Below, piece after piece: positions 1 to 64,000 of a stretch of DNA of 64,000 nt. A program made the translations under genes and the position numbers. The notes under the pieces are model-generated. The model ran no database searches. It was not told where the DNA came from and worked only from the letters and a program-made list of their open reading frames with translations. Origin of the DNA: Chloracidobacterium validum (GTDB lineage: Bacteria > Acidobacteriota > Blastocatellia > Chloracidobacteriales > Chloracidobacteriaceae); the NCBI RefSeq assembly GCF_018304825.1, contig NZ_CP072648.1:1533501-1597500 (forward strand), written 5' to 3'. Position 1 is the first letter of the stretch. Each line of letters begins with the position of its first letter.

Positions 1-1401
1 CGCATGGAACTCTACGCGGCCAAGCGCGTCACCGACGTGGTGGTTTCACCAGAGACGGAAGTTTCTCTGGAAGAAGCCCTGCAAGCCGATGAAACGGCCG
101 AGGTGGGCGACGTCCTGTATGAGCCACGGCAAGACCGCTTCGAGGAACTCGGCCGCATCGCGGCCCAGACGGCCAAGCAGATCATCGTCCAGAAGGTGCG
201 GGAAGCCGAACGCGAAAACATCTACAACGAATACATTGGGCGGGTGAATGAGATTGTTCACGGCGTCGTCAAGCGGTTTGAGCGCGGCAACATCATTCTC
301 GACATCGGGCGGATCGAAGTGCTCCTCCCCCGCTCCGAGCAGTCCCCGGCGGAATCCTTTAGCCAAAACGACCGGGTGCGCGTCGTGATTTCACAGGTCA
401 CGAAGGACGCCAAGGGGCCGCAGGTTCACGTATCACGCACCAGCCCAGAACTCCTCAAGCGCCTGTTCGAGATGGAAGTCCCGGAAATCTATGACGGAAC
501 GGTTTCGATCAAGGCCGCCGCGCGCGAACCCGGTGAACGGGCGAAAGTCGGGGTTGCCTCGAACGACCCCGATGTGGACCCAGTTGGCGCGTGCGTCGGG
601 ATGAAAGGCTCGCGGGTGCAAGCCGTCATCCGTGAGCTGCGCGGCGAAAAGATTGACATCATTCCCTGGTCTGAAGACCCCGTGGTGTTTGCCGCCAACG
701 CACTGTCGCCGGCCAAAGTCAGTCGCGTCCAGATTACCGATTTCACCAACCAACGCCTCGAAGTCATCGTCGAGGAATCCCAACTCAGCCTGGCCATCGG
801 CAAACGCGGGCAAAATGTGCGCCTGGCGTCCAAGCTGGTCGGGTGGAACATTGACATTCGCAGCGATGCCGAAATGAAGCGCGAAGTCGCCAGCCAATTC
901 CAATCGCTTTTGTCGCGGCCGGATGTCCCGCTGACTGACCTGGATGTCATCAATCCAGCTTATGCCCAGTACTTGAGCAAAGCTGGCATCGCTACCATTG
1001 AAGAGTTGGCGCAGGCCAACGTCAATGACGTCGCCAGTATTCTCGATGTGAGCTTCGATGAGGCAGTCGCCATCATCGAGCAAGCCGGCCGGCTGTTACC
1101 GGCCGCTGCAACCACGGATGCCGCAACCGCACACGCCGCAGATGAAACCGCGGCTGACGAAACCAGGGCTGACGAGACCACGGATGCAGCACTGGGCGCG
1201 GCGGCCACCCCGGAAGCTCAGTCACCGGAACACGCCAGCGCCGCTGACACCGCCACACCGGAAGCAAGCGTCAACGAGACGGCTTCAGACCAGATCATGT
1301 CAGCCCAGATCATGGTGGACGAGGCGGCTTCGGCTACCCCGGTTTCAGCCCCGGACGCCCTTGTGGCGACGGACGACCTGACGTCGGCGACTCAGTCTTG
1401 A
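1..1401 (+). CDS. nusA: Transcription termination/antitermination factor NusA (5' end cut by window)
   Basis: NusA binds RNA polymerase and nascent RNA and modulates pausing, termination and antitermination. The window opens inside the gene. The first visible residues already match the end of the N-terminal polymerase-binding domain (PETEVSLEEAL), so the ATG at base 4 is an internal Met and the true start lies upstream. In order come the S1 domain (from about residue 75, GVVKRFERGNIILDIG), the first KH domain with the family signature DPVGACVGMKGSRVQ, and the second KH domain (LAIGKRGQNVRLAS). A helix-hairpin-helix-like segment follows (AGIATIEELA). The last ~90 residues are a low-complexity Ala/Thr/Glu tail, longer and less ordered than in well-known NusA proteins. 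infB follows after 76 bp in the classical nusA-infB order, but without the common ylxR between them. Confidence 0.96.
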   Translation, partial: RMELYAAKRVTDVVVSPETEVSLEEALQADETAEVGDVLYEPRQDRFEELGRIAAQTAKQIIVQKVREAERENIYNEYIGRVNEIVHGVVKRFERGNIILDIGRIEVLLPRSEQSPAESFSQNDRVRVVISQVTKDAKGPQVHVSRTSPELLKRLFEMEVPEIYDGTVSIKAAAREPGERAKVGVASNDPDVDPVGACVGMKGSRVQAVIRELRGEKIDIIPWSEDPVVFAANALSPAKVSRVQITDFTNQRLEVIVEESQLSLAIGKRGQNVRLASKLVGWNIDIRSDAEMKREVASQFQSLLSRPDVPLTDLDVINPAYAQYLSKAGIATIEELAQANVNDVASILDVSFDEAVAIIEQAGRLLPAAATTDAATAHAADETAADETRADETTDAALGAAATPEAQSPEHASAADTATPEASVNETASDQIMSAQIMVDEAASATPVSAPDALVATDDLTSATQS

Positions 1402-1477
1402 GCCTGGCCGGGGGCCGGCCTGAGACGGATGGCACTGGAACCGATGGGTAGGATACACGGGAGGGTTTGGATCACTT

Positions 1478-4291
1478 ATGACGCCGACGAAAATCAGAAT
1501 TTACGAGCTTGCCAAGGAACTCAAGGTAGATAGCAAGCGGGTCATCGAAGACTTGCAGCGGATGGGCATTGCCGGGAGCTATGTCCCTTCAAGCAGCATT
1601 GACCAAGCCATTGCCGAACGGGTGCGCGAGCGCTACAACCCCAACCGTGTATCCATCGCCAACACTCCGCCGCCAGCGCCCAAGCTGCGGAAGCTTCCGC
1701 CTGGCACGGTCATACCGAGTCTGCCGGTGCCCCCGGCTTCCACCGAAGCCACCCCACCAGTGACGAGCAAGCCAACCACGACGGTCACGGGCATCCGCCT
1801 GATCAAAAAGCTACCAGAGCCAAGCCTGGCCACCGACGGACCAACCAGTGCGACCTTGCCGACCAGCGCGCCAGAAACCGTCCCCCCAGCCGCGCCCACG
1901 ACCGTCGAGCCATCCGAGCCATCCCTGCGGGTCGTGCCGCTTCCCAGTCCGCGAACAGAGCCAGCGCCATCGGTGCAAGCGACGGCCGCGGAGTCGAAGT
2001 TTTCTCCGGCCACGACCATCAAACCAATCGTCGTTCCACCGCCTGCCCTGCCGGCGAATGGTGGCGTGACGCCCCCAGCGGCGTCCCAAGCCTCGGCTCC
2101 AACCACGGCAACCACGGTCTCATCCCAGCCGGTCATTCGGAGCTTTACGGCGCCGGCCGTGCGGCCGCCGGCCACGCCACGCCCGGCTGACCTGCCGCCC
2201 CGCCCAGAGCGGGCCGGACAAGAACGCCCACCGGAAACACGCGAAGCCCGCGGCCCGCGGCCGCCGATCAGTCGCGTTCCATCCGTGGTTGATCCCAGCG
2301 CCCCACCGACGGCGCGTGTCACCTACGTTCCACCAGCCGGTGGCGAGCGGGGGCGCGGTGTGCGTGGCCGGCGTGGGGCAAAAGGACGCGCCGAGTCGGC
2401 CGGACGGAGCCGTGAGTTTGAAAAGAACCTTGCTCGTCCAGAACGCGCGACGGTAGCAGCGCCAAAAACCAAGCCGGTCTTCACCGAATTCAAACCGGTG
2501 ACGGTGGTCGAGGGGACGACGCTCAAAGAATTGGCGGAAAAGATTGAAGTCAAACCCAAGGATATTGCCGCCGCGCTGCTCAGTCGGGGCATCATGGTGA
2601 CCATCAACCAAACGCTCTCAGAAGAGGCGATGCGGGAAGTCGCCCGTGAGTTTGGCTACGAAGTCACCGTTGGCAGCCTTGAAGAAATCATCAACGACCA
2701 ACAGGACACGCTTGCAATCGAAACGGATTCACTGGACGACATCGAGCCGCGCGCGCCGGTCGTGGCCGTCATGGGGCACGTTGACCACGGCAAGACGAGC
2801 TTGCTCGATGCCATTCGCAACACGCGCGTTGCCGCCGGTGAGGCTGGCGGGATTACCCAGCACATCGGCGCCTACAGCGTCGAGGTTCCAAATCCCGACA
2901 ACCGCGACCAGATGCGCCGCCTCGTCTTTCTCGACACGCCGGGACACGAAGCCTTCACCATGATGCGCGCGCGCGGCGCGAAGGGCGCGGATGTGGCGGT
3001 CATCGTCGTGGCCGCCGACGACGGTGTGATGCCCCAAACCATCGAGGCCGTTGACCACGCGCGAGCGGCCAAGGTGCCACTGGTGGTCGCCATCAACAAG
3101 ATTGACAAACCCCAGGCCAATGTCGAGCGGGTCAAGAAAGAGCTGGCCGACATCGGACTCGTCTGTGAAGAATGGGGCGGCGACACGGTCATGGTTGAGA
3201 TTTCGGCCAAACAGCGCCGCAATCTCGACGCCCTGCTCGAAATGATCCTGCTTACGAGTGACATCCTTGACCTCAAGGCCCCAACCAAGCGTCTGGCGTC
3301 GGGCGTTGTGCTGGAAGCCCGCCTCGACAAAGGGCGCGGCCCGGTCGCGTCGGTGTTGGTGCAGCAGGGCACACTCAAGGTGGGCGATCCGGTGATCGTT
3401 GGCTTGCACTTCGGGCGCGTTCGCGCGCTGCTCGATGATCGCGGCCGCAACGTGACCGAAGCCGGACCATCCGTCCCGGTCGAAGTCCTCGGACTGCAAG
3501 GCGTTCCCAAAGCCGGCGACCTTTTCCAGGTCGTGGACGACCCGGCCCGGGCCCAGGAGTTGGCAACCTATCGGCAGTCGAAGTTCCGCATGGCGCAGTT
3601 GATGAGCACGGCAGCGCGCGGCCTCGAAGACATGTACGAACAAATGAAGACCGGCCAGCTCAAGGAGCTGCTGGTCATCCTCAAGGCGGACGTGCAGGGG
3701 TCAGTGGAAGTGCTGCGCGACACCTTGCAGAAGCTCTCCACCGAGCGGGTGAGCGTCCGGGTCATCCGCGCCGACGTCGGGGCGATTACGGAATCAGACG
3801 TGATGCTGGCTTCGGCCTCGAACGACATGTCGCACGTGTGCATCATCATTGGTTTCAACGTGCGACCGGCACCGCGCGTGGCCGAGCTGGCCAAGCAGGA
3901 GCGCGTGGACATCCGCCTGCACAGTGTCATTTACAAAGTCGAAGAAGAAATGCGCAAAGCCATGATCGGCATGCTCGATCCGCTCACCAAGGAAGTCGAG
4001 CTTGGGCGCGCCGAAGTGCGGCAAGTGGTCAAGGTGCCCAAGGTAGGTAACATTGCCGGCTGTTTCGTGGCGGAGGGGCTGGTCAAACGCACCGCCAAAG
4101 CGCGCCTGATTCGGGACTCGGCCGTGGTCTATGAGGGTGAAATCGCTTCCCTGCGCCGATTCAAGGATGATGTCTCGGAGGTCAAGGCCGGCTTTGAATG
4201 TGGTATCGGGCTGGAACGGTTTTCCGACATCAAGGTTGGCGACATCATCGAGTGTTACGCGCTGGAAAAATACGCCGCGACCGAGCTGTAA
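1478..4291 (+). CDS. infB: Translation initiation factor IF-2
   Basis: IF-2 is the GTPase that brings fMet-tRNA to the 30S subunit and promotes subunit joining. The protein has 937 residues. The short N-terminal IF2_N fold ([20 protein letters not shown]) is followed by a Pro/Ala/Thr-rich linker of about 270 residues, a second IF2_N-like domain ([18 protein letters not shown] region) and the G domain. The P-loop GHVDHGKT is at residues 433-440, followed by DTPGHEAF and NKID. The EF-Tu-like domain II, domain III and a C-terminal beta barrel complete the protein. The ATG follows a GGAGGG run (bases 1460-1465), about 12 nt upstream. It lies between nusA and rbfA in the standard order. The linker length is typical of GC-rich bacteria. 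Confidence 0.97.
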
Positions 4292-4315
4292 CGACACGGA
4301 GACATCACCAAACGC

Positions 4316-4771
4316 ATGCGCCGCCACGCCAATCCTGCCTCCCGACGCGCCACCGGCGACCGTGCCGGGCATTACCGGCGCGCGCGCCTCGCTGAAGCCT
4401 TTCGCACTGAAATCAGCGAGATCGTTCGATTCGAGCTGTCGGACGAACGGGTAGATACGGTCGCGGTGCATCACGTGGCGCTCAATGCGGCCGGCACCGC
4501 GGCGCGCGTGTATGTCAGCGGAGACGGCAATCCAGATATTGACTTTGCGTCCACGGTTCGGGCGCTGAATGAAGCCATGGATTTCATTCGCGGCTCGCTC
4601 GGGCAACGCCTCGGGTTGCATCGAGTGCCAATGCTCCACTTCGTGTTCGACAAAGCCTTGCTCTCAGCGGCTCGGATCGAAGCCATTTTGGATGAAGAAC
4701 GTGTCCGCTTCGCGGAGCTTGAACAGCCCCCCCAAACGGCGTCCGAGGTTGTGGACGAGACTAGCCCATGA
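4316..4771 (+). CDS. rbfA: 30S ribosome-binding factor RbfA
   Basis: RbfA is a small KH-fold factor needed for late maturation of the 30S subunit and 16S rRNA 5' end processing. The 151-residue protein shows the family core: AEAFRTEISEIVRFELSDERV, then ARVYVSG, then LNEAMDFIRGSLGQRLGLHRVPMLHFVFD, which carries the usual strand-helix-strand elements and the R(V/T)P-L-F-D motif. The start follows a GGAGA about 15 nt upstream and leaves 24 bp after infB. The first 20 residues are basic (RRHANPASRRATGDRAGHYRRAR), as in other RbfA N-termini. The usual downstream truB is absent and nrnA follows instead, an order also seen in other phyla. Confidence 0.93.
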   Translation: MRRHANPASRRATGDRAGHYRRARLAEAFRTEISEIVRFELSDERVDTVAVHHVALNAAGTAARVYVSGDGNPDIDFASTVRALNEAMDFIRGSLGQRLGLHRVPMLHFVFDKALLSAARIEAILDEERVRFAELEQPPQTASEVVDETSP

Positions 4772-4838
4772 CCGACTCGGAAACCTGTTCGCCCGGTTGC
4801 CGATTTGGTTAGATTCCCCACTATGGAGTTGAAGCCCT

Positions 4839-5807
4839 ATGCTCAGTCAGGTGGTCGAACTCATCGAGTCGAAGCACCGTTTTCTGATCACTGGTCATGC
4901 CCGGCCCGACGGCGACAGCACTGGATCATCACTAGCCCTGTACTGGGGACTTCGCGCCTTGAACAAGGACGCAGTCGTGATTATGCGTGACCCCATCCCA
5001 CCCGCCTATCAATCGCTCCCTGGCGTTGGGGATGTGCTGGTTCGCCCCACGATTGATGAGCTTTACGATGCGGCCTTTGTCATTGAATGCAGCGACCTCG
5101 ACCGCCCCGGACTGCCCGGCCTGGAAAAGCAGTTTATCGTCAACATTGACCACCACACCACGACGGCACTCTTTGGGCACATCAACTGGATTGATGCCAC
5201 GGCCGCGGCCGTGGGCGAAATGATCTATAACCTCTGCAAAGCGCTTGGCGTGACCATCCATCAGCCGATTGCCGAGTGCGTGTATGCCGCGCTGCTCTCC
5301 GATACCGGGTCGTTTCACTATGCCAACACGACCGAGCGAACCTTCAAAATTGCTTCGGAGTTGGTGCGGCGCGGCGCGCGCCCGGCGCATGTGGCGCGGG
5401 CGCTCTATGAGTCGTATTCATTCGGCAAGATCAAGCTGCTCGGTAGTGTGCTATCTACCCTGCGGCGCGACGAAAGCGGACGGGTGGCCTGGGTGACGAT
5501 GACGCGCGATATGATGGAAGCGGCCGATGCGACCGAAGATGACCTCGAAGGTATCGTCAACCATCCACTTTCCATTCGAGATGTCGAAGCCGCCGTTTTC
5601 TTCAAAGAAATCAATCCGGGGCAGTTCCGCATCAGCCTCCGGTCGAAGGGGCAGGTTGATGTGTCAAAAATCGCGGAACGCTTTGGTGGTGGCGGGCATA
5701 AGTGCGCGTCTGGGTGCACCGTCGTTGGCAGTCGGGATACCGTCGAAGACCGCGTGCTTTCTTCCCTGCAATCAGAACTGGGCAGCGCCTCGCTGGCTGC
5801 CGACTAA
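4839..5807 (+). CDS. nrnA: DHH-family bifunctional oligoribonuclease / PAP phosphatase NrnA
   Basis: NrnA-type enzymes degrade 2-5 nt RNAs and dephosphorylate 3'-phosphoadenosine 5'-phosphate. The DHH metal motifs are visible: ITGHARPDGDSTGSS near the N-terminus, IECSDLDRP, and NIDHHTT near residue 105. Motif IV follows as ALLSDTGSFHYANTT. The C-terminal DHHA1 nucleotide-binding domain carries the glycine-rich GGGGHKCASGC. The 322-residue length is standard for NrnA. The ATG has a GGAG about 11 nt upstream. It follows rbfA as in many rbfA-nrnA clusters, which fits a role in ribosome and RNA turnover. Confidence 0.93.
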   Translation: MLSQVVELIESKHRFLITGHARPDGDSTGSSLALYWGLRALNKDAVVIMRDPIPPAYQSLPGVGDVLVRPTIDELYDAAFVIECSDLDRPGLPGLEKQFIVNIDHHTTTALFGHINWIDATAAAVGEMIYNLCKALGVTIHQPIAECVYAALLSDTGSFHYANTTERTFKIASELVRRGARPAHVARALYESYSFGKIKLLGSVLSTLRRDESGRVAWVTMTRDMMEAADATEDDLEGIVNHPLSIRDVEAAVFFKEINPGQFRISLRSKGQVDVSKIAERFGGGGHKCASGCTVVGSRDTVEDRVLSSLQSELGSASLAAD

Positions 5808-5849
5808 CGCCGAGCACGAGAACTCCACAAACCGAGAGCGCCGAGACTG

Positions 5850-6314
5850 ATGCCAACGACTGATGCCCCTTCCCTTGACCGCAAGAATGCTTCCATCGCG
5901 CCGGCGACGCTCGCGCCGGTAGCACTCTCAAAACAAATCGTGGCCTGCCTGGCCGCCTGGCTGATTCCCGGACTTGGCCACGGACTGCTTGGGCGCTATG
6001 GGCGGGCCGTCCTCATCGGCGTGAGCATCTACACCATGGCCGGACTAGGTCTCCTCATGCGCGGGCATCTCTACTCCCCCATCGAGCTGGACGACCTGTT
6101 TTCCTTTCGAGACATTCTGTCGAAGGTTTGCCTCATCGGCCAGATGGGCATCGGGGTTCTCCAGCCCATCCTGCGCGCGCTTGGTGTTGGGGTCAGCTTC
6201 GACTTCAGAGCCGCCACGTATGAATACGGCACGTATTTTCTGGTCGTTGCTGGGCTACTCAACTACCTGACGATCTTTGACGTCTTCGACATTGCCAAAG
6301 GGCGCAAGTCCTAA
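5850..6314 (+). CDS. Small multi-pass membrane protein of unknown function
   Basis: I do not recognise a characterised function. The 154-residue protein has a polar N-terminus of ~25 residues, then hydrophobic segments at about 28-45 (IVACLAAWLIPGLGHGLLG), 51-70 (AVLIGVSIYTMAGLGLLM) and 130-147 (YFLVVAGLLNYLTIFDVFD). The first segment has the W-x-PG-x-GH pattern common to small TM2/DUF-type membrane proteins; it resembles the DUF6677 type, from memory and unverified. The start ATG lies 42 bp after nrnA. It is followed after 16 bp by another small membrane protein, so the two are probably co-expressed. Confidence 0.72.
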   Translation: MPTTDAPSLDRKNASIAPATLAPVALSKQIVACLAAWLIPGLGHGLLGRYGRAVLIGVSIYTMAGLGLLMRGHLYSPIELDDLFSFRDILSKVCLIGQMGIGVLQPILRALGVGVSFDFRAATYEYGTYFLVVAGLLNYLTIFDVFDIAKGRKS

Positions 6315-6330
6315 CCCGCCGGAGTGTCCC

Positions 6331-6501
6331 ATGCACTTGCTTGCCATGATGGCCTTCGCCGCCCTGACCGCCACGGTTCTGGCGGCAATCACAAACGAAG
6401 CCGAAACGCCCCGTGAGCGCCTGATCTTCGGCCTCAAAACCTTCGGGTCCTTTATCGGGATCGGACTCGCCATCAGTTGGGTGATTTACTTTATTCCCTA
6501 A
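6331..6501 (+). CDS. 56-residue hydrophobic membrane protein, unknown
   Basis: A short reading frame starting at an ATG 16 bp after the preceding gene encodes 56 residues. There are two hydrophobic stretches (LLAMMAFAALTATVLAAI and TFGSFIGIGLAISWVIYFI) separated by a charged loop (NEAETPRERLIF), which predicts a two-helix hairpin. GGAG lies ~10 nt upstream of the ATG. Its reality is supported by placement in an otherwise compact co-directional run and by coherent hydrophobic periodicity, not by any family I can name. Confidence 0.6.
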   Translation: MHLLAMMAFAALTATVLAAITNEAETPRERLIFGLKTFGSFIGIGLAISWVIYFIP

Positions 6502-6587
6502 ACCGCCGACCGCCACCAGACTGGCCGCCGCGTTGTTCGCCCTGGTGGCTAACTGGCTTGGTTGACCTGCTGACCCGGAGATGCGCC

Positions 6588-8006
6588 GTGAGTGACTGGC
6601 ATCCGATGGACGACAAATTACGCGAAGAATGTGGCGTTTTTGGCATCTGGGGACACCCAGATGCCGCCCGTTTGACCTACCTTGGGCTTTACTCGCTTCA
6701 GCATCGCGGGCAGGAATCGGTTGGCATTGTAACCAGCGATGGGGAACGGCTTCAGGCCGTACGCGGCATGGGTGAGGTCAACGAGGTGTTCACGGAAGCC
6801 GTCCTCGACAAGCTGCCCGGAAACTGCGCCATTGGGCACGTCCGCTACTCGACGGCCGGTGAGGTCAGCCTCAACGAAGCCCAACCGTTCTCGATCAAGT
6901 GTCATCGCGGCGAAATTGCGATCTGCCACAATGGCAACTTTCCCTTCGCCGATGCCATGCGCGCCGAACTTGAACGGGAAGGCGCAATTTTTTCCTCGAC
7001 GAGCGATACCGAAGTCGTCCTCCACAAGCTGGCTCGCTCCCGCCAAACCGACCTCGAGGCAGCCATTGCCGAAGTCTTTCGTCACCTTGAAGGGGCGTAC
7101 TCGATTCTCATTCTGACCCCGGAGCGCATGTTCATCGTGCGCGACCCACGGGGCTTTCGTCCGCTCTGCCTAGGCGAACTCAACGGGGCGTATGTCGTGG
7201 CCTCCGAGACCTGCGCCTTTGACCTCATTGGGGCAACCTACCTCCGGGATGTCGCCCCAGGTGAAATTGTCACCGTTGACCGGGAGGGACTCCGGGGCAC
7301 CTATCCACTTCCAAAACAAGCCCCAGCCTTCTGCATCTTCGAGCACGTCTATTTCGCGCGCCCAGACAGTCGCATTTACGGCCGCAGCGTCAATAAAAGT
7401 CGGCATAAAATGGGCAAACAACTTGCGCGCGAACAACCAGTCGAGGCGGACATCGTGGTTCCGGTGCCCGATTCCGGCGTGGCCGCGGCCATTGGCTATG
7501 CCGCTCAATCGGGCATCAACTTTCGGTTTGGGCTGGTTCGCAACCACTACATCGGACGAACGTTCATCGAGCCGGCGCAGTCCATCCGCAACTTTGGTGT
7601 CAAGGTCAAGCTCAATCCGGTGCGGGACTTGATCGAGGGCCGGCGGGTCGTCCTGGTGGATGACTCGCTGGTGCGCGGCACGACGAGCCGGAAAATCGTC
7701 GAGATGATTCGCCAGGCCGGAGCGCGGGAAGTCCACCTGCGGATAAGCTGCCCGCCAACGATTTCGCCCTGCTACTACGGCGTGGATACGCCATCACACA
7801 CGGAGTTGATTGCCGCCAATCAATCCACCGAGGCAATCCGCCAGTTCATCAACGCGGATAGCCTTGGGTATTTGAGCCACGAGGGGTTATTGGACGCCTG
7901 CGGCGTGGACGAAGGTCTCCAGTTTTGTACGGCCTGCTACACGGGCAAGTACCCGCTGCCCGTTCCGTTGCGCGCGGCCGGGCGCAGCGGCAGCGCCAGC
8001 GCCTAG
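6588..8006 (+). CDS. purF: Amidophosphoribosyltransferase PurF
   Basis: PurF catalyses the first step of purine synthesis, PRPP + glutamine to phosphoribosylamine. The N-terminal Ntn glutaminase begins at the catalytic Cys of CGVFGIWG; the phosphoribosyltransferase domain has the PRPP loop VVLVDDSLVRGTTS. Cysteines equivalent to the 4Fe-4S ligands of the B. subtilis-type enzyme are present (CIFEHVYFARPDS, CPPTISPC, CTACYTG). I chose the GTG at 6588 because a GGAG lies 7 nt upstream. It gives 472 residues and a 14-residue propeptide before Cys15, as in propeptide-bearing PurF. The ATG at 6606 is the alternative but has no ribosome-binding site. The last codons (GRSGSASA) merge into a 21-bp tandem repeat. 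Confidence 0.95.
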   Translation: MSDWHPMDDKLREECGVFGIWGHPDAARLTYLGLYSLQHRGQESVGIVTSDGERLQAVRGMGEVNEVFTEAVLDKLPGNCAIGHVRYSTAGEVSLNEAQPFSIKCHRGEIAICHNGNFPFADAMRAELEREGAIFSSTSDTEVVLHKLARSRQTDLEAAIAEVFRHLEGAYSILILTPERMFIVRDPRGFRPLCLGELNGAYVVASETCAFDLIGATYLRDVAPGEIVTVDREGLRGTYPLPKQAPAFCIFEHVYFARPDSRIYGRSVNKSRHKMGKQLAREQPVEADIVVPVPDSGVAAAIGYAAQSGINFRFGLVRNHYIGRTFIEPAQSIRNFGVKVKLNPVRDLIEGRRVVLVDDSLVRGTTSRKIVEMIRQAGAREVHLRISCPPTISPCYYGVDTPSHTELIAANQSTEAIRQFINADSLGYLSHEGLLDACGVDEGLQFCTACYTGKYPLPVPLRAAGRSGSASA

Positions 8007-8070
8007 AGCAGCAGCGCCAGCGCCTAGAGCGGCAGCGCCAGCGCTTAGAGCAGCAGCGCGAGCGCTTGGG
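7995..8070 (+). repeat. 21-bp tandem repeat (3.6 copies) spanning the purF stop codon
   Basis: Three 21-bp units (7995-8015, 8016-8036, 8037-8057) and a 13-base partial fourth follow each other. They are about 90% identical with core gccagcgcctagagcagc. Each unit holds an in-frame TAG, so the purF stop codon is itself part of the repeat. Read through, the frame would be Ser/Ala/Gly-rich peptides punctuated by stops. The rest of the gap to the kinase gene (8071-8288) has no gene and no clear promoter or terminator; only an imperfect GC-rich dyad around 8103-8118 is visible. Confidence 0.9.
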
Positions 8071-8288
8071 TTGACGGGCGCCACGCCGGTAGAAAATGTT
8101 TGCGCGGGCTGCCCCCGCGGTTGGTGGGCGTCGGTTTCTGGTGGAAAAGCCACGGTGAATCATCTAGTATCGCTTCACCAATAAGCAAAACCTGACTTCA
8201 ACCACGCAACCGACCATATCCTAAAAGCATTTGATTTAGCGCCCTGGGGCAAATCCCAGCGCTCGCGTTGCCACACGACGGTGGACGT

Positions 8289-10865
8289 ATGATTGGCACG
8301 TACCTACTCCACTACAAACTGCTCAAAAAAATCGGCGAAGGCGGGCAAGGCGAAGTCTATCAAGCGGAAGACACTCGTCTGCGCCGCATCGTGGCGATCA
8401 AGATTCTGCCGGCCGAGCTGGTCGCGGACGAAAAAACCCGCAAGCGCTTCCTGCGCGAGGCCCAACTGGCATCGGCGCTCGACCACCCCAACATCTGCAC
8501 CGTTTATGAGATCAATGAGGATCGGGGTCTGCACTTCATCGTGATGCAGTACCTCGACGGCAAACGGCTCAAGCAGATGGTGCGCGGGCGCGCGCTCGAC
8601 ATCGAAAGCACCTTATCCATTGCTGTTCAACTGGCAGATGCCCTGGCCTCCGCGCACGAGCGCGGGGTCATTCACCGGGATGTCAAGGCGACCAATGTCA
8701 TCGTCAATGACCGCGGACAGGCCAAGATCCTCGACTTTGGTCTGGCCAAAGCCACCACCAAAACGATTGGCGATGAATCGGTCATGGAACTGACGCAGGC
8801 GGGTGTTCCCTTCGGCACGGCGGGCTACATGTCGCCGGAGCAAGCCCGTGGCGGCACCATTGATGCCCGCTCGGATGTGTTTTCACTGGGCATCGTCATT
8901 TACGAGATGGCCGCCGGGCGATTGCCGTTTCAGGGCAAAAGCAGTGTGGATGTCATGCATGCCATCATGCATGAGCCGCTGCCGTTGTTGTCGTCCATCA
9001 ATCCGGCTGTCCCGGAGCGGCTGCAAACGATTCTCGAAAAGGCCACGGCCAAGGAAGTCACGGCACGCTATCAAACGATGCGTGACTTTCAGGCTGAGTT
9101 GAAGCAGCTTCTCCGCGCCGTTCAGATGCAACTGGGGCAGCCGATGACCGATGACTCGCTGCTCCCGATGGTGGCGCCGCGCCACGAACGCAGCAACTGG
9201 TTGAGCGGGGGGGTCGTGGGCCGCCTCATCAGTCGCCTCCGGGGCGCGCCGGAGCGGCCGCCAACCAGCCAGCCAGCGACGCCGACGGTTTCACCGAGTC
9301 GCCCGGCCGACCCGCCGGCTGAGCTTGCCGAGAAGAAAGCCGAGGACATTGCCGACAAAGGCCAAGCGCTTCGGGACTCGATGCCCAGTTCGTGGCGGAC
9401 GTCCGACAAACGCTCGATTGCCATTCTTCCCTTCCGTAACCTGAGTGGCGATGCCCAAACCGACTTTTACAGCTTTTCACTGGCAGACAGTGTCATCACC
9501 GAACTGGCCGGGCTGAAGTCCATTGTCGTCCGTCCGTCGAGCTACATGGCGAAGTATCAGGGCCGCGACCTCGACCCGATCTATGTTGGCAACGAGCTGC
9601 AAGTTGACGCCGTCATGACCAGCGCCTATGTCAAATCGGGCAATCGCCTGCGTGTGACACCGCAGTTGATTGACGTTCACACGGGCGAAATTCTGTGGAG
9701 TGACAAGATTGACCTCGACGCGCAGGACATCATCACCCTTCAGGACACCCTGGCGCAGAAGATTTGCGAGGAACTGCGCGTCCGCATCAGCCAAACCGAG
9801 CAGGAACGGATTGCCAAACCCTCGACGCGCAACGCCGAAGCGTTTGAGTATTACCTGCGTGGGCGCAACCAGTTGCAGCGGTTTCGCCAGACGATGCTCA
9901 AGGATGACTTCAGCGCCGCGACCGAGATGTTTGAAAATGCGCTCGCGTGCGATCCCAACTTTGCCCTGGCGCACTCCGGCATGGGGTTGTGTTATGTCGA
10001 GTATGTGCTGAAAGGTATTGGGGGTGGGTTGTACTTTGAGCGCGCTGCCGAGCGGTTTCGCCAGGCGTTGGCGCTGGATGATTCGCTCATCGAGCCGCAA
10101 ATCAACATGGTGTATTACTACTTGCTCAAGGGCGAAAAAGCCCGCGCCCGCGAGCAAGCCCGGCGGATGCTAGCCATTGCTCCCAACGACCCGGCCGCGC
10201 ACAACACGGCGGCCTATTTGCACCGCTGGGATGGGCTGTATGGACCCGCCCTGGCCGAATATGACGCCTGTCTGCGACTCGACCCGACAGACGTCGTGCG
10301 GGTGTCTTACAACCGCGCCCGGATTGCGCTCTATCAGGGTAACTACGAGGAAGCGCACGAGCACCTCGATGGGGCGCTCTTCGTCGAACCCAACCATCCC
10401 TTTGCCTCGATGGTGCTTGGACAAGTGCTCTACTACCAGGGCCGCCATGAGGAATCGGCGCGCACCTTCCGGGAACTCTTTGAACGCAATCCTGACTTGC
10501 ACGCCTTTCGTCCGATTTATGCCCTGGGCTTTGTCATCGAAGGGCTTCCAGATCGCGCGCGTTCCCTCATCAACGACGCCGTGCGCGAAATTGCCAACGC
10601 TGATGGTGACGCGGCCTACTGGCTGGCAACGCTCTATGCCGCGCTTGGCGACGACGACGATGCTCTGCATTGGCTGCGGCGGGCAATCGCGCTGGGGAAT
10701 GAAAATTACCCCTGGTTCATTTCCAACCCAGACTGGGCACACCTGCGCGAAACGCCAGCGTTTCAGGCCATTGTGGAACCGATTCGGCAAAGCTGGGAGC
10801 AGCTCATGCTGCCGTTTTTGGGTCCAGCCGCCGCGCGCCCAGGCCTCGGCAATGCCCCCGTGTGA
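8289..10865 (+). CDS. Serine/threonine protein kinase with TolB-like and TPR modules
   Basis: A Hanks-type kinase of 858 residues. The kinase domain (about 6-270) shows the glycine loop GEGGQGEVY, Lys38 (VAIK), catalytic loop HRDVKATN with Asp131, DFG at 149-151 and GTAGYMSPEQ. A Pro-rich linker (~300-370) follows without a membrane segment. Next is a TolB/adenylate-cyclase-associated N-terminal-like region (SIAILPFRNLSGD... to EELRVRI), then at least six TPR-like repeats to the end. This kinase-TolB-like-TPR architecture is frequent in Acidobacteriota. The ATG at 8289 has GGTGGA just upstream; a TTG at 8268 is possible but weaker. The stop overlaps the next gene by 4 nt, so coupling with the glycosyltransferases is likely. 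The substrate is unknown. Confidence 0.93.
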   Translation: MIGTYLLHYKLLKKIGEGGQGEVYQAEDTRLRRIVAIKILPAELVADEKTRKRFLREAQLASALDHPNICTVYEINEDRGLHFIVMQYLDGKRLKQMVRGRALDIESTLSIAVQLADALASAHERGVIHRDVKATNVIVNDRGQAKILDFGLAKATTKTIGDESVMELTQAGVPFGTAGYMSPEQARGGTIDARSDVFSLGIVIYEMAAGRLPFQGKSSVDVMHAIMHEPLPLLSSINPAVPERLQTILEKATAKEVTARYQTMRDFQAELKQLLRAVQMQLGQPMTDDSLLPMVAPRHERSNWLSGGVVGRLISRLRGAPERPPTSQPATPTVSPSRPADPPAELAEKKAEDIADKGQALRDSMPSSWRTSDKRSIAILPFRNLSGDAQTDFYSFSLADSVITELAGLKSIVVRPSSYMAKYQGRDLDPIYVGNELQVDAVMTSAYVKSGNRLRVTPQLIDVHTGEILWSDKIDLDAQDIITLQDTLAQKICEELRVRISQTEQERIAKPSTRNAEAFEYYLRGRNQLQRFRQTMLKDDFSAATEMFENALACDPNFALAHSGMGLCYVEYVLKGIGGGLYFERAAERFRQALALDDSLIEPQINMVYYYLLKGEKARAREQARRMLAIAPNDPAAHNTAAYLHRWDGLYGPALAEYDACLRLDPTDVVRVSYNRARIALYQGNYEEAHEHLDGALFVEPNHPFASMVLGQVLYYQGRHEESARTFRELFERNPDLHAFRPIYALGFVIEGLPDRARSLINDAVREIANADGDAAYWLATLYAALGDDDDALHWLRRAIALGNENYPWFISNPDWAHLRETPAFQAIVEPIRQSWEQLMLPFLGPAAARPGLGNAPV

Positions 10866-12001
10866 ACCGCTCTGTCAACCGGGCGCAGGTTGGCGGTTCG
10901 TTCCACGTGTTTTCTGAAGCCTTGCGTGTGCTTTACCTGCTCGACTCGCTGAACCGGGGCGGCGTCGAAACCCTGATATTGTCCGTCTGCCGGCAAGCCC
11001 AGGCCGTCGGCATCGAGCCGTACTTGGCTGGATTTGGTGACGGCGACGCGGCGGCGGCGTTCCGCGACCTGCCACGGTCGTTTTTCCGCACGCGGCACGC
11101 CCCGTTTGACCCATTTCTGGCACGCTGGCTGCGGCAACTCGTCCAAACGCAGCGTATTGCCCTGGTTCATGCCAACCAACCCGTCGAGGCGCTCCATGCC
11201 TGGTGGGCGCTGCGCGGCTTACCGGTCAAGCTGGTGCTGACCCTGCACAACCTGGAATACGATGCCAAAAACCGACGGGCGCTTGCTTTTCTTTTGCCAC
11301 GACTCGACGCGGTCGCGGTCGTCTCGCAGGCGGCGCGGCAGTGGCACGAAGCATCCGGCGTGCTTCGCCGGATTCGTCCGCGGCGCGTGGCCGTGGTCCT
11401 GAACGGCGTCCCTGAGCCAAGCTTGTCCCCCCGCCCGCCGGCCAGTCCGGCAGCCGGCCCAACGCTCGGCATGATTGCCAACTTTACGCCGATCAAAGAC
11501 CACGCGACCCTGTGTCGCGCCCTGCCGGACGTCTTTGACCGTCACCCACAGGCGCGGTGCCTCCTGGCCGGCGCGGCCCAGGATCGGCGGTTGTACCGCG
11601 AAGCGCAGGCCATGTGCGAACGCGCCCGACTCCTTGACCGCGTCTCGTTTCTGGGTTCGTGTCCGGCCGTGGAAGTCTTGCCCCGTCTGGACGCCTTCGT
11701 GCTTGCCTCACGAACCGATACCTTCGGATTGGCGCTGGTCGAAGCCATGCTGGCCGGGCTGCCCTGCGTGGCTTCGGATATTCCGGCCCTACGTGAGGTC
11801 ACGGCGGATGGCACGGTCGCGGCCCTGTTTCGCCCTGGCGATGCGGCGGATTGCGCCCACGCGCTCAATCGGGTGCTCTCCGACGCGGCCTATCGCCACA
11901 GCCTGGCCGCGCGGGGACAGGCCCATGCGCGCCGGCACTACACGTTGGGCGCGTACCTCGACCGCTTGCGCCGGTTCTACGACACGGTACTTGGCTCGTG
12001 A
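10862..12001 (+). CDS. Family 4 glycosyltransferase (GT-B fold)
   Basis: Retaining GT4-type transferase of 379 residues, probably in envelope glycan or exopolysaccharide synthesis. The N-terminal Rossmann domain carries the donor/acceptor glycine motif RVLYLLDSLNRGGVETLIL. The C-terminal domain has the E-x7-E-type signature in FGLALVEAMLAGLPCVASDIPALREV, which binds the nucleotide-sugar diphosphate. The GTG start overlaps the kinase stop (GTGA); an internal start near GTG 10928 just before VLYLL is possible since the first ~20 residues are not conserved-looking. The gene ends in another GTGA overlap with the following GT2. Sugar specificity cannot be read from sequence. Confidence 0.88.
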   Translation: MNRSVNRAQVGGSFHVFSEALRVLYLLDSLNRGGVETLILSVCRQAQAVGIEPYLAGFGDGDAAAAFRDLPRSFFRTRHAPFDPFLARWLRQLVQTQRIALVHANQPVEALHAWWALRGLPVKLVLTLHNLEYDAKNRRALAFLLPRLDAVAVVSQAARQWHEASGVLRRIRPRRVAVVLNGVPEPSLSPRPPASPAAGPTLGMIANFTPIKDHATLCRALPDVFDRHPQARCLLAGAAQDRRLYREAQAMCERARLLDRVSFLGSCPAVEVLPRLDAFVLASRTDTFGLALVEAMLAGLPCVASDIPALREVTADGTVAALFRPGDAADCAHALNRVLSDAAYRHSLAARGQAHARRHYTLGAYLDRLRRFYDTVLGS

Positions 12002-12964
12002 GTGACGCAGTAGCCACCGATGGAGTCTTCGCAGTCGTGCCCTCGTACGGCCACGCGCCCTTTGTCGCGCGCGCCTTGCGCTCGATTTTTCGCCAACGCC
12101 AACCGCCATCCCGGCTGCTCGTCATTGACGATGGCTCGCCCGACGACTCGGCACGGATCATTGCCGCAACCTTGACCGAGTGTCCTTTTCCCTGTGAGTT
12201 CATCGTCCACGACCGGAACCGGGGTCTGTGCGCGACGCTCAACGAAGCGCTGACGCACTGCGATGCGCCGTTTTTTTGCCTACCTTGGCTCGGACGACCT
12301 GTGGTTGCCGGACTTTCTGGCAACGCGCACGGCCATGCTCCAGGCGCGGCCCGAGGCGGTACTGGCCTACGGTCACGCCTTCATCATCAACGCCGACGAC
12401 GCCATCGTGGACGATACCCGCTGGTGGGCGCGCTACACGGACGGCGACGTGCGCGCCATGCTGCTGCGCGGTGGTGCGCCGATGAGCGCCACGGTGCTCT
12501 ACCGCACAGCGGCCCTGGCGCGGTTTGGGTGGGATGAACGCTCGCGGCTGGAAGACTATGCGTTGTATCTGCGGCTCTGCTGCGTAGGTGACTTTGCCTT
12601 TGACCCGGAAGTTCGCGCGGCCTGGCGACGCCACGTGCAGAATACCAGCCACAACGTGGACTTCATGCTGCGGGAAACCCTGGCAGCGCAGGCCGCGGTT
12701 GCCGACCAGATGGGCTTGTCGGCAGCCGAACGTCGCCAGGCACAGGCCGAACTGACCTGGACCTACGCCGAAGCCTTTGCCCGCGCCGGCGCGCGCCGGC
12801 GCGCGGCGGCGCTGGCGTGGGCAAACTGGTTCGGCGCGCCCAACTGGTGGGCGCGCGGCAAAATGCTGGCCCGGTTGCTGCTGCCGGCCGCGGTCGAGCG
12901 GTGGCGACAAACTTGCCGGGCGCGCACCATTGCGCGCCGCTATGGCAAGCTGACCCTAGACTGA
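11998..12964 (+). pseudogene. Family 2 glycosyltransferase, interrupted by a +1 frameshift at a T7 run
   Basis: GTG start overlapping the GT4 stop. The first frame encodes a GT-A N-terminus: FAVVPSYGHAPFVARALRS, VIDDGSPDD, NRGLCATLNEAL. It runs to about 12270. At seven T's (12271-12277) the frame changes, and the continuation reads FAYLGSDDLWLPDFLATR with the DxD-like SDD, then EDYALYLRLC, to the stop at 12964. With six T's the protein would be a seamless 321 residues (DAPFFAYLGSDD). So either one T is extra in the sequence, the gene is broken, or slippage on the T-run restores it. The C-terminal third is Arg/Ala-rich. Confidence 0.82.
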
Positions 12965-13022
12965 TTGTCTTCGACGACCCCAACCCTGCCGAGGCCAGGC
13001 TTTGCACATGGAGGCAAGCTCG

Positions 13023-15902
13023 ATGAAACCAGGCTCGATTGTCCGCTGCCGTGACCGCGAGTGGGTGGTTCTCCCGACCGACGCCGATGACATCATCGCG
13101 CTGCGTCCGCTGACCGGCGCCACGGAACAGGTCGTCAAGCTGCATCGCCAACTGATGAACTTGGTCGGCTATGCCCTGCCTACTGAACGCATCACGCCGG
13201 CCGCCTTCCCCCTTCCAACGGCGCAGGATGTTGCCGACGTGGCCAGTACCCATCTGCTGTGGCAGGCCGCGCGGCTGACCCTGCGCGAGGGAGCTGCCCC
13301 GTTGCGCTCGCTGGGGCGCATCTCCATTCGGCCGCGGGTGTACCAGTTCGTCCCGCTGCTGATGGCCCTGCGCCTCGATCCGGTCCGGCTTCTGATCGCT
13401 GACGATGTGGGCGTCGGCAAGACCATCGAGGCGCTCCTCATCGCGCGCGAACTCTACGACCGTGGCGAAATCCGCCGCCTGGCCGTCCTCTGTCCGCCCT
13501 ACCTCTGCGACCAGTGGGCCCGGGAACTGCGCGAGAAGTTCGGGCTGGACGCCGTGATCATCCGCTCCAGCACCATCACGCGCCTCGAACGCCAGAAACC
13601 GGCCACCTGCCGCATCTACGACTACTATCCGATCCAGGTCATCAGCCTCGATTGGGTCAAGAGCGAGCGCAACAAGCATCAGTTCATCCAGTGCTGCCCT
13701 GAGCTGGTCATCGTGGATGAGGCGCATGGCGCCGCCGCGGCCGACCCATCCAACCGCAGTCAGCAGCAGCGGCACCACCTGTTGCGCGAACTTGCCCAAG
13801 ACCCGGCGCGGCATCTCATCTTGCTCACGGCCACGCCCCACAGCGGCATCGAAGCCACCTTCCGGTCGCTTCTGGGGCTATTGCGCGCCGACTTTGCCGA
13901 CCTCGATATGGGTGCGCTAACCGAACCCCAACGGGCCGAGTTGGCCCGGCACTTCGTCCAACGTACCCGCGCCGACATCACCCACGCCTGGGATACGGAG
14001 GACTGCTTCCCGGCGCGCCTCGGCGTGGATGTCACCTACGACCTCTCGGCGCCGTACCGCCACCTGTTCGACCAAACCTATGCGTTCTGTTCCGACTTGG
14101 TTCGGAGCGGCGAGCATCTGGAAGAACGCAAGCGTCGGGTGCGTTCCTGGGGCGCGCTGGCCCTGCTCCGGTGCGTCATGTCGAGTCCGGCGGCAGCCGT
14201 GGCGGCCCTGAACAACCGTGATCAACCCCTACCGGCGCTTGACGACGCGCTCGACGACGCCCCCGACTTCGGCCCGCTCGTCTTCGAGGCGACCGACGAC
14301 GTCACCGACGACACAACCCCCACGCCCCCGATTGAACAGGCCGAAGCGCACCTGCCCGACAGCGAACGCCGCCGCCTGCGCGCCCTGCGGCACACGGCCC
14401 AGCAGTTGCTCCATACCCCACAGGACACCAAACTGGCCCGGTGTGTCGCCGTCATCCAGGACCTGCTGCGCGATGGGTTTCATCCCATCGTCTGGTGCCG
14501 GTACGTCGCCACGGCCGAGTATGTGGCGGAAGGCCTGCAAAAGGCGCTCGGCGATGCCGTCCAGGTCACGGTCATCACCGGTCGGCTCGGCGACGAAGAG
14601 CGACGCCTCAAGATTGACGACTTGGCCCTCGACCGGCCCCGCGTCCTGGTGGCCACCGATTGCCTGTCGGAAGGCATCAACCTGCAAGAGAAGTTCACCG
14701 CCACGCTGCACTATGACCTGCCGTGGAATCCCAACCGCCTCGAACAACGGGAAGGACGGGTTGACCGCTACGGGCAAGTTGCCCGCCAGGTCAAGGCCGT
14801 CCGCTTCTACGGCCGCGACAACCCCGTTGACGGCGCGGTGCTCGACGTCCTGCTCGACAAAGCCAAGCAGATTTACCATGCCCTGGGCACCTACGTGCCT
14901 GTCCCCGAAGAGGGCGAAAGCGTGATGCAGGCCGTGCTCAACTCGCTCTTCATCCGCCGCCGTACCCTGGAAACGCAACTGCGCCTGTTTGAGGAAACCC
15001 CTGACGTTCAGCAGCTCCACAGCCGCTGGGATGCCGCCGTCGAGCGCGAACAGCGCAGCCGAACCCGCTTCGCCCAGCGCGCCCTCAAACCCGAAGAAGT
15101 CCAGAAGGAGCTGGAAGCCACCGACACGGTGCTTGGCGATCCGCGTGCGGTACAGGAGTTCGTGCTGGCCGCCGCCCAACGCCTGGGCCTGTCGGTTCGA
15201 CCCGAGCGCCGCCGGCCTGGGGTTTTTGTCGTGGACCTCTCCGAGCCGGCCACCGCGACGCTGCCCGACGTGGTGCGCGATGCCGCGCGGCGCGGCTCTA
15301 CGGGTGACTGGCGCATCAGCTTCGTCTCGCCTACGCCCGAAGGGGCCGAGTATGTGGGCCGCAACCATCGCTTCGTCGCCGCCCTGGCCGGCTATCTCCT
15401 GGAAAATGCGCTCACCGGCGGACGGGACGCGCTCGCCCCCCGCTGCGCGGTGCTGCGCACCACCGGCGTGCCGCGCCTGACGAAGCTGCTGCTCCTGCGG
15501 ACGCGCTACCTGGTGGACACTCCCGAACGCGCGCCGCTGCTTGCCGAAGAAATCCTCGTCCTGGGCTACCGGCTACTGACCGCCGAGGTTGCCTGGCTGG
15601 CCGAAGACGAGGCGCTGCGCTTGCTTGCCGAGACGACACCGGCAGCCAATGTTCCACGGGAAGAAAAACAGGAACTGCTCGCGGACGTCCTCACCGAACT
15701 CGGCCCCTGGCAGGCAGAAGCCCAAACCCCACTGCAAGCGCAGCTTCAGCAACGCATCACGCAGCGGGCCGCGGCGCTGGAAGACCGCTTCAAGCGCCTG
15801 CGCAAGGCCGTCTCGCTCCGGGTGCGGGACTTGCGCGTGCGGCCGCAGTTCCCGCCCGATCTCCTCGGCATCCTCGTCTTGCAACCGGTGGTGCGGCCAT
15901 GA
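13023..15902 (+). CDS. SNF2/HepA-type superfamily 2 helicase, DISARM DrmD-like
   Basis: A 959-residue DNA-dependent ATPase. Motif I is DDVGVGKT (residues 127-134), the Walker B box is DEAH (232-235), SAT-like LLTATPHSG follows, and motif VI QREGRVDRYGQ lies near 575-586. The long C-terminal region after the RecA pair carries a helical insert and no nuclease motif I can see. The start at ATG 13023 has GGAGG 8 nt upstream; ATG 13008 is the alternative. The stop overlaps the ATG of the adenine methyltransferase by 4 nt. SNF2 helicase followed by an N6-adenine methyltransferase and a DUF1998-type helicase is the class 1 DISARM order (drmD-drmMI-drmA), hence the call. Other SNF2-associated restriction loci remain possible. 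Confidence 0.85.
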   Translation: MKPGSIVRCRDREWVVLPTDADDIIALRPLTGATEQVVKLHRQLMNLVGYALPTERITPAAFPLPTAQDVADVASTHLLWQAARLTLREGAAPLRSLGRISIRPRVYQFVPLLMALRLDPVRLLIADDVGVGKTIEALLIARELYDRGEIRRLAVLCPPYLCDQWARELREKFGLDAVIIRSSTITRLERQKPATCRIYDYYPIQVISLDWVKSERNKHQFIQCCPELVIVDEAHGAAAADPSNRSQQQRHHLLRELAQDPARHLILLTATPHSGIEATFRSLLGLLRADFADLDMGALTEPQRAELARHFVQRTRADITHAWDTEDCFPARLGVDVTYDLSAPYRHLFDQTYAFCSDLVRSGEHLEERKRRVRSWGALALLRCVMSSPAAAVAALNNRDQPLPALDDALDDAPDFGPLVFEATDDVTDDTTPTPPIEQAEAHLPDSERRRLRALRHTAQQLLHTPQDTKLARCVAVIQDLLRDGFHPIVWCRYVATAEYVAEGLQKALGDAVQVTVITGRLGDEERRLKIDDLALDRPRVLVATDCLSEGINLQEKFTATLHYDLPWNPNRLEQREGRVDRYGQVARQVKAVRFYGRDNPVDGAVLDVLLDKAKQIYHALGTYVPVPEEGESVMQAVLNSLFIRRRTLETQLRLFEETPDVQQLHSRWDAAVEREQRSRTRFAQRALKPEEVQKELEATDTVLGDPRAVQEFVLAAAQRLGLSVRPERRRPGVFVVDLSEPATATLPDVVRDAARRGSTGDWRISFVSPTPEGAEYVGRNHRFVAALAGYLLENALTGGRDALAPRCAVLRTTGVPRLTKLLLLRTRYLVDTPERAPLLAEEILVLGYRLLTAEVAWLAEDEALRLLAETTPAANVPREEKQELLADVLTELGPWQAEAQTPLQAQLQQRITQRAAALEDRFKRLRKAVSLRVRDLRVRPQFPPDLLGILVLQPVVRP

Positions 15903-18900
15903 GTACGACCCTGAGAAGCTTTCCTGCCATCCGTGCCGAAGGGGGCTTGTTTGCCCCCGACCTCTTTGACCAACTGTTGGCCGGCGAAGCCCCCGGCCAG
16001 AAGCCATCAGACTTCGGACTGGACAACCGGCGCAAGCTGACCGATGCCATGGCGGCCACCTTTGGCGATGCGCAGGCGCTGTGGTCGGTGTTTCGCCGCC
16101 GGCTGGACCACCTGAACGAAACCGACCCGGGCGACGACCCTCACCCGCGACATCTGGATGGTTCCATTCCTCAGCCTGCTCGGCTACGACTTGCGCTACA
16201 ACCGCCCGGCCCCGGTCATCGGCGGCCTGCCGTTCTCCATTTCGCACCGCGCGGGCGAGGCAGAGGACGCGCCCCCCATCCACATCGTCGGCGCGCGCCA
16301 CGACCTGGACCGCCTTCCGCCGAGCGGACGCGCCACGCGCCTGGCTCCCCATTCGCTCGTGCAGGAGTTCCTCAACCGCACCGATGCGCTCTGGGGGATC
16401 GTCACCAACGGCCTGGTCGTCCGGCTGTTGCGCAACAGCACCTACATCCGCCGCCAGTGCTACGTCGAGTTTGACCTCGCGGCCATCTTCGACCAGCACC
16501 TGTTTCCAGATTTTGTCGTTTTGTATCACCTGCTCCACCGGAGCCGCCTGCCCCACAGCAGCGCCGATGCCCACCGGTGCCCGCTGGAGCGGCACTACCA
16601 GACGTCGGTCGAACAGGGCGGGCGCGTGCGCGACCGGCTGCGGGATGGCGTCAAGGCCTGCCTGACGCGCCTCGCCGACGGGTTCCTGGCGCACCCACAG
16701 AATGCGGAGCTGCGCCGACGGCTGACGTCCACCGCCGCCGACCGGCTCACGCCGGAGGCGTTCTACCGCCAGCTCCTGTGGCTGGTCTATCGGTTTCTGT
16801 TTCTGTTCGTCGCGGACGAGCGGGGCTTCCTCAGCCAGCATCCGCTGTATCTGGAAAACTACAGCGCCAGCCGCCTGCGCTCCTTGGTGGCGTTGCCCGC
16901 CGCCTACACCGACCATGACGACCTCTGGCTCTCGCTTCAGGCGCTCTGGAAGCTGCTCTCCGATGACACCCCGGTACAGCAGCTCGCCGGCCGGCCCCCT
17001 CGCCGCCCTGCTCGACCTGCCGGTGCTCAACGGCGCGTTGTTTGCGCCGTCCGCCTTTGACACCTGCCGGCTCACCAACCGCGACCTGCTTGCCGCGCTG
17101 CGGTTTCTAGACAGCTATCAGGAGTCGGACAAGGGCGCCACCCGGCGGGTCAACTACGCCGCCCTCGATGTCGAGGAACTCGGCTCGGTGTACGAAAGCC
17201 TGCTCGACTACCACCCGAACATCCCCACCACCGCGGGACGATTGCACTTTGAACTCAAGGAAGGGTTCGAGCGCAAGGGCACCGGGTCCTACTACACGCC
17301 ACCGGAGCTGGTGGCGGAACTCATCAGCTCGGCGCTGGCGCCGGTCGTGGCGGAGCGACTGGCGCAGTTGCCGCCGACGGCCACGCCCGAAGAAAAAGCG
17401 CAGGCGCTGCTGGCGCTCCGGGTCATCGATCCGGCGTGCGGCTCGGGCCACTTCCTGCTGGCGGCGGCGCGCTGGCTCGGCAGAAAGCTGGCCGGCATCC
17501 GCGTCGGTACAGACGAACCGCCCCCCGAAGCCGTCCGGGCTGCAATCCGTGAGGTGGTGACGCACAGCATCTACGGCGTGGACAAAAACCCCCTGGCCGT
17601 CGAACTCTGCCGAGTGGCGCTGTGGATCGAGTCTTACTGCGCCGGCAAGCCGCTCACCTTCCTGGATCACCGCATCCGGTGCGGCAACTCGCTCGTGGGC
17701 GTCTTTGACCTTGCCGCGCTGAAACAGGGCGTCCCAGACGAGGCCTTCAGCCCAGGCCCAGACGACACCAAATCCATCGCCGCCGAGCTGAAAAAACGCA
17801 ACCGGCAGCAACGCGGCGGACAGCGCAGCTTCTTTGCCGCTTTCGATGCGCCGGCCGAAGTGGCGCAGTTCTCCAAAGCAGCCCAGGCGCTGAACGCCGT
17901 TCCCGACGACACGCCGCAAGACATCCGCCGGAAGATGGAGCGCTACGAGGCCTTATCGGCACAGACCGCGCGCGACCGGCTGGCGTGCGACCTGTGGACG
18001 GCGGCGTTTTTTCAGCGCTTCACGCCGGGCGCGCCGCCGATCACCACGGAGACCGTGTGGGACGCGCTCGAGGCCACTTCGGCACACGGGCAAGTCGTCG
18101 GGCAGGCCCGGGCGCTGGCCGAACAACTCGGCTTCTTCCATTGGCCGCTGGCGTTCCCGGAAGTGTTCGCGCAGGGCGGCTTTGATGTTGTCCTCAGCAA
18201 CCCGCCATGGGAACGAATCAAGCTCCAGGAAAAGGAATTTTTTAAGAACGAAGACGCCACCATCGCCAACGCCAAGCATAAAGCCGAGCGGGCGCGTTTG
18301 ATGGCTGAACTTGAGCAACGCAACCTGAGCCTGTGGCGCAACTATCGCCAAACCCTTCACATTGCCGAAGCAACCAGCAAGTTCTTGCGTCGTGGCGAGC
18401 GTTTCCCGCTGACCGGTCACGGCGACGTCAACACCTACTCGGTGTTTGCCGAGCTGGCGTGGCAGCTTCTAGCCTCCCACGGACAGGCCGGCATCGTCGT
18501 CCCCACCGGCATCGCCACCGACGACACAAACAAGTACTTCTTCGGTGCAATCGTGAAAGGTCAAAACTTGGTGAGCCTGTTTGACTTTGAAAACCGCGAA
18601 AAACTGTTCACAGACCCTGACAGCCGCACGAAATTTGCTCTCCTGACTTTGAGCCGGGCAGCGGTGGAGCAGGCGACGTATGCCTTCTTCTGCACCCGCG
18701 CCGACCAACTCCACGAGAATGCGCGGTGCTTCACGCTCTCGCCAGACGACCTCGCGCTGCTCAATCCCAATACGCGCACCCTGCCGGTGTTCCGCACGCG
18801 CGCCGATGCTGAACTGACCAAGGCCATTTACCGGCGTGTGCCGGTACTCGTGAATGAAACGACGAACGCCAACCCGTGGGGCGTGAAGTTTCAGGTTATG

Positions 18901-19992
18901 TTTCACATGTCCAACGACAGTCACCGCTTCCGCTCGGCAAGTGAACTCCAGGCGCAAGGGTTCCACCGGGAAGGCAGCCGCTTCGTTCGGGGCGAGACGG
19001 TCTATCTGCCGCTTTATGAAGCCAAGCTTATCTGGCAGTTTGACCATCGCTTCGCCACCTATGATGAAGCCGGCAAGGAGACCCGCGACCTGACCATCGC
19101 GGAAAAAAGCGACCCGGCCACGCAACCGCTGCCGCGCTACTGGGTGGAGGCATCCGAAGTCAACGCGAAACTTTCCGGCTGGCAACGCCGGTGGCTCCTT
19201 GGCTTCCGTGATGTCACGAACGCGACGAATGAACGAACCGCGATTTTTAGCCTGCTGCCGCGTGTGGCGGTAGGGCATACCAATCCGCTCGTTCTTTCTG
19301 AAACCGTTGAAGCCACGGATAAGCTCCTCGTCTGCCTGGCAGCGATGAACAGCCTAGTTTTTGACTTTATCACCCGCCAAAAAGTAGGTGGAACACATCT
19401 GACCTTTACCGTTGTCAAGCAACTCCCCGTCCTGCCGCCCAACCACTACACCCCGACCGACTTGCGCTTCATCGTGCCGCGCACGCTGGAGCTGGTCTAT
19501 ACCGCCTGGGACCTGGCGCCCTTTGCCGCCGACCTCTGGCACGACGCCGACGAACCACTCCGCGCCGCCATTGACCAGTGGCGGCAGACCGCGCCCACCC
19601 ACCCGGACACACCACCCCCTTGGCTCAAGGAAAGCCATCCCTTCCCGCCGTTCCAATGGGATGCCGACCGCCGGGCAGTCTTGCGCGCCGAACTCGACGC
19701 CTACTATGCCCACCTCTACGGCCTCACCCGCAAGCAGTTGCGCTACATTCTCGACCCGGCCGACCTGACCAAACAGGAACTGGCCAACATCCTCGACCCC
19801 ACCGAAGAGGTCACCGACCCGCTCGACCCCGAAGGCTATGCGCGGCGCGTGAAGCAGTCGGACTTCCCCGGCGAGACCTTCCGCGTCCTCAAGGACAAAG
19901 AGCAGCGCCACTTCGGCGAGTACCGCACCCGCCGCCTCACGCTCGAAGCCTGGGCTGTGGTTGGGGAGAGAGGAGAGAGGGGTGAGGAGTGA
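15899..19992 (+). pseudogene. Eco57I-type N6-adenine DNA methyltransferase, DrmMI-like, two frameshifts
   Basis: The gene reads as one protein of roughly 1360 residues in three frames. Frame one runs 15899 to ~16130. A third G at 16129-16131 shifts it; without it the text reads NETDPATTLTRDIW. Frame two runs to ~16990, where a duplicated ccgg (gccggccggccc) shifts it again; without it the text reads QQLAGPLAALLDLP. Frame three runs to 19992 and holds motif I DPACGSGHFLLA (~17428) and motif IV NPPW (18199-18210), the adenine-methyltransferase signature. The N-terminal part resembles the large regions of Eco57I/PglX-type enzymes (GIVTNGLVVRLLRN). The stop lies within a purine-rich heptamer array. 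The catalytic fragment alone could encode up to 1025 residues, but no ribosome-binding site precedes its first ATG (16915). Confidence 0.8.
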
Positions 19993-20106
19993 GAAGTGAG
20001 GAGTGAGGAGTGAGGAAAGAGGAGTGAGGAAAGAGGAGTGAGGAGTGAGGAGTGAGGGGTGAGAGTGGGGAGTGGGGAGTGGGGAGTGGAGAGTGGGGAG
20101 GTGGGG
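19982..20106 (+). repeat. Purine-rich heptanucleotide array (gtgagga/gtgggga), ~18 units
   Basis: About 18 head-to-tail units of seven bases occupy 125 bp. The first half is mostly gtgagga with two aagagga variants (units 6 and 8). Unit 12 is one base short, and the last third shifts to gtgggga. The array starts inside the last codons of the methyltransferase, supplies its TGA stop at 19990-19992, and ends 45 bp before the next ATG. The strand is almost free of C. Seven is not a multiple of three, so copy-number change would alter the methyltransferase C-terminus and the spacing to the downstream gene. It is not a CRISPR: there are no spacers. Confidence 0.9.
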
Positions 20107-20151
20107 CGCTCACCACGTGTCACAAGTCAAGCTGTGCTGAGGAGAGACTGA

Positions 20152-25197
<5,046 letters not shown>

Positions 25198-25428
25198 GCC
25201 GCCAGGCCGGCGCTGAAGCGCCCACCGCCACCCATCAACGGCCCGCTTCAGCCCGGCCACGCATCACGGCCAAGGCGGCCCGGCGCGCCCGACCGGAGAT
25301 GGCTGGCCCGAACCAGGGTCCGCCAGGGGATGACTGGTCAAAGCGGACTGTTTCGATGCACTCTTCCAACGCCGAACATGGACACCTACGCGGGCATATC
25401 TGGACGCGCGACGACAAGGAGCAAAGCA

Positions 25429-28122
25429 ATGTGGCACATCAGATTTGGGACGCGATGGATGGCGATGCTTGGCCTCCTCTGGCTTGGGCTGGTCGTGGCT
25501 GGCGCTTGGTCGCCTGTGCCTTGGGTCAGGGCGCAGGACGGGCGGCGCAGCCTGACCGAGCTGCAAGACCGGGAAGCCCGCCGCCGCGCCATCGAAGAAC
25601 TCGGACGCTCCGGCGACGAACGGCAGATGGCCCCCCTGATTGACGCGCTGCGCAACGACCGGGACTTCATGGTGCGGAGCGCAGCCGCCGAAGCCCTGGG
25701 AAGCCTCAAAAGCGAACTCGGCCTGGCCGCCCTTGCAGCGGCCCTGGATGATTCGAGCGCCGACGTGCGCACCGCGGCCGCGCTGGCCCTGGCCCGGCTT
25801 GGTCGCCCGCAGGCCATTCCGGCGCTGCGCGCCCGGCTTCGAGACCAGGAGCCGACGGTCCGCAGCGCCGTCGCCCAGGCCCTGGGCAAGCTCGGCGACG
25901 CGCCGTCGCTGCCCAACTTGGTCGGACTGCTCGCCGATGCCGAAGCCGAAGTCCGCGCCAGCGCGGCCGAGGCGCTTGGCGCGCTTGGTCGCGCCGAGGC
26001 GACCGAACCGCTCATCCGCGCCCTGGGTGATGGGAACCTCTACGTTCGGAGTCGCGCCGCGACGGCCCTTGGCGCCATCGGCGATCCGCGCGCGGTCGCC
26101 CCGGTCATCGAGCTGCTCCGCGATCCGGAGCGAACCGTCCGCGCCAGCGCGGCGGAAGCCCTCGGACGCTTTCGTGATCGTCAGGCCGTCCTTCCCCTGC
26201 TCGATGCCCTGCGTGACCGGGAAGCCGTCGTCCGCCAGAATGCGGCCTTCGCCTTGGGCAAAGTCGGCGACGACACGGCGGCCGACGGGCTGACCGATGC
26301 CCTCCGCGATGAAGACCCGCGCGTTCGCGCCCGCGCCGTGGATGCCCTTGGGGCGCTGGCGGCGCCGCGGACGCTCGATGCCGTCACCGATGGGCTGCGG
26401 GACAGCGATCCCCTGGTACGGACGCTCACCGTGCAGGCGCTGGGCAACTTCAAGGATGACCGCGCCATAGATGTGTTGGCGCAAACGCTGGCGGCAGATG
26501 ACGCGCTCTTGCGCCGGCGCGCGATTGAGTCGCTGGCCAAGGTGGGCGACGCCCGCGTGCTGCCGGCCGTCCAGGCGGCGCTATCCGACCCCAACCCGGC
26601 GGTTCGCGCCAGCGCCGTTGCCGCCCTGCCGCGCATCGGTGGGAACCAGGCCCTGCCGGCCCTGCTGGCAGCGTTTCAATCCGATGAGGCGGCCATGCGG
26701 AGCGCGGCCGCCTTTGCCCTGGCGCGGCTCGGCTCGGAAGAAGCGTTTGCCGGTGTCGTCGAAACCATCGGGCGCTGGTCGGTCGAGGACGCACTGGCGC
26801 GGCGCCAAACGCTGATCGGATTTTTCAACGCCGTGGAAGGCAGCGAGTCGAAACTCGAGGCCCGGCTGCGGATGCCACAGGGCCGCTTGCGGCGGGGTGC
26901 GCTCCTGGCCCTGGTCGCCATCTCGCCCTCGCCCAAGGCAGGTGATTACCTTGGCGCGTTGCTTGCCGACGCCGACCCGGACGTGCGGCGGGCCGCCCTC
27001 GAAGGCCTGGCGCGAACCGATTCAGCCCGGTTGGCCCAGGCCGCGCTCCAGCGACTTCCCGCCGAACCAGACCCGACCATCCGCGCCGACTGGCTGGCCC
27101 GGTTGGCCACGCTGCGCGACGTTCCACCCGAACTGGCCGCCGTCCTGCGCCAGACGGCCCAGAGCGACGCCGACCCGGACGTTCGGCAGGCAGCCGTGGC
27201 TGCCCTGACCCGGCTGCGGCTGCCGCAGGTCATTCTGCCCAGTCCGGCGGCAACCCCGCCCTTGCTGGCCACGCTTCCGCCTCCCCGCCTGCCCGATCTC
27301 AAATTTCGGATGACGTCTCCCGCCCCGCCGGACGATGTGGCGCGGCGGGAGATGCCACGCACCCGGACGAACGAAGCCGCGCGCGCCCTGCCAAGCCCCG
27401 TGCCGGAACGCCGATTGCCGCAACCGACTGTCGAACGCCTCCCCAGCACGGCCACCGAGATACCGCCCACGTCGCCAGCACCAACCCCGACACCACCGGT
27501 AGCGGCCACCGGCGCGCCCCCGGCCCGACCACCACGCCCGACGCCGGCGCCACGTACCACCCCGACCGGAACAGCCACCGCAAGCGCCGCCGGTCGTCCC
27601 ACCCGCAGCTTGCCACGGCGAACCTCGCCCGCCGCCCAGGCCGCATCGGACTGGGTTTCACTGGAAAGTCTGCGACCGGCCGGCACGGCCAGTCTGGGCG
27701 ACTTGATGGCCGGCAAGGAAGCCCTGGCCATCCGTCATCTGGAGCAGCTCGCGGCGGCTCAGATGGCGTTTCGGATGGCTTCGGGCGGGAGTTTTGCCAC
27801 GCTGGCCCAACTCCGGGAGCAAGGCGGATTGGAAGACTGGACGGGCACCCAGGATTACCGATTCACCCTCTACGTTACGGAAGCCACGCCGTCCGGCCCG
27901 GCTGACTTTTTTGTGGTCGCGACGCCAACCGTTCCAGGGCTGACCGGGCGATATACCTTCTATGTGGACGCTTCCGGCGTCATCCGCCGTGGCGACAACT
28001 GGACGGGCTGGCTGCCGATGGTTCAAACCTGGTTGCCCATCAGCGTCCCGCCGGAGCGCCAGGCCGCCCTGCCGGGGACGGAAGCCCGCCCTGCCGGCTC
28101 CCCATCCACCACCCGGCACTGA
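25429..28122 (+). CDS. Exported HEAT-repeat protein with C-terminal pilin-like domain
   Basis: An 897-residue protein. The start ATG 25429 has AAGGAG 7 nt upstream and opens a signal peptide (WMAMLGLLWLGLVVAGAW...RAQD), so it is exported. Residues ~40-590 are tandem HEAT/PBS-lyase-like repeats of ~31 residues with recurring R-x-A-A-x-A-L-G, about 15 in number, forming a protein-binding solenoid. A Pro/Thr-rich linker of ~150 residues follows. The last ~150 residues (AIRHLEQLAAAQMAFR...TFYVDASGVIRRGDNW) resemble the soluble part of a type IV pilin-like protein. A similar module ends the protein at 31443. Its last 83 bp overlap the convergent PP2C gene. The function is unknown; a scaffold in the periplasm or at the surface is inferred. 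The 230 bp upstream shows no other feature. Confidence 0.85.
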   Translation: MWHIRFGTRWMAMLGLLWLGLVVAGAWSPVPWVRAQDGRRSLTELQDREARRRAIEELGRSGDERQMAPLIDALRNDRDFMVRSAAAEALGSLKSELGLAALAAALDDSSADVRTAAALALARLGRPQAIPALRARLRDQEPTVRSAVAQALGKLGDAPSLPNLVGLLADAEAEVRASAAEALGALGRAEATEPLIRALGDGNLYVRSRAATALGAIGDPRAVAPVIELLRDPERTVRASAAEALGRFRDRQAVLPLLDALRDREAVVRQNAAFALGKVGDDTAADGLTDALRDEDPRVRARAVDALGALAAPRTLDAVTDGLRDSDPLVRTLTVQALGNFKDDRAIDVLAQTLAADDALLRRRAIESLAKVGDARVLPAVQAALSDPNPAVRASAVAALPRIGGNQALPALLAAFQSDEAAMRSAAAFALARLGSEEAFAGVVETIGRWSVEDALARRQTLIGFFNAVEGSESKLEARLRMPQGRLRRGALLALVAISPSPKAGDYLGALLADADPDVRRAALEGLARTDSARLAQAALQRLPAEPDPTIRADWLARLATLRDVPPELAAVLRQTAQSDADPDVRQAAVAALTRLRLPQVILPSPAATPPLLATLPPPRLPDLKFRMTSPAPPDDVARREMPRTRTNEAARALPSPVPERRLPQPTVERLPSTATEIPPTSPAPTPTPPVAATGAPPARPPRPTPAPRTTPTGTATASAAGRPTRSLPRRTSPAAQAASDWVSLESLRPAGTASLGDLMAGKEALAIRHLEQLAAAQMAFRMASGGSFATLAQLREQGGLEDWTGTQDYRFTLYVTEATPSGPADFFVVATPTVPGLTGRYTFYVDASGVIRRGDNWTGWLPMVQTWLPISVPPERQAALPGTEARPAGSPSTTRH

Positions 28123-29095
28123 ATGCCAGCGTGGCGGTGAGCAGGATGATGAGCGCCTGGATCACCATCCCGCGCCGCGCGCGTTCGCGGCGGGCCTCGA
28201 CCAGTTCGCGCAGTGGGTGATGCTCGCCGGTTGTCCGGTCGGCCGGAAAGCTCGGCGCGATGCTCAACTCACGGGTTCGGGTCAAACGCTCCTGGAGCGA
28301 CGGCAGGGAAGGCAGACTGGCCGGTGGCGGGTCCGGAATCGGCGGATCGACACAGACGACCAGGGCGGTGAAATTGTCCTCTGCCCCGCGCTCGTAGCAG
28401 TACCGGTGAATCTCGTCGCAGAGTCCGTCGGGGTTATCCCGGAAGGTCGTCATCAGCCCTTCCAGTTCTTCATTGCTGATGTGGCGCGTCACCCCATCGG
28501 TGCAGAGCAGAAAGCGCGACCCAACCGTGAAGGCGAAATCCTGAACCTCGACTTCGACTTCGGGAAACACGCCCAGCGCGCGGCTGACTTCGTTCACTTT
28601 GGGAAGCTGTTGCGCCTCCGCCAGTGACAAGTCACCGCGTCGGACGGCATCCTGGAGCGGCGTGTGGTCTGTTGTCACTTGGGTCAGTGTGCCATTGGCA
28701 AAGTGATACAGGCGGCTGTCGCCGGCGTGCGCCACGCAGGCCGTGTCGCCGTCGAGGTGCAACGCCACCAAGGTGGTGGCCATCCCGGCCAGGTCGAGGT
28801 CATGCTTGGCCATTTCAAAAATGTCGCGGTTGGCGTAGTGGATGGCCCGTTCGAGCCGCGCCAGTGGGGAGTGGTCGTCAGGCGTGATGAAGGCGTCCCG
28901 GACGGTCTCGATGGCGGTTTGGCTGGCAATCTCGCCTCCCGTGTTGCCGCCAACGCCATCACAGACCACGAAGAGCCGGGCGTTGACTTCGGCCAGCGCC
29001 CGGTCCTGGTTGGAGGCGCGTTGTAACCCACGGTCACAGACACACGCAAAACGAACGGTGGGAGGCGCGGCCGGCGCGCTGACTTCACTTGCCAT
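28040..29095 (-). CDS. PP2C-family Ser/Thr protein phosphatase, membrane-anchored
   Basis: Metal-dependent PPM phosphatase of ~351 residues. Motifs in order: DRGLQRASNQDR, VVCDGVGGN, GMATTLVALHL, AHAGDSRLYHF, LLCTDGVTRH and GAEDNFTALVVCV. These supply the metal-binding aspartates. A Pro-rich linker leads to a C-terminal membrane helix (IQALIILLTATLAFSAGWWMG), so the catalytic domain faces the cytoplasm. The ATG at 29095 is preferred; an in-frame TTG at 29107 would overlap the upstream ppiC-type gene. It is the natural antagonist of Hanks-type kinases such as the one at 8289. The 3' end overlaps the convergent HEAT gene by 83 bp, and that shared stretch encodes its membrane anchor and tail. 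Confidence 0.92.
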   Translation of the reverse strand: MASEVSAPAAPPTVRFACVCDRGLQRASNQDRALAEVNARLFVVCDGVGGNTGGEIASQTAIETVRDAFITPDDHSPLARLERAIHYANRDIFEMAKHDLDLAGMATTLVALHLDGDTACVAHAGDSRLYHFANGTLTQVTTDHTPLQDAVRRGDLSLAEAQQLPKVNEVSRALGVFPEVEVEVQDFAFTVGSRFLLCTDGVTRHISNEELEGLMTTFRDNPDGLCDEIHRYCYERGAEDNFTALVVCVDPPIPDPPPASLPSLPSLQERLTRTRELSIAPSFPADRTTGEHHPLRELVEARRERARRGMVIQALIILLTATLAFSAGWWMGSRQGGLPSPAGRPGAPAGR

Positions 29096-29103
29096 GGATG
29101 CCG

Positions 29104-29625
29104 TCAAGCCTTCCGCCGAATGATGTGAAAACCGTAGTAGCTTTCCACCTTGTCAATGTTGCCCGGACTCAAACCCTGGGCACACTTTTTGAAGCTCTCA
29201 TCGAACACACCCTTTGGCGTGATCTCGTAAAAACCCGGAAAAGCATTGTACTTGCTGTCGTTCATCTTGTAGGGGTCGTCGCTGTACTCGATGACCAACT
29301 TGTTGAAGTCAGCGCAGTTACGGGCTTCTTGAAAGACTTTTTCCCACAGCTTGCGCGCTTCTTCCTTGGAACGGGTCACGTTGATCTGGGGGCTTTTGGC
29401 CGCCCCGCTGCCTTTGTAGGCAATCAAAATATGCTGGACTTCCAGCGACTCAGGAACGGTTTCCGGCTTGACCGGAATCAGGTCTTGGGGATCGCAGGGT
29501 TTTGGCGCTGGCTTGGTCGGCTTCGCTGCCTTGTCCTCGGTTTCTGGCTTTTCCGGGGGAGTGCCACCACAGGCCACACTCACCATGAGTCCGAGCGCCA
29601 GGCAGCCAACTTGGAATGAACGCAT
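29104..29625 (-). CDS. PpiC/parvulin-type peptidyl-prolyl isomerase lipoprotein
   Basis: A 173-residue lipoprotein. The signal peptide MRSFQVGCLALGLMVSVAC ends in a lipobox with Cys19. A Pro/Lys-rich spacer precedes a single parvulin domain: LEVQHILIAYKG, RSKEEARKLWEKVFQEA, ADFNKLVIEYSDDP, and a C-terminus VESYYGFHIIRR that matches the rotamase ending (YGYHIIKV type). The likely role is folding of secreted proteins outside the cytoplasmic membrane. The ATG at 29625 has GGAGG about 6 nt upstream. PP2C follows immediately on the same strand, suggesting one transcript. Confidence 0.9.
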   Translation of the reverse strand: MRSFQVGCLALGLMVSVACGGTPPEKPETEDKAAKPTKPAPKPCDPQDLIPVKPETVPESLEVQHILIAYKGSGAAKSPQINVTRSKEEARKLWEKVFQEARNCADFNKLVIEYSDDPYKMNDSKYNAFPGFYEITPKGVFDESFKKCAQGLSPGNIDKVESYYGFHIIRRKA

Positions 29626-30063
29626 AATACCTCCTTCAAGGAAAGGGATAACCCATCTGAAGCATATTTCCACCCGCTGTCGGACATCGCTTGCCATACA
29701 GCCCGGCGTGCTCTGGCAACCAAACCTCACCGGTCTGATAGCCGTTGCCACTGGCGCTGGGAGCATGCGACATCAGGCCCATAGCAAGCCGAAGCGTCCA
29801 TGACATCTGAAAACGTGGTTTGATTGTCACCATAAGGCGGATGGGATGCAATGCCATCGGTACATCTCGCGTCCGAGGCGATTGCCTCAGTAGGTCAGCA
29901 CACCGGCGCAAACACCATGTTTCAACGAGATTTCAGCGTTTCGAGCCAGGTTTTTCAGACAAATGAGCGAGGTTTTTCAGACAACCAACACCAACGTGGC
30001 CGTTTGACAGTCCCTAGCCAACGCCATTAGCATCCGCGGCTACCAAGGAAGGAACAAAGGGCT
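29626..30063. other. 438-bp divergent intergenic region
   Basis: It separates the minus-strand ppiC-type gene from the plus-strand cyclase gene. No convincing coding frame lies here. It should hold two divergent promoters, but I cannot assign -35/-10 boxes with confidence. The one clear structure is a pair of 20-bp direct repeats at 29943-29984. The 40 bases before the cyclase ATG hold an AAGGAAGGAA purine run near 30046-30056, which serves as ribosome-binding site. Confidence 0.6.
29943..29984 (+). repeat. Two 20-bp direct repeats, 22-bp period, upstream of the cyclase operon
   Basis: Copies at 29943-29962 and 29965-29984 share gagc-aggtttttcagacaa with a single mismatch at position five. 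The 22-bp period is about two DNA turns, so a regulator would meet both copies on the same face. They lie ~80 bp before the cyclase start. An operator role is inference; simple duplication is the alternative. Confidence 0.75.
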
Positions 30064-30684
30064 ATGCAGATTTATGATGTGACGGTTCCGGTTCATCCGC
30101 GGATGCCAGTCTATCCAGGCGACCCGCCGGTCGTGCTTGAACCACGCTCGCAAATGTCCAAGGGCGCTCCCGCCAATGTCTGCTACTGCGGGATGGGGAC
30201 GCATACGGGCACCCATGTGGACGCCCCATTCCATTTCATTGAAACCGGACGCAAGTTGCATGAAATTCCGCTCAACCTGATGGTTGGACGGGTTCGGGTG
30301 GTCGAAGTGACTTCCCGTAAGATAGACGTTGAAACACTTGCGCGCCTGGACTTGGGTGAGCATATCCGGGTGCTGTTCAAAACCCGCAACTCGCAGTTGT
30401 GGCAGCAGGAAACGTTTAGTTCCGATTATGTGTTCATTACCCCGGAGGCAGCGGCCAAGCTCGTGGCGGATGGTGTCAAGTTGGTTGGGATTGACTATCT
30501 GTCCGTCGAAGAATATGGCAGCACGACCTTTCCAACCCATATCGAGCTTCTTTCCAATGGCGTCGTTATCCTGGAGGGTCTCGACTTGCGCCAAGTGGAT
30601 GCCGGCGACTATGAGTTGTTCTGCCTGCCGCTGAAACTCATGGACAGCGATGGCGCGCCAGCACGGGTCATCCTACGTGGCTAA
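30064..30684 (+). CDS. Cyclase-family metal-dependent hydrolase (kynurenine formamidase-like)
   Basis: A 206-residue member of the KynB/cyclase family, amidohydrolase-like enzymes that use a metal bound by HxGTHxDxP. That motif is present as HTGTHVDAPFHF (near residue 45). The opening YDVTVPVHPRMPVYPGDPPV and the GIDYLSVEEY segment are also typical. Family members hydrolyse N-formylkynurenine or act on other formamide or lactone-like substrates; the actual substrate is not readable. A purine-rich run serves as ribosome-binding site. The next gene starts 2 bp after the stop, so the pair is co-translated. Confidence 0.88.
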   Translation: MQIYDVTVPVHPRMPVYPGDPPVVLEPRSQMSKGAPANVCYCGMGTHTGTHVDAPFHFIETGRKLHEIPLNLMVGRVRVVEVTSRKIDVETLARLDLGEHIRVLFKTRNSQLWQQETFSSDYVFITPEAAAKLVADGVKLVGIDYLSVEEYGSTTFPTHIELLSNGVVILEGLDLRQVDAGDYELFCLPLKLMDSDGAPARVILRG

Positions 30685-30686
30685 GC

Positions 30687-31328
30687 ATGCCTACCCCGGA
30701 CCTACTTCAGCGATTTTTCACCTATCGGATCATGGCCAGCCTGCGGGCAACTACGGCTGAAACGGCTGTGCAGTCGGCGCGCGCGGTCATCAAGGGTGGG
30801 ATTCGCATCATTGAAGTGCCGCAGAGCACGCCGGGCGCCATGCGCGTGATTGGTGACATTCGGCATCAATTTGCCGACGAGGTCATCATTGGGATTGGCG
30901 ATGTGCCCTCCATCGAGGTCGCTGACCGCGCCATCAAGGCCAACGCCCAATTCGCCACGCTGCCCTATGACAATACGCGGGTGGTGGAGTTTTGCCGAAA
31001 ACACCACCTGCTGGTGATTCCGGCCGGGGCGACTCCGCGTGAAGTCGCACTTCTCGCCGAACGCGGGACTGCGCTCGTGAGAGTGTTTCCAGTGTCTTCG
31101 TTTGGCGGCGCGATGTACGTGGGTCACTTGCGCCGGGCGCTGCCGAGTGTGCACTTACTCGCGGCAGGTGGGATTGACCTCGCCGAAGTCACTACCTACT
31201 TTCGGGCCGGGGCCTCCGTTGTTGCAATTGGAAGCGGATTGTTCCCTCCCCACGCCGACGACCAGCCTGACTTTGAAGGACTCACCCAGCGCGCCCAGCA
31301 GTTGACGGCCACGCCCCGTCACTACTGA
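30687..31328 (+). CDS. KHG/KDPG aldolase-like protein lacking the Schiff-base lysine
   Basis: 213 residues with the TIM-barrel order of Eda: KGGIRIIEV (Glu43 matches the general acid/base), IIGIGDV, VIPAGATP, VRVFPVSSFGG and LLAAGGI. In true KDPG aldolases the FKFFP lysine forms the Schiff base; here that position is Arg132 (VRVFP). The substrate-binding Arg/Thr of L-R-T after E-V is changed to QST, and the Thr of P-T-G-G-I is Ala. The fold assignment is firm but aldolase chemistry is doubtful. It sits directly behind a cyclase-family hydrolase, suggesting they share a pathway or regulator. Confidence 0.82.
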   Translation: MPTPDLLQRFFTYRIMASLRATTAETAVQSARAVIKGGIRIIEVPQSTPGAMRVIGDIRHQFADEVIIGIGDVPSIEVADRAIKANAQFATLPYDNTRVVEFCRKHHLLVIPAGATPREVALLAERGTALVRVFPVSSFGGAMYVGHLRRALPSVHLLAAGGIDLAEVTTYFRAGASVVAIGSGLFPPHADDQPDFEGLTQRAQQLTATPRHY

Positions 31329-31442
31329 CCTAGCGACCGCGGCTTTCAGGCGCTCCGCGCGCCGAGCAAGAAGGTAGATAGCTTTGACGCTTTTGGTTAC
31401 ATATCTTCTGTAGTTACACACTTACCCCTTTGAGGAAGCTTT

Positions 31443-33836
31443 ATGAATCACCTCTTTTTCCGGGCCTGGGCCGTTCGTCGCTGCCTGATTGCCGGTGGGC
31501 TGCTCGTTGTCCTGCTTTTCTCTGGCTGGGAACCCACTGCGGCGCAGCGCACCCGCCGTCGGCCGGCACGGCAAGCCCCACCACCGCCAACCGTGACCGA
31601 AACCGCGCCGCAGACGGCACCACTGCCGCTGGCGGAATACCTCCCGGCCAATACCTTGCTCTACTTTGAAGTGGAGCGTCTCACGGATGCCGTGGACGAA
31701 GTCCTGGCCGACGCCAATCTCAAGAATTTCCTCGCTGCCGCTGACTCACCACTCCCGATTGACATCACCCGCTATGATGAAGCCCTCGTGGCGTTTGGGC
31801 TACCAGACAAGGCAACGCTGGCGGCCACGCGCATTGGGGTTGGACTGACACTTGCGCCAGGTAAGCCCAAAAAAGATACGATGGGGTTGCCCGCATTTCC
31901 TGACGCTGAGTTTGTCGTGGTGCTGATCGCGCCGGATGAAGCTGCGGCTGAACGCTACGCCCAGCTCGGCCAACAGTGGCTGCCCGCCTTCGTCACGAAC
32001 AACAAGCGCGTCAAGCCGGTTCAAGGCCGCGCCGGACGCTTTCGGACAACGACGTTTCCGGCCAGCAAAGCCAGCGAGTCGGTCGTTATGGCGCGCGCTG
32101 GACAAGTGATTGCCGTTGGTTTTAGTCCGGTCATGACGCGCTGGTTGACACAGTTCGGCCAGCCATCCTTCGCGTCACTCGGCAAAAGCCAAAGCTTTGA
32201 AGAAGTTCAAAAACAGCTCACTGCGCCACACAACGGCTTGATCTATATCAATACGACGGCAACTGGCAGCTATGCGCGGACGCTTATCAGCGATATTTTC
32301 AAGCCGCGCTCATCGGGGGAAAAGTCCTCACGCGACCAAGCCAGAGCCGATGCGGAATTTGCGGCCAAGGTCAATCAGTTGCTCGAAATGTCCGGCATCG
32401 GGGCGCTTGGGGGCCTGGGCTACGCCTATGGCGTGCAACAGGGGCGCGTTACCCAACGCATCGTGGTCGGCGTTGACCGGGCCGCCAACGGGCTTTACCC
32501 GGCCTTTGCCGACGGTCCCCGCGTCAGCGGACGCGCGGCCGACTTCTTGCCGGATACCACACAGGGCTTTGCCACCTTGAGCGTCAACTCGACTCGTGTT
32601 TATGACACCCTGCGCCAGATGGCCGGCGTCCTCAGCGCCAAATACGAGACCGATGTTCAGGTTGCCGAACGCAAGTTTGGCGTTAATTTTCGCCAGGAAA
32701 TTGCGGCCGCGCTGACCGGCGAAGTCACCCTTGCCTTTGGTGGTGTTCAACTAGGCGCCATCGCCAGCGACGGCTCGCCGCTGACTGAACAAACCCACGT
32801 CGCGGCCTTCGCGGTCAGTAACAACCCACAAGCGCTCCGCGAAGCCTTCGCCAAAATCTTCTCGGCGGCGGGGCGCAAGGCGGCTGACCGACGGGCGCAA
32901 CAAGCCAACCTCAAGCCAGCGGAGGGAGAAGATATCCCCCGGGTCCGTCCGGTCTTCGATCCGCGCAGCCTGAGCTACGAAGGCGAAACCATCTGGCTGT
33001 TTGAAGGTGACAATGCCAAAGAAGAGGAAGCTTTTGCCGTTTCAGTCGTTGCCAACATCCTGGTCGCCGGCCGCACCAGCGACGTGAAATGGGTCATTGA
33101 CAGCTACCGGCGTGGGCAGACGCTCGGACGGCGGGAGGATTTCAATGTGGGATTTGGCGCGCGTCCGGCCGACGCCATGGGGAGCGCCTATGTTTCTCAA
33201 GCATTTTTCGCCGAGATTTTGGATGAGCTACGCAAGGAAACCCCGGCGCGTTATCAGCCATTTCTCAACGCGCTGACACCATTTCCCTTTTTCACGCACA
33301 TCGGACGGGACGGACGCAGCATCACCAGCACAGTTGACTTGCCATTGCCCTTTCTCGTTGGCTTGGCCGGGGCTGGTTACGGAGCAAGCACCGCGGCCGA
33401 CGAGCGCCGCGCCAATGATCAGGCGGTGCGAGAGGTCCTTCAGTCCATTTACGAAGCCCAGATGGATTACGCCCGCAATGCGGGCAAGGGCTACTATTCG
33501 GATAGCTTGCCAACCCTGGCCAAACGCGCCGACGGTGGGCGCGCCTTCGCGGAAGAAGTCGAACTGATGACGCGCTTGCCATACCGTGGCTACGTGCTCG
33601 GGCCAATCGTCTTGCGGCCGGCAAGCGGGGACAAACCGGCCGGCTTTAGCGTCACGGCCTTTCCGGCAGTGCGAACCGGGCCAGACCGCACCGGCAACCA
33701 GACCTTCTACCTCGACGAGACCGGCTTCCTGCGTTGCCAGCCTCGCCCAACCGAGGACGCCAACGCTGAAAGTGCCGTTTGTGGGTCATTTGCCCAAGAA
33801 ACCGGAGCCGACACGGTCACGCCACCACCACGCTGA
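31443..33836 (+). CDS. Large exported protein (DUF3352-like) with C-terminal pilin-like module
   Basis: A 797-residue protein. A signal peptide (RCLIAGGLLVVLLFSGWEPTAAQ) is followed by a basic/proline-rich linker. A long central region has alternating motifs such as LPANTLLYFEVERL and GLIYINTTATGSYART, repeated in a second half. This fits the DUF3352-type family of exported proteins of unknown function (from memory). The last ~150 residues (VLQSIYEAQMDYARN...TFYLDETGFLRCQ) resemble the soluble domain of type IV pilin-like proteins, like the C-terminus of the HEAT protein at 25429. GAGGAAG precedes the ATG by about 6 nt. Upstream, TTGACG at 31384 could be a -35 box, but no good -10 box is spaced to it. 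Confidence 0.78.
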   Translation: MNHLFFRAWAVRRCLIAGGLLVVLLFSGWEPTAAQRTRRRPARQAPPPPTVTETAPQTAPLPLAEYLPANTLLYFEVERLTDAVDEVLADANLKNFLAAADSPLPIDITRYDEALVAFGLPDKATLAATRIGVGLTLAPGKPKKDTMGLPAFPDAEFVVVLIAPDEAAAERYAQLGQQWLPAFVTNNKRVKPVQGRAGRFRTTTFPASKASESVVMARAGQVIAVGFSPVMTRWLTQFGQPSFASLGKSQSFEEVQKQLTAPHNGLIYINTTATGSYARTLISDIFKPRSSGEKSSRDQARADAEFAAKVNQLLEMSGIGALGGLGYAYGVQQGRVTQRIVVGVDRAANGLYPAFADGPRVSGRAADFLPDTTQGFATLSVNSTRVYDTLRQMAGVLSAKYETDVQVAERKFGVNFRQEIAAALTGEVTLAFGGVQLGAIASDGSPLTEQTHVAAFAVSNNPQALREAFAKIFSAAGRKAADRRAQQANLKPAEGEDIPRVRPVFDPRSLSYEGETIWLFEGDNAKEEEAFAVSVVANILVAGRTSDVKWVIDSYRRGQTLGRREDFNVGFGARPADAMGSAYVSQAFFAEILDELRKETPARYQPFLNALTPFPFFTHIGRDGRSITSTVDLPLPFLVGLAGAGYGASTAADERRANDQAVREVLQSIYEAQMDYARNAGKGYYSDSLPTLAKRADGGRAFAEEVELMTRLPYRGYVLGPIVLRPASGDKPAGFSVTAFPAVRTGPDRTGNQTFYLDETGFLRCQPRPTEDANAESAVCGSFAQETGADTVTPPPR

Positions 33837-34690
33837 TGCTTTCGACCACGCTTGAACGCCGCTTTGAGCAGCGCCTTGCCGAACTTGCAACCCAGTGGCG
33901 GGGACAGACACCCCCGCCACTTTCCATGGCAGCCGCGGCCGTCGTCTGGGCCTTGGAAGCCGATCGGGAAATCACAGACATTCCCAAGCAGCTCGACGCG
34001 CTGGCGGATGAGCTATCGGCCTGGGCCATTGGCGAAGGGCTGCCACAACCACTGTCCATCGAGGCGGTGTCCAGGGGGTTTGTGGCGCTTGGCTTTCGTG
34101 GCGAGACCGACAACTACTATGACCCACGCAACAGCTTCTTAGCTGAAGTCATCACCCGTCGCGTGGGGATTCCCATCACGCTTTCCGTCATTTTCATTGA
34201 ACTCGCCCAGCGCTTTGGGCTGACCTGCGAGGGTGTCAACTTTCCCGGGCATTTTCTTGTGCGCTACCGCGGAGCCGATGGCGTCGGCCACCTTGACCCG
34301 TTTCATGGTTGCCAATGGCTCGATGACCGTGGCCTCCAGCAGCTCCTGCATCGCGTTCGTGGAACGCAGTCCAGGTTGAGCGCCGAGGATTTGGCAACAG
34401 CCGGAACCGGCGACATTGTCGCGCGCATGCTACGCAACCTGTGCAACATTGCCCTCAAGGCCAAGGACTGGATAACCGCCCTACGGACACTTCGGATGCT
34501 TGTCATCGTCAACCCAGACGATGCGCAGGCAGGTCGGGACATTGGACTGCTCTACCTCCAGCTCGAACGTTGGGGCGAAGCACTGACTTGGCTTGAAAGC
34601 CATAAACGGCGAGTGGCATCTGACGCGGAACGCCAAAGCCTCGAACCATCCATTATCGAGGCCAAAAAAGCGCTAGCGCAGTGGAACTAA
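33836..34690 (+). CDS. SirB1-family transglutaminase-like/TPR protein
   Basis: 284 residues. The ATG overlaps the previous stop by one base (TGATG). The N-terminal half is the Transglut_core2 region of the SirB1/UPF0162 family: NYYDPRNSFLAEVITRRVGIPITLSVIFIELAQRFGL, then VNFPGHFLVRYRG and HLDPFHG. The C-terminal half (MLRNLCNIALKAKDWITALRTLRMLVIVNP...) is the TPR-like tail. Catalytic Cys of true transglutaminases is not evident, which is normal for this family. Its biochemical role is not established. Translational coupling to the exported protein suggests a shared transcript. Confidence 0.88.
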   Translation: MLSTTLERRFEQRLAELATQWRGQTPPPLSMAAAAVVWALEADREITDIPKQLDALADELSAWAIGEGLPQPLSIEAVSRGFVALGFRGETDNYYDPRNSFLAEVITRRVGIPITLSVIFIELAQRFGLTCEGVNFPGHFLVRYRGADGVGHLDPFHGCQWLDDRGLQQLLHRVRGTQSRLSAEDLATAGTGDIVARMLRNLCNIALKAKDWITALRTLRMLVIVNPDDAQAGRDIGLLYLQLERWGEALTWLESHKRRVASDAERQSLEPSIIEAKKALAQWN

Positions 34691-34742
34691 GCGCAAGCCT
34701 CGACAAGCTCAGTTTTCACTGCCATCCAAACGCGAAGCAAGA

Positions 34743-37493
34743 TTACTTTGGTCGCGCCAACCGGGCGCCACGAACGAGCCCCCGCCCGGCAGCTTCGATG
34801 GATAGAGCGTCCCAAACACCCTCCGTTGGCAACGGCGTCCGCTGCATGCTCATGGTAGATGCATCCACTTCGGACGGGGCAGCGCCCAGGTACACCGCTA
34901 CAGCGTAGGCCCGACTCCGCCCCGTCACCGTGCCAATGGCTCGCGCAGTTTCTGTGGCAGCTCCCTGCCCGGCCGAGCGCCAGGCCTCGGCCGACGGCGC
35001 TCGCCGGGCTACCTCGCGGAAGACACCCTCAACCGTTTCGATCACACGTGGGCCATCGCCAGGCCTGGTCTCGCCGACGAGCAACAGCTCTCCGCGCTGC
35101 AACGCTGGAGTAAACTTGACCGTCGTGTGAATGTCTTTTGTCTTCAACTGACGCGCCAACCAATGGGCCAGCACTTCCCAGCGCGCATCGGCTTCCCTCC
35201 CGCCAGGCGTTGCCAGCGCAAAAGCGACGACATCGCGCGTCCCAGTGGTAACTTCCTGCGCAAGCGGTGCATCAGCCGGTTGGGCAACGCGGGCCCGGAG
35301 TGACGTATCGGTTTCGCGCCGGACAAAGCCTTCCGTCACGTCCCGCGTCACAAGCGACGAGCCTTGGGTTCCACCGACGATGACGACAATGGGCAACTGC
35401 CGCTGGATGGTCGCGGCATACCAACGCTGCACGGCGGCTTCGTCCAGCTTACTCACCGTTCCCGCGACCCCAAGTGATGGAAAGCCATAGGGGTGGACTG
35501 GAAACAAGCTTCGCCGCGCCAGCCACGGAGCGAGCGCGTAAGCGTCGCGGGTCTGGCGCTTTTGCTCGGTGAGTAGGCGCTCCCGCTCGGCCGTGACGAC
35601 CGGGGGATCGAAGTTTGGGCGTTCGGTCAAGGCAATCAAGCGTCCAAGCACGGCTTCGGCGTGACGGGCTAAAACGCATAGCTCAAAACCAAAAAAGTCA
35701 CGCTCATTGACAATGCGTAGCTGACCACCAAGTCGCTCGATCTCATCCAGTATGCCATCGGGCGCGGATTTCACCGTGCTGCGGGTCATGACGCGCAGCA
35801 TGAGTTCCGTCACCCCAGCGTTGGTTTCATCTTCAATGAAGCGTCCGCCTTGAAAGTACAGCCCGGCCGCCACCAGTGGGCGCGCCGGATCAGGCCGGAC
35901 CAGAACCCGTGGACCACGCAGCGTGGCATATTCACGCACCGGCTCGGCCGGCGGCAAGACGGTCAACCCTTCGGCCTTGGTTTTTGGACGCGCTTTCACA
36001 CTGACAACGACGGTTGCCGGCGCGTCGGTTGCGGCATCGGGTGGCAGCTCAAGCGCCAGGGTTGCCGGCACGAGCAGCCCAACCGTCTCAAAGAACTTCT
36101 CCGGCGTGAACGTGCGCGGCGGAGCGGTTGCGGCTTCGTACTCATGCACAACCAAGCGCGAGGCAACTAGGTGCTTGGCCGCGGCGGCGCGGACTTGTTC
36201 GGCGGTGATGCTCTCCAAACGGTCGAGGTCTTCCAGCCACGTCAGTAGCCCGGTTCCGGCTTCGACCTGAACAAGTTGCCGGGCCCAGCCGTCCACGCTA
36301 TCGCCGGCCAGCCAGCGTTCCAACTCGAGCTGCGCTTTCGCGCGCTGGAGTTCGCCTTCTGAAAGCCGTTCCCGCCGCAGACGCTCGACCGCCTCCAGGG
36401 TCAGAGCCTCGGCCCGGTCGAGTAGCTCCGGCTCGATACTCAAACCGATGCACAGGCCGCTGCCCTTGGCGGTGACATCGAGGCTCGTCGTCACGGCCGA
36501 CGCGATACGGCGATTTTCAACCAAGGCTTCGCACAGGCGCGACCGCCGACCAAGACCAAGGGCCGCCCGCGCCACCTCCAGCGCGACCCGCTCTTCAGGC
36601 GGCAAGACCGGCAAGACATACCCAAGGTGAACAAAGGTTGCGGCCGGCGCGCCACGCTCGGCTTGATAGCGGCGTCCGGTCGAGGTTGCCGAGACCGGGG
36701 CCGGTGGTTGCGGCTCGGACGCCGGTTTCCAGTCGCCACCGGCTTCGGACACAGCCCGCAGTGACTGAACGAGATTGATCTCGCCGGTCAACGCGAGAAT
36801 CGTCTCGCGTGGTCGAAGGCGAGAGGCGTAAAAGTCGCGGGCCGCGTCGAGCGTCACCGCCTCGATGCGTGCCGCTTGGCTCTCGGCATCCGGTGTGGCC
36901 AGGCCGGTTCGCCCCATCGCTAGGGATAGCCAGGCTGACCGCCCAGCGCTTGCGGCTTGGGACAGCTTCCACGCCTGCGCGCGAACGGCACGCAAACGTC
37001 CAAGCCGAAGGTGATCTTCATCAAAGGTCGTCCGAGACAGGGCCCGCAGCAGCCGACCGACAACGGTGGTCGCCTGTGCGGTCGGGGCCGTGACGGTGAG
37101 CGTCGTTTCGAGACTCCCAACGTGAATGTCAAGCGTAGCCCCGGCAGCGTCCAGCGCGGCTTCGTCGGCTTCGGACAACAATCCATACGCCACCACCCAG
37201 GCAACGCCGGGCATGGACGCCGGTTCATCCATCTGACCAGCTTCAAATCGAACGGCAAAGCCTACGATTTCCGAGGCATACCGCTCCGCGCAGATCAGGC
37301 GCAGCCCATTGCTGAAGCGGGTGAAGGTCAGCTCGCCGCGCTGGACTTGCTCGACGATTCCCCGAATCGGCGCGACCTTTGGCGGCGTAGAGGGTGGGGC
37401 CGGCGGTGGCGTGCGGCGGCGAGTTTGCCCAACCGACAAACCAACCCAGAGCAGCATGAGTGACAGGAGGAGCGCCCAACGAAGATAAGGCAT
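34743..37493 (-). CDS. M16-family (insulinase-type) zinc-protease homologue without HxxEH
   Basis: A 916-residue exported protein with signal peptide (YLRWALLLSLMLLWVGLSVGQ) and two M16-like halves. Half one: TFTRFSNGLRLICAERYASEIVGFAVRFEAGQMDEP, then GVAWVVAYGLL where active enzymes have G-x-A-H-F-x-E-H. Half two starts near ATLRGPRVLVRPDPARPLVAAGLYFQGG with TNAGVTELMLRVMTRST at the same place. Neither half has the His-x-x-Glu-His zinc site, so it is probably a non-catalytic M16 homologue, as in inactive subunits of such heterodimers. No active partner is adjacent. ATG 37493 is preferred to GTG 37499. It converges on the SirB1 gene with 52 bp between. Confidence 0.85.
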   Translation of the reverse strand: MPYLRWALLLSLMLLWVGLSVGQTRRRTPPPAPPSTPPKVAPIRGIVEQVQRGELTFTRFSNGLRLICAERYASEIVGFAVRFEAGQMDEPASMPGVAWVVAYGLLSEADEAALDAAGATLDIHVGSLETTLTVTAPTAQATTVVGRLLRALSRTTFDEDHLRLGRLRAVRAQAWKLSQAASAGRSAWLSLAMGRTGLATPDAESQAARIEAVTLDAARDFYASRLRPRETILALTGEINLVQSLRAVSEAGGDWKPASEPQPPAPVSATSTGRRYQAERGAPAATFVHLGYVLPVLPPEERVALEVARAALGLGRRSRLCEALVENRRIASAVTTSLDVTAKGSGLCIGLSIEPELLDRAEALTLEAVERLRRERLSEGELQRAKAQLELERWLAGDSVDGWARQLVQVEAGTGLLTWLEDLDRLESITAEQVRAAAAKHLVASRLVVHEYEAATAPPRTFTPEKFFETVGLLVPATLALELPPDAATDAPATVVVSVKARPKTKAEGLTVLPPAEPVREYATLRGPRVLVRPDPARPLVAAGLYFQGGRFIEDETNAGVTELMLRVMTRSTVKSAPDGILDEIERLGGQLRIVNERDFFGFELCVLARHAEAVLGRLIALTERPNFDPPVVTAERERLLTEQKRQTRDAYALAPWLARRSLFPVHPYGFPSLGVAGTVSKLDEAAVQRWYAATIQRQLPIVVIVGGTQGSSLVTRDVTEGFVRRETDTSLRARVAQPADAPLAQEVTTGTRDVVAFALATPGGREADARWEVLAHWLARQLKTKDIHTTVKFTPALQRGELLLVGETRPGDGPRVIETVEGVFREVARRAPSAEAWRSAGQGAATETARAIGTVTGRSRAYAVAVYLGAAPSEVDASTMSMQRTPLPTEGVWDALSIEAAGRGLVRGARLARPK

Positions 37494-37709
37494 AAGCACA
37501 TCTTGGCGCGCTCGAATGGAGCGCCACCCCCCTGACCGTAGCGATTTCTTCCCTGCGCGGCAAGCTCACGCGCGCCCGGCGCGTGGTTATTCCAGCTTGC
37601 AACGAACTGTTTCAGTCGGCGAACGCGCGTCCACCGACACCCTACAGTCAACGCTATGTGCCATAATCGAAAACGCCCGTTGACTCACCATGGCACTGGG
37701 GAACAAACC

Positions 37710-39266
37710 ATGCGGTACTTCAACACGGCCGGGCCGTGTCGCCCGGACATTCACTACATGCTGTCGCCAGTGAAGCGGCTGCCGGGGTTGCGGCGGCTGA
37801 TTGACCAGCAAGCGTACTTCGTGGTGCATGCGCCGCGCCAGGTCGGGAAAACGACCCTGATGCTGACGCTGGCGCAGCAGTTGACTGCGGAAGGGCGCTA
37901 TGCGGCGGTCCTGCTCTCGCTTGAGGTTGGCGCGGCGTTCAACGCTGACCCTGACCGGGCAGAAGCTGCGATTCTGGGTGCGTGGCAGGTCGGGTGTCGC
38001 GCCTGGCTACCGCCGGCGTTGGGCTTGCCTGCCCTGGAAGCCAACGCGCCGGTCGGGCAGCGGTTGTTGTCGGCGCTGACAGCCTGGGCACAGACCTGTC
38101 CACGTCCACTGGTGCTTTTCCTGGATGAGATAGATGCGCTTGAAGACATGACGCTCATCAGCGTGCTGCGGCAGTTGCGGGCCGGGTATCCGAGTCGGCC
38201 GCAGGCGTTTCCGTGGTCGCTGGCGTTGATTGGGATGCGGGACGTACGGGATTACAAGGTAGCGGCGGGCGGCAGTGACCGACTGCGCACCGCCAGCCCC
38301 TTCAACATCAAGATGCGCTCCCTGACCCTGGGGAACTTCACCCAGGACGAAGTCGCCCAGCTCTATCGCCAGCACACGACCGAGACCGGACAGGTGTTTA
38401 CCGACGAGGCGGTGGCTTACGCCTACGACCTGACCGCCGGGCAGCCCTGGCTGGTCAACGCCCTGGCCAAGGTCTGCGTTGAGGAACTGGTCGAGGACAC
38501 GGGCCAGACCATCACCCGTGACGACATCGAGGCGGCGCAGTGGGTGCTGATCGAGCGGCAGGACACGCATTTGGACAGCCTGGCGGAGCGGCTGCGGGAG
38601 CCGCGCGTCCGCAACCTCATTGCGCCGATGCTGGCGGGTGATTTGCCGGGCGACCTGCCGGACGATGACCGGCGGTACGTGCTGGACTTGGGGCTAGTGC
38701 GCCGCAACCCAGACACGGGCGTGTTGGAAGTCGCCAACCCGGTGTACCGGGAGGTGCTGCCGCGGGTGCTGTCGGGCGGGGTACAGGATGCGCTGCCACG
38801 CCTTGAGCCGGTATGGCTGGATGGCGAAGGGCGGCTGGTGCCGGAGAAGTTGCTGGAGGCATTTTTAGGGTTTTGGCGGCAGCACGGGGAGCCGTTGCTG
38901 CGCGGGGTGGCGTATCACGAGATTGCGCCGCACATCGTGCTGATGGCGTACTTGCAGCGGGTGGAGAACGGCGGGGGGCGGGTGACGCGGGAGTACGCGA
39001 TTGGGTCTGGGCGGATGGATGTGTGTTTGCGGTACGGTGGGGTGACGGTGGGGATTGAGCTGAAGGTGTGGCGGGAGGGGGCGGGCGACCCGGAGGCGGA
39101 AGGGCTGGAGCAGTTGGAGAGGTACCTGGCGGGGCTTGCGGCTGGGGCGGCGGGGTGGCTGGTGATCTTTGACCGGCGGGCTGGACAGCCGCCGGTGGCG
39201 GAGCGGACGCGGGCGTACCGGGCGGTGACGCCGGGCGGACGCGCGGTAACGGTGGTGCGCGCCTAA
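37710..39266 (+). CDS. AAA-family ATPase with C-terminal PD-(D/E)XK nuclease-like domain
   Basis: 518 residues of the ATPase_2/AAA_14 type. The opening FNTAGPCRPDIHYMLSP-RL is typical. Walker A APRQVGKT is at 41-48 (Lys47), Walker B VLFLDEIDAL near 134, then a winged-helix-like region. The last ~100 residues show the nuclease core RMDVCLRYGGVTVGIELKVWR: Asp437, Glu450, Lys452 (D...ExK). Such proteins occur as multicopy, mobile-like families and may act on DNA, but no function is proven. Start ATG 37710 has GGGGAA ~9 nt upstream; ATG 37656 is less likely. The last ~500 bp are strikingly G-rich on the coding strand compared with neighbours, a sign of separate origin. Confidence 0.85.
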   Translation: MRYFNTAGPCRPDIHYMLSPVKRLPGLRRLIDQQAYFVVHAPRQVGKTTLMLTLAQQLTAEGRYAAVLLSLEVGAAFNADPDRAEAAILGAWQVGCRAWLPPALGLPALEANAPVGQRLLSALTAWAQTCPRPLVLFLDEIDALEDMTLISVLRQLRAGYPSRPQAFPWSLALIGMRDVRDYKVAAGGSDRLRTASPFNIKMRSLTLGNFTQDEVAQLYRQHTTETGQVFTDEAVAYAYDLTAGQPWLVNALAKVCVEELVEDTGQTITRDDIEAAQWVLIERQDTHLDSLAERLREPRVRNLIAPMLAGDLPGDLPDDDRRYVLDLGLVRRNPDTGVLEVANPVYREVLPRVLSGGVQDALPRLEPVWLDGEGRLVPEKLLEAFLGFWRQHGEPLLRGVAYHEIAPHIVLMAYLQRVENGGGRVTREYAIGSGRMDVCLRYGGVTVGIELKVWREGAGDPEAEGLEQLERYLAGLAAGAAGWLVIFDRRAGQPPVAERTRAYRAVTPGGRAVTVVRA

Positions 39267-39365
39267 GCCAAAGCCAAGGCTTGACTGACGCCATCACCCA
39301 GGCAAAGTCGCGCCTTATCTCAGCCAACGGGCCGACGCCCAAAGAAACGCGCCGGGAACCCGTGC

Positions 39366-40184
39366 CTAGCCAAATCGCCCAGACAGGTAGTCTTCGGTTT
39401 GCTTCTGGGAGGGCGCGTTGAAGAGGACTTCCGTTGGACCAAACTCAACCAGCTCGCCAAGGTACATAAAAGCCGTAAACTCAGCGACCCGTGCCGCCTG
39501 CTGTAGGTTGTGCGTGACGATGAGTGATGTCACTTGCGACTTCAGTCGCCCCAGCAGCGCCTCGATGCTTGCCGTGGCGAGGGGATCGAGGGCCGAGGTG
39601 GGTTCATCAAAGAGCAGCAACTCCGGCTCAGTTGCCAGCGCGCGCGCAATGCACAAACGCTGTTGCTGTCCGCCGGATAGCGTGTAGGCTGAGTCCTGGA
39701 GCCGATCTTTGACCTCGTCCCACAGCGCGGCATCTTGCAGGGACCGCTCGACCCGCGCGCTGATCTCACGGGCGTCGCGCAGCCCGCGAATGCGCAGCCC
39801 ATAGGCGACATTTTCGAAGATTGACTTGGGAAACGGATTCGGCTTTTGAAACACCATGCCGATGCGCATGCGCACTTCGATGGGATCGGTTTCCGGTCCA
39901 AGCAAGTTGATGTTGTCAGGATAAAGCCGGATTTCGCCCAGGTAGCGACAACCTGGGTAGAGGTCGTGCATGCGATTGAAACACCGTAGCAGCGTGCTTT
40001 TGCCACACCCCGAAGGCCCAATGAGTGCCGTGGCGCGGCGGTCATGCACCGGCAGCGTGACATCGCGCAACGCCAGCTTGTCACCGTAAGCAAAACTCAA
40101 CCCACGGGCTTCAGCTTTGAGCGCTACGTCTCCGTTCCGATGCGCCGCCGGCTGGTCATTCGGCGCGATGGTTGATCGGCTCAT
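39366..40184 (-). CDS. pstB: Phosphate ABC transporter ATP-binding protein PstB
   Basis: ATPase of the high-affinity phosphate importer. 272 residues: Walker [11 protein letters not shown]-loop [18 protein letters not shown] (the PstB-specific N-P-F-P-x-S-I), signature [15 protein letters not shown], Walker [13 protein letters not shown] and switch His VTHNL. The ATG at 40184 lies 14 bp after pstA; ATG 40205 within the end of pstA is an alternative, with AGGAG between them. It is the last gene of the pstSCAB set. phoU, usually next, is not present; the region downstream to the convergent AAA-ATPase gene is 99 bp with nothing else visible. Confidence 0.95.
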
Positions 40185-40198
40185 GTGGGCATGGTCTC

Positions 40199-41116
40199 CT
40201 ACCATTTGAGTTGACGACGCAGCCGATAGCGCAGCCAAGCCGCCACGCCATTCATTGCCGCGGTCAGGCAGGTCAAGGTCAGCGCCGCGGCTGCCGCATT
40301 GGCGCGAAAATCAGCGTTCGGACGCGAAGTCCAGTCAAAGGTCACGATGGGCAACGCCGTGAACGGCGACCAAATCCACTCAACGGACACAAAGGGGAAC
40401 GAAGGGGATACCGGCGCGGGCGGCAAAAAGGCAATGAAGGTCACAGCGCCAATCGTGACGATCGGCGCCGTCTCACCGATTGCCCGCGATAGCCCGATGA
40501 TGACGCCGGTCAGAATGCCGGGCAGCGCCGCCGGCAAGACGTGCTGCCAGACGGTTTGCCAGCGCGTCGAGCCGACGGCGTAGGAAGCTTCCCGGATGGT
40601 CGGCGGTACGGTTCGGAGCGCCTCGCGGGTCGCTACGACGACAATCGGCAAAATGAGCAAGCCGAGCGTCAAGCCCGCGGTCAGGACACTCGCGCCAAAC
40701 CCCAGCCAGCGAACGAATAGCCCTAGGGCAAGCAGTCCGTAAACAATCGAAGGCACCCCGGCCAGGTTGACAATGTTGATTTCAATCAACGCCGTGAAGC
40801 GATTTGGACGGGCATACTCTTCCAGGTACACCCCGGCGGCAACGCCCAGCGGAACGGCAACGGCCGCCGTGACCACCATCACAACCAACGTCCCCACCCA
40901 GGCCGCGAGAACCCCGGCCTGGTCGGCCCGGCGCGAAGCAAATGTCAAAAGGAAATCGGGTTGCAGGCGTGTCCAGCCGGTGTGCAGCATGCTGGCAAAC
41001 AGTCCGATGAAGACCGCCGCCAATGTTCCGAGCAGCAGCCAAGCTACACCGAGAAAGGCGCGCTCGATGCGTTTGGCCCACCGAATTCGCGTGGCAACCG
41101 GCGTCAGCGGTGTCAT
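40199..41116 (-). CDS. pstA: Phosphate ABC transporter permease PstA
   Basis: Inner-membrane permease of the phosphate importer, 305 residues with six predicted helices. The binding-protein-dependent transport signature is visible in the stretch [23 protein letters not shown], followed by [20 protein letters not shown], characteristic of PstA. The long periplasmic loop after helix one ([18 protein letters not shown]) is also family-typical. The start ATG overlaps the pstC stop (ATGA), which selects it over an upstream in-frame start at 41155. It forms the channel with PstC. Confidence 0.94.
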
Positions 41117-42030
41117 TGGCCAAGCCCCCGCAATCGCTGGCGACGGCGAACCCAATCCGCGGCCAGATTGAAGGCCAAGGTGAGTAGAAACAACACCAAT
41201 GCGACGGCGAAAATCGTCCGGTAACTCAGCCCGCCGTGCGGAATGTCACCCTTTGCGACCTGGACGATGTATGTCGTCGCGGTTGCCGCCGGTTCAAAGG
41301 GATTCAGCGTCAACCGTGGCTGTTGACCCGCCGCAATCGCAACGATCATGGTCTCGCCAATCGCCCGCGAGACGCCCAGCACGTACGAGGCGGCAATCCC
41401 GGAAAACGCCGCGGGGAACACTACCTGCCAGGCCGTCTGGAGGCGTGTCGCGCCAAGGGCATAAGCACCTTCGCGCAAGCTCATCGGCACGGCCCGCAGA
41501 GCATCTTCACTTAGCGAGGCGACATAGGGGACGATCATGATGCCCATAACGAGTCCGGCCGAAAGCAGGTTGAAACTCGGCAGCGCCGGCCACAGCTTCT
41601 GGAGAAACGGCGTCACGGTATAGAGCGCAAAATAGCCAAGCACCACGGTTGGCACGCCGGCGAGCAGTTCCAAAACTGGCTTGATGCTTTCGCGCAACTG
41701 TCCGGCGGCAAACTCCGAGAGGTACATCGCCAGAATCGTTCCACTTGGGATGGCGACCGCCAGCGCCACGAGCGAGCTGGTGGCCGTTCCTGCCAGCAGC
41801 ACGCCAATTCCGAAACGCGGCTCGGCAAAGAGTGGCGTCCACGCCGTATCTGTCAGAAAAGACCAGAGCGACACCTGCCGGAACAACGGCAGCGACTCTC
41901 CAACCAACACGGCCGCAATACCCAGCGTCGTGAGGACGGCAACCAGCGCCGCCCCGGCCAGGAGCCACTCAATCAGGTGTTCCCGCCAGCGCGCCCACGG
42001 CCGACGTGGCTGGTGAGTCACGGTTGCCAC
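41113..42030 (-). CDS. pstC: Phosphate ABC transporter permease PstC
   Basis: Second permease of the phosphate importer, 305 residues. Six hydrophobic segments are present; the EAA-like loop is in GATRLQTAWQVVFPAAFSGIAAS, and GVSRAIGETMIVAIAAGQ is the PstC hallmark. The GTG at 42030 is chosen because AGGAGG lies 6 nt upstream. The frame is open further upstream, but that extension overlaps pstS and has no transporter character. It lies 25 bp after pstS and overlaps pstA by 4 nt. Confidence 0.94.
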   Translation of the reverse strand: MATVTHQPRRPWARWREHLIEWLLAGAALVAVLTTLGIAAVLVGESLPLFRQVSLWSFLTDTAWTPLFAEPRFGIGVLLAGTATSSLVALAVAIPSGTILAMYLSEFAAGQLRESIKPVLELLAGVPTVVLGYFALYTVTPFLQKLWPALPSFNLLSAGLVMGIMIVPYVASLSEDALRAVPMSLREGAYALGATRLQTAWQVVFPAAFSGIAASYVLGVSRAIGETMIVAIAAGQQPRLTLNPFEPAATATTYIVQVAKGDIPHGGLSYRTIFAVALVLFLLTLAFNLAADWVRRRQRLRGLGQ

Positions 42031-42055
42031 GGCCAACCTCCTGACGCCGCTGGCG

Positions 42056-43060
42056 CTAAAGCACGGCCGGCAGGGTAAGCAACTCCTGGATGGAGATTGC
42101 CACGGCCGGGCGGCGGTCAAAAATCGTGCCCACGCGCCGGTTGTCCAGATGCCGCCGAATACCGGCATAGGCGTCTGGCGGCAGTGGAACGCAGTGCACT
42201 TCTTCGGCGAGCTTGCCGCCCTGTTCGAGCCAAAAATGCACGAAAGTGGCGACTTCTGGGCGGTCCATGGCCCGCGCATTGACATACACGAACAAGGGGC
42301 GCGCCAGCGGGGCGTAGTCCCCCGCCAAAATCGTTTCAACGGTCGGTGTTACCGGTGGCTGCCCGGCTGCGCGGACAATCGGCAGGGCGCGCAGCTTGTC
42401 ACGGTTTTCGTAGTAGATGTCGAAACCAAAGTAACCAAGCGCGTTGAGGTCGCCGGCAATGCCCTGCACCAGCACATTGTCATCCTCTGAAGCCATGTAG
42501 TCACCACGGCTGGCCCGCGCTTTGCCGTTGACGACCTCGGTGAAGTAGTCAAACGTCCCGGAATCCGTACCGGCCCCGTACAGGTTGAGTGGCCGGTCGC
42601 CCCACGCCGGATTGATGTCTGACCACCGGCGGATACGCCCCTGCGCTTCAGGCGACCACATCCGCCGCAGTTCCTCCAGCGTGACGGCTGAAACCTGAGC
42701 ATTGCGGGGATGGGTCACGACGACAATGGCATCCATGGCAATGGGCAGTTCATAGTAGGCAAGCCCGGCCTGGCGACAGGCCTCGCGCTCGGATGGCGCA
42801 ATGGGACGCGAAGCCGTGGCAACGTCGGTTTCCCCACGACAAAACTTTTTCATCCCGCCGCCTGTCCCAGAAACACCAATCGTCACCCGCACACCTGGGT
42901 GACGAAGCTGAAACTCCTCGGCGACGGCTTCGGCAAGCGGATAAACCGTGCTCGACCCATCCACTTTGATGACCGGGTAGCGGCTTCCCGGTGGGGCGCA
43001 GTGCGGCGCAGCCGCCAACCAGAGCGCCAGGCCGCCGATAAGCACTGACTTGACCGACAT
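42056..43060 (-). CDS. pstS: Phosphate-binding protein PstS
   Basis: Periplasmic or membrane-tethered receptor of the phosphate importer, 334 residues. N-terminal hydrophobic signal (SVLIGGLALWLAAAPHCAPPG); a Cys is present but the preceding APH is a poor lipobox. Phosphate-site motifs: VDGSSTVYPL, SGTGGGMKKFCRGETDVATASRPI, and YGAGTDSGTFDYFTEVV. The ATG at 43060 is followed by the signal and is favoured over 43090. First gene of pstSCAB. The promoter should lie in the ~90 bp upstream, where GTTAC-N17-GTAAC forms an inverted repeat (43105-43131); no canonical Pho box is seen. Confidence 0.93.
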   Translation of the reverse strand: MSVKSVLIGGLALWLAAAPHCAPPGSRYPVIKVDGSSTVYPLAEAVAEEFQLRHPGVRVTIGVSGTGGGMKKFCRGETDVATASRPIAPSEREACRQAGLAYYELPIAMDAIVVVTHPRNAQVSAVTLEELRRMWSPEAQGRIRRWSDINPAWGDRPLNLYGAGTDSGTFDYFTEVVNGKARASRGDYMASEDDNVLVQGIAGDLNALGYFGFDIYYENRDKLRALPIVRAAGQPPVTPTVETILAGDYAPLARPLFVYVNARAMDRPEVATFVHFWLEQGGKLAEEVHCVPLPPDAYAGIRRHLDNRRVGTIFDRRPAVAISIQELLTLPAVL

Positions 43061-43149
43061 AGGCGCACTCCATCGCGGGAAGTACGCCATGGTAGGCAGT
43101 CTGACGTTACAAGCGTCTTTCGCCGATGTAACGCGCGCGCGTTATGTAT

Positions 43150-44301
43150 TCACTGGGAAGGCCGCAGCCGCCGCGAGCGTGGGCGCAGCACGGCCGGAAG
43201 CCGTTCTTGCAGCGCTTGGCGCACGACATGCCCGCCCGGATTGAGGTGCTTCCGCATGTGGTTGATCATCAAGTAGCCGTCGTGGAACTTGAACGGCGTC
43301 TCGCCGGTCGTGTAATGCCCACAGTGCATCCACGCGGATTGGTAAGGCGCGCGATGGCGCTCGAATTCACTCATCGCATGGCGCGTCAGGTGCGGGAGAA
43401 ACGTCATGTCGTAGCGTGCCGCAATCAGCAGGGTTTTCTTGCTCCGGTTCTCTGGACGACCGAGCTGCTCGATGTAAGGAAAGGGGCTGATTGGCAGCCA
43501 GTAATCGCGCAGGTCATGGCGCGTGACACGCGCTTCAAGTCCAGCGCGGACGTGGCTGGTTGAAATGCCCGTCCAAACCACGTCCGCAAAGTAGCTCGAC
43601 ACATGGTTGAAGGCGGCCACCTGCAAGCGGCGGTCAAACGTGTAGGCCAAAAAGGCGACGCACGAACCAATGCTCGTGCCGATAATGCCAAATCGGTCAT
43701 AGCCCTGGCTTTCCAGCCAATCCAGCACCAGTCGCACTTCGTGAACCGCCTGCCGAACCGCCTGAATCGTCCGTCCGATGTTTGGGCTAACCATGTAGTC
43801 GGCGCGTACTTGGTGAACGGGTCGCCGGCTGCCGTGGTACGGCAAGCTCATGCGCACCGAAGCAATCCCAAAGGCGTTGAGACCCTGGCAGACAGACACG
43901 TGGCTGGCATGGTCGGCGTTCCACTGTGGCAGCACCAGGACGACTGGCGGGCGCGTGGTTGCCCCCGGACGCTCCCGAACCGGAAAGTAGCGTGCCCAGG
44001 CCAGATTGTTTGGCTCATCCGGTGTTTGGATCGAGCTTGGGAAGGTCAGCCATCCATCGTGGAAGTGCCACTCGGCGAGGGGTGGCGGCGTGAAGAACTG
44101 TGCCCCAACCGGCAGTGTCTGGCGCGCGTATTCCCGCAGAAAAGTCGGCGGATCGGGAAAGTCATCTGGCGCGAGCGGCACGGGTAGATGGGTGGTATCA
44201 GTGGCCAGGTGGTCAAGGCCCCAGGCAAAGGGCGATGCCCGTCGGTGACGATCCACTTTGGAAAGGCGAACTTCCCAGGCCTGAATAAAACGCTTGAGCA
44301 T
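43150..44301 (-). CDS. Alpha/beta-hydrolase family protein (ABHD18-like)
   Basis: 383 residues. The central alpha/beta-hydrolase fold has strand PPVVLVLPQWNADHAS, the nucleophile elbow GIIGTSIGSCVAF (Ser in G-T-S-I-G), an acidic residue in LLIAARYDMTFLP and a late His in WMHCGHYTTG, giving a plausible Ser-Asp-His triad. The long N-terminal segment and SVRMSLPYHGSRRP resemble the ABHD18-type group of uncharacterised hydrolases. No signal peptide, so cytoplasmic. Substrate unknown. It lies 27 bp after the PilZ gene on the same strand. Confidence 0.82.
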   Translation of the reverse strand: MLKRFIQAWEVRLSKVDRHRRASPFAWGLDHLATDTTHLPVPLAPDDFPDPPTFLREYARQTLPVGAQFFTPPPLAEWHFHDGWLTFPSSIQTPDEPNNLAWARYFPVRERPGATTRPPVVLVLPQWNADHASHVSVCQGLNAFGIASVRMSLPYHGSRRPVHQVRADYMVSPNIGRTIQAVRQAVHEVRLVLDWLESQGYDRFGIIGTSIGSCVAFLAYTFDRRLQVAAFNHVSSYFADVVWTGISTSHVRAGLEARVTRHDLRDYWLPISPFPYIEQLGRPENRSKKTLLIAARYDMTFLPHLTRHAMSEFERHRAPYQSAWMHCGHYTTGETPFKFHDGYLMINHMRKHLNPGGHVVRQALQERLPAVLRPRSRRLRPSQ

Positions 44302-44328
44302 GTAGGGCGCGTCCAGTTCCTATGCTTC

Positions 44329-44697
44329 CTATGCCATTGCCGCCGACTCGCTGGTTCCACCCGTGACCGCCGCATCGCTGAAGATGACGAAGGTATCCTC
44401 GTCAATTGGCCCTAACCCAACATGCCGCTCGCCCTCAACCTCACGGGCCCACACCACGACCATCATCTCCTTGCGTTCGGCGTTAATGGTTGGAAGCGCC
44501 AGGGTCAACTTCTCGCCGAGCGCGACTTCCAACGGGGTGACCACACATGCGCCGCGCCGGCTGATTGAAACACACTGGGCGGCAACATCCTGCTTGAGAC
44601 CATCTTTGTCCCACCCTTCCACCACGGCCGGCAAGCGACACGCCAGCCGGTTCTCGCGCCGCATCGTTTCAAACTTCGACTCATCAGTTTCCGTCAT
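44329..44697 (-). CDS. PilZ-domain protein (putative c-di-GMP receptor)
   Basis: 122 residues forming essentially one PilZ domain. The c-di-GMP contact motifs are recognisable: RRENRLACRLP (RxxxR) and, ~30 residues on, CVSISRRGACV (D/NxSxxG-like, with Val-Ser replacing the usual Asp/Asn-x-Ser start). Later beta strands follow (LTLALPTI, MMVVVWARE, HVGLGPI). The ATG at 44697 precedes MTETDES. Binding is plausible but the missing Asp/Asn makes it uncertain. It may be co-transcribed with the hydrolase. The 191-bp gap to the divergent S41 gene is locally AT-rich (44840-44880) and probably holds both promoters. Confidence 0.82.
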   Translation of the reverse strand: MTETDESKFETMRRENRLACRLPAVVEGWDKDGLKQDVAAQCVSISRRGACVVTPLEVALGEKLTLALPTINAERKEMMVVVWAREVEGERHVGLGPIDEDTFVIFSDAAVTGGTSESAAMA

Positions 44698-44888
44698 GTG
44701 TTTTGTGCTCTCCCTGTTGACCGTACGCTCTAACCTGACCTGCGCCAAGCCATGGCGGCCATTGCAGGCGTTTATCCAACCATAGTTGCGCATCCCTTTT
44801 CCAGCTTGCCGTCATCTCAGCCGGACAGTAAATTTCATCGGTTCGTCAATATTTTATTAGCTAACCTGGATTTACTCAACTTACCACC

Positions 44889-46238
44889 ATGGTCCGTCGT
44901 TTTCGGCTAAGTCACCTTTTCAGTTGGGGTTGGCGTTGGCAGCCACTGCGGCAAATCACTTTTGGGCTGTTGCTTGGACTTTTGCTACTTGGCGGCACGC
45001 CAGCATCTGTTTACCCAGTCACCACCAAGGACCGCCCACCAAAGAGAAATGGTTTACAACACAACGCGCGGGTTTTCGATACCGTGTGTCAGTTGGTCGA
45101 GCGCAAGTATTATGACCCGAAGCTGCACGGGGCAAACTGGAGCGCCCTGACCCAGCAGTTTCGGCGGCAGGCGCTTGTGGCAACGAACGAAACCACACTC
45201 TACAACACCATCAACCAGCTTCTCAGCTACCTGGACGACCAGCACACGTTTGCCTTGTCACCCAGCCGCGTGCAAGAAGAGAAACAGGGCGCGCGCGTTG
45301 GGTTAGGTGTCCAGTTGCGCAAAGTCGAAGGCAAGTGGCTGGTCGCGCGCGTCCTTGGCGGCTCGGCGGCTCAGGAAGCCGGGGTGCGCCCAGGCTGGAT
45401 TCTGGACGAGTTGGATTCGCGCCCTTTCGATGGGTTCAAGCCCGGTCAGCGCTTCGCAGTCGGGCAATCGGTACGGCTCAAGTTCCTGGACTCAAACGAC
45501 AACCCGAAGCGTATCGAAATTTCTTGTCGCCCCTTTGCGACGACGCCAGAACAGCGCGCTCAATTTCTTCAAGGCAGCGTGCTCTACATTCGGTTCAGCG
45601 AATTCGCGCCCAAGACCGCCGACTGGATTGAGGAACAACTGCTCGCCAACCCGCGCGCGACAACGCTCATCGTTGACCTCCGTGAAAACACCGGGGGCTT
45701 GCTCGACACGCTGGCGGACTGCCTGCGGCTCATTTACCGCCAGGATGTGGTTTTTGGTGATTTCATTCAGCGCAATCAAAAGCCGCTCCGCCTGCGCGTC
45801 AGTGGCAATCGCCACGCCTTTACGGGCGAGGTACTGGTTATGATTGACGAAACCTCAGCAAGCGCGGCTGAAATTTTTGCGGCGGCCATTCAGGATACCG
45901 GGCGTGGTATTGCCCTGGGCCGGCGGACGGCCGGGGCGGTCCTGGCGAGCATTCAGGAATCCCTGCCCGATGGCGGCAAAGTCCAGATCAGCATCCGCGA
46001 TTACCGCACCGTGCGTGGCGTCCGTCTCGAGGGGCGCGGGGTCACGCCGGATGTCATGATTAAGCTCACCCTTGACGACATTCGCCGGAACATTGACGTC
46101 GACCTCCAGCGAGCAATGCAGCAGCTCAACTTGAACCCCCAATCCAAGCGGTCTCCAGATGTTCCCGCGCCAGGGCAGCGCGTAACGACTTCGCTTGCTC
46201 AGAGTTCAGGTTTCGAGCTGGGCTTGACCTGTTTTTGA
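44889..46238 (+). CDS. S41-family (C-terminal processing-type) peptidase
   Basis: 449 residues with a single N-terminal membrane/signal segment (ITFGLLLGLLLLGG). A helical N-domain (RVFDTVCQLVERKYYDP), a PDZ domain (GVGLGVQLRKVEGKWLVARVLGGSAAQEAGVRPG in outline) and the S41 catalytic domain follow. The nucleophile region is MIDETSASAAEIFAAAIQD. The lysine of CtpA-type enzymes (S-F-G-K-G) is absent: here the text is GRRTAGAVLASIQ, as in the IRBP/S41B-like branch, so the catalytic dyad may differ. A role in trimming exported proteins is likely. No SD is evident; the ATG is preceded by CACC. Confidence 0.88.
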   Translation: MVRRFRLSHLFSWGWRWQPLRQITFGLLLGLLLLGGTPASVYPVTTKDRPPKRNGLQHNARVFDTVCQLVERKYYDPKLHGANWSALTQQFRRQALVATNETTLYNTINQLLSYLDDQHTFALSPSRVQEEKQGARVGLGVQLRKVEGKWLVARVLGGSAAQEAGVRPGWILDELDSRPFDGFKPGQRFAVGQSVRLKFLDSNDNPKRIEISCRPFATTPEQRAQFLQGSVLYIRFSEFAPKTADWIEEQLLANPRATTLIVDLRENTGGLLDTLADCLRLIYRQDVVFGDFIQRNQKPLRLRVSGNRHAFTGEVLVMIDETSASAAEIFAAAIQDTGRGIALGRRTAGAVLASIQESLPDGGKVQISIRDYRTVRGVRLEGRGVTPDVMIKLTLDDIRRNIDVDLQRAMQQLNLNPQSKRSPDVPAPGQRVTTSLAQSSGFELGLTCF

Positions 46239-46322
46239 AACTGCAAAGCTTGACAGCCAGTAGTTGCCTGTGGCTAACTACGCGCTTGTTCTTACGGGCC
46301 TGTTCTTTTTGCACGTTCGTAT

Positions 46323-46398
46323 GTCTCGTTCGTCTAGTGGCCTAGGACACCGCCCTTTCACGGCGGTAACACGGGTTCGACTCCCGTACGAGACACCA
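46323..46398 (+). tRNA. tRNA-Glu (anticodon TTC), CCA encoded
   Basis: The acceptor stem gtctcgt (46323-46329) pairs with acgagac (46388-46394). The anticodon stem ccgcc/ggcgg encloses loop ctttcac, giving anticodon TTC. The T arm cgggttcgactcccg is standard. Discriminator A46395 is followed by encoded CCA at 46396-46398. A perfect intrinsic terminator follows within 4 bp. Confidence 0.96.
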
Positions 46399-46401
46399 CC
46401 G

Positions 46402-46427
46402 GCCGCCGGTTGCTCCGGCGGCTTTTT
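46402..46427 (+). terminator. Rho-independent terminator of tRNA-Glu
   Basis: A perfect 8-bp stem gccgccgg/ccggcggc with 5-nt loop ttgct is followed by five T's. It lies immediately after the encoded CCA end, so it should end the tRNA transcript. The 225 bp from here to the DUF971 stop contain no gene; the only structure is an 18-bp tandem duplication at 46565-46600. Confidence 0.9.
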
Positions 46428-46564
46428 CGTGCGCTCGGCCTCGGTTAGTGGTCGCCAAAACTTCTGTGGGCGACGCCTGAGAGCGCGACTGAAAAGCCGC
46501 CTTTGACTGGGTACGGCGCGGGTGCCACATCGTATCTGGGCGAAAAACCTATCCACCTTTCCGA

Positions 46565-46600
46565 CGACTTGTCGAAAGCCACCGACTTGTCGAAAGCCAC
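46565..46600 (+). repeat. Exact 18-bp tandem duplication
   Basis: Unit cgacttgtcgaaagccac occurs at 46565-46582 and 46583-46600 without mismatch. Each unit contains the small dyad cgacttgtcg. It lies 54 bp beyond the 3' end of the minus-strand DUF971 gene, in non-coding DNA. Confidence 0.9.
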
Positions 46601-46653
46601 GTCGCACGTCACCCACTGCCCACCGGTTGGAGGGCTTCCGGCAAGCTAGAAAC

Positions 46654-47016
46654 CTATGTCGAAGACGGCGGAGCAGCTTTCATTTCTGCCAAAAACGTCC
46701 ACGAATAAATGCTCTGATGGTTGTCGGCCCACGTCACGCCCAGGGCATAGCGACCCACATGGTGCATGCCGCTGATCTGGAACTTACGCACATCGCCCAG
46801 CATCGGAAGCCCACGCGAACGCGGTTTGGCTGCCGGTGGCGCTTCGAGCAACCCAGGGTGTGGGTTCTCCCCACGGGACTCGGCACAGGTTGCGCAGGGA
46901 CACACCTGCCGAAGTTTCATCAACGGGACGGTCGTGGCCGTGCCATCCGGCCAAACAACGGAGAGCGTTCCCTCGGTGCGGTTGACATTGACGGCGCGTG
47001 GCAACAGTTCTGACAT
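46654..47016 (-). CDS. DUF971-family protein
   Basis: 120 residues matching the DUF971 (GBBH-like N-terminal) family: LSVVWPDGTATTVPLMKLRQVCPCATCAESRG with the C-P-C-A-x-C cysteine cluster, and ALGVTWADNHQSIYSWTFL near the end. The family domain also occurs at the N-terminus of gamma-butyrobetaine hydroxylase, and stand-alone versions are often linked to Fe-S/Mrp-type contexts; the role is unsettled. The ATG at 47016 fits the family start; the frame continues upstream to a TTG at 47073. The 196-bp gap to the divergent thioesterase gene should hold both promoters. Confidence 0.88.
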   Translation of the reverse strand: MSELLPRAVNVNRTEGTLSVVWPDGTATTVPLMKLRQVCPCATCAESRGENPHPGLLEAPPAAKPRSRGLPMLGDVRKFQISGMHHVGRYALGVTWADNHQSIYSWTFLAEMKAAPPSST

Positions 47017-47212
47017 TGGCCTACCCAAGCTGTGCGTCGGTTTAGTAGGATGCGGTGACAGTATTTCACTCAACGGTACGATACGGCGCGGGCGTGCAAG
47101 CTAGCTACCCAGCTTTGCGTTTGCGTGCCGGATGACCATTCGCGGAGCAAACTCAACCTAGACCGTGCTCGAAACAACGCGACTCGCGCGTTTATTTACT
47201 TACGCTTTCATC

Positions 47213-47692
47213 ATGACCAGTCCCACCACACCGCCGCTAGAAGCGCTGGCGGGGTATCCCGTCATCATTACCATTCCCGTTGCCTGGGGCGATATGGATG
47301 CCGCGCAGCATGTCAACAACACCGTGTATTTCCGCTACTTTGAAAGCGCCCGGATCGCTTACTTCGAGCGGATTGCCTTCGGCCTTGACTTTGCCCAGTC
47401 GGTCGGACCCATCGTGGCGCATACGCAATGCCGGTTTCGATGGCCGTTGACCTACCCAGACACCATTTCAGTCGGAACCGGGGTCAGCGGGCTGGGTGAT
47501 GATCGCTTCGTCATGCGCTTCACCATCGCCAGCCACCGGCATGGCAAAGTTGCCGCCCAGGGCGACGGTCTCATCGTGTCGTATGATTACCGCAACCAGC
47601 GCAAGGCCCCGTTGCCGGCCGCCGTCCGCGCCGCCATCATGACCCTCGAAAGATTTGACCCAACCGCGCCGCCGTCGCTTCCCACAACCTAG
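47213..47692 (+). CDS. Acyl-CoA thioesterase, hotdog fold (4HBT type)
   Basis: 159 residues with the thioesterase signature VAWGDMDAAQHVNNTVYFRYFESARIAYF: the Asp of W-G-D-M-D and H-V-N-N match the active-site region of 4-hydroxybenzoyl-CoA/YbgC-type enzymes. The remaining hotdog strands follow (GPIVAHTQCRFRWPLTYPD, DRFVMRFTIAS). Start ATG 47213 is chosen because residues upstream of MTSPTTPP are not family-like. fabH starts 95 bp downstream, consistent with a lipid-metabolism context. Natural substrate unknown. Confidence 0.88.
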   Translation: MTSPTTPPLEALAGYPVIITIPVAWGDMDAAQHVNNTVYFRYFESARIAYFERIAFGLDFAQSVGPIVAHTQCRFRWPLTYPDTISVGTGVSGLGDDRFVMRFTIASHRHGKVAAQGDGLIVSYDYRNQRKAPLPAAVRAAIMTLERFDPTAPPSLPTT

Positions 47693-47787
47693 CCGAGCGT
47701 CAGCCTGAGTGGCTCCCCACCCAACGCCTTGGCCGCGCTCGTTTCTTTTCGCGCTTGTTTATTTTTCTGAAGACTGGAGTTTCACCC

Positions 47788-48774
47788 ATGCCCACCCAAG
47801 CTGCTGGAATCATCGGAACCGGGCGCGCCCTGCCAGAACGCACCCTGACCAATGCCGATCTCGAAAAGATGGTCGAAACGAGCGACGAATGGATTGTATC
47901 TCGGACGGGCATCCGTGAACGCCGCATCGCTGCCCCAGACGAAACCACATCTCATTTTGCCACCATTGCCGCCCAACGCGCCCTCGATGCCGCCGGAATC
48001 GCGCCCAACGACCTTGACCTCATTATCTGCGCGACGGTGTGCCCCGACATGATGCTCCCCTCGACGGCGTGCCTCATTCAGTCGAAACTAGGGGCCAGAC
48101 GCGCCGCCGCCTATGACCTCGTGGCGGCCTGTTCGGGCTTCATCTATGGTCTGGCTACCGCACGGTCATTCATCGAAGCCGGACATTGTCGCCATGCGCT
48201 CGTGATCGGAGCGGAGTTGCTTTCTCGCTTCGTGGACTACACCGACCGCGCCACCTGCGTCATCTTTGGGGACGGGGCCGGGGCCGCCGTCCTTGGGCCC
48301 GTTGCCCCCGGACGTGGCATCCTGGCGCACCGGATTCTGAGCGATGGCAACTACGCTGATTTGCTTTACACGCCGGGCGGCGGCACACGCTATCCGGCTA
48401 GCCCGGAGACCATCGAGCAACGCCTGCACTACATCAAGATGCGCGGCAATGAACTCTTCAAAGTCGCGGTTCGAAGCATGTCCGATACCGTCGGACAGAT
48501 TCTCGATGAGCTACGGCTGACGCCGTCCGATGTGGATTTATTCATTCCGCACCAGGCCAATCAACGGATCACCGACGCGGTTGCCAACCGTCTCGACATT
48601 GGGAGCGAGCGCATTTATGCCAACATCGAGCGCATGGGCAACACATCGTCGGCATCAATCCCCATCGCGCTCGATGAATGTGTCACAGCCGGGCGCGTCA
48701 AGCCAGGCAACTTGATTGTCTTTGCGTCGTTTGGCGCCGGAGTAACCTGGGGCGCCATGGCCGTCCGATGGTAG
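47788..48774 (+). CDS. fabH: Beta-ketoacyl-ACP synthase III (FabH)
   Basis: FabH starts fatty-acid synthesis by condensing acetyl-CoA (or a branched primer) with malonyl-ACP. The 328-residue protein has the whole Cys-His-Asn triad: Cys115 (VAACSGF), His255 (IPHQANQRI) and Asn285 (MGNTSSASIP). The N-terminus GIIGTGRALPERTLTNADLEKMVETSDEWI and the C-terminal FGAGVTWGA are canonical. ATG 47788 starts four residues before QAAGIIG. The 3' end overlaps the next gene's proposed start by 7 bp. No other fab genes are nearby. Confidence 0.96.
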   Translation: MPTQAAGIIGTGRALPERTLTNADLEKMVETSDEWIVSRTGIRERRIAAPDETTSHFATIAAQRALDAAGIAPNDLDLIICATVCPDMMLPSTACLIQSKLGARRAAAYDLVAACSGFIYGLATARSFIEAGHCRHALVIGAELLSRFVDYTDRATCVIFGDGAGAAVLGPVAPGRGILAHRILSDGNYADLLYTPGGGTRYPASPETIEQRLHYIKMRGNELFKVAVRSMSDTVGQILDELRLTPSDVDLFIPHQANQRITDAVANRLDIGSERIYANIERMGNTSSASIPIALDECVTAGRVKPGNLIVFASFGAGVTWGAMAVRW

Positions 48775-49520
48775 AACATGTTGAGATAAGGCGTCCTGGT
48801 CGCCGATCAGTACCGTGGTTGCTGGTGATTGGACTGTTGGCTGGAGGATTGAGTCCAGCCTGCCGGGAGACGCCGCGCCATGCGCATGAAAGCATCACCC
48901 GTCCGGCCCTGGCGGAGCGGATAGCGCGCGGGGAAGTCCGGATCGAACGCCTGGGAATGGCCCTGCGTCCAGAGCAGCCATTTTTTGGGCGTATCATTGA
49001 AATTTCGCTCCGCAACACCGGCAACAAGCCACTGATTGTCGTCATCGAGCCGGGGCAACTCCTACGTAGCCAGAGTCCTGACATCACCGACCTCGTTGTG
49101 ACCAATCGAGAGGAGATTGCGCTGGATGCCGGACAAACGGCGCAGCGTAACATCGAAGTCTTCTCGCTCTCGCGTCGAAAACTATCCATGACGCGCGAAA
49201 CGGTTTACACCCTTGGAAACCTGACCGAAGGCGATGTGTACGCATTCGTGACGTGCTTTGCGGCAAACCGTCCCCCCGAACCACCGCCGCCGCCGCCGGG
49301 GTCGGGCTTGCCACCCCAGAAGCTTGACCTGACACCGTTTCAGCTCGCGCTATGGTGTGTTGCCGACGGCCTTGACCGCCAGGCCTTGCTGGAAGGCGTG
49401 GCGCTCAACCCAGTGCTCAAGGGCGGCGAGTATGGACGTAGCCGCGACTACCTTGACGGCCAGGCCAAGTACGTCCAGGGACTGCTCGACAGTTGTGGGC
49501 TAGCGAAGTACAAGTTTTGA
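48768..49520 (+). CDS. Putative lipoprotein, unknown function
   Basis: A 250-residue protein not matching a family I can name. Its N-terminus has a hydrophobic segment (PWLLVIGLLAGGLSPAC) ending in a lipobox-like LSPAC, so lipid attachment at that Cys is likely. The middle (GRIIEISLRNTGNKPLIVVIEPGQLL ... ALDAGQTAQRNIEVF) looks like a beta-sandwich domain. A short polyproline run precedes a C-terminal helical part (FQLALWCVADGLDRQALLEGVALNP). ATG 48768 overlaps the fabH stop; the start is the weakest part of this call. Confidence 0.68.
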   Translation: MVEHVEIRRPGRRSVPWLLVIGLLAGGLSPACRETPRHAHESITRPALAERIARGEVRIERLGMALRPEQPFFGRIIEISLRNTGNKPLIVVIEPGQLLRSQSPDITDLVVTNREEIALDAGQTAQRNIEVFSLSRRKLSMTRETVYTLGNLTEGDVYAFVTCFAANRPPEPPPPPPGSGLPPQKLDLTPFQLALWCVADGLDRQALLEGVALNPVLKGGEYGRSRDYLDGQAKYVQGLLDSCGLAKYKF

Positions 49521-49581
49521 TACGGTTGACGGTGCGCCATCACGAATTCAACCATTTTTGCATCCCCGATGAGGTTTTCTG

Positions 49582-52353
49582 ATGACACCCCATGTCGCAT
49601 CACAAAAAAATGTCTATCGCTTCATTGCCGGTAAAGCCGACGGGCACGGCGCGATGAAAGACCTGCTTGGAGGCAAAGGGGCCGGGCTGGCCGAAATGAC
49701 GGCAGCCGGCCTGCCCGTTCCACCAGGCTTCACCATCACGACTGCGGTTTGCCATCGCTACTATGCGGCGGGCAATCAGTTGCCGGCGGATGTTTGGGAG
49801 GAATCCTGCGCGGCCCTGCGCGAAGTCGAAGCCGCCGTCGGCAAGACATTTGGTGACGCGACTAACCCGTTGCTGGTCTCGGTTCGGTCGGGAGCGAAAT
49901 TCTCGATGCCGGGCATGATGGATACCGTCCTCAACCTTGGTCTGAACCACACGACCGCGCAGGGACTCATCCAACAGACCAACAACGAACGGTTTGCCCG
50001 TGATGCCCACCGCCGCTTCATCCAGATGTTCGGACGCATTGTTCTGGGGGTTCCCGGTGAGCGGTTCGACCACGCGCTCGAAACCTTGAAGGCTGAGCGT
50101 GGCATTCGGCAAGACATCGAACTCACTGCCGCCGACCTGCAACAGCTCGTCGCGCAGTTTGAAGCCATCGTCGAACGGGAAACTGGCAATCCGTTTCCAT
50201 ACGATCCTTACGAGCAACTCCGACTGGCCATCTGCGCGGTTTTCAACTCCTGGTATGGCAAGCGCGCCGTGGACTATCGCCGATTGAACAAGATTCCCGA
50301 CGACCTGGGCACGGCAGTCAATGTCGTCGCCATGGTATTTGGCAACATGGGCGATGACTCGGGCACAGGCGTTGCCTTCACGCGCAACCCTTCAACTGGC
50401 GAGCCGGTGTTGTTCGGTGAATATCTGCCCAATGCCCAGGGCGAAGACGTGGTAGCCGGCATCCGCACACCGCAAAAGCTCGAAGCGCTGCGCGAAACAA
50501 TGCCGGATGTGTACGCGCAGTTTTGTGAAGTCGCCGCGCGCCTTGAACGCCACTACCGCGATGCGCAGGATTTGGAGTTCACCATCGAACGGGGCAAGTT
50601 GTGGATGCTCCAGACGCGCAATGCCAAGCGCACGGGCGCGGCGGCAGTCAAAATTGCCGTTGATTTGGTGCAAGAAGGCATCATCTCGCCAGAAGAGGCG
50701 GTGTTGCGCGTCGAGCCGAATCACCTTGATCAGCTACTCCATCCGATGGTGGACCCCAAAGCCGACATCACGCTGCTGGGCAAAGGACTCCCGGCCAGCC
50801 CCGGAGCGGCCGCTGGCGCGGTCGTGTTTGACCCAGATGTGGCTGAAAAGCGCGCACAGTCCGGCGAGCGCGTCATCCTGGTGCGCGCGGAAACTTCACC
50901 GGAAGACTTTCATGGCATGGTCGCCGCCCAGGGCATTCTGACAGCTCGCGGCGGACTGACCTCCCATGCGGCCGTCGTTGCCCGCGGCATGGGCAAACCC
51001 TGCATTGCGGGTTGTGGCGAACTCATCCTCGATGCCACAGGTATGCGCCTAGGTGGCCAGACCCTGGCCGAAGGCGACTTCATTACCCTTGACGGCACAA
51101 CCGGACGCATTTTGTTAGGCGATGTTCCGCTGGTGTCACCAGAAATCGGCGCTGAATTTGAAACCTTCATGCGCTGGGTGGACGACGCCCGGAAGATGCG
51201 CGTCCGAACCAACGCCGATACCCCGCACGACGCGCGGGTGGCGCGCAGTTTTGGCGCGGAAGGCATCGGACTCTGTCGCACCGAACACATGTTTTTTGAA
51301 GGAGAGCGAATTGATAGTGTCCGCCAGATGATCATGGTTTCGGGAACCTATCAGCGGCTCATCGCGGCTCTTGACAAAGTCGCTGGCGACTTGGAGCGCC
51401 TCAGGGGAGATGCCCAAAAAGTTAGTGCGTTGGAAGCCGAACGCGCGGCGTTGGAAGCCGAACTGGAAACACCCGCGCGGCTTTTCCGAGGGGCGCTTGA
51501 GGCGCTGCTTCCGATGCAACGCGCCGATTTCGTGGGTATCTTTGAAGCCATGGATGGCTTTCCGGTGACGATTCGGCTGCTGGACCCACCCCTTCACGAG
51601 TTTCTGCCCCACACCGATGAAGAGATTGCAGCGCTGGCGGCCAAGCTCAACCTATCGGTTCAAGATGTCCAGTCACGGGTCGCGGCCCTGCGTGAACACA
51701 ACCCGATGCTTGGTCACCGTGGCTGTCGCCTCGGCATTGCTTACCCAGAGATTACTGAAATGCAGGTGCGCGCCATTTTTGAAGCGGCTGTCGAGGTGGC
51801 GCGGCGCGGCATAACCGTTCTGCCGGAAGTCATGATCCCGCTGGTCGGTGATGTCAACGAACTCCGTGCCCAGGAAGCCATCGTGCGGCGAGTGGCCGAC
51901 GAAGTCCAACAGGCGGCCGGCGTGATGATTCCCTACTTGGTTGGAACCATGATCGAACTACCGCGCGCGGCGCTGACGGCCGACAAGATTGCAACCGTCG
52001 CCGAGTTTTTCAGCTTCGGCACCAACGACCTCACCCAAACCACCTTCGGCTTTTCACGCGACGATGCCGGGACGTTTCTCCCGATGTACGTCGAGCGGAA
52101 AATCCTGGCCGACGACCCCTTCCAGGTGCTGGATCGGGAGGGGGTCGGCGAACTCCTGCGCATCGGGACGCAAAAGGGCCGCGCGGCGCGGCCAACGCTC
52201 AAGGTAGGCATTTGCGGCGAACATGGCGGGGAGCCATCTTCGGTAGCATTCTGTCATGAGCTTGGCTTCGACTATGTGAGTTGCTCGCCATACCGCGTGC
52301 CGATTGCGCGTTTGGCAGCGGCACAGGCGGCGCTACGGCAACCTCGCGCATAG
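49582..52353 (+). CDS. ppdK: Pyruvate, phosphate dikinase
   Basis: PPDK interconverts pyruvate + ATP + Pi and PEP + AMP + PPi. The 923 residues cover the ATP-grasp domain (LGGKGAGLAEMTAAGLPVPPGFTI in outline; GTGVAFTRNPSTGE), the swivelling phosphohistidine domain with His462 in GGLTSHAAVVARGMGKPC, and the C-terminal TIM barrel ending in the CGEHGGEPSS active-site loop. GLCRTEHMF and SFGTNDLTQTTFG are also present. GAGG precedes the ATG by ~7 nt. Length is slightly above the bacterial norm of ~880; an insert around 51380-51470 is rich in Glu/Ala. No regulatory protein gene adjoins it. A pair of 17-bp repeats starts at the base after the stop. Confidence 0.97.
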   Translation: MTPHVASQKNVYRFIAGKADGHGAMKDLLGGKGAGLAEMTAAGLPVPPGFTITTAVCHRYYAAGNQLPADVWEESCAALREVEAAVGKTFGDATNPLLVSVRSGAKFSMPGMMDTVLNLGLNHTTAQGLIQQTNNERFARDAHRRFIQMFGRIVLGVPGERFDHALETLKAERGIRQDIELTAADLQQLVAQFEAIVERETGNPFPYDPYEQLRLAICAVFNSWYGKRAVDYRRLNKIPDDLGTAVNVVAMVFGNMGDDSGTGVAFTRNPSTGEPVLFGEYLPNAQGEDVVAGIRTPQKLEALRETMPDVYAQFCEVAARLERHYRDAQDLEFTIERGKLWMLQTRNAKRTGAAAVKIAVDLVQEGIISPEEAVLRVEPNHLDQLLHPMVDPKADITLLGKGLPASPGAAAGAVVFDPDVAEKRAQSGERVILVRAETSPEDFHGMVAAQGILTARGGLTSHAAVVARGMGKPCIAGCGELILDATGMRLGGQTLAEGDFITLDGTTGRILLGDVPLVSPEIGAEFETFMRWVDDARKMRVRTNADTPHDARVARSFGAEGIGLCRTEHMFFEGERIDSVRQMIMVSGTYQRLIAALDKVAGDLERLRGDAQKVSALEAERAALEAELETPARLFRGALEALLPMQRADFVGIFEAMDGFPVTIRLLDPPLHEFLPHTDEEIAALAAKLNLSVQDVQSRVAALREHNPMLGHRGCRLGIAYPEITEMQVRAIFEAAVEVARRGITVLPEVMIPLVGDVNELRAQEAIVRRVADEVQQAAGVMIPYLVGTMIELPRAALTADKIATVAEFFSFGTNDLTQTTFGFSRDDAGTFLPMYVERKILADDPFQVLDREGVGELLRIGTQKGRAARPTLKVGICGEHGGEPSSVAFCHELGFDYVSCSPYRVPIARLAAAQAALRQPRA

Positions 52354-52387
52354 GCTGGTTTTGCCATTCTGCTGGTTTTGCCATTCT
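52354..52387 (+). repeat. Exact 17-bp tandem duplication directly after ppdK
   Basis: Unit gctggttttgccattct occurs at 52354-52370 and 52371-52387 without mismatch. It starts at the base after the ppdK TAG and ends 39 bp before the nuclease gene. It marks the border between ppdK and a lower-GC nuclease/methyltransferase pair. Confidence 0.92.
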
Positions 52388-52426
52388 GATAGATGCGACC
52401 GAACACGTCGGTACAGAAAGATTCCT

Positions 52427-52816
52427 ATGCCGGGTAAAGGAAAAGCTCCCCTGAGTGGCAACCAGCTCAAACAGCAAGTCGTTGCTTTGGCTCAGAAACT
52501 CGGACTAAACGCGCGAACTGAGGTAAAAGCGGCTAGAAGACTCTGGGGGCAGAAGCGCTTGATTGATGTCGTCGTTACCGATGGAAAAACCGGGAAGACA
52601 CTGGGCATCGAATGCAAATTTCAAGCTACTCCGGGAACGGCAGAGGAAAAAGTGCCAGCGACAATTCAAGACATTTCACACTGGCCGATCCCTGGTATCG
52701 TTGTTCTTGCTGGAGAGGGTTTTTCAATGAATATGAAAGGCTACTTGATGTCCACCGGAAAGGCCGTATGGTTTGATGAGTTAGAAGAGTGGCTACGCCT
52801 GTATTTTGGGTTATGA
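52427..52816 (+). CDS. Small PD-(D/E)XK nuclease-superfamily protein, likely restriction partner
   Basis: 129 residues. The nuclease core is clear: [23 protein letters not shown] gives Asp47 and Glu62-Cys-Lys64, the D...ExK metal/catalytic set, with the preceding helix [15 protein letters not shown]. The C-terminal half ([24 protein letters not shown]) completes an alpha/beta core. It stops one base before the start of a Dam-type methyltransferase, so the pair looks like a compact type II restriction-modification unit; cognate function is inference. Codon use is less GC-rich than in neighbours, suggesting acquisition. Confidence 0.82.
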
Positions 52817-52817
52817 C

Positions 52818-53720
52818 ATGGGCAACCTGACTGTTCCACGGCCATTTCTCAAGTGGGCCGGCGGCAAGGCACGCCTGGCCGCGGCTTTGCTGGAGCGCCG
52901 ACCGACGGTGATGAGAACCTACCATGAGCCGTTCGTTGGCAGCGGAGCCCTCTTTTTTCGCCTCTATCGTGAAGGTCGTCTTCGGCATGCCAGCCTGTCG
53001 GATGTCAATCCTGAGCTGATTGATACTTACTTGGCCATCCGCGATGAGGTCACCGAGGTCATGCGACTTCTGTCTGAATTTCAGCACCACCGGGAATACT
53101 ACTACGAAGTGCGCGCCAGAGACCCCTGGAGGCTGAGCCGACCAGAACGGGCCGCGCGCATGATTTACCTCAATAAAACCGGCTATAACGGCTTATACCG
53201 GGTCAATCAACGTGGAAAATTCAATGTTCCATTTGGGCGCTATGACTCGCCAACGTACTTTGACAAGGAGAACCTGTTGGCCGTTTCGGTTGCTCTCCAA
53301 AATGTTGACCTTATTTGCACTTCTTTTGAGACAGTTATTGGTCGGGTCAAACCAGGCGATTGGGTCTATTTCGATCCGCCTTATGTGCCAGTTTCACAAA
53401 CATCCAACTTCACTGCCTATCATGCCGATGGCTTTGATTTAGCCAGTCAGAAAAAACTGCGTGATGTTTGTGTTGAACTGAGTCTAAACGACATCTATGT
53501 CATGATTTCCAACTCAGACACAGACGTTGTCCGCGCACTTTATGATACGCCAGATTTCGTGATTGATGAGATTCAAGCCGGCCGAGCGATTAACTGCAAC
53601 CGTGGTAAGCGCGGCAAGATCACGGAACTGGTCATCACCAACTACCGAACCGACGGAACGAAGCAGTTGCGTCTCTTCGAGCGGCAACCGGAGCGGATGG
53701 CATTCCATGAGCCGGCCTGA
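52818..53720 (+). CDS. Dam/DpnM-type N6-adenine DNA methyltransferase
   Basis: 300 residues, class alpha adenine methyltransferase. Motif X FLKWAGGK (10-17), motif [20 protein letters not shown], the family segment [16 protein letters not shown], and motif IV DPPY at 186-189 bind AdoMet and the flipped adenine. Relatives methylate GATC and related sites; the actual site cannot be deduced. The ATG at 52818 follows the nuclease stop by one base; a TTG at 52806 would overlap it. With the nuclease it shares a lower GC content than the chromosome around it. Confidence 0.9.
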
Positions 53721-53772
53721 AAGCATCCACATCGCGGCCCGGATGTTTGGTTTGCCTTACACCAGTTTGCGC

Positions 53773-53788
53773 TAGGTTGAGCAACCTA
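53773..53788. promoter_or_regulatory. Near-perfect dyad taggttg-ag-caaccta before the UvrD-type gene
   Basis: Two 7-bp arms are separated by 2 bp, in the 95-bp gap between the methyltransferase and the helicase gene. The gap is too small for a hairpin loop and there is no T-run, so an operator for a dimeric regulator is more plausible than a terminator. No consensus I know matches. Function is inference. Confidence 0.35.
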
Positions 53789-53815
53789 AGCTACTCGTTA
53801 CCAACCCACGACTCG

Positions 53816-56800
53816 ATGACGGCCACCATGGATACCCAACTTAGCCCAGAACAGCGCTGCGCCGTCGAAGCGCCCCTTCAGTCCTGCCTGGTTCTGGCCG
53901 GCCCCGGCACGGGAAAAACCCGGACGCTTGCCCACCGCGCCGTCTATGCCGTCAGCGCGCTGAACGTCCCGCCGGCGGCGATCCTGGCCGTCACCTACAC
54001 GAACAAGGCGACCGAAGAAATGCGTGACCGGTTGCGCCGGTTCCTGCCTGATACGGCCGGACACCTCACCGTTGGCACCTTTCACGGCTTTTGCATCCAA
54101 CTGCTGCGCCAGTACCCGGACAAGGTCGGGCTTCCCAAGCATTTTGGCGTGGCTGATGAAAAGACCCAGGTGGAGGCCCTGCTGCGGCTCAAACCCGGGA
54201 TACAACCTTCCAATGCGCGCACCATCCTGGGTCACTTTTCCCAATGTCGCGTTGGCGACCGACGCCGACCGACATTTGCGCGGGAGCAGTACGCGGCCCT
54301 GCGCCAGGACAATCCGCTCTTTGCCGAGTATGAGGATTATCTGCGCCGGAACGCCCTCATTGACTTTGACGACATTCTGTTGCTGACGGAACGGCTGCTC
54401 GATGACGCGGACGTGTTGGCGGTCGTCCGCCAGCGACTCCAGATGATCCTGGTGGATGAATTCCAGGACACCGACCGGGCGCAATACGCCATTCTCAAGC
54501 GGCTGGCGCTTGACCTTGACCCACCGACGAAGGCTCGCCACAACGTCATTCCGGTCTTTGCGGTTGCGGATGACGACCAATCCATTTTTGCCTGGCGCGG
54601 CGCGCATCCCGAAAACATTCACCAGTTCTTCACCGAGTTTCTCGGCGGCCAGGACGCGGCGGTATTCCGGCTTGAAACCAACTACCGCTGTTCCGGCAAC
54701 ATCGTCGCGGCCGCAAACCGGCTCATGCGGCAGTCGCCGCGGCTGTTTGACAAAACACCCCGCGCCCACCATCCCCCAGGCGAAGCGGTGCGATTGTGCA
54801 GCTACGTCAATGCGGCAGAGGAAATTCGCGGCATTGCGGCCGAGATTCGCCACGCGCACTACCTCGGTGTTCCCTTTTCGGAGATGGCCGTCCTTTATCG
54901 CTATCACAAAACCGGCGAAGCCCTGGAAGCAGCACTGCTGCCGATGGGCATTCCGTGCCAAGTTGTCCGAAGGGTTAGCGTGTATGAAGCGCCGGAAGTC
55001 AAGCGCTTTCTCTTGTTGATGCGGGCAACGCTCAATCCTGACGACGACCTGGCCGTGGCCGAACTGATCGGCGTCCTGACCGATGACGCGACTCGCCGCA
55101 CCTTTGAACAGCGCTGTCAACCGCTGAAGACCGCGAAGCAACCCCTCCGGCATGCGCTCTGGGTCGCGCTCGGCGACGAGGACGCCGGACTGCGCCGGGC
55201 AGCCGGGCGCGTCGTGAGCCTGTTGAGCCTGGGGAAAACCTACCTTGACAGCGCCCCCTGTCTCTCGGCGTGGATTGCCGCGGTAGGCGCGTTTTTTGAG
55301 CCTGACGCGGCGCAACCACCGGCGCTGACGCCACCAGCCGATGACCTCCACAAGGGCGTCAACTGGTTGGCGCGGCTCTCGGAAGTCGGCGGCGCGCTGG
55401 TGGTTGCCGCGTCCGCCCCGCTCCATGAGAAGACCGCGACCTACCTGCTGACCTACACCCTCGCCGGGCAAGCGGGCTTTCAAATTCTGCCCCGGAGCGC
55501 GCTTGGCGATGCGCTCCCAAAAGAGAAAACGGTTTTGTTGGCTTTGGATGCGACCGCGATGCAGGCCGCCCTAGCGCGCTGGAAGTTTACCGCGGTCATT
55601 ACCTTGGGCAACCAGCTCGGTCCTCTCGCCCAACCGGCGCGCGCGCACCTGCGAATCGCGACCGACACGCTGCCGGTCAGTGAGCGGGGTGGGCAACCAA
55701 GCGGCTTCGTTGTCCTCTGGAAGCTAGCGCGCGCCTACCTTGCCCACACCCTGCGTCCGTTGTTTCGGGATTACACCGTCGTCGATTTGGAAACAACCGA
55801 CAAAGACCCCAAACGCTGCGACATCGTCGAACTGGCAGCGGTGCGCGTCCGGGACGGCAACCTCACGGATGCGTCTTACAGCACGCTGGTCCATCCAACC
55901 CTGGAGCCGATTTCGCCAGGCGCGCAAGCGACACACCACATTACGCCGGAGGATGTGGCCGGCGCGCCAACCTTCGCCGAGGTGGCCGCCGACTTCCGCA
56001 ACCTGATCGGAAATGACCTACTGGTGGCGCACAATGGGCTGGCGTTTGATTTCCCGATCCTCAAACGCCGCTTGCGGGAGGTAGGGCATACCCTCGACAA
56101 TCCACTGTTCGACACGCTGTTGTTCGCGCGTCAGCTTTACGCCGGCCACCCAACCGTCAAGCGTTTTCGCCTGGAAGACCTCGCCGCCCTGCACGGCATT
56201 GACACCGGAACCGCACACCGCGCCCTAGATGATGTCAAAACGCTGGCCGGTGTGTTTGAACGCCTGCAAGCGGATTACAACGAGCGCCGGAGCGCAACCC
56301 TTGGCACGGACACACTGGGCATCCTGGCGCTGGCCATGCTGCTGGAAATGGACGAAGCCCAGGCTGAAGCGTCGGACCTGTTTCAGTCCGGCGCGGCAAT
56401 GTGGAAGACCTCCGGCGGAGGAGACCTCATGCGGTGGCTGGCGGATGATCCGGCAGGAAGCCACGCCTTAGCGGTGTGGCGACGCCGGGTCGGCGCGGCA
56501 GCCGGCACCCCCCTGAGCCGTCCGGCCATGACGCTGGCCGCGCTTGCCAAACGCTACGACGACCTGCCAGTTCGGGAGGGCATGACCGGACTCCTGGACT
56601 TCACGCGCCTGTTCACGGCGGCCGATACTTGGCGCGACTGTGACGCTGTCACCCTGATGACCATCCATGCCGCCAAGGGCCTGGAGTTTGCTTACGTGTG
56701 GTTGCCGGCGCTTGAAGAGCCACAACGACCAAATGAGTTCAACGGCGCGCCTTCCAAACCCAGCTCCGACAAGGAAGCCAAGCAACTTGAAGAAGAACGG

Positions 56801-56995
56801 CGGTTGCTCTACGTGGCCGTGACGCGCGCCGAGCGCCAACTTTCGCTCTCCTGGGCGGCCCAGCGCAGTGCGCCAGACACCGGCAGCCTCCCCCAACCCA
56901 CCCAACGCCTGCGCTTCCTGGCTGAACTTGACTGTCAGGAAACGCGGTTTCCGCCCGGCGAAGATGGCTTCGTGCCACGCCCCGATCTGACCTAA
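53816..56995 (+). CDS. UvrD/Rep-type helicase with inserted DEDDh 3'-5' exonuclease domain
   Basis: 1059 residues. SF1A helicase motifs: LSPEQRCAVEAP (Q motif), AGPGTGKTRTL (Walker A), VTYTNKATEEM, VDEFQDTD (Walker B), FAVADDDQSIFAWRG, ETNYRCSGNIV. An exonuclease domain then interrupts the helicase at about 650-825: VVDLETTDKD (Asp657, Glu659), VAHNGLAFDFPIL and HRALDDVKT give the DEDDh set. Helicase motifs V and VI return afterwards (LMTIHAAKGLEFAYVWLPA, LLYVAVTRAERQLSL). Predicted role: unwinding and trimming 3' ends in repair or replication restart. ATG 53816 is chosen; ATG 53828 (MDTQLSPEQ) is equally possible, and no SD is obvious. Confidence 0.92.
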   Translation: MTATMDTQLSPEQRCAVEAPLQSCLVLAGPGTGKTRTLAHRAVYAVSALNVPPAAILAVTYTNKATEEMRDRLRRFLPDTAGHLTVGTFHGFCIQLLRQYPDKVGLPKHFGVADEKTQVEALLRLKPGIQPSNARTILGHFSQCRVGDRRRPTFAREQYAALRQDNPLFAEYEDYLRRNALIDFDDILLLTERLLDDADVLAVVRQRLQMILVDEFQDTDRAQYAILKRLALDLDPPTKARHNVIPVFAVADDDQSIFAWRGAHPENIHQFFTEFLGGQDAAVFRLETNYRCSGNIVAAANRLMRQSPRLFDKTPRAHHPPGEAVRLCSYVNAAEEIRGIAAEIRHAHYLGVPFSEMAVLYRYHKTGEALEAALLPMGIPCQVVRRVSVYEAPEVKRFLLLMRATLNPDDDLAVAELIGVLTDDATRRTFEQRCQPLKTAKQPLRHALWVALGDEDAGLRRAAGRVVSLLSLGKTYLDSAPCLSAWIAAVGAFFEPDAAQPPALTPPADDLHKGVNWLARLSEVGGALVVAASAPLHEKTATYLLTYTLAGQAGFQILPRSALGDALPKEKTVLLALDATAMQAALARWKFTAVITLGNQLGPLAQPARAHLRIATDTLPVSERGGQPSGFVVLWKLARAYLAHTLRPLFRDYTVVDLETTDKDPKRCDIVELAAVRVRDGNLTDASYSTLVHPTLEPISPGAQATHHITPEDVAGAPTFAEVAADFRNLIGNDLLVAHNGLAFDFPILKRRLREVGHTLDNPLFDTLLFARQLYAGHPTVKRFRLEDLAALHGIDTGTAHRALDDVKTLAGVFERLQADYNERRSATLGTDTLGILALAMLLEMDEAQAEASDLFQSGAAMWKTSGGGDLMRWLADDPAGSHALAVWRRRVGAAAGTPLSRPAMTLAALAKRYDDLPVREGMTGLLDFTRLFTAADTWRDCDAVTLMTIHAAKGLEFAYVWLPALEEPQRPNEFNGAPSKPSSDKEAKQLEEERRLLYVAVTRAERQLSLSWAAQRSAPDTGSLPQPTQRLRFLAELDCQETRFPPGEDGFVPRPDLT

Positions 56996-57048
56996 CATAC
57001 CTTATCGGAACTATCCTGCTCGGCAACGCCCTATGCACCGGTGCGCCC

Positions 57049-58287
57049 ATGCCCCACGCTGAAATCATCGCCATTGGCTCGGAACTCCTGACCCCGTTCC
57101 GGAGTGATACCAACTCGTTATGGCTGACCGCCGAACTCAATGCACTTGGCATTGCGGTTCGCCGCAAAACGGTTGTTGGCGACGACGAACCCTTCCTGGA
57201 GGAAACGCTTCGGGACGCGCTGCGTAACTCGCCAATCGTGATCACGACCGGCGGACTCGGGCCAACCGAGGACGACATCACCCGCAAGGTCGTCGCCCGC
57301 GTCATGCAACGCCCGTTGGTGCTGCAACCTGATATTCTCGACCGCATTCGACATCAGTTTGAAATCCGTGGCCTGCCCATGTCGCCGAACAACGAGCGCC
57401 AGGCCCTGGTGCCACGCGATGCGACGCCCTTGAGCAACGACTATGGGACGGCGCCGGGTCTCATCCTGCGGGAAGGCGACCGGCAGTTGATCGTCCTGCC
57501 CGGCCCGCCCCGTGAGATGCGGCCGATGTTTACACAGCAGGTCCGTCTTCACCTGGAGCCACTGGCCGGTCATGTCCGCTTGCGCACCCGTACGCTGCGG
57601 GTGGCCGGCATGGGCGAATCACAGGTGGATAGCCTGATTGCGCCGATTTACACCCGCTACACCAACCCGACGACGACCATTCTGTTCAACAACACCGAGG
57701 TCGAACTGCACTTCACAGCCAAAGCGCCCTCCGATGATGAAGCCGACACCCTGCTGGATGAGCTGGTCGGACAAGTTGAGGACGTGCTGGGTGCAAATGT
57801 GTTTTCCCACCGTGGGGAAACACTGGAGCAAATTGTTGGACTGCGGCTGACGGTCAAAGGCTACACCATCGCCACGGCCGAAAGCTGCACCGGCGGACTC
57901 GTCGCCAAACGCCTCACCGATGTGCCGGGCAGCTCGCAGTACTTTCTTGAAGGCGTGGTGGCGTACTCCAATGCCGCTAAAACCCGCCTTCTGGATGTTC
58001 CGGCAGAACTGATCAGCGAGCACGGCGCGGTGAGCGCCGAAGTCGCGGAAGCCATGGCCGCTGGTGTGAAAGCGCGCGCCGGCACGACCATTGGCGTTGG
58101 CATCACCGGTATTGCCGGTCCCGACGGCGGAACCGACGAAAAGCCGGTCGGACTGGTCTATGTCGGCATCGCCGGTGACTTCGTCGTCACGCACCGGAAG
58201 TTCATTCTACCGGGCGACCGCGACCGCATTCGTCACCTCGCTTCGCAGGTCGCACTCGATTTGGTCCGGCGCACCTTTCTGCTCTAG
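57049..58287 (+). CDS. cinA: CinA-family protein (competence/damage-inducible; NMN amidohydrolase type)
   Basis: 412 residues with both CinA modules. The N-terminal molybdopterin-binding-like domain: AEIIAIGSELLTPFRSDTNS, ITTGGLGPTEDDITRKVVA, VLPGPPREMRPMF. The C-terminal CinA domain: GYTIATAESCTGGLVAKRLTDVPGSS and GVGITGIAGPDGGTDEKPVGLVY, which in characterised members deamidates nicotinamide mononucleotide for NAD recycling. Length is standard. Its TAG stop lies in a ctag palindrome that also provides the stop of convergent purS. Confidence 0.95.
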   Translation: MPHAEIIAIGSELLTPFRSDTNSLWLTAELNALGIAVRRKTVVGDDEPFLEETLRDALRNSPIVITTGGLGPTEDDITRKVVARVMQRPLVLQPDILDRIRHQFEIRGLPMSPNNERQALVPRDATPLSNDYGTAPGLILREGDRQLIVLPGPPREMRPMFTQQVRLHLEPLAGHVRLRTRTLRVAGMGESQVDSLIAPIYTRYTNPTTTILFNNTEVELHFTAKAPSDDEADTLLDELVGQVEDVLGANVFSHRGETLEQIVGLRLTVKGYTIATAESCTGGLVAKRLTDVPGSSQYFLEGVVAYSNAAKTRLLDVPAELISEHGAVSAEVAEAMAAGVKARAGTTIGVGITGIAGPDGGTDEKPVGLVYVGIAGDFVVTHRKFILPGDRDRIRHLASQVALDLVRRTFLL

Positions 58288-58532
58288 GCACTCAGGAATT
58301 CGATGCGGTAGTCCTCGATCACCGGATTAGACAGCACCTCACGCGCAAAGCGCTCCAACTCGGCACGCGCCGCGGCCGGATCATCGCCGTCGGACAGTTC
58401 TACCTCAAAGAACTTCCCCTGGCGCACCTCCGCAATGCGAGTGAAGCCAATAGCCTCACTCGCCTGCTGAATGGTTTGGCCCTGTGGGTCCAAAACCCCT
58501 GGCTTGAGCGTCACATGCACGGTCGCTTTCAT
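58284..58532 (-). CDS. purS: Phosphoribosylformylglycinamidine synthase subunit PurS
   Basis: PurS is the small subunit that joins PurL and PurQ to make FGAM in purine synthesis. 82 residues: VHVTLKPGVLDPQGQTIQQASEAIGF with the G-V-L-D-P-Q-G hallmark, VRQGKFFEVEL and NPVIEDYRIEFL. purQ and purL are not in the window. The start codon lies in a 17-bp tandem duplication, so a second ATG 17 bp upstream opens a 6-codon frame whose TGA overlaps the purS ATG (ATGA). No SD precedes the purS ATG. Last gene of the ispE-to-purS run. Confidence 0.93.
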   Translation of the reverse strand: MKATVHVTLKPGVLDPQGQTIQQASEAIGFTRIAEVRQGKFFEVELSDGDDPAAARAELERFAREVLSNPVIEDYRIEFLSA

Positions 58533-58561
58533 GGGCTTGGCTGGTTCATGGGCTTGGCTGG
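58528..58561 (-). repeat. Exact 17-bp tandem duplication carrying the purS start codon
   Basis: On the minus strand the unit ccagccaagcccatgaa occurs twice (58561-58545 and 58544-58528). The second copy contains the purS ATG, the first an identical ATG in another frame. The first opens the frame MNQPSP-stop, whose TGA shares two bases with the purS ATG. The arrangement could couple purS translation to a mini-ORF. It lies in the 36-bp gap after rplI. Confidence 0.92.
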
Positions 58562-58568
58562 CTTGGCG

Positions 58569-59078
58569 CTATGACGCAACCGACTCACCGGCTGGTGGAT
58601 GCTCATCCGGGGTCGTCGGCTTTGGCGCATCAGACACCACACTCACCTTGATCGTCGCGGCGACATCACGGTGCAGTTTGACCGTCACTTCATAGTCGCC
58701 AAGGGCTTTGATGGCTTCCTTCAGGACGATCCGCCGGCGATCAATCTCAAGCTGCTGGGCCGCCAGCGCCTCGGCAATGTCCATGGATGTGACCGAACCA
58801 TAGAGCGTCCCGTTTTCACCGGCCTTGCGCTGGAAGGTCAGCGTCGTGGCGTTCAGCTTTTCACCAAGCGACTGGGCCGCAGCCAACTCCGCCTCGGCCA
58901 GCTTGACCAGCCGTTGCCGCTCCCGCTCGATGAGCTTGACGTTGGCGCGGGTGGCCATCAGTGCCAGCCCCTTGGGAATCAAATAGTTGCGCCCATAGCC
59001 AGCCCGGACTTTCACGATGTCGCCCCGGACGCCGAGGTGCTCGACATCTTCCTTCAGTAGTAGTTCCATTATCGCCAT
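58569..59078 (-). CDS. rplI: 50S ribosomal protein L9
   Basis: 169 residues. The L9 signature near the start is complete: LLLKEDVEHLGVRGDIVKVRAGYGRNYLIPKGLA with the G-x2-G-x4-V-x2-G-Y-x-R-N-[FY]-L core. The long central helix (ANVKLIERERQRLVKLAEAELAAAQ) links to the C-terminal rRNA-binding domain (KAGENGTLYGSVTSMDIAEAL). The last ~20 residues are a Pro/Thr-rich extension. ATG 59078 has AGGGTG ~6 nt upstream. It follows rpsF by 31 bp without the usual rpsR between. Confidence 0.95.
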   Translation of the reverse strand: MAIMELLLKEDVEHLGVRGDIVKVRAGYGRNYLIPKGLALMATRANVKLIERERQRLVKLAEAELAAAQSLGEKLNATTLTFQRKAGENGTLYGSVTSMDIAEALAAQQLEIDRRRIVLKEAIKALGDYEVTVKLHRDVAATIKVSVVSDAPKPTTPDEHPPAGESVAS

Positions 59079-59109
59079 CGGTTGTCACCCTGCCTTTCGT
59101 TTGGAGCGG

Positions 59110-59532
59110 CTACTCTTCGCCTTCTGGTTCAGCGCCGTTGCTTTCCGATGCGCGCCGTGCCGCCCGCGCTTGCAGGCGGCTATCACGCCGTGCCTTGATT
59201 TTCTGGGCGCGCTTGAGGTCTTCATCCACCCGTACGGTCAAAAAGCGAATGACCGGATCGAGCACGCGCAGCCGCCGTTCCGTTTCAGCAATTTCGCGCC
59301 CCGTGCCGTTGACATGGAGCAGCACGTAAAAGCCTTCGTAAAACTTACGGCTTCCCTTACGAATCATGTAAGCCAGCCGCTGACGACCGATCTTTTCTAC
59401 CTTATTGACCACACCGCCCTGTCCGCTGATCTGGCCGGAAAGCGCCTCGACAATCTTGTCGGTTTCTTCCTCTGCCAGATCAGGGTCAAGCACAAACATG
59501 ACTTCATACAAACGATCAAGCTTCGTATTCAC
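59110..59532 (-). CDS. rpsF: 30S ribosomal protein S6
   Basis: 140 residues: YEVMFVLDPDLAEEETDKIVEAL, GGVVNKVEKIGRQRLAYMIRKGSRKFYEGFYVLLHV and LRVLDPVIRFLTVRVDE are the canonical S6 blocks. The ~40-residue basic then acidic C-terminal tail (KIKARRDSRLQARAARR...EPEGEE) is variable in the family; in some bacteria the equivalent tail is glutamylated. A GTG start is chosen because AAAGGAG lies 6 nt upstream. S6 normally binds S18, whose gene is missing here. Confidence 0.95.
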   Translation of the reverse strand: MNTKLDRLYEVMFVLDPDLAEEETDKIVEALSGQISGQGGVVNKVEKIGRQRLAYMIRKGSRKFYEGFYVLLHVNGTGREIAETERRLRVLDPVIRFLTVRVDEDLKRAQKIKARRDSRLQARAARRASESNGAEPEGEE

Positions 59533-59625
59533 TCGTAACTCCTTTCGGACTCAGCCTCACGACTGACGCCTCCGCTCCAGTGACGGAAGCAAGGAATGGT
59601 CGGCGCGCCAAGACGCCGGTAACGT

Positions 59626-60189
59626 TCAGGCATTAAACCGCGCCATGGCTGGCTCGATGCCCTGCTGAACCCAGGCCTCAACGGCGTCAGCAGCGCGGGT
59701 CGTTAGTTCAGGCAAGGCGGCGCGCTCCGCCGCCGAAAAATTGCCAAGCACGAAATCTGCCAAGTTGCGAACCGGATGCTCCGGCCCGATGCCAATCCGC
59801 AGGCGGGCATAGTTCTCGGTTTTGAGCTTTGCCGCCAGCGACTTCAAACCATTGTGTCCACCGGCGCTGCCCTTGCCGCGCAAGCGCAAACGACCAAACG
59901 GCAGCGCCACATCGTCCACGATGGCAAGTAAATCCTGCTGTGGGTTGACGCCATACTTGGCGCACAACGGCGCAACGGCTTGACCGGAAGCGTTCATGAA
60001 GGTCTGGGGCTTGACGAGCAAAACCGACTCAGGCCCGACGGTCATACGCCCTGTCAACGCTTCACACTCAAGCAGCTTAACCGGCTTGCCGGCGCGCTCG
60101 GCCAGGGTATCTACCACCAAGAAGCCGATGTTGTGGCGCGTCAGCGCATAGGGCGCGCCCGGATTGCCGAGTCCCACCACGCACTTCAC
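59626..60189 (-). CDS. pth: Peptidyl-tRNA hydrolase
   Basis: Pth recycles peptidyl-tRNAs dropped by the ribosome. 187 residues: VVGLGNPGAPYALTRHNIGFLVVD with the catalytic His of T-R-H-N-x-G, KPQTFMNASGQAV, LAIVDDVALPFGRLRLRGKGSAGGHNGLKS and RIGIGPEH. All active-site residues are present. The GTG at 60189 gives the family N-terminus KCVVGLGNPG; upstream in-frame sequence overlaps rplY and is not conserved. It lies 7 bp after rplY, the classical rplY-pth pairing. Confidence 0.95.
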   Translation of the reverse strand: MKCVVGLGNPGAPYALTRHNIGFLVVDTLAERAGKPVKLLECEALTGRMTVGPESVLLVKPQTFMNASGQAVAPLCAKYGVNPQQDLLAIVDDVALPFGRLRLRGKGSAGGHNGLKSLAAKLKTENYARLRIGIGPEHPVRNLADFVLGNFSAAERAALPELTTRAADAVEAWVQQGIEPAMARFNA

Positions 60190-60196
60190 AGACAAG

Positions 60197-60814
60197 CTAC
60201 TTCTTGCCTTTCTTCGGAGCTTCACTGGCCGCGGCCGCCGTCGCTTCCGCCGAAGCGCGCGTCCCGACCAACGACGCCACAAGCTGTGTCGCGGGAGACA
60301 AAAGCTGCGCGCCGTCTGGAAGCGGAATATCACGGGCATAAATCCGGCCACCAATCTTCAAGTCGGCAATATCAACCACAATTTCCTTGGGCAATCGGGA
60401 AGTCAAGCACTTGATGGTCAGCGTGCGCACCCCGCGTTGCAGCACCGCACCTTGCCGAACACCCAACGGCTCACCCTGCAACCGAAGCGGCACCGGCGTC
60501 TTGACCGGTTCATCCAGTGCCACCCGGAAGAAATCAAGATGTTCAATAGACCCCCGAACCGGGTGGGTTTGGACTTCCCGAATGATCACCGGAACGAGAC
60601 CTTCCTCTGGCAGATTGATGTTGAACACTGTCGCCCGGCTGATGCCGGTGCGCACAAAGGCAGCAAAGGCTTTGCGATCCACCAAGCCGTTGAATGATGG
60701 CTGCTTGCGACCATACACGTTGACCGGGATCGAACCTGCCCGCCGATTGCGGCGCGCTTCATTTGAACCAAGCTTCTGACGCGGCTGCACTTCAATAACT
60801 GTCTCAGCAATCAT
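60197..60814 (-). CDS. rplY: 50S ribosomal protein L25 / general stress protein Ctc (TL5 type)
   Basis: 205 residues, so the two-domain Ctc/TL5 form rather than the short E. coli L25. The N-terminal 5S rRNA-binding domain: EVQPRQKLGSNEARRNRRAGSIPVNVYG and HLDFFRV. The beta-rich C-terminal domain: VPLRLQGEPLGVRQGAVLQ and DIADLKIGGRIYARDI. It ends in an Ala/Lys-rich tail. ATG 60814 (MIAETVIEVQ) is favoured over 60850. It stabilises 5S rRNA in the ribosome. Located between prs and pth as in many bacteria. Confidence 0.94.
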   Translation of the reverse strand: MIAETVIEVQPRQKLGSNEARRNRRAGSIPVNVYGRKQPSFNGLVDRKAFAAFVRTGISRATVFNINLPEEGLVPVIIREVQTHPVRGSIEHLDFFRVALDEPVKTPVPLRLQGEPLGVRQGAVLQRGVRTLTIKCLTSRLPKEIVVDIADLKIGGRIYARDIPLPDGAQLLSPATQLVASLVGTRASAEATAAAASEAPKKGKK

Positions 60815-60878
60815 GACGACGTACCGATTCCCTTTCCTCTCTGCTTCCAATGGTCAAACGTTTCTTACGAAAAACGTT

Positions 60879-61817
60879 TCATACAAAAAGACGACTGACC
60901 GACGTTGCCGTGTGAATCGAACGAATGGCTTCCGCAAGCAGCCCGGCCACGCTCAAGACCCGAATCTTGGCCAGCGGCAGGTTGGGATGCGGAATGGTGT
61001 TGGTGACAACGAGTTCCTCAATCGGCGACTGTGCGATGCGTTCGAGCGCCGGACCAGAAAGCACCGCATGGGTACAACAGGCGTAAACGGACGTTGCGCC
61101 CTGATCGGCAATCGCCTGCGCCACCTGTGTCAACGACCCAGCCGTATCCACCATATCGTCCACGATGAGGGCCGGCCGGCCCTTGACGTTCCCGACGATG
61201 TTCATCACCTCAACCGTGTTGGCCTGCTCTTTGTCGCGGCGCTTGTCAGCCAGGGCGAGATCAGCATCCAGGCGCTTGGCATAGGCCCGCGCGCGTTCGA
61301 CGCCGCCGGCGTCAGGCGCGACGACAACTAGGTTATCCAGCATTTTCTTGGCGAAGTAATCGAGCAGCACCGGAGCGGCGTAGAGGTGATCCACCGGAAT
61401 ATCAAAAAACCCCTGAATCTGCCCAGCGTGCAGGTCCATGGTCAACACTCGCGTTGCCCCGGCGGTGGTGATGATATTCGCCATCACTTTGGCCGAAATG
61501 GGCACTCGCGGGCGGTCTTTCCGGTCCTTGCGGGCGTAGCCAAAGTATGGAATGACGGCCGTGATGCGTTCAGCCGAGGAACGCCGAAAGGCATCGAGCA
61601 TGATCAGTAGTTCGACAACGTGGCTATCTACCGGCGGACAGGTCGGCTGAACAATGAAGACATCCGCCCCACGGACGTTTTCATTAATCTGATAATTGAA
61701 CTCGCCGTCACTGAAGCGCGTCGTGTTGGCATCGCCAATTTGAATGCCAAGGTAGCGACAAATTTCTTCCGCCAGGGGACGATTGGCGTTGCCGCAGAAC
61801 ACGCGCATCCCACTCAT
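60879..61817 (-). CDS. prs: Ribose-phosphate pyrophosphokinase (PRPP synthetase)
   Basis: Makes PRPP, the substrate of PurF encoded at 6588, from ribose 5-phosphate and ATP. 312 residues: FSDGEFNYQINENVRGADVFIVQPT, IPYFGYARKDRKDRPRVPI (flexible ATP loop), TMDLHAGQIQGFFDIPVDHLYA and the PRPP-binding loop ALIVDDMVDTAGSL. The N-terminal FCGNANRPLAEEI is canonical. Class I length. It follows tRNA-Gln and ispE on the same strand and precedes rplY. Confidence 0.97.
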   Translation of the reverse strand: MSGMRVFCGNANRPLAEEICRYLGIQIGDANTTRFSDGEFNYQINENVRGADVFIVQPTCPPVDSHVVELLIMLDAFRRSSAERITAVIPYFGYARKDRKDRPRVPISAKVMANIITTAGATRVLTMDLHAGQIQGFFDIPVDHLYAAPVLLDYFAKKMLDNLVVVAPDAGGVERARAYAKRLDADLALADKRRDKEQANTVEVMNIVGNVKGRPALIVDDMVDTAGSLTQVAQAIADQGATSVYACCTHAVLSGPALERIAQSPIEELVVTNTIPHPNLPLAKIRVLSVAGLLAEAIRSIHTATSVSRLFV

Positions 61818-61906
61818 GACTAGTTAACCTCATCCCCCACTGACGAACACGTGCGACGCTTCGCTCACCACGGAGCCAAACGTCGCACGTGATGCGTCGC
61901 AAAGAC

Positions 61907-61980
61907 TGGCTGGCAGACAAGGACTCGAACCTTGATTCAGCGCTCCAAAGGCGCTTGTCCTACCATTGGACGATCTGCCA
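61907..61980 (-). tRNA. tRNA-Gln (anticodon TTG), CCA encoded
   Basis: On the minus strand, acceptor stem tggcaga (61980-61974) pairs with tctgcca (61917-61911). The anticodon stem agcgc/gcgct encloses loop ctttgga, giving anticodon TTG (Gln). The T arm aaggttcgagtcctt is standard. Discriminator G (61910) is the usual Gln identity base, and CCA is encoded at 61909-61907. It lies 6 bp after ispE and ~90 bp before prs, an ispE-tRNA-Gln-prs order also found in other phyla. Confidence 0.94.
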
Positions 61981-61986
61981 ACGAAA

Positions 61987-62880
61987 TTACGAAGGTGGAT
62001 AGCTTCCAGTCACCCCAATCCGTCGAGCATACGTTTCTCGACCAAGCGCGGGCGAAGTCCAAGCGAGCCACCCAGCCTCCAAGCAAATCTGCCGCGCGGC
62101 TTCACCAGCCGCCGCATCCTCGAAGAGACCAAAAACCGTGCTACCGCTGCCTGACATCCGCGCCAGATGCGCACCCAGCGCACGGAGCCGGTCGCGCACT
62201 TCCCGAACCAGTGGAAAAGCGCGAAAGACGACCGCTTCGAGGTCATTGCCTGCCGCCAACCAATTGATGTTGTCTGGCGAGCAAGCGGTCAGTGTATGGA
62301 TAGTTAGCTCATCTGTCAACTCTGCTTGTAAGCCGCGGAAGACCGGGCCGGTTGGTATCGCCACCTTGGGGTTCACGACGACGATGGTGGGAAGATTGGC
62401 GTCTGGGAGCGGCGTGATGCGGTCGCCGCGCCCCAGCCCAAGGGCCGTCCCGCCAACCAGAAAGAATGGCACGTCAGCCCCAAGCTGCGCGGCCAGGCGC
62501 TGGCGGGTGGCTACCGACAGCGCAGCCCCCCAGAGCTGCTCCAAGGCCAGGAGCGTGACGGCGGCGTTGCTGCTGCCACCGCCGAGTCCGGCTTGCATGG
62601 GAATACGTTTTTGAAGGTGGATACGCGCCCCGTGGGTAACGCCGGCAGTGGATTGCAACAACCGCGCCGCGCGCACCACCAGATTTTGGTCATCACAGGT
62701 CAGCGTCGGATCGTCGCAGGTGAGCGCAATCGAAGGGTCCGCCGTGACTTCGATTTCCAACAGGTCATGTAGCTCGATGGTTTGAAAAACCGTCCGTAGC
62801 TCGTGATAGCCGTCGGAGCGCCGCCCGATGACTTCAAGGGACAGGTTGACTTTGGCAAAAGACGGGAACAGAGCCGGCAT
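61987..62880 (-). CDS. ispE: 4-diphosphocytidyl-2-C-methyl-D-erythritol kinase
   Basis: GHMP kinase of the non-mevalonate isoprenoid pathway. 297 residues: AKVNLSLEVIGRRSDGYHELRTVFQTI (catalytic Asp region with G-Y-H), the ATP loop IPMQAGLGGGSSNAAVTLLAL, ADVPFFLVGGTALGLGRGD, and the late GHMP motif MSGSGSTVFGLF. No other mep-pathway genes are in the window. It begins the minus-strand run ispE-tRNA-Gln-prs-rplY-pth-rpsF-rplI-purS. Confidence 0.95.
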   Translation of the reverse strand: MPALFPSFAKVNLSLEVIGRRSDGYHELRTVFQTIELHDLLEIEVTADPSIALTCDDPTLTCDDQNLVVRAARLLQSTAGVTHGARIHLQKRIPMQAGLGGGSSNAAVTLLALEQLWGAALSVATRQRLAAQLGADVPFFLVGGTALGLGRGDRITPLPDANLPTIVVVNPKVAIPTGPVFRGLQAELTDELTIHTLTACSPDNINWLAAGNDLEAVVFRAFPLVREVRDRLRALGAHLARMSGSGSTVFGLFEDAAAGEAARQICLEAGWLAWTSPALGRETYARRIGVTGSYPPS

Positions 62881-63059
62881 GAAAACTTCTCGCGTGGCAG
62901 GTGTCTTGCGCGCTGGTTCGGTAGCTTGACGAAGCCGCTCGAAAACGACAAGCCGAGCGGACGCGCCACGCGCCGGACTGGCCGTTCCGGCATAAACCGC
63001 AGTCAGACGTTGGCGTTCAGGTAACTTTCCAGGATAATCGCCGGTGGCGAGGACAAAGC

Positions 63060-63914
63060 ATGTTTCCTGAACTGTTTGAAATCCCCGGCACGGGTTTCAT
63101 CGTCAATACCTATGGCGTTTTGCTCGCCATTGGTTTTCTGAGTGGCATGTGGTTGGCTGGCCGGTTTAGCGTCCAGGACGGCTTGCCGCGTGGCACGGTG
63201 CTCGACATCGTTCTCTACTCCCTGATTGCCTCGCTGCTTGGGTCGCGCCTGCTCCTCGTCATTGTCGAGTGGCACAACTTCCGCCATGACTGGCGGGCGA
63301 TATTCTCGCTCGATGTCTTGCGCTCCGGGGGTGTCTTTTACGGCGGCTTGTTGGCGGCTCTGCTTGCCAGCATCCTGCTCACCCGCCGGCACCGCCTCGA
63401 CTGGTGGCGGGTTGCCGATGCGTGCGCGCCGGGCATTGCGCTCGGACAGTTTTTCGGCCGCCTGGGATGCTTTGCCGCTGGATGCTGCTGGGGTCGCCCA
63501 ACCACTGCCTGGTGCGGGGTTCGTTTTTCTGAGCGCGGCCATGAGTTGACTGGCGTTCCCTACGACGTGGCGCTTCACCCGACACAACTTTACGAGAGCG
63601 CCGCCACGCTGGCCCTGTGCCTGGGGCTGGGGTGGCTTTTTCACCGCCGCCACTTTCGCGGCCAGGTCATCCTGGCTTATTTGTTTGGCTATGCCGTCAT
63701 TCGGTTTGTCATCGAAATCTGGCGCGACGACCCACGCGGCGCCGTTGGGCCGTTATCAACCTCGCAGTTCATTGCACTGGGCTGCGCGGCCTTTGTGGCT
63801 GGTGCGTGGATGCTCCGCCGACGGAAAACCATATCGTCGCCGGCCGTGACCGAGACGGCTACGACAACGAGCACGCCGCCCCCGACGGCCTCGCTACTTC
63901 CTCCTGAATCCTGA
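63060..63914 (+). CDS. lgt: Prolipoprotein diacylglyceryl transferase
   Basis: Lgt attaches diacylglycerol to the lipobox Cys of prelipoproteins such as those encoded at 29104 and 48768. 284 residues with about seven membrane helices. Family motifs: YGVLLAIGFLSGMWLA, RSGGVFYGGLLAALL, the signature GQFFGRLGCFAAGCCWG (essential Arg), and HPTQLYES. A short Thr/Pro-rich C-terminal tail follows the last helix. GAGGA lies ~7 nt before the ATG. The 179 bp between this gene and divergent ispE should hold both promoters; I cannot place boxes. Confidence 0.95.
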   Translation: MFPELFEIPGTGFIVNTYGVLLAIGFLSGMWLAGRFSVQDGLPRGTVLDIVLYSLIASLLGSRLLLVIVEWHNFRHDWRAIFSLDVLRSGGVFYGGLLAALLASILLTRRHRLDWWRVADACAPGIALGQFFGRLGCFAAGCCWGRPTTAWCGVRFSERGHELTGVPYDVALHPTQLYESAATLALCLGLGWLFHRRHFRGQVILAYLFGYAVIRFVIEIWRDDPRGAVGPLSTSQFIALGCAAFVAGAWMLRRRKTISSPAVTETATTTSTPPPTASLLPPES

Positions 63915-63941
63915 AGCTGTTCGACGAAGCCGTTCCCCGAC

Positions 63942-64000
63942 ATGTCCAACGCACAAGCTAGTTCAACGTCGCCGCTGCTCGCTCGTGATGAGCGAAGGGA
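63942..64000 (+). CDS. Start of a further reading frame, cut by the window end
   Basis: An ATG 27 bp after lgt opens a frame that runs to the end of the window (MSNAQASSTSPLLARDERR). Polar, Ser/Arg-rich start typical of a cytoplasmic N-terminus; too short to identify. Spacing and strand suit a gene co-transcribed with lgt, but no clear ribosome-binding site is visible. Confidence 0.35.
   Translation, partial: MSNAQASSTSPLLARDERR

Follow-up and report, generated by a model that had tools for sequence, protein, structure and literature searches.

A duplicated purS start codon in Chloracidobacterium validum: probably a recent tandem duplication with an incidental mini-ORF

In the hot-spring bacterium Chloracidobacterium validum, the start codon of purS lies within an exact 17-bp tandem repeat, an arrangement that has been seen in one strain. 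Most probably this is a young, lineage-specific slippage duplication, near-neutral in its effect, which left an incidental mini-ORF in front of a gene whose translation begins at 58532 independently of a Shine-Dalgarno (SD) sequence; slippage, co-transcription, the mode of initiation and near-neutrality are the parts of this explanation that we infer. No sign was found that the duplicated start matters, and a regulatory reading is not supported. Positions are those of the window, that is, the whole stretch of 64,000 nucleotides that was analysed. It belongs to a contig of 2,659,040 bases in a genome of 3,659,143 bases; for strain BV2-C, chromosomes of 2,659,040 and 1,000,103 bp (3,659,143 bp in total) are reported (PMC12816986).

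On the minus strand, two identical units abut each other at 58528-58544 and 58545-58561 (17/17 match), each with one ATG, and together they span the final 29 nt of the rplI-purS spacer and the opening 5 nt of purS. The upstream copy (58545-58561) reads CCAGCCAAGCCCATGAA on the minus strand and holds an ATG at 58549, while the downstream copy (58528-58544) holds the purS ATG at 58532. The initial annotation was therefore right in describing an exact 17-bp repeat that contains the purS start, and also in stating that the upstream copy opens a six-codon frame, MNQPSP, whose stop overlaps that start. This mini-ORF (58529-58549, minus strand) reads ATG AAC CAG CCA AGC CCA TGA, with the TGA at 58531-58529 lying over the purS ATG at 58532-58530, which is the geometry of termination-reinitiation, a stop codon overlapping the next start. 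When the 3.66-Mb genome was searched with up to two mismatches, the unit was found at its two adjacent sites only (the reversed pattern, used as a control, matched 3 places), which rules out a dispersed repeat or mobile element.

The gene itself, purS (58284-58532, minus strand, 82 aa, no core SD), is assigned by two NCBIfam equivalogs that score above their cut-offs (NF004630, E 1.5e-26, 92.3 bits against 75; TIGR00302, 71.6 against 39). Its start is placed by the N-terminus MKATV, which is common to seven genomes of the genus, and the reading frame offers no alternative in-frame start within the spacer. Upstream lies rplI, encoding ribosomal protein L9 (58569-59078, minus strand), which ends with TAG at 58569-58571; the two genes are in one frame with that single TAG between them, and are separated by a spacer of 36 nt (58533-58568, minus strand). 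A simple sigma-70 scan of 58200-59800 gave no promoter in the spacer, and no terminator-like site was found on the minus strand of the same interval. No relative of rplI was found in viral contigs. The wider minus-strand cluster (58284-62880) comprises an ispE-like ORF, genes for PRPP synthase and L25, pth, rpsF, rplI and purS; the ORF at 61987-62880 is the one that we take to be ispE-like. In other bacteria rpsR (S18) often sits between rpsF and rplI; here it is absent from 59079-59109, and the genome matches it once, at C1:608400-608600. The gene purS stands beside ribosomal genes, with purQ (C1:114317) and purL (C1:2631678) far away. At its other end, purS shares the CTAG at 58284-58287 with the convergent cinA (57049-58287), both genes stopping at TAG with a 2-nt overlap; in L002 and L003, two purS loci of the genus, purS and cinA appear by eye not to overlap.

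Tandem duplications of this kind are frequent in the genome. A scan for exact tandem repeats with units of 10-60 bp covered 457 contiguous kb of C. validum, roughly one eighth of its genome, and returned 24. Their units range from 10 to 21 bp and in 22 cases reach at least 12 bp; five random sequences of 457 kb drawn from a first-order Markov model contained 0, 2, 1, 0 and 1, with no unit as long as 12 bp. Adjacent identical copies of 17 bp are thus far beyond random expectation, yet within the genome's own rate. A relative in the genus, G005, has 18 such repeats in 400 kb. In both genomes they concentrate outside genes: sequence that is less than 20% coding holds 14 of the 24 in C. validum and 9 of the 18 in G005, even though the called coding share of the DNA is 89% and 86%, respectively. 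For another seven of the 24, a called start follows the end of the repeat within 50 nt (genes 20, 45, 48, 164, 190, 226 and 309). Only the purS repeat spans a called start, so that duplication of a start is rare even though duplication itself is not. Tandem Repeats Finder (TRF) also reported, in sequence of the window called non-coding, exact two-copy repeats of 18 bp at 46565-46600 and of 17 bp at 52354-52388, and at 19965-20100 an array of about 20 copies of the 7-bp unit GGAGTGA with 84% matches. In G005, the 3' end of rplI contains an exact 15-bp tandem duplication (G005:C1:1938561-1938590, in L002) that, from its sequence, would lengthen the C-terminal tail of L9 in that species.

The relatives suggest that the duplication is recent. 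Six genomes of the genus besides C. validum were available, four of them drafts of 70-390 contigs, and rplI precedes purS in all seven. The gap between the two genes is 36, 25, 25, 7, 31, 7 and 42 nt in L001 (the window) to L007, and the spacers look unrelated save for the similar pair L002/L003. The six other genomes lack exact tandem repeats (unit of 8-40) between -80 and +25 of purS, as expected of a short duplication gained recently. They also lack any ATG, whatever its frame, over the 60 nt that precede purS (-60 to -3), so the conservation that marks a regulatory upstream ORF (uORF) or leader peptide is missing. The initial annotation had said that a single unit in all relatives, with equal PurS level, would speak against its reading; in its sequence half that is what the comparison gave, with the second unit in none of the six. 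As all six keep rplI-purS with neither repeat nor upstream ATG, purS needs neither there. Within the frame that closes at the overlapping TGA, L005 and L007 carry unrelated GTG starts, which lie 5 and 11 codons ahead of that stop. Identity of the copies at all 17 positions, despite about 75% average nucleotide identity (ANI) between C. validum and C. thermophilum (PMC12816986), suggests a young event; C. validum is described as about equally distant from nine other sequences of the genus (PMC8245765). On this evidence from one strain, the duplication appears to have happened long after the species split.

Among 30 purS loci compared, in the genus and outside it, drawn from 54 genomes with a purS match, an ATG mini-ORF with its TGA over the start occurs within 60 nt in three (L001, L021 and L028), and in three others (L011, L015 and L023) exact tandem repeats lie ahead of purS without covering its start. 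Searches for rplI by tblastn (E 1e-8) matched neither the 23 loci outside the genus (L008-L030; flanks up to 1.5 kb, some shorter) nor 77 further loci (L034-L110, L034 being the contig of L011), so that among the loci compared rplI-purS adjacency occurs only in Chloracidobacterium. Many of the 23 have instead, by eye, a purB-like ORF upstream of purS, and the two that were tested are purB.

The overlap of TGA and ATG is an automatic by-product, because a start of the form ATGA was duplicated by 17 bp (3x5+2, i.e. 3n+2). By simple arithmetic, a copied ATG reads into the purS TGA unless an earlier stop intervenes, and this holds for one unit length in three. Prior to the duplication, the frame ending at this TGA would read VGCVIAPSQPSP, which contains no ATG, GTG or TTG. 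In the present sequence the frame runs open upstream into rplI as far as a TGA at 58645, giving a putative frame of 37 codons from a GTG inside rplI (58529-58642, minus strand), with further ATGs at 58630 and 58606 and no sign of coding; a ribosome reading MNQPSP need not, therefore, start at 58549. Comparable arrangements were counted among the 350 genes called with a simple codon-score gene caller, for which 21 unambiguous starts served as a check. A TGA overlaps the start in such a way in 103 of them, and an out-of-frame ATG ORF of at most 30 codons ends within 30 nt of the start in 65 (64 of 303 in G005). ATG mini-ORFs with the TGA over the start number 15 of 350 within 30 nt, against 9.2 +/- 2.7 with shuffled upstream sequence (about 2 sd above); within 60 nt there are 18 against 15.5 +/- 4.3, and within 90 nt 25 against 20.4 +/- 4.1, both within about 1 sd.

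The earlier observation that purS has no visible SD holds: there is no core SD (GGAG, GAGG or AGGA) at -20 to -5, and the duplex energy with the anti-SD is -0.8 kcal/mol, the anti-SD being a general consensus, since the 16S 3' end gave no match in this genome, though the family was matched in 9 of 14 control genomes. The same lack is found at 246 of the 350 called starts, at 34 of 58 genes that follow another gene at a gap of 21-60 nt, and at 12 of 18 starts that coincide with that of the G005 ortholog (18 pairs from 54 reciprocal hits, as the two regions compared share little). Called starts include wrong ones, and a core SD is present at 12 of the 21 unambiguous ATG starts and missing at 9, so that the lack may be rarer than 246 of 350 implies; the exact share of starts without a core SD is uncertain, yet large. 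Across the genus, purS has a core SD in one of seven genomes (L006) and a strong non-core match in L005 (-10.5 kcal/mol), with neither in the other five. SD-independent starts are described as widespread and as tending toward unstructured regions (PMC3121790).

The region from -12 to +14 of purS is predicted to be more open at 45 C than 89% of called starts, with a mean unpaired probability of 0.593 (0.412 for internal ATGs); with a single unit the value is 0.544, so the second unit alters openness little. For the RNA of 58493-58592, 191 of 200 shuffled versions fold more stably (z +1.55). Three points make the argument from openness a weak one. The bases of the start codon have predicted unpaired probabilities of 0.57, 0.28 and 0.22, and are thus mostly paired; starts without an SD are predicted to be no more open than those with one (0.457 versus 0.466); and the 17-bp unit contains the palindrome CATG, through which the copies can pair (CAUG:CAUG), and this would bury both start codons. 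The minimum-energy fold of 58493-58592 (minus strand) does pair the two CAUG copies, a pairing absent from the centroid. No Rfam match reached the gathering score in 57800-60400, which together with the low stability of the RNA argues against an RNA element; the RNA element or structure that accompanies regulatory uORFs and leaders is thus not seen here.

The initial annotation had proposed that purS may depend on termination-reinitiation from the mini-ORF. Ribosomes would then start at 58549, translate MNQPSP, stop at its TGA and restart at the overlapping purS ATG, the duplication serving as a built-in coupled start. Such a mechanism is very unlikely here, and dependence of purS on it is not borne out. 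In its favour, serial gene pairs overlap by 4 nt or 1 nt far more often than they are arranged in any other way, and coupling depends on distances as short as these (PMC10666635); the region of the upstream ATG is predicted to be no less open than that of the purS start (mean unpaired 0.629 versus 0.593), and mini-ORFs within 30 nt are slightly above the shuffled expectation. The upstream ATG is, however, also without a core SD (E 0.6) and its flanks nearly match those of the purS ATG, which leaves it without clear advantage; neither it nor the repeat occurs in any of the six relatives, the overlap arises automatically, and such mini-ORFs are at or only slightly above the level of shuffles. 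While 15 nt of an upstream gene were sufficient for coupling, that piece was fused behind a reporter gene (PMC10666635), and the sufficiency of a six-codon ORF is not implied. That a single slippage gave C. validum a working relay of six codons with an ATGA hand-over, by which PurS would be raised or buffered, has a slimmer chance again.

The mini-ORF might instead lower PurS, if the purS start were kept occupied by ribosomes that initiate at 58549 or pause where the mini-ORF ends in Pro-stop. It does end in Pro-TGA, and release is slow at a C-terminal proline; against this, the mini-ORF is not conserved in the genus, and the effect is extremely improbable. Direct coupling to rplI, by which ribosomes ending at 58569 would reach the purS ATG 36 nt on and the duplication would merely have widened the gap from 19 to 36 nt, is unlikely as well. 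The order rplI-purS in seven of seven genomes, the spacers of only 7 nt in L004 and L006 and the common frame broken by a single TAG speak for it; against it stand the variation of the gaps within the genus (7 to 42 nt) and the finding, in a different organism, that in three Escherichia coli pairs reinitiation fell by 80-90%, or ceased altogether, at a gap of 38 nt (PMC10666635). Read-on from rplI, the other route put forward for purS, is thus possible given the conserved order, but 36 nt is long by the measure of that loss (PMC10666635).

The explanation that we prefer is a recent 17-bp tandem duplication in the short rplI-purS spacer, through slippage during replication or another local copying error of that sort, which would have copied the first five bases of purS including its ATG. 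PurS would be made from the downstream ATG at 58532, most likely on one mRNA with rplI. Initiation would be independent of an SD and take place in a C-rich stretch that is predicted to have little stable structure, and ribosomes finishing rplI perhaps help a little. MNQPSP, which may still be translated in this strain, would be an incidental by-product of a unit of 3n+2 bp and the ATGA of purS, and the effect of the duplication on the PurS level is probably small.

In length, exact identity, copy number and non-coding location, the repeat resembles the other short (about 10-25 bp) two-copy tandem duplications of C. validum and G005; it differs from them in that it spans a start codon, whereas the other 23 of the 24 in 457 kb span no called start. 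With the gene pairs that use ATGA for termination-reinitiation (PMC6728339, PMC10666635) it has in common the 4-nt overlap of stop and start, but what precedes the start is not a gene: it is either a six-codon ORF without conservation or a tail read out of frame within rplI, and a core SD is lacking. Regulatory uORFs and minigenes of bacteria (PMC12121999; PMC8708949), e.g. the two-codon minigene in the axe-txe operon (PMC8708949), are likewise very short and close before a gene; MNQPSP, in contrast, is a putative ORF, unconserved in the genus, and ORFs like it occur at or slightly above the frequency in shuffles. A literature search on duplicated or tandem start codons gave no related precedent (a match on SARS-CoV-2 subgenomic RNA was unrelated), and one on the genus and ribosome profiling gave no mention of the genus among the matches listed; neither proves absence.

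If the relay were true, the birth of a translational control element would have been caught in the act, in a gene whose product has its partners, PurQ and PurL, encoded at other sites, and reinitiation control could arise in one mutation. As it stands, the finding matters little; it illustrates that, when slippage copies an ATGA start, a mini-ORF overlapping the real start results for one unit length in three. Since such mini-ORFs arise so readily, 'leaders' of this kind need evidence of conservation or expression before they are read as regulatory. The richness of the C. validum and G005 stretches in tandem duplications of 12-21 bp is possibly a mutational signature.
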